Shown here: positions 1 to 5,850 of the stretch, piece by piece
Position numbering within the stretch: the first letter of the stretch is position 1
Layout of the letters: each line of letters begins with the position of its first letter
Source: an archaeon
Lineage (GTDB): Archaea > Hydrothermarchaeota > Hydrothermarchaeia > JALTZZ01 > JALUTC01
DNA length: 5,850 nucleotides
Assembly (NCBI GenBank): GCA_027051265.1
Contig: JALTZH010000035.1
Coordinates: 1 to 5,850 of the forward strand
Direction of reading: 5' to 3'
Position numbers and translations under genes: made by a program
The notes under the pieces: generated by a model
Told to the model about the DNA's origin: nothing
What the model saw: only the letters and a program-made list of their open reading frames with translations
Database searches by the model: none

Positions 1-734
1 GGATACCTTGCATTAATGCTTTCAATTTTCTTCCTTTCAGACATTATTACTTTTATAGAAGATCTCCAATCTAATTTTAATAGAAATGCAGATAACGTTA
101 TATACATAGCAGATAATCTTGCAGGAATATAATTTATAACTGTATCCATAGTTGCAGAAAAGAATCCAATGTCTCTAATTTTTTCATATTTATAACCAAA
201 AGCACTATCTAAAGTGTTTGTTAATCGTTGAAACAATGCACCAAATGGTCCTAAGATAGAAAAGTAGAAGAGTGGAGATACATAACCATCGACAAGACTT
301 TCAGCAGCAGATTCTATGGCTGCAGATATCGTATGCTTATCATCTAAACGATAGACATTTCTTCTAACTAGTTGTTGCACATAAAACTTTGCTTTATCAC
401 TATTTCCATATACAAACGATTTATAAGCGTTGTTTAACGTATCTATTAATAGTTTTGCTGAGAATGAAAACTTCAATATTATACTCAAAAAAATTATTTC
501 TAAAATTTTGTTTAATTTAAATATATTATATAATATATAAAATAAAAAAAGATGTAATAAAATTATAATAAACCATACAACAACACCATAAATTTTGGTA
601 GCATAAGGTTTAAATAATTTAAAAGCTAATTTGAACGAAGTATATACAGGATGTATCTTTAATAGCAATCCTCTATGAAAAGGATAAATAAAATCTAGTA
701 GAAAAGCTAAAAGTAATATGTATATCTCTTTCAT
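1..734 (-). CDS. cbiB: Adenosylcobinamide-phosphate synthase CbiB, C-terminus beyond window edge
   Basis: CbiB is an integral membrane enzyme that joins the aminopropanol (phosphate) arm to adenosylcobyric acid in cobamide synthesis and salvage. I translated the minus strand from an ATG at 732-734 and found an open frame of 244 codons that runs off the left edge. Family hallmarks are present in order: an N-terminal membrane segment (ILLLAFLLDFIYPFHRG, with the usual early Asp and His-Pro), a second hydrophobic stretch (VVVWFIIILLHLFLFYIL), then the conserved core SAAIESAAESLVDGYVSPLF, LGPFGALFQR, NTLDSAFGYKYEK, NYIPARLSA and NARYP at the edge. CbiB proteins are usually about 300 residues, so roughly 60 should lie outside. 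There is no Shine-Dalgarno sequence, but a TTTAAG box sits about 26 nt before the ATG, which suits a leaderless transcript. It is divergent from the HisA-like operon. The assignment rests on clear motif matches; the start is less certain. Confidence 0.9.
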   Translation of the reverse strand, partial: MKEIYILLLAFLLDFIYPFHRGLLLKIHPVYTSFKLAFKLFKPYATKIYGVVVWFIIILLHLFLFYILYNIFKLNKILEIIFLSIILKFSFSAKLLIDTLNNAYKSFVYGNSDKAKFYVQQLVRRNVYRLDDKHTISAAIESAAESLVDGYVSPLFYFSILGPFGALFQRLTNTLDSAFGYKYEKIRDIGFFSATMDTVINYIPARLSAMYITLSAFLLKLDWRSSIKVIMSERKKIESINARY

Positions 735-987
735 AATTAAAATACCAGATAATAGCTTAAAGAGAAGTATAACATCAATCTCAATCTCTAGCTTAGAGAA
801 ACTTACTTAACGTAAAGGTAAATAAGAGCTTAAAGATAATTCCTAAAGCTGATAATTTGAAGTTAACTCGACTTATGAAGCTGAATAATTCCAATTAACA
901 AGGTAGAATAAAGTTTAACCCCTTTAAGTTGAGATCAGTTAAATTCTTCTAATTTCTTCACAATTCTACAATTAATGAATACTATAT
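735..987. other. Divergent intergenic region between cbiB and the HisA-like operon
   Basis: This AT-rich gap separates two divergent transcription units and must hold both promoters. For the plus-strand operon, TTAAAT near 939-944 could be a TATA box giving a leader of about 20 nt, but TTTAAG near 924 is an equal candidate and neither is convincing. The decamer AGCTTAAAGA occurs twice (about 755 and 829), and related GCTTAGAGA and AAGCTGATAA/AAGCTGAATAA strings recur. I see no tRNA, riboswitch or coding sequence here. Confidence 0.5.
756..763 (-). promoter_or_regulatory. Candidate TATA box of cbiB
   Basis: On the minus strand the sequence reads CTTTAAGC, centred about 26 nt upstream of the cbiB ATG. 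That spacing would place transcription initiation at or next to the start codon, as in leaderless archaeal mRNAs, and agrees with the missing Shine-Dalgarno sequence. The match to a TATA consensus is modest, and other A/T-rich octamers exist nearby. Confidence 0.35.
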
Positions 988-1674
988 ATGATTGAAAGAT
1001 ATCGGAAACGTATCATACCTGTTGTAGATATTAAGAATGGTAAAGTTGTTCATGCAAGAAAGGGAGAAAGAGAAAAATACAAACCTCTTAAAACTAAACT
1101 TTCTCCTAGAGCTGATCCGATAGAATTTGTGAGAAAATTACCTTTTAATAGAATATACGTTGCCGATTTAGATTCGATTCTTTATAAAAAACCTAACCTA
1201 AATTTACTTAAAGAAATTATGAAAATGAGAAATGTTTTGCTTGATATAGGAATTGAAACATATGAAGAATATGTTAAGTATAAGAGTATGTTCAACTGTG
1301 ACGTTATAGTTGCATCCGAATCTATTAAAAACGAGAATGAACTAGAAAAAATTTCCAAAACTAAAGGACATCCATTGTTTAGCATAGATATTAAAGATAT
1401 GAAAGTTATATCAAATTTTTTACCTAAGAGAATTGAGGAAGCGTATTTTTATCTGAAAGAAAATTTTGGTTTCAAAAGGTTTCTGTTCATAAATTTGACT
1501 TGTGTTGGAACTTTATCGATGAAAAATTTTGACAAGTTTAACTTTCTTAAAGAAGAAAACGTTGAAAAATATTACGGTGGAGGTATTAATTCAGACAGTA
1601 TTGAAAATGCTTTTAAGATTTTTAATTTTTTATTAATAGGTACATTGTTGTACAATAATTGGAGGTTAGATTGA
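988..1674 (+). CDS. HisA-like TIM-barrel protein (COG1411 type)
   Basis: This 228-residue protein belongs to the archaeal proteins related to HisA, the ProFAR isomerase of histidine synthesis, but not to HisA itself; their substrate is unknown to me. Visible barrel features are RIIPVVDIKNGKVVHARKGE (residues 8-27, with Asp14 where HisA has its first catalytic Asp), YVADLDSI (57-64), LLDIGIE (84-90), FSIDIKD (131-137, Asp134 in the second catalytic Asp position), YGGGINSDS (196-204, phosphate binding) and LIGTLLYNN (216-224). Both acid residues being kept suggests an isomerase-type reaction on a phosphorylated sugar or amino-sugar compound; that is inference. No other his gene is in the window. 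The ATG lacks a Shine-Dalgarno sequence but puts the first beta strand at the expected place. The gene leads a close-packed operon and its stop directly abuts the next ATG. Confidence 0.82.
   Translation: MIERYRKRIIPVVDIKNGKVVHARKGEREKYKPLKTKLSPRADPIEFVRKLPFNRIYVADLDSILYKKPNLNLLKEIMKMRNVLLDIGIETYEEYVKYKSMFNCDVIVASESIKNENELEKISKTKGHPLFSIDIKDMKVISNFLPKRIEEAYFYLKENFGFKRFLFINLTCVGTLSMKNFDKFNFLKEENVEKYYGGGINSDSIENAFKIFNFLLIGTLLYNNWRLD
1661..1666 (+). promoter_or_regulatory. Ribosome binding site of the SmAP gene
   Basis: GGAGGT lies 8 nt before the ATG at 1675, inside the last codons of the HisA-like gene. It is a full match to the archaeal anti-Shine-Dalgarno and fixes the start of the SmAP gene, which immediately follows the upstream stop codon. 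Confidence 0.8.
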
Positions 1675-1908
1675 ATGTCTTTGAAACCGTTAGATGTCGT
1701 GCATAACGCTTTAGATTCGCAAATAATCGTACTACTTAAAGATGGTAGAGAATACAGAGGAATATTAAAAGGATACGATATACATATGAATCTAGTATTG
1801 CAGAATGCTGAAGAACTTAAGGATGGTAAACCTATTAAAAAACTCGGATTAATTGTTATAAGAGGAGATAACATAGTTTATGTCTCTCCACCAGGTGGAT
1901 TCAAATGA
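1675..1908 (+). CDS. Sm-like archaeal protein (SmAP/Lsm)
   Basis: Archaeal Sm-like proteins form heptameric (sometimes hexameric) rings that bind U-rich single-stranded RNA and take part in RNA processing and turnover; they are the counterparts of eukaryotic Sm/Lsm and bacterial Hfq. At 77 residues it has the usual length. The N-terminal helix ([10 protein letters not shown]) is followed by the Sm1 motif (about 18-47), with [20 protein letters not shown] containing the RNA-binding HMNL at 37-40, and by Sm2 ([13 protein letters not shown], about 60-72), with the RGDN loop at 63-66. A strong GGAGGT Shine-Dalgarno sequence supports the ATG. The stop overlaps the L37e start by ATGA, the common archaeal pairing of an Lsm gene with rpl37e, which suggests coupled production with ribosomal protein. 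Nothing is degenerate, and the identification is firm. Confidence 0.95.
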
Positions 1909-2090
1909 GTAAAGGAACTGCATCTTTTGGTAAAAGAAATAAAACATTGCATATAAGATGTAGAAGATGTGGTAGAAAATCTTTTCATAAAAAAAAGAGA
2001 TATTGTGCTGCATGTGGCTTTGGTAGAAGTAAAAGGTTAAGAAGATATTCATGGCAAAACAAAAAATTAAACGGTATTAGATTAAGATAA
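1905..2090 (+). CDS. rpl37e: 50S ribosomal protein L37e (eL37)
   Basis: eL37 is a small zinc-binding protein of the large ribosomal subunit, found in archaea and eukaryotes but not bacteria. The 61-residue sequence is of normal length and very basic. It opens with the family signature [11 protein letters not shown] and has the zinc ribbon C19-x2-C22 (CRRC) and C34-x2-C37 (CAAC), followed by the basic tail [15 protein letters not shown] that contacts 23S rRNA. The start overlaps the SmAP stop as ATGA, and AGGTG at 1893-1897 serves as the ribosome binding site. Its TAA shares one base with the purF ATG (TAATG), so translation of the three genes is probably coupled. Identification is essentially certain. 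Confidence 0.97.
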
Positions 2091-3487
2091 TGTGTGGAAT
2101 TGTTGGTATTTATTCAAAAAATAAAAACGTTTCATACTTAATATATTATGCGTTGTTAACACTTCAACATCGTGGACAGGAATCATGTGGCATCGTAACA
2201 AGAACAGAAAATGGTTTTAAAATTTATAAAGGAATGGGGTTGGTTACAAGTGTATTCCATAAGGGGATATTAAACAGTTTAGATGGTTACGTAGGAATAG
2301 GACATACGAGATATTCAACGACAGGTAAAAGTTCTATCGAGAATTCACAACCAATAATGTTAAACTTTTCATTAGGTAAACTAGCTATAGTTCATAATGG
2401 AAATATTGCCAACGCTTATCTTCTCAGAAAAGAATTAGAAGAAAAAGGACAAGTATTTTTAACAACAACAGATACTGAAATAATAGCTCATTTAATAATA
2501 AAAAATTATATTGAAGAAAAAGATATTGTTGAAGCTATAAAAAGAGCATCAAATATCCTAATAGGATCATATTCGTTAATTATTTTAACCGATGAATTCC
2601 TGATTGGTGTTCGAGATCCGTATGGTATAAGACCTTTATGTCTTGGAATGGATAACGATACAATAATATTAGCTTCAGAAAATGTTGTATTCGATGTTTT
2701 AGATAAAAACTTCATTAGAGATATAAGACCTGGAGAAATCTTCGTAATTGATAAGGATGGAAATTATTACAGTTATTACTTGAATAAAAAGAGGAACGCG
2801 TTTTGTGCCTTTGAATACATATACTTTGCTAGAGCTGATGCAATGATAAATGGCATCTCCGTTTATAAAGTTAGAGAAAAACTTGGAGAAATAATGGCAA
2901 GAAAAGATACGGTTATTGCTGATTTCGTATCACCTGTACCAGATTCTGCAATACCTTATGCAATAGGTTATTCGAATTACAGGGGAATTCCTTATAGAGA
3001 AAGTCTTATAAGGAATAGATATGTTGGAAGAACATTTATAATGCCTAAACATTCTGAAAGAAAAATTGCTGTAAGATTGAAATTGAATCCTATAGCACAT
3101 GAAATAAAGGATAAAAGGATAATACTTGTCGATGATAGTATCGTTCGTGGAACAACTTCTAGAAGAATAATAAACATGTTAAAAAGGGCAGGTGCGAAAG
3201 AAGTACATTATAGAGTATGTTCTCCAATGATTATATCTCCATGTTTACTAGGAATAGATATGCCAACAAAAGAAGAATTGATTGCAAGTAATAAAACCGT
3301 TGAAGAAATTAGAAGAGAAATAAACGCTGACTCTTTGATGTATTTAACCGTAGATGAACTGGTTGAAGGAATTGGATTAAGTAAAGAGGAATTATGTTTA
3401 GGTTGCTTTACGGGAAAATATCCAATAGATGAACTTGAAAGTATCATTAAACTCATACCAAAAGATATATTTCTATACAACAAATAG
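2090..3487 (+). CDS. purF: Amidophosphoribosyltransferase PurF
   Basis: PurF catalyses the first committed step of purine synthesis, turning PRPP and glutamine into phosphoribosylamine in the cytoplasm. The 465-residue protein begins MCGIVGIY, so Cys2 is the N-terminal nucleophile of the class II glutaminase domain and no propeptide is needed. LQHRGQES (25-32), GHTRYSTTG (71-79), VHNGNIAN (101-108) and RDPYGIRPL (175-183) complete that domain. The PRPP loop VDDSIVRGTT is at 347-356. Cys239, Cys385, Cys436 and Cys439 (LCLGC) align with the four [4Fe-4S] ligands known from the Bacillus subtilis enzyme, so a structural iron-sulfur cluster is expected. A tail of about 19 residues after GKYPID is longer than I would expect and is the part overlapping the next gene. 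The start shares a base with the L37e stop. The overlapping junctions place it in the operon. Confidence 0.97.
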   Translation: MCGIVGIYSKNKNVSYLIYYALLTLQHRGQESCGIVTRTENGFKIYKGMGLVTSVFHKGILNSLDGYVGIGHTRYSTTGKSSIENSQPIMLNFSLGKLAIVHNGNIANAYLLRKELEEKGQVFLTTTDTEIIAHLIIKNYIEEKDIVEAIKRASNILIGSYSLIILTDEFLIGVRDPYGIRPLCLGMDNDTIILASENVVFDVLDKNFIRDIRPGEIFVIDKDGNYYSYYLNKKRNAFCAFEYIYFARADAMINGISVYKVREKLGEIMARKDTVIADFVSPVPDSAIPYAIGYSNYRGIPYRESLIRNRYVGRTFIMPKHSERKIAVRLKLNPIAHEIKDKRIILVDDSIVRGTTSRRIINMLKRAGAKEVHYRVCSPMIISPCLLGIDMPTKEELIASNKTVEEIRREINADSLMYLTVDELVEGIGLSKEELCLGCFTGKYPIDELESIIKLIPKDIFLYNK

Positions 3488-4022
3488 TTTTAAACTTAAA
3501 GTTGCAAAACATATTTTTAAAGATTTAGCTTTAGATATAGTAATGGTTAAAAAGAAACTAAAAGAATTACAAACCATGAATATTCTGGAGAATGTTAAAT
3601 TTAAACTGAAACAGGTTGATAAATTACCAGCAATCGTTGAAGATTCGGGACTCTTCATAAAGAATCTTAGAGGATTTCCAGGGACGATTACTAAATACGT
3701 TCTTAAAACAATAGGATTTAGTGGTATTCAAATGTTGCTAAAAGATGATACGTTTTCATATTTTATATCAGTAGTCGGTTATAAAGATTTAGAACTTGAA
3801 AAATATTTCATAGGAAAAGTTACTGGTATGTTAAAGAAAAATCAGAAAAGTATTGATGAAGCCTTTATTCCTACAGGAAGTAATAAGAGTTTTGCAGAAA
3901 TGAATTTAGAAGAATTTGTAAAATATTCTGATATAGGAAGATCTCTTACAAAACTTAAACGCTTCTTAGTTCAAATTTATAAGTTACAATGTTGCGATGA
4001 GGAAAGATTTGTAGAGCAATGA
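3429..4022 (+). CDS. Divergent HAM1/RdgB-type non-canonical purine NTP pyrophosphatase with replaced C-terminus
   Basis: HAM1/RdgB enzymes hydrolyse dITP, XTP and ITP to monophosphates, keeping deaminated purines out of nucleic acids. The core KIYFYTTNSFKLK (12-24, family T-x-N-x2-K), AIVEDSGLFIKNLRGFPG (68-85, catalytic EDSGL), AFIPTGSNKSFAEM (145-158) and KLKRFL (175-180) identify the family. It is divergent: the G-F/W-G-Y/F-D segment before FIP is missing and the usual S-H-R nucleotide-contacting motif reads YSDIGR (166-171), so activity or specificity may differ. The ATG at 3429 overlaps purF by 59 nt without a Shine-Dalgarno sequence; TTG at 3435 is an alternative, and the first strand starts only at residue 12. 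The last 12 residues (LQCCDEERFVEQ) are not family-like. A second copy of the gene end at 5123-5266 instead closes with a short RIYKNG tail. The native stop was therefore probably lost here by rearrangement. Confidence 0.85.
   Translation: MNLKVSLNSYQKIYFYTTNSFKLKVAKHIFKDLALDIVMVKKKLKELQTMNILENVKFKLKQVDKLPAIVEDSGLFIKNLRGFPGTITKYVLKTIGFSGIQMLLKDDTFSYFISVVGYKDLELEKYFIGKVTGMLKKNQKSIDEAFIPTGSNKSFAEMNLEEFVKYSDIGRSLTKLKRFLVQIYKLQCCDEERFVEQ
3861..3982 (+). repeat. Direct repeat copy 1 (HAM1 3' end)
   Basis: This 122-bp stretch matches 5135-5256 at a constant offset of 1274 bp with only two differences (3863 C versus G; 3973 A versus G), and 3864-3972 is an exact 109-bp match. It encodes HAM1 residues 145 to 185. 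The two copies bracket the MNT/HEPN module. Immediately after 3982 the copies part. Confidence 0.95.
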
Positions 4023-4040
4023 GGAGCGAAACGTTTATAA
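4011..4040 (+). promoter_or_regulatory. Promoter-like element conserved with 5364-5392
   Basis: GCGAAACG followed by TTTATAA (4034-4040) looks like an archaeal BRE plus TATA box and would start RNA about 25 nt later, near 4060. The 29 bases 4011-4039 match 5364-5392 at 25 positions, including the whole AAACGTTTATA core. In this copy it lies over and just after the stop of the HAM1 gene. The transcript would run through 4060-4390 towards the MNT/HEPN pair; whether it does so is inference. Confidence 0.5.
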
Positions 4041-4114
4041 CTGTTAATTACTTCGTTGCAAGTTCAAAAAACAATTATAGGAAGCAATAGGAAAAGTTAC
4101 GTCATTCTTAAAAC

Positions 4115-4336
4115 GTGTCGCAGAAATATATTCTTTCGAATTGTAACGGAGTAAAACCTTCCAATTTGTTTACGATTTCATATCTTAGTTCCCATCAAAA
4201 GCAATATGATCGAAAGTATGAAAGTTCGTTGGATATAAGCAAAGAAGATACGTCATGCATCCGAAACGAAGAGAAGATATACTCTTTGATAAAAATTATA
4301 GGAACTATAGCATATGTTACTTTTGATGGGAACTAA
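4115..4336 (+). CDS. Doubtful small ORF of 73 codons
   Basis: A GTG-started frame (MSQKYILSNCNGVKPSNLF at the N-terminus) fills the gap between the HAM1 gene and the MNT gene. I recognise no domain, signal peptide or membrane segment. It has no Shine-Dalgarno sequence, and its second half coincides with a segment bounded by 18-bp inverted repeats; its stop codon lies inside the right arm. It is serine- and asparagine-rich, unlike the neighbouring genes. It is more likely rearranged non-coding DNA than a gene. A small promoter-proximal peptide of the toxin-antitoxin locus cannot be excluded. Confidence 0.2.
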   Translation: MSQKYILSNCNGVKPSNLFTISYLSSHQKQYDRKYESSLDISKEDTSCIRNEEKIYSLIKIIGTIAYVTFDGN

Positions 4337-4337
4337 G
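4184..4337. repeat. 154-bp segment bounded by perfect 18-bp inverted repeats
   Basis: CTTAGTTCCCATCAAAAG at 4184-4201 recurs exactly as its reverse complement at 4320-4337, and the similarity continues inward in gapped form (CAATATG against TAACATATG). The arms enclose 118 bp. This is the shape of a miniature inverted-repeat element, but I see no clear target-site duplication (flanks TTTCATAT and GTAAAATT). As RNA it could form an 18-bp stem with a long loop just upstream of the MNT promoter. Confidence 0.75.
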
Positions 4338-4348
4338 GTAAAATTAAA

Positions 4349-4356
4349 CTTATAAT
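4349..4356 (+). promoter_or_regulatory. Candidate TATA box of the MNT/HEPN operon
   Basis: CTTATAAT lies about 40 nt before the MNT ATG, which predicts initiation near 4378 and a leader of about 14 nt. The MNT gene has no Shine-Dalgarno sequence, which fits such a short leader. The A-rich AAATTAAA just upstream could act as the BRE. Confidence 0.45.
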
Positions 4357-4392
4357 GGAAAATTTTCAAATGTTAGAAAAAATATATTTTCC
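4357..4392. promoter_or_regulatory. Inverted repeat at the MNT promoter, candidate operator
   Basis: GGAAAAT (4357-4363) and ATTTTCC (4386-4392) form an inverted repeat with a 22-bp spacer between the TATA box and the ATG. The left arm overlaps the palindrome GAAAATTTTC (4358-4367). Toxin-antitoxin operons are often self-repressed at such sites, but in sequence this AT-rich, chance pairing is possible. Confidence 0.3.
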
Positions 4393-4716
4393 ATGAAAGA
4401 AAAATTAAATCTGATTAAGGAGATCATACTAAACATTGCAAAAAAACATAACATAGAGATAGATAGGATCATTCTATTTGGCTCAAGGGCGAGAGGAGAT
4501 TACAGAGAAGATTCCGATTGGGACATATTAATAGTTACGAAGGAAAAGATTGGTTGGAAGAAGAGAAAGATATTTTTGGGGGATATCTTAAAAATTTTTG
4601 CAAAGATTAAGATTAGAGTGGAAATATTAATAGTAGATCTGGAAACTCTAAATGAATATGGAAAATGGTGGGGCTTTGTGCATTACCATGCCGTAAATGA
4701 AGGAGTAAAAATATGA
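4393..4716 (+). CDS. MNT-domain minimal nucleotidyltransferase (antitoxin partner)
   Basis: The protein is a 107-residue single-domain member of the polymerase-beta-type nucleotidyltransferase superfamily. The signature ILFGSRARGDYREDSDWD (27-44) carries GSRARG and the SDWD metal-binding pair Asp42/Asp44; the third acid is probably Glu77 in RVEILIV (75-81), where many family members have Asp. MNT proteins paired with HEPN proteins act as antitoxins, in studied cases by adding AMP to a residue of the HEPN toxin. Its stop overlaps the HEPN start as ATGA, which is the standard arrangement. The gene has its own candidate TATA box and no Shine-Dalgarno sequence. Its richer use of G and of Trp/Gly codons than the purF-side operon, and its place between duplicated HAM1 ends, suggest acquisition. 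Domain identity is firm; the biochemical role is by family analogy. Confidence 0.9.
   Translation: MKEKLNLIKEIILNIAKKHNIEIDRIILFGSRARGDYREDSDWDILIVTKEKIGWKKRKIFLGDILKIFAKIKIRVEILIVDLETLNEYGKWWGFVHYHAVNEGVKI
4701..4705 (+). promoter_or_regulatory. Ribosome binding site of the HEPN gene
   Basis: AGGAG sits 7 nt before the HEPN ATG at 4713, inside the last codons of the MNT gene. It decides the start and, with the ATGA overlap, indicates coupled synthesis of the two partners. Confidence 0.65.
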
Positions 4717-5093
4717 GGAAAGATGTCGAAGAATTTCTTAAATCTGCAGAAGAAGATTTATCAGCCGCAAAAGAATTATTGGAAACTAAAAAGTATAGAA
4801 TTACCGTTTTTCATTGCCATCAAGCCGTTGAAAAATGTTTAAAAGCTTACTTATTAGAGAAATCTGGTAAATATCTATTTACTCATTCGATATATGAGCT
4901 GATAGAATTGGCTACGGAGTTGGATGCGGATTTCGAATATCTGTTTGATATAAATGCTCAGGCATTGGAGGAATACTATACTGGAGCAAGATATCCGCCA
5001 TTACTAAAAGTCTCGGAAGAAGAGGCTAAAGAAGCTGTTGAGATAGCTGAGAAAGCCAGAGATTTTATTTTGAGAAAGATTAAATTGAAATAA
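4713..5093 (+). CDS. HEPN-domain protein (toxin partner of the MNT/HEPN pair)
   Basis: This 126-residue, all-helical protein matches the classic HEPN domain (Pfam PF05168 type). It has an N-terminal helix with EEFLKSAEEDLSAAKELLE, the core YRITVFHCHQAVEKCLKAYL (28-47), THSIYELIELATEL (57-70), and YYTGARYPPL (88-97) with the conserved A-R-Y-P. HEPN proteins in such pairs are ribonuclease-like toxins; RITVFH (Arg29 to His34) has Rx4H spacing, but I cannot tell whether it is the catalytic Rx4-6H motif. It overlaps the MNT gene by 4 nt with AGGAG upstream, so the pair is one translational unit. The length is normal and the gene looks intact. The pair resembles type VII toxin-antitoxin systems; a role in mobile-element maintenance or phage defence is inference. 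The gene is followed 30 bp later by the start of the broken HAM1 copy. Confidence 0.9.
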   Translation: MRKDVEEFLKSAEEDLSAAKELLETKKYRITVFHCHQAVEKCLKAYLLEKSGKYLFTHSIYELIELATELDADFEYLFDINAQALEEYYTGARYPPLLKVSEEEAKEAVEIAEKARDFILRKIKLK

Positions 5094-5100
5094 TAACTCC

Positions 5101-5109
5101 TTTATAAAA
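5101..5109 (+). promoter_or_regulatory. TATA-like box before the second HAM1 copy
   Basis: TTTATAAAA lies just after the HEPN gene and 26 bp before the HAM1 fragment. It could start RNA near 5130, but that transcript would have only a broken gene to express. It may be a leftover or a chance A/T run. Confidence 0.25.
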
Positions 5110-5122
5110 GATGACTGTGTAG

Positions 5123-5266
5123 GTAGATGATATTGCGTTTATTCCTACAGGAAGTAATAAGAGTTTTGCAGAAATGAATTTAGAAGAATTTGTAAAATAT
5201 TCTGATATAGGAAGATCTCTTACAAAACTTAAACGCTTCTTAGTTCGAATTTATAAAAATGGATAA
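5123..5266 (+). pseudogene. HAM1/RdgB C-terminal fragment (second copy)
   Basis: An open stretch of 47 codons, starting after TAG at 5120-5122 and ending at TAA 5264-5266, repeats the last part of the HAM1 protein: AFIPTGSNKSFAEM, then YSDIGRS and KLKRFLVRIYKNG. The first 40 codons match the upstream gene almost perfectly at DNA level. Nothing equivalent to the N-terminal two thirds, including EDSGL, is present, so it cannot encode an enzyme; an internal ATG could give about 30 residues. It ends soon after KRFL, as HAM1 proteins normally do, so it may preserve the original 3' end of the upstream gene. Before the shared part it reads VDDIAFIP against SIDEAFIP upstream, a codon longer after GAT-GA, so the boundary may be slightly further left than base identity shows. 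Confidence 0.85.
5135..5256 (+). repeat. Direct repeat copy 2 (HAM1 3' end)
   Basis: This is the partner of 3861-3982, with two mismatches over 122 bp (5137 G and 5247 G). After 5256 this copy carries about 53 bp (5257-5309) that are absent from copy 1, including the stop codon and a palindrome. Weaker similarity to the sequence after copy 1 then resumes at 5308. Confidence 0.95.
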
Positions 5267-5275
5267 CTACTTTAA

Positions 5276-5291
5276 CTTAAAAATTTTTAAG
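5276..5291. terminator. AT-rich palindrome with T-run, possible terminator
   Basis: CTTAAAAATTTTTAAG is a perfect 16-bp palindrome ten bases after the stop of the HAM1 fragment. Its T5 run fits U-rich archaeal termination. If copy 2 is the original gene end, this would have ended the HisA-like/Lsm/L37e/purF/HAM1 operon. Short AT palindromes also arise by chance here. Confidence 0.35.
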
Positions 5292-5307
5292 AGATATCTA
5301 ATAAAGT

Positions 5308-5392
5308 AAGTTACAGTATTGCTAAGGAAGTTCCGTTCTTCAGGATGAAAATGAATTGGAGAGGTAGAGCAACGATGAACAAAACGTTTATA
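5308..5392 (+). repeat. Second copy of the post-HAM1 module with promoter-like core
   Basis: AAGTTACAGTATTGC and AGGAAG (5308-5330) match 3981-4006 with a few changes and small gaps, and 5364-5392 matches 4011-4039 at 25 of 29 bases, ending in AAACGTTTATA. Between them this copy has about 28 more bases than copy 1, including a weak hairpin, CGTTC-TTCA-GGATG. The TATA-like core would start RNA near 5415, facing only the IS605-like scar. Confidence 0.6.
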
Positions 5393-5441
5393 TGATAAGA
5401 TTGTTCAAATATCTCGCTTACGGTATAGGTTTTCTAATCCA

Positions 5442-5590
5442 AATTGATGACAATGTAGACTTAGAGAAGCTGAGAGAAGAGGCTTTAAGAACCGGCTGAA
5501 ATAAAAGCCAATATAGGTCGAATGTCTGTGATATCCTTAGAAGCATAAGCTTCCCCGTTTAGAATCCTTGCACTTTAGAGTGGGGAAAAG
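5442..5590 (+). mobile_element. Degenerate IS200/IS605-family right end (TnpB/omega-RNA-like scar)
   Basis: The core GAATCCTTGCACTTTAGAGT (5562-5581), followed by GGGGAAAAG, resembles the right-end hairpin of IS605-type elements, which I recall as GAATC-stem-CTTTAG-stem-GG, as in ISDra2. CACT-TTAG-AGTG (5571-5582) forms the inner stem, and CTTCCCC (5550-5556) can pair with GGGGAAAAG. In such elements this sequence is also the 3' scaffold of the TnpB guide RNA. Upstream, one frame reads EPAEIKANIGRMSVISLEA before a stop at 5546-5548 and another reads DLEKLREEALRTG, which could be a frameshifted TnpB tail; that part is weak. No intact tnpB or tnpA is present, so this would be a dead remnant. 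The left boundary is a guess. Confidence 0.5.
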
Positions 5591-5616
5591 GTCGATGTAA
5601 GAAATATTCTCGCAAT

Positions 5617-5817
5617 TTATTGATTCTTTTCTTTTTTCTCAGAAAGGATAGCTCTTAACCAGTTTTTTATAACTTTTCTACTGTTTAAAAATGAAACAAT
5701 ATTCCAGTTATGTTTTTTAGATCGCATAAATAGTTTTTCATAACTTACCTTATAGTTTTTTGTTGAAAGAACTGTTTTAATTAAGAGATTGTTATTAGAT
5801 TTTGTATTAATTAAAAT
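5617..5817 (-). CDS. Unrecognised protein, 5' end cut off at the contig edge
   Basis: The minus strand is open from the contig edge to TAA at 5617-5619, giving about 66 genomic residues. The protein is basic and rich in Lys and Asn, with KLFMRSKKHNWNIVSFLN and KNWLRAILSEKKEKNQ at the C-terminus. I recognise no family, motif, signal peptide or membrane segment. The only upstream start, GTG at 5830-5832, lies inside adapter sequence, so the first five or so residues of a GTG-started call (MYKKQ) are artificial. The real protein either begins beyond the contig or at the internal ATG of FMRSKK. Base composition is as AT-rich as the rest of the chromosome. It converges on the IS605-like scar. It may be the tail of a real gene, but chance openness in AT-rich DNA cannot be ruled out. 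Confidence 0.45.
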   Translation of the reverse strand: MLINTKSNNNLLIKTVLSTKNYKVSYEKLFMRSKKHNWNIVSFLNSRKVIKNWLRAILSEKKEKNQ

Positions 5818-5850
5818 TTGTTTCTTATACACATCTGACGCTGCCGACGA
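5818..5850. other. Illumina Nextera (Tn5) adapter sequence at the contig end
   Basis: The last 33 bases match the reverse complement of the Nextera read-1 transposase adapter at 31 positions. The differences are T for C at 5818 and 5822. The 28 bases 5823-5850 match exactly: the end of the Tn5 mosaic end (TCTTATACACATCT) followed by GACGCTGCCGACGA, stopping at the last adapter base. This is library artefact, not genome. Confidence 0.95.

Follow-up and report, generated by a model that had tools for sequence, protein, structure and literature searches.

The DNA analysed here, referred to as the window, is one whole contig of 5850 bp (C35) of a 1.46-Mb archaeal genome assembled from metagenomic short reads (G000). 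Its genes follow the order cbiB (minus strand), HisA/HisF-like, LSm, L37e, purF and HAM1-like, after which comes a region of repeats and a two-gene cassette. Two other genomes recur in the comparisons, a relative of the same genus (G001) and a genome of another family in the same order (G002). The features on which the analysis is built are the following:

3429-4022, plus strand: HAM1-like gene, a divergent paralog (PF01725, 1.2e-20), its protein ending, after 3982, in a new tail of 12 residues
3861-3982, plus strand: HAM1-like 3' end, copy 1, inside the gene
3983-4039, plus strand: IS200/IS605 (TnpB) left-end remnant, directly after copy 1 (86% identical over 29 nt to 5364-5392)
about 4184-4340, no strand assigned: MITE-like element with 27-nt terminal inverted repeats (4181-4207 and 4314-4340)
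4386-5132 (end approximate), plus strand: horizontally shared segment, made of MNT, HEPN and 39 bp downstream (92% identical to G002)
4393-4716, plus strand: MNT, minimal nucleotidyltransferase, presumed antitoxin (PF18765, 6e-13; PF01909, 2e-10; motif GSX10DXD)
4713-5093, plus strand: HEPN, presumed toxin (PF05168, 2.7e-29; no RX4-6H motif, RYP conserved)
5135-5256, plus strand: HAM1-like 3' end, copy 2, an orphan with no full gene, its frame open to a stop at 5264-5266
5307-5605, plus strand: decayed IS200/IS605-type element (left end 5307-5392; TnpB-type 3' region and right end about 5430-5601)
5823-5850, plus strand: Nextera adapter read-through, an artefact (28-nt exact adapter match at the contig end)

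Nextera adapter sequence was likewise left at the end of a contig from another genome of the class (G014:C54).

A HAM1-like gene end present twice

It had been noticed earlier that 122 bp of the 3' end of a HAM1 gene stand twice in this DNA, 1274 bp apart and with two mismatches. A repeat search and a base-by-base comparison confirmed it: 3861-3982 and 5135-5256 are identical at 120 of 122 positions with a start-to-start offset of 1274, and they differ only at 3863 (C/G, synonymous) and 3973 (A/G, Q/R). The pair scored E = 1.7e-55 in a blastn search inside its own genome, which rules out a chance origin. Weaker identity between the copies extends back to a TGAT (3854-3857 and 5128-5131), and downstream of 3982 and of 5256 they are wholly divergent. 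A likeness to HAM1 (VDDIAF) in the stretch upstream of 5135 was rejected, since these bases belong to the cassette's 3' flank, which G002 shares.

The reading frame of copy 1 runs on after IYK with the 12-residue tail LQCCDEERFVEQ, and copy 2 terminates as IYKNG*. In an alignment of C-termini, the tail length of copy 2 is near that of the relatives, whose proteins stop within a few residues of the point reached by copy 2. With tail length as the one criterion, copy 2 is probably the native gene end and copy 1 the one with a replaced tail, as had been proposed.

The assignment of the host gene to HAM1 held at the level of the family, but the gene is a divergent paralog. In fact, in the purF-adjacent protein S-D replaces the S-H-R of HAM1, as it does in G001 and in four other genomes of the class, and a canonical HAM1 with SHR sits on another contig (C99) of the same genome. 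The G001 orthologue is 52% identical. With a canonical copy present elsewhere, the purF-adjacent protein may be a distinct nucleotide-cleaning paralog.

Mobile-element remnants and the MNT/HEPN cassette

The cargo between the two copies was first described as a toxin-antitoxin pair only; instead, the insert also carries the IS605 left-end remnant at 3983-4039 and the MITE-like element. Members of the same left-end family lie on contigs C116, C256 and C54, and the left-end motif was also recognised by eye on C52, where a TnpB gene starts. The MITE has copies on C34 and C48 of this genome and on C139 of G001, and its hairpin has z = -5.45. The decayed element at 5307-5605 starts 50 bp after copy 2; it is placed in the IS200/IS605 type by its left end, shared with the dispersed copies on C116, C256 and C54, together with its right end, which is 76% identical to a stretch of C12 that there follows a TnpB C-terminal remnant (by eye). 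In Sulfolobus islandicus, degenerate IS elements have been reported on either side of vapBC and HEPN-NT pairs (PMC3718332). Our locus is like those in having a toxin-antitoxin-type pair amid decayed IS and MITE sequence, with truncated HEPN copies, but differs in being flanked, left and right, by copies of a 122-bp piece of the neighbouring gene as well.

Both domains of the MNT/HEPN pair, already recognised between the repeats, were confirmed by Pfam, and the two genes overlap by 4 bp (4713-4716). The GSX10DXD motif of the MNT reads GSRARGDYREDSDWD in translation, and the protein scores under the NCBIfam MntA cut-off (37.9 of 60 bits). The HEPN reads RYPPLLKVS, with no H at +5 to +7, and its archaeal relatives are alike in the alignment. 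With a PF05168 HEPN devoid of RX4HXY beside a PF01909 MNT carrying GSX10DXD, the pair is, by its domains and motifs, a Class II HEPN/MNT module as defined in PMC7641770, where it is stated that the toxin-antitoxin function still needs validation; the RX4HXY of type VII HepT/MntA toxins is absent from this HEPN. The likeness to the archaeal Class II modules of that study extends to the overlapping two-gene operon and to the several copies per genome; the proteins are no different, and only the setting between duplicated gene ends is. PADLOC returned no match for the HEPN, and for the MNT only the candidate class PDC-S09. Since a Class II HEPN lacks RX4HXY, the toxicity of the pair and the self-stabilisation that had been ascribed to the insertion are unproven.

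The shared segment matches G002 in two places (C149:32340-33030 and C56:1-183), with unrelated flanks on both sides. As the two genomes share just 64% identity in purF, against 92% in the cassette DNA, the cassette moved horizontally; in G002 it has another location, next to what by eye is a SulP-type transporter gene. The dN/dS values against G002 were 0.36 for the MNT and 0.19 for the HEPN, so that, for part of that history at least, selection constrained the two proteins. The homology with G002 ends at about 5132-5133, where copy 2 begins, and at this right junction TGAT occurs in both copies and in the G002 flank. Viral contigs searched with the HEPN and MNT proteins gave no relatives, and plasmids gave none.

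In G002 itself, the HEPN copy on C149 has a stop at codon 17, and the HEPN 3' end is followed by one right flank on contig C56 and another on C77; in this other family the same cassette has decayed or been rearranged.

The corresponding region of G001 (JALUTC010000219.1) keeps L37e, purF and HAM1 in the same order; it has a single HAM1-like end and lacks the cassette. Absent from a genome of the same genus and 92% identical in another family, the module was acquired, and to this extent the earlier note is supported. Of the empty site that the note had called for, G001 shows the single HAM1 end, but the downstream genes differ: porG and RLI follow HAM1 in G001 and both lie on C244, beside a histone gene, in G000, so that G001 was rejected as a clean empty site. 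This comparison was made at the level of proteins and gene order with one same-genus genome whose downstream synteny is not shared; G001 and G002 are both distant, and the relatives hold no strain-level empty site.

Origin of the arrangement

We favour, with moderate confidence, the horizontal acquisition of the cassette into a hotspot of rearrangement, the HAM1-like end having been duplicated through recombination that was either illegitimate or homologous and one-sided. The Class II cassette would have landed in an IS605/MITE-rich spot just after the HAM1-like gene, and the joining-in of the segment would have duplicated the last 122-129 bp of this gene by illegitimate recombination, either through template switching at short homologies or through one-sided homologous recombination. 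Copy 2 would probably keep the native tail, the gene containing copy 1 would take its new terminal residues from the IS remnant, and the repeats would be a scar, not attachment sites. As for the function, the MNT presumably nucleotidylates the HEPN, keeping it harmless.

The choice of these recombination routes follows from what the window does not contain. Its ORF list includes no integrase, bearing out what had been reported; no tRNA and no Rfam match were found in it, nor any att-like core or terminal repeats, the terminal inverted repeats of the insert being not above those of shuffles. Because an integrase, an att-like core and terminal repeats are all missing, illegitimate or one-sided homologous recombination is favoured. 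The scar reading is also supported by the coincidence of the cassette's right border with the beginning of copy 2 and by a comparable joint on C52, where a relE-like ORF start and a vapC 3' end meet at a GAAAAAGCG that both contain; against it, the microhomology, compared at the right junction, is a weak one of four bases, G001 and G002 are distant, and a gene-conversion tract could equally account for near-identity that is confined to the HAM1 part. The rearrangement is real and probably recent. It resembles the scars that genomes ordinarily bear around mobile DNA, and not a new kind of integrating element; the integrative-element and self-stabilising readings of the earlier note exceed the evidence.

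A single crossover of the Campbell type would start from a circle or fragment of a strain having the cassette already beside a HAM1 end, recombining through that end. The geometry is exactly the one expected, the copies are near-identical over 122 bp and the cassette is mobile between families; nevertheless, we consider this origin unlikely, as no donor locus with HAM1 adjoining the cassette was found among 41 genomes searched with the locus DNA, and the known donor-side flank, that of G002, is without HAM1 sequence.

We regard as improbable a tandem duplication of the gene end together with the downstream IS region, later opened by the MITE and the cassette, with gene conversion homogenising the HAM1 ends. 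In its favour, TAAGTTACA and an IS605-type left end follow both copies in the same orientation. However, the HAM1 ends differ at 2 of 122 positions (1.6%), against 6 of 45 (~13%) plus large gaps for the adjoining IS left ends (Fisher p = 0.005); the gene-end duplication thus postdates the IS ends or is an event apart from them, and the two were not simply co-duplicated. Moreover, the IS family is dispersed in the genome, and therefore its two occurrences need no duplication.

A chimera, produced by the assembly or by a mixture of strains in the metagenome, might be suspected in a short-read assembly with adapter read-through at the end of this very contig, and with a repeat beside a scaffold gap on another one (C40). 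We hold it very improbable: there is no N anywhere in the window, and the assembler worked with k = 127, as read off the exact 127-bp overlaps between contigs of the assembly. The longest exact stretch within the HAM1-end repeat is 109 bp, shorter than k, so that ordinary reads should bridge each copy, the assembler could separate them, and a collapsed-repeat artefact is unlikely.

Least probable of all is the site-specific integration of a small element that targeted the 3' end of the gene, carried a replacement end and has since lost its integrase: the order of hybrid gene, cargo and orphan end, with the gene end replaced, the native end displaced and direct repeats at both borders, is like that of integrase-type elements, and in archaea the 3'-distal parts of protein-coding genes are known integration targets (PMC6563490), but the hallmarks sought in the window (integrase, att core, tRNA, terminal repeats) are missing, the cargo genes are only two, the 122-bp repeat is far longer than the generally short att sites (up to 69 bp in archaea; PMC6563490), and the insert is a patchwork ending within an IS remnant and a cassette flank.

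Other repeat-flanked toxin-antitoxin loci in the genome

Direct repeats of at least 32 bp and at least 90% identity, lying 300-4000 bp apart, were searched for in 833 kb of G000 (104 contigs or pieces), and nine pairs were found on eight contigs. On C34, 57 exact bases covering the promoter and start of nadX are repeated (6288-6344 and 7169-7225), and enclose the following genes, all named by eye:

6419-6892, minus strand: PIN-type toxin
6889-7137, minus strand: UPF0175-type antitoxin

G001 was rejected as an empty site for this locus, since aroE has different neighbours there. On C52, a ParE/RelE-like pair and an IS605-type right end stand between two copies of 291 bp of a vapC end. This contig was rejected as a simple parallel to the HAM1 locus; its orphan copy is the start of a relE-like gene fused to a 96% copy of the vapC 3' end (1767-2102 and 3237-3701). 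The repeats on C74 and C152 were set aside as the 5' regions of paralogous secreted-protein genes, and those on C191 and C32 as tandem vapBC-type paralogues.

As PIN domains (PF01850) have only nine matches in the genome, two or three repeats enclosing toxin-antitoxin genes seem above expectation, in a tiny sample from a search that was seeded by one case and had no control count. Two further repeat-flanked loci of this kind in about 0.83 Mb make a recurring process possible, not established. More specifically, the lineage might repeatedly gain small toxin-antitoxin cassettes through a replicative process, or one coupled to repair, in which neither integrase nor transposase takes part and tens to hundreds of bases from the adjoining gene come to flank the module on both sides as recombinogenic repeats; we put this forward as a speculation with little chance of being right. 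If the arrangement recurs, it would offer a concrete and datable signature of the entry of such cassettes into archaeal chromosomes without a recombinase of their own, and a natural test of deletion resistance, as 122-bp repeats should recombine out unless this is selected against. Taken as a single case, the HAM1-like locus is a well-resolved scar of cassette acquisition at an IS-rich breakpoint.

Two of the scanned contigs showed minor peculiarities. The repeat on C40 (4158-4291), one of the nine pairs, comprises 124 exact bp and reaches a 10-N scaffold gap; it was set aside as probably a scaffolding artefact. On C191 (5433-6794), two vapBC pairs stand in tandem, with the promoter and the first 34 residues of VapB nearly the same, unrelated VapB C-termini and different VapC partners.

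Follow-up and report, generated by a model that had tools for sequence, protein, structure and literature searches.

The window (the whole stretch of DNA analysed, 5850 bases) is the entire contig C35 of its source genome (257 contigs, 1.46 Mb), and it is practically certain that this contig ends in synthetic adapter sequence, whatever the route by which it arrived there. The terminal 28 to 33 bases have no biology behind them and are an ordinary, well-understood assembly artefact. A synthetic end had already been proposed in a first-pass annotation of the bare sequence, and its identification as untrimmed Nextera adapter is now supported by the sequence match, its place at the contig's end, the occurrence of the same 28-mer at the sequence ends of unrelated taxa, and the loss of homology at the adapter edge.

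Positions 5818–5850 read TTGTTTCTTATACACATCTGACGCTGCCGACGA and are identical in 31 of 33 bases to CTGTCTCTTATACACATCTGACGCTGCCGACGA, the Nextera read-1 adapter in reverse complement; this adapter consists of a 14-nt tail (TCGTCGGCAGCGTC) and the 19-nt Tn5 mosaic end (AGATGTGTATAAGAGACAG). The identity is exact over 5823–5850 on the minus strand (28 of 28 bases: 14 in the tail and 14 of the 19 in the mosaic end), and the two differences, both C-to-T, are located at 5818 and 5822, leaving the mosaic end 17/19 identical with both changes adjoining the insert. The five positions 5818–5822 (minus strand; the plus strand has TTGTT where the adapter has CTGTC) form an ambiguous junction: they are either genomic or the last bases of the mosaic end carrying two changes. 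Both the 28 exact bases and the imperfect fit of the preceding five had been reported in the first-pass annotation, and this description is accurate; it can be refined by placing the genome/adapter boundary between 5817/5818 and about 5822/5823. The runner-up 33-mer in the window matches the adapter in 18 of 33 positions, none of 200 dinucleotide shuffles of the window contains a match with up to 3 mismatches, and from its base composition the window would be expected to contain the exact 28-mer ~4e-15 times. Over the last 33 bases the G+C content is 45.5%, up from 29.5%, and the match finishes at the final base (5850) with the tail directed outwards.

A search for the exact 28-mer in two collections, one of bacterial and archaeal genomes and one of viral contigs, returned at least 246 copies in 240 retrieved loci. 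Among the matches listed, 236 of the 246 copies are situated at most 70 bases from a sequence end with the tail outwards, intact CTGTC precedes 240 (TTGTT in contig C35), and 9 stop at exactly the same base as this contig. Many of the listed copies are followed by recurring index-like octamers, and P5-like sequence comes after the 28-mer in 3 loci (L020, L068, and L161). The hosts among these matches include bacteria, archaea, and viruses, ranging from Streptomyces to Prevotella to Bathyarchaeota. Such a distribution is the signature of untrimmed adapter and not of an element. Changes in the mosaic end occur in 6 of the 246 listed copies, as well as in the genomes of two relatives. In 4 unrelated isolate assemblies (L012, L035, L055, and L067) a common single change, CTGGC for CTGTC, is observed, which is perhaps a sign of trimming escape or of systematic read error.

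Regarding the gene at the contig end, the minus-strand open frame reads SSAASDVYKKQILINTKSNNN... and begins with SSAASDVYKKQ, while the intact adapter translated in the same frame gives SSAASDVYKRQ. The genomic part of the frame (5617–5820, minus strand) encodes ~67 residues, the C-terminal portion of a truncated small protein, and the SSAASDVYK preceding it comes from the adapter. Its nearest homologue is a 117-aa protein of the same genus (G001, contig C127; 54% identity, E-value 6.9e-20), and a longer homologue is present in the same order (G002). Pfam similarity of the G001 protein to DUF4258/PBECR1 is weak and below the curated cut-offs. In the ungapped alignment to G001 the similarity is unbroken up to the lysine at 5821–5823, and none is detected beyond it (BLOSUM62 values are zero or negative), although the G001 homologue has ~54 more N-terminal residues than the fragment. 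Since homology stops at the adapter edge and the homologue continues for these further residues, the real gene runs off the contig: C35 ends inside it, and the front of the gene is replaced by adapter. The warning in the first-pass annotation that a gene call from the GTG at 5830–5832 (minus strand) would have an invented N-terminus is thus confirmed, as this codon lies within the adapter and ~54 residues of the homologue are missing.

The continuation of 5800–5822 was not found elsewhere in the same genome. A candidate for the missing front is present at another contig end (C54:101-205, within locus L259 1-213), where residues 1–35 of the same family are encoded with 74% identity to G001. After these 35 codons the sequence diverges into ~100 unrelated bases and leaves no clean join to C35. 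The candidate may thus be a paralogue, or else the front of this gene with its end disturbed.

The route that we consider probable as a whole starts from what is seen directly: adapter sequence is present, it occupies the contig end, and a real gene is truncated at that point. A short fragment of the archaeal genome in a Nextera/Tn5 library would have been read through the insert into the far-end adapter, and such read-through is described for short NexteraXT inserts (PMC3906532). The adapter bases would then have been missed by trimming, probably via the two mosaic-end differences from the trimming sequence. Finally, the assembler would have carried the contig 33 bases into the adapter and halted where the constant read-1 part ends, before the index. 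The library index lies beyond 5850, and an assembler would halt there if libraries with different indices had been pooled or if depth was low. Two observations speak against this route, namely the single adapter in a genome of 257 contigs and a junction that is not textbook (TTGTT, against CTGTC in 240 of the 246 listed copies). Neither of them, however, favours a biological origin. Error correction of reads toward genomic sequence would also yield the pattern at 5818–5822.

An alternative that we regard as rather unlikely is a PCR chimera, in which a template switch would have fused adapter, from a point inside the mosaic end, to a genomic strand that ends in ...TTGTT or slightly beyond. Positions 5818–5822 would then be genomic and the five mosaic-end bases that come first would be missing, with the contig end still synthetic. 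The homologue has a lysine opposite the lysine codon at 5821–5823, and TTGTT suits an AT-rich genome, both of which fit a chimera. However, 3 of the 5 bases still agree with the mosaic end in register (three or more would do so by chance with a probability of 0.06), and a complete mosaic end is the rule in the public copies listed (240 of 246). Far less credible, to the point of being negligible, is a genomic origin, either as a natural end of Tn5/IS50 or as some other sequence that resembles the adapter by chance. The 19-bp Tn5 mosaic end is indeed derived from the ends of IS50, which is what such an origin would build on. The 14-nt tail GACGCTGCCGACGA, however, is synthetic primer sequence, matched exactly and reaching the contig's last base; moreover, the genome has no other copy, a search for the mosaic end with at most 1 mismatch finds none elsewhere in it, and no transposase is found among the 10 window open reading frames scanned.

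As for further adapters in the same genome, searches of all 257 contigs for the mosaic end (up to 1 mismatch), the read-1 junction (up to 2), and the read-2 junction (up to 3) recover only the end of C35. When two mismatches are allowed, CTGTCTCTTATACAC gives two further matches (C50 and C107), which is no more than a backwards control and attributable to chance. A set of 198 genomes (the source and its relatives) was also searched with a 25-nt adapter piece and up to 1 mismatch, a search that would find intact adapters as well. By this definition the adapter is present in 3 of the 198 genomes, all three with one or two mismatches in the mosaic end. In the other two (contigs L282 and L283) it is likewise situated at contig ends, with one and two mosaic-end mismatches (CTGTCTCTTATGCACATCT and CTGTCTGTTATACCCATCT). 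The copy on C35 has two mismatches to the usual 19-nt trimming sequence. This number would get past a trimmer that tolerates one and may plausibly be the reason for its survival. Since trimming takes out exact copies, the adapters surviving in trimmed assemblies could show an enrichment of mosaic-end mismatches, a generalisation that we offer tentatively, the cases being few (n = 3).

The rest of the window carries, among other genes, those for ribosomal protein L37e and an LSM protein, which point to an archaeal source; tRNA and Rfam searches of the window gave no match. The 3′ end of a Ham1/ITPase-like gene (3429–4022) is repeated 1274 bases downstream (3854–3982 and 5128–5256, 96% identity), and a second, smaller repeat pair is located at 4011–4039 and 5364–5392 (86%). 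In G001, too, purF and ham1 are adjacent, and the homologue there shows similarity up to residue 180 of 197 and no further. The last 17 residues of the Ham1/ITPase-like protein may accordingly be foreign; one possibility is an insertion into the 3′ end of its gene, with a copy of this end remaining. The interval that separates the repeat copies holds a gene pair with a 4-base overlap (4393–5093), encoding an MNT-like nucleotidyltransferase and a HEPN protein, and similar DNA is found on contigs C53, C239, and C88. Another segment of ~160 bases (4181–4340) has 27-nt inverted ends (89% complementary) and similar copies at C34:14339-14497 and C48:15023-15158; it resembles a small mobile element without coding capacity.

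The relevance of the adapter is confined to data hygiene. Trimming should leave the contig ending at about 5817, or at 5822 at the latest. Any protein predicted to start at the GTG at 5830–5832 (minus strand) is a 5′-truncated fragment and should be marked as such, and nucleotide matches to the contig end are spurious. A screen demanding the exact 19-nt mosaic end overlooks C35, whereas the adapter is caught by a screen that looks for the 14-nt tail or tolerates two mismatches.

In comparison with the spurious N-terminus SSAASDVYKRQ that arises from translated Nextera adapter, the frame on C35 starts with SSAASDVYK-Q in the same frame and has K instead of R at position 10, a result of the change at 5822. 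Our literature search, conducted at search level, identified no paper on the SSAASDVYKRQ peptide as an artefact; the string DVYKRQ does occur in four papers. Compared with untrimmed Nextera (Tn5) adapters on public contigs, C35 likewise carries the 28-mer with the tail toward the end. It differs from them by two C-to-T changes in the five insert-side bases of the mosaic end, and it stops where the constant part ends, without index bases, as do 9 of the 246 copies listed.
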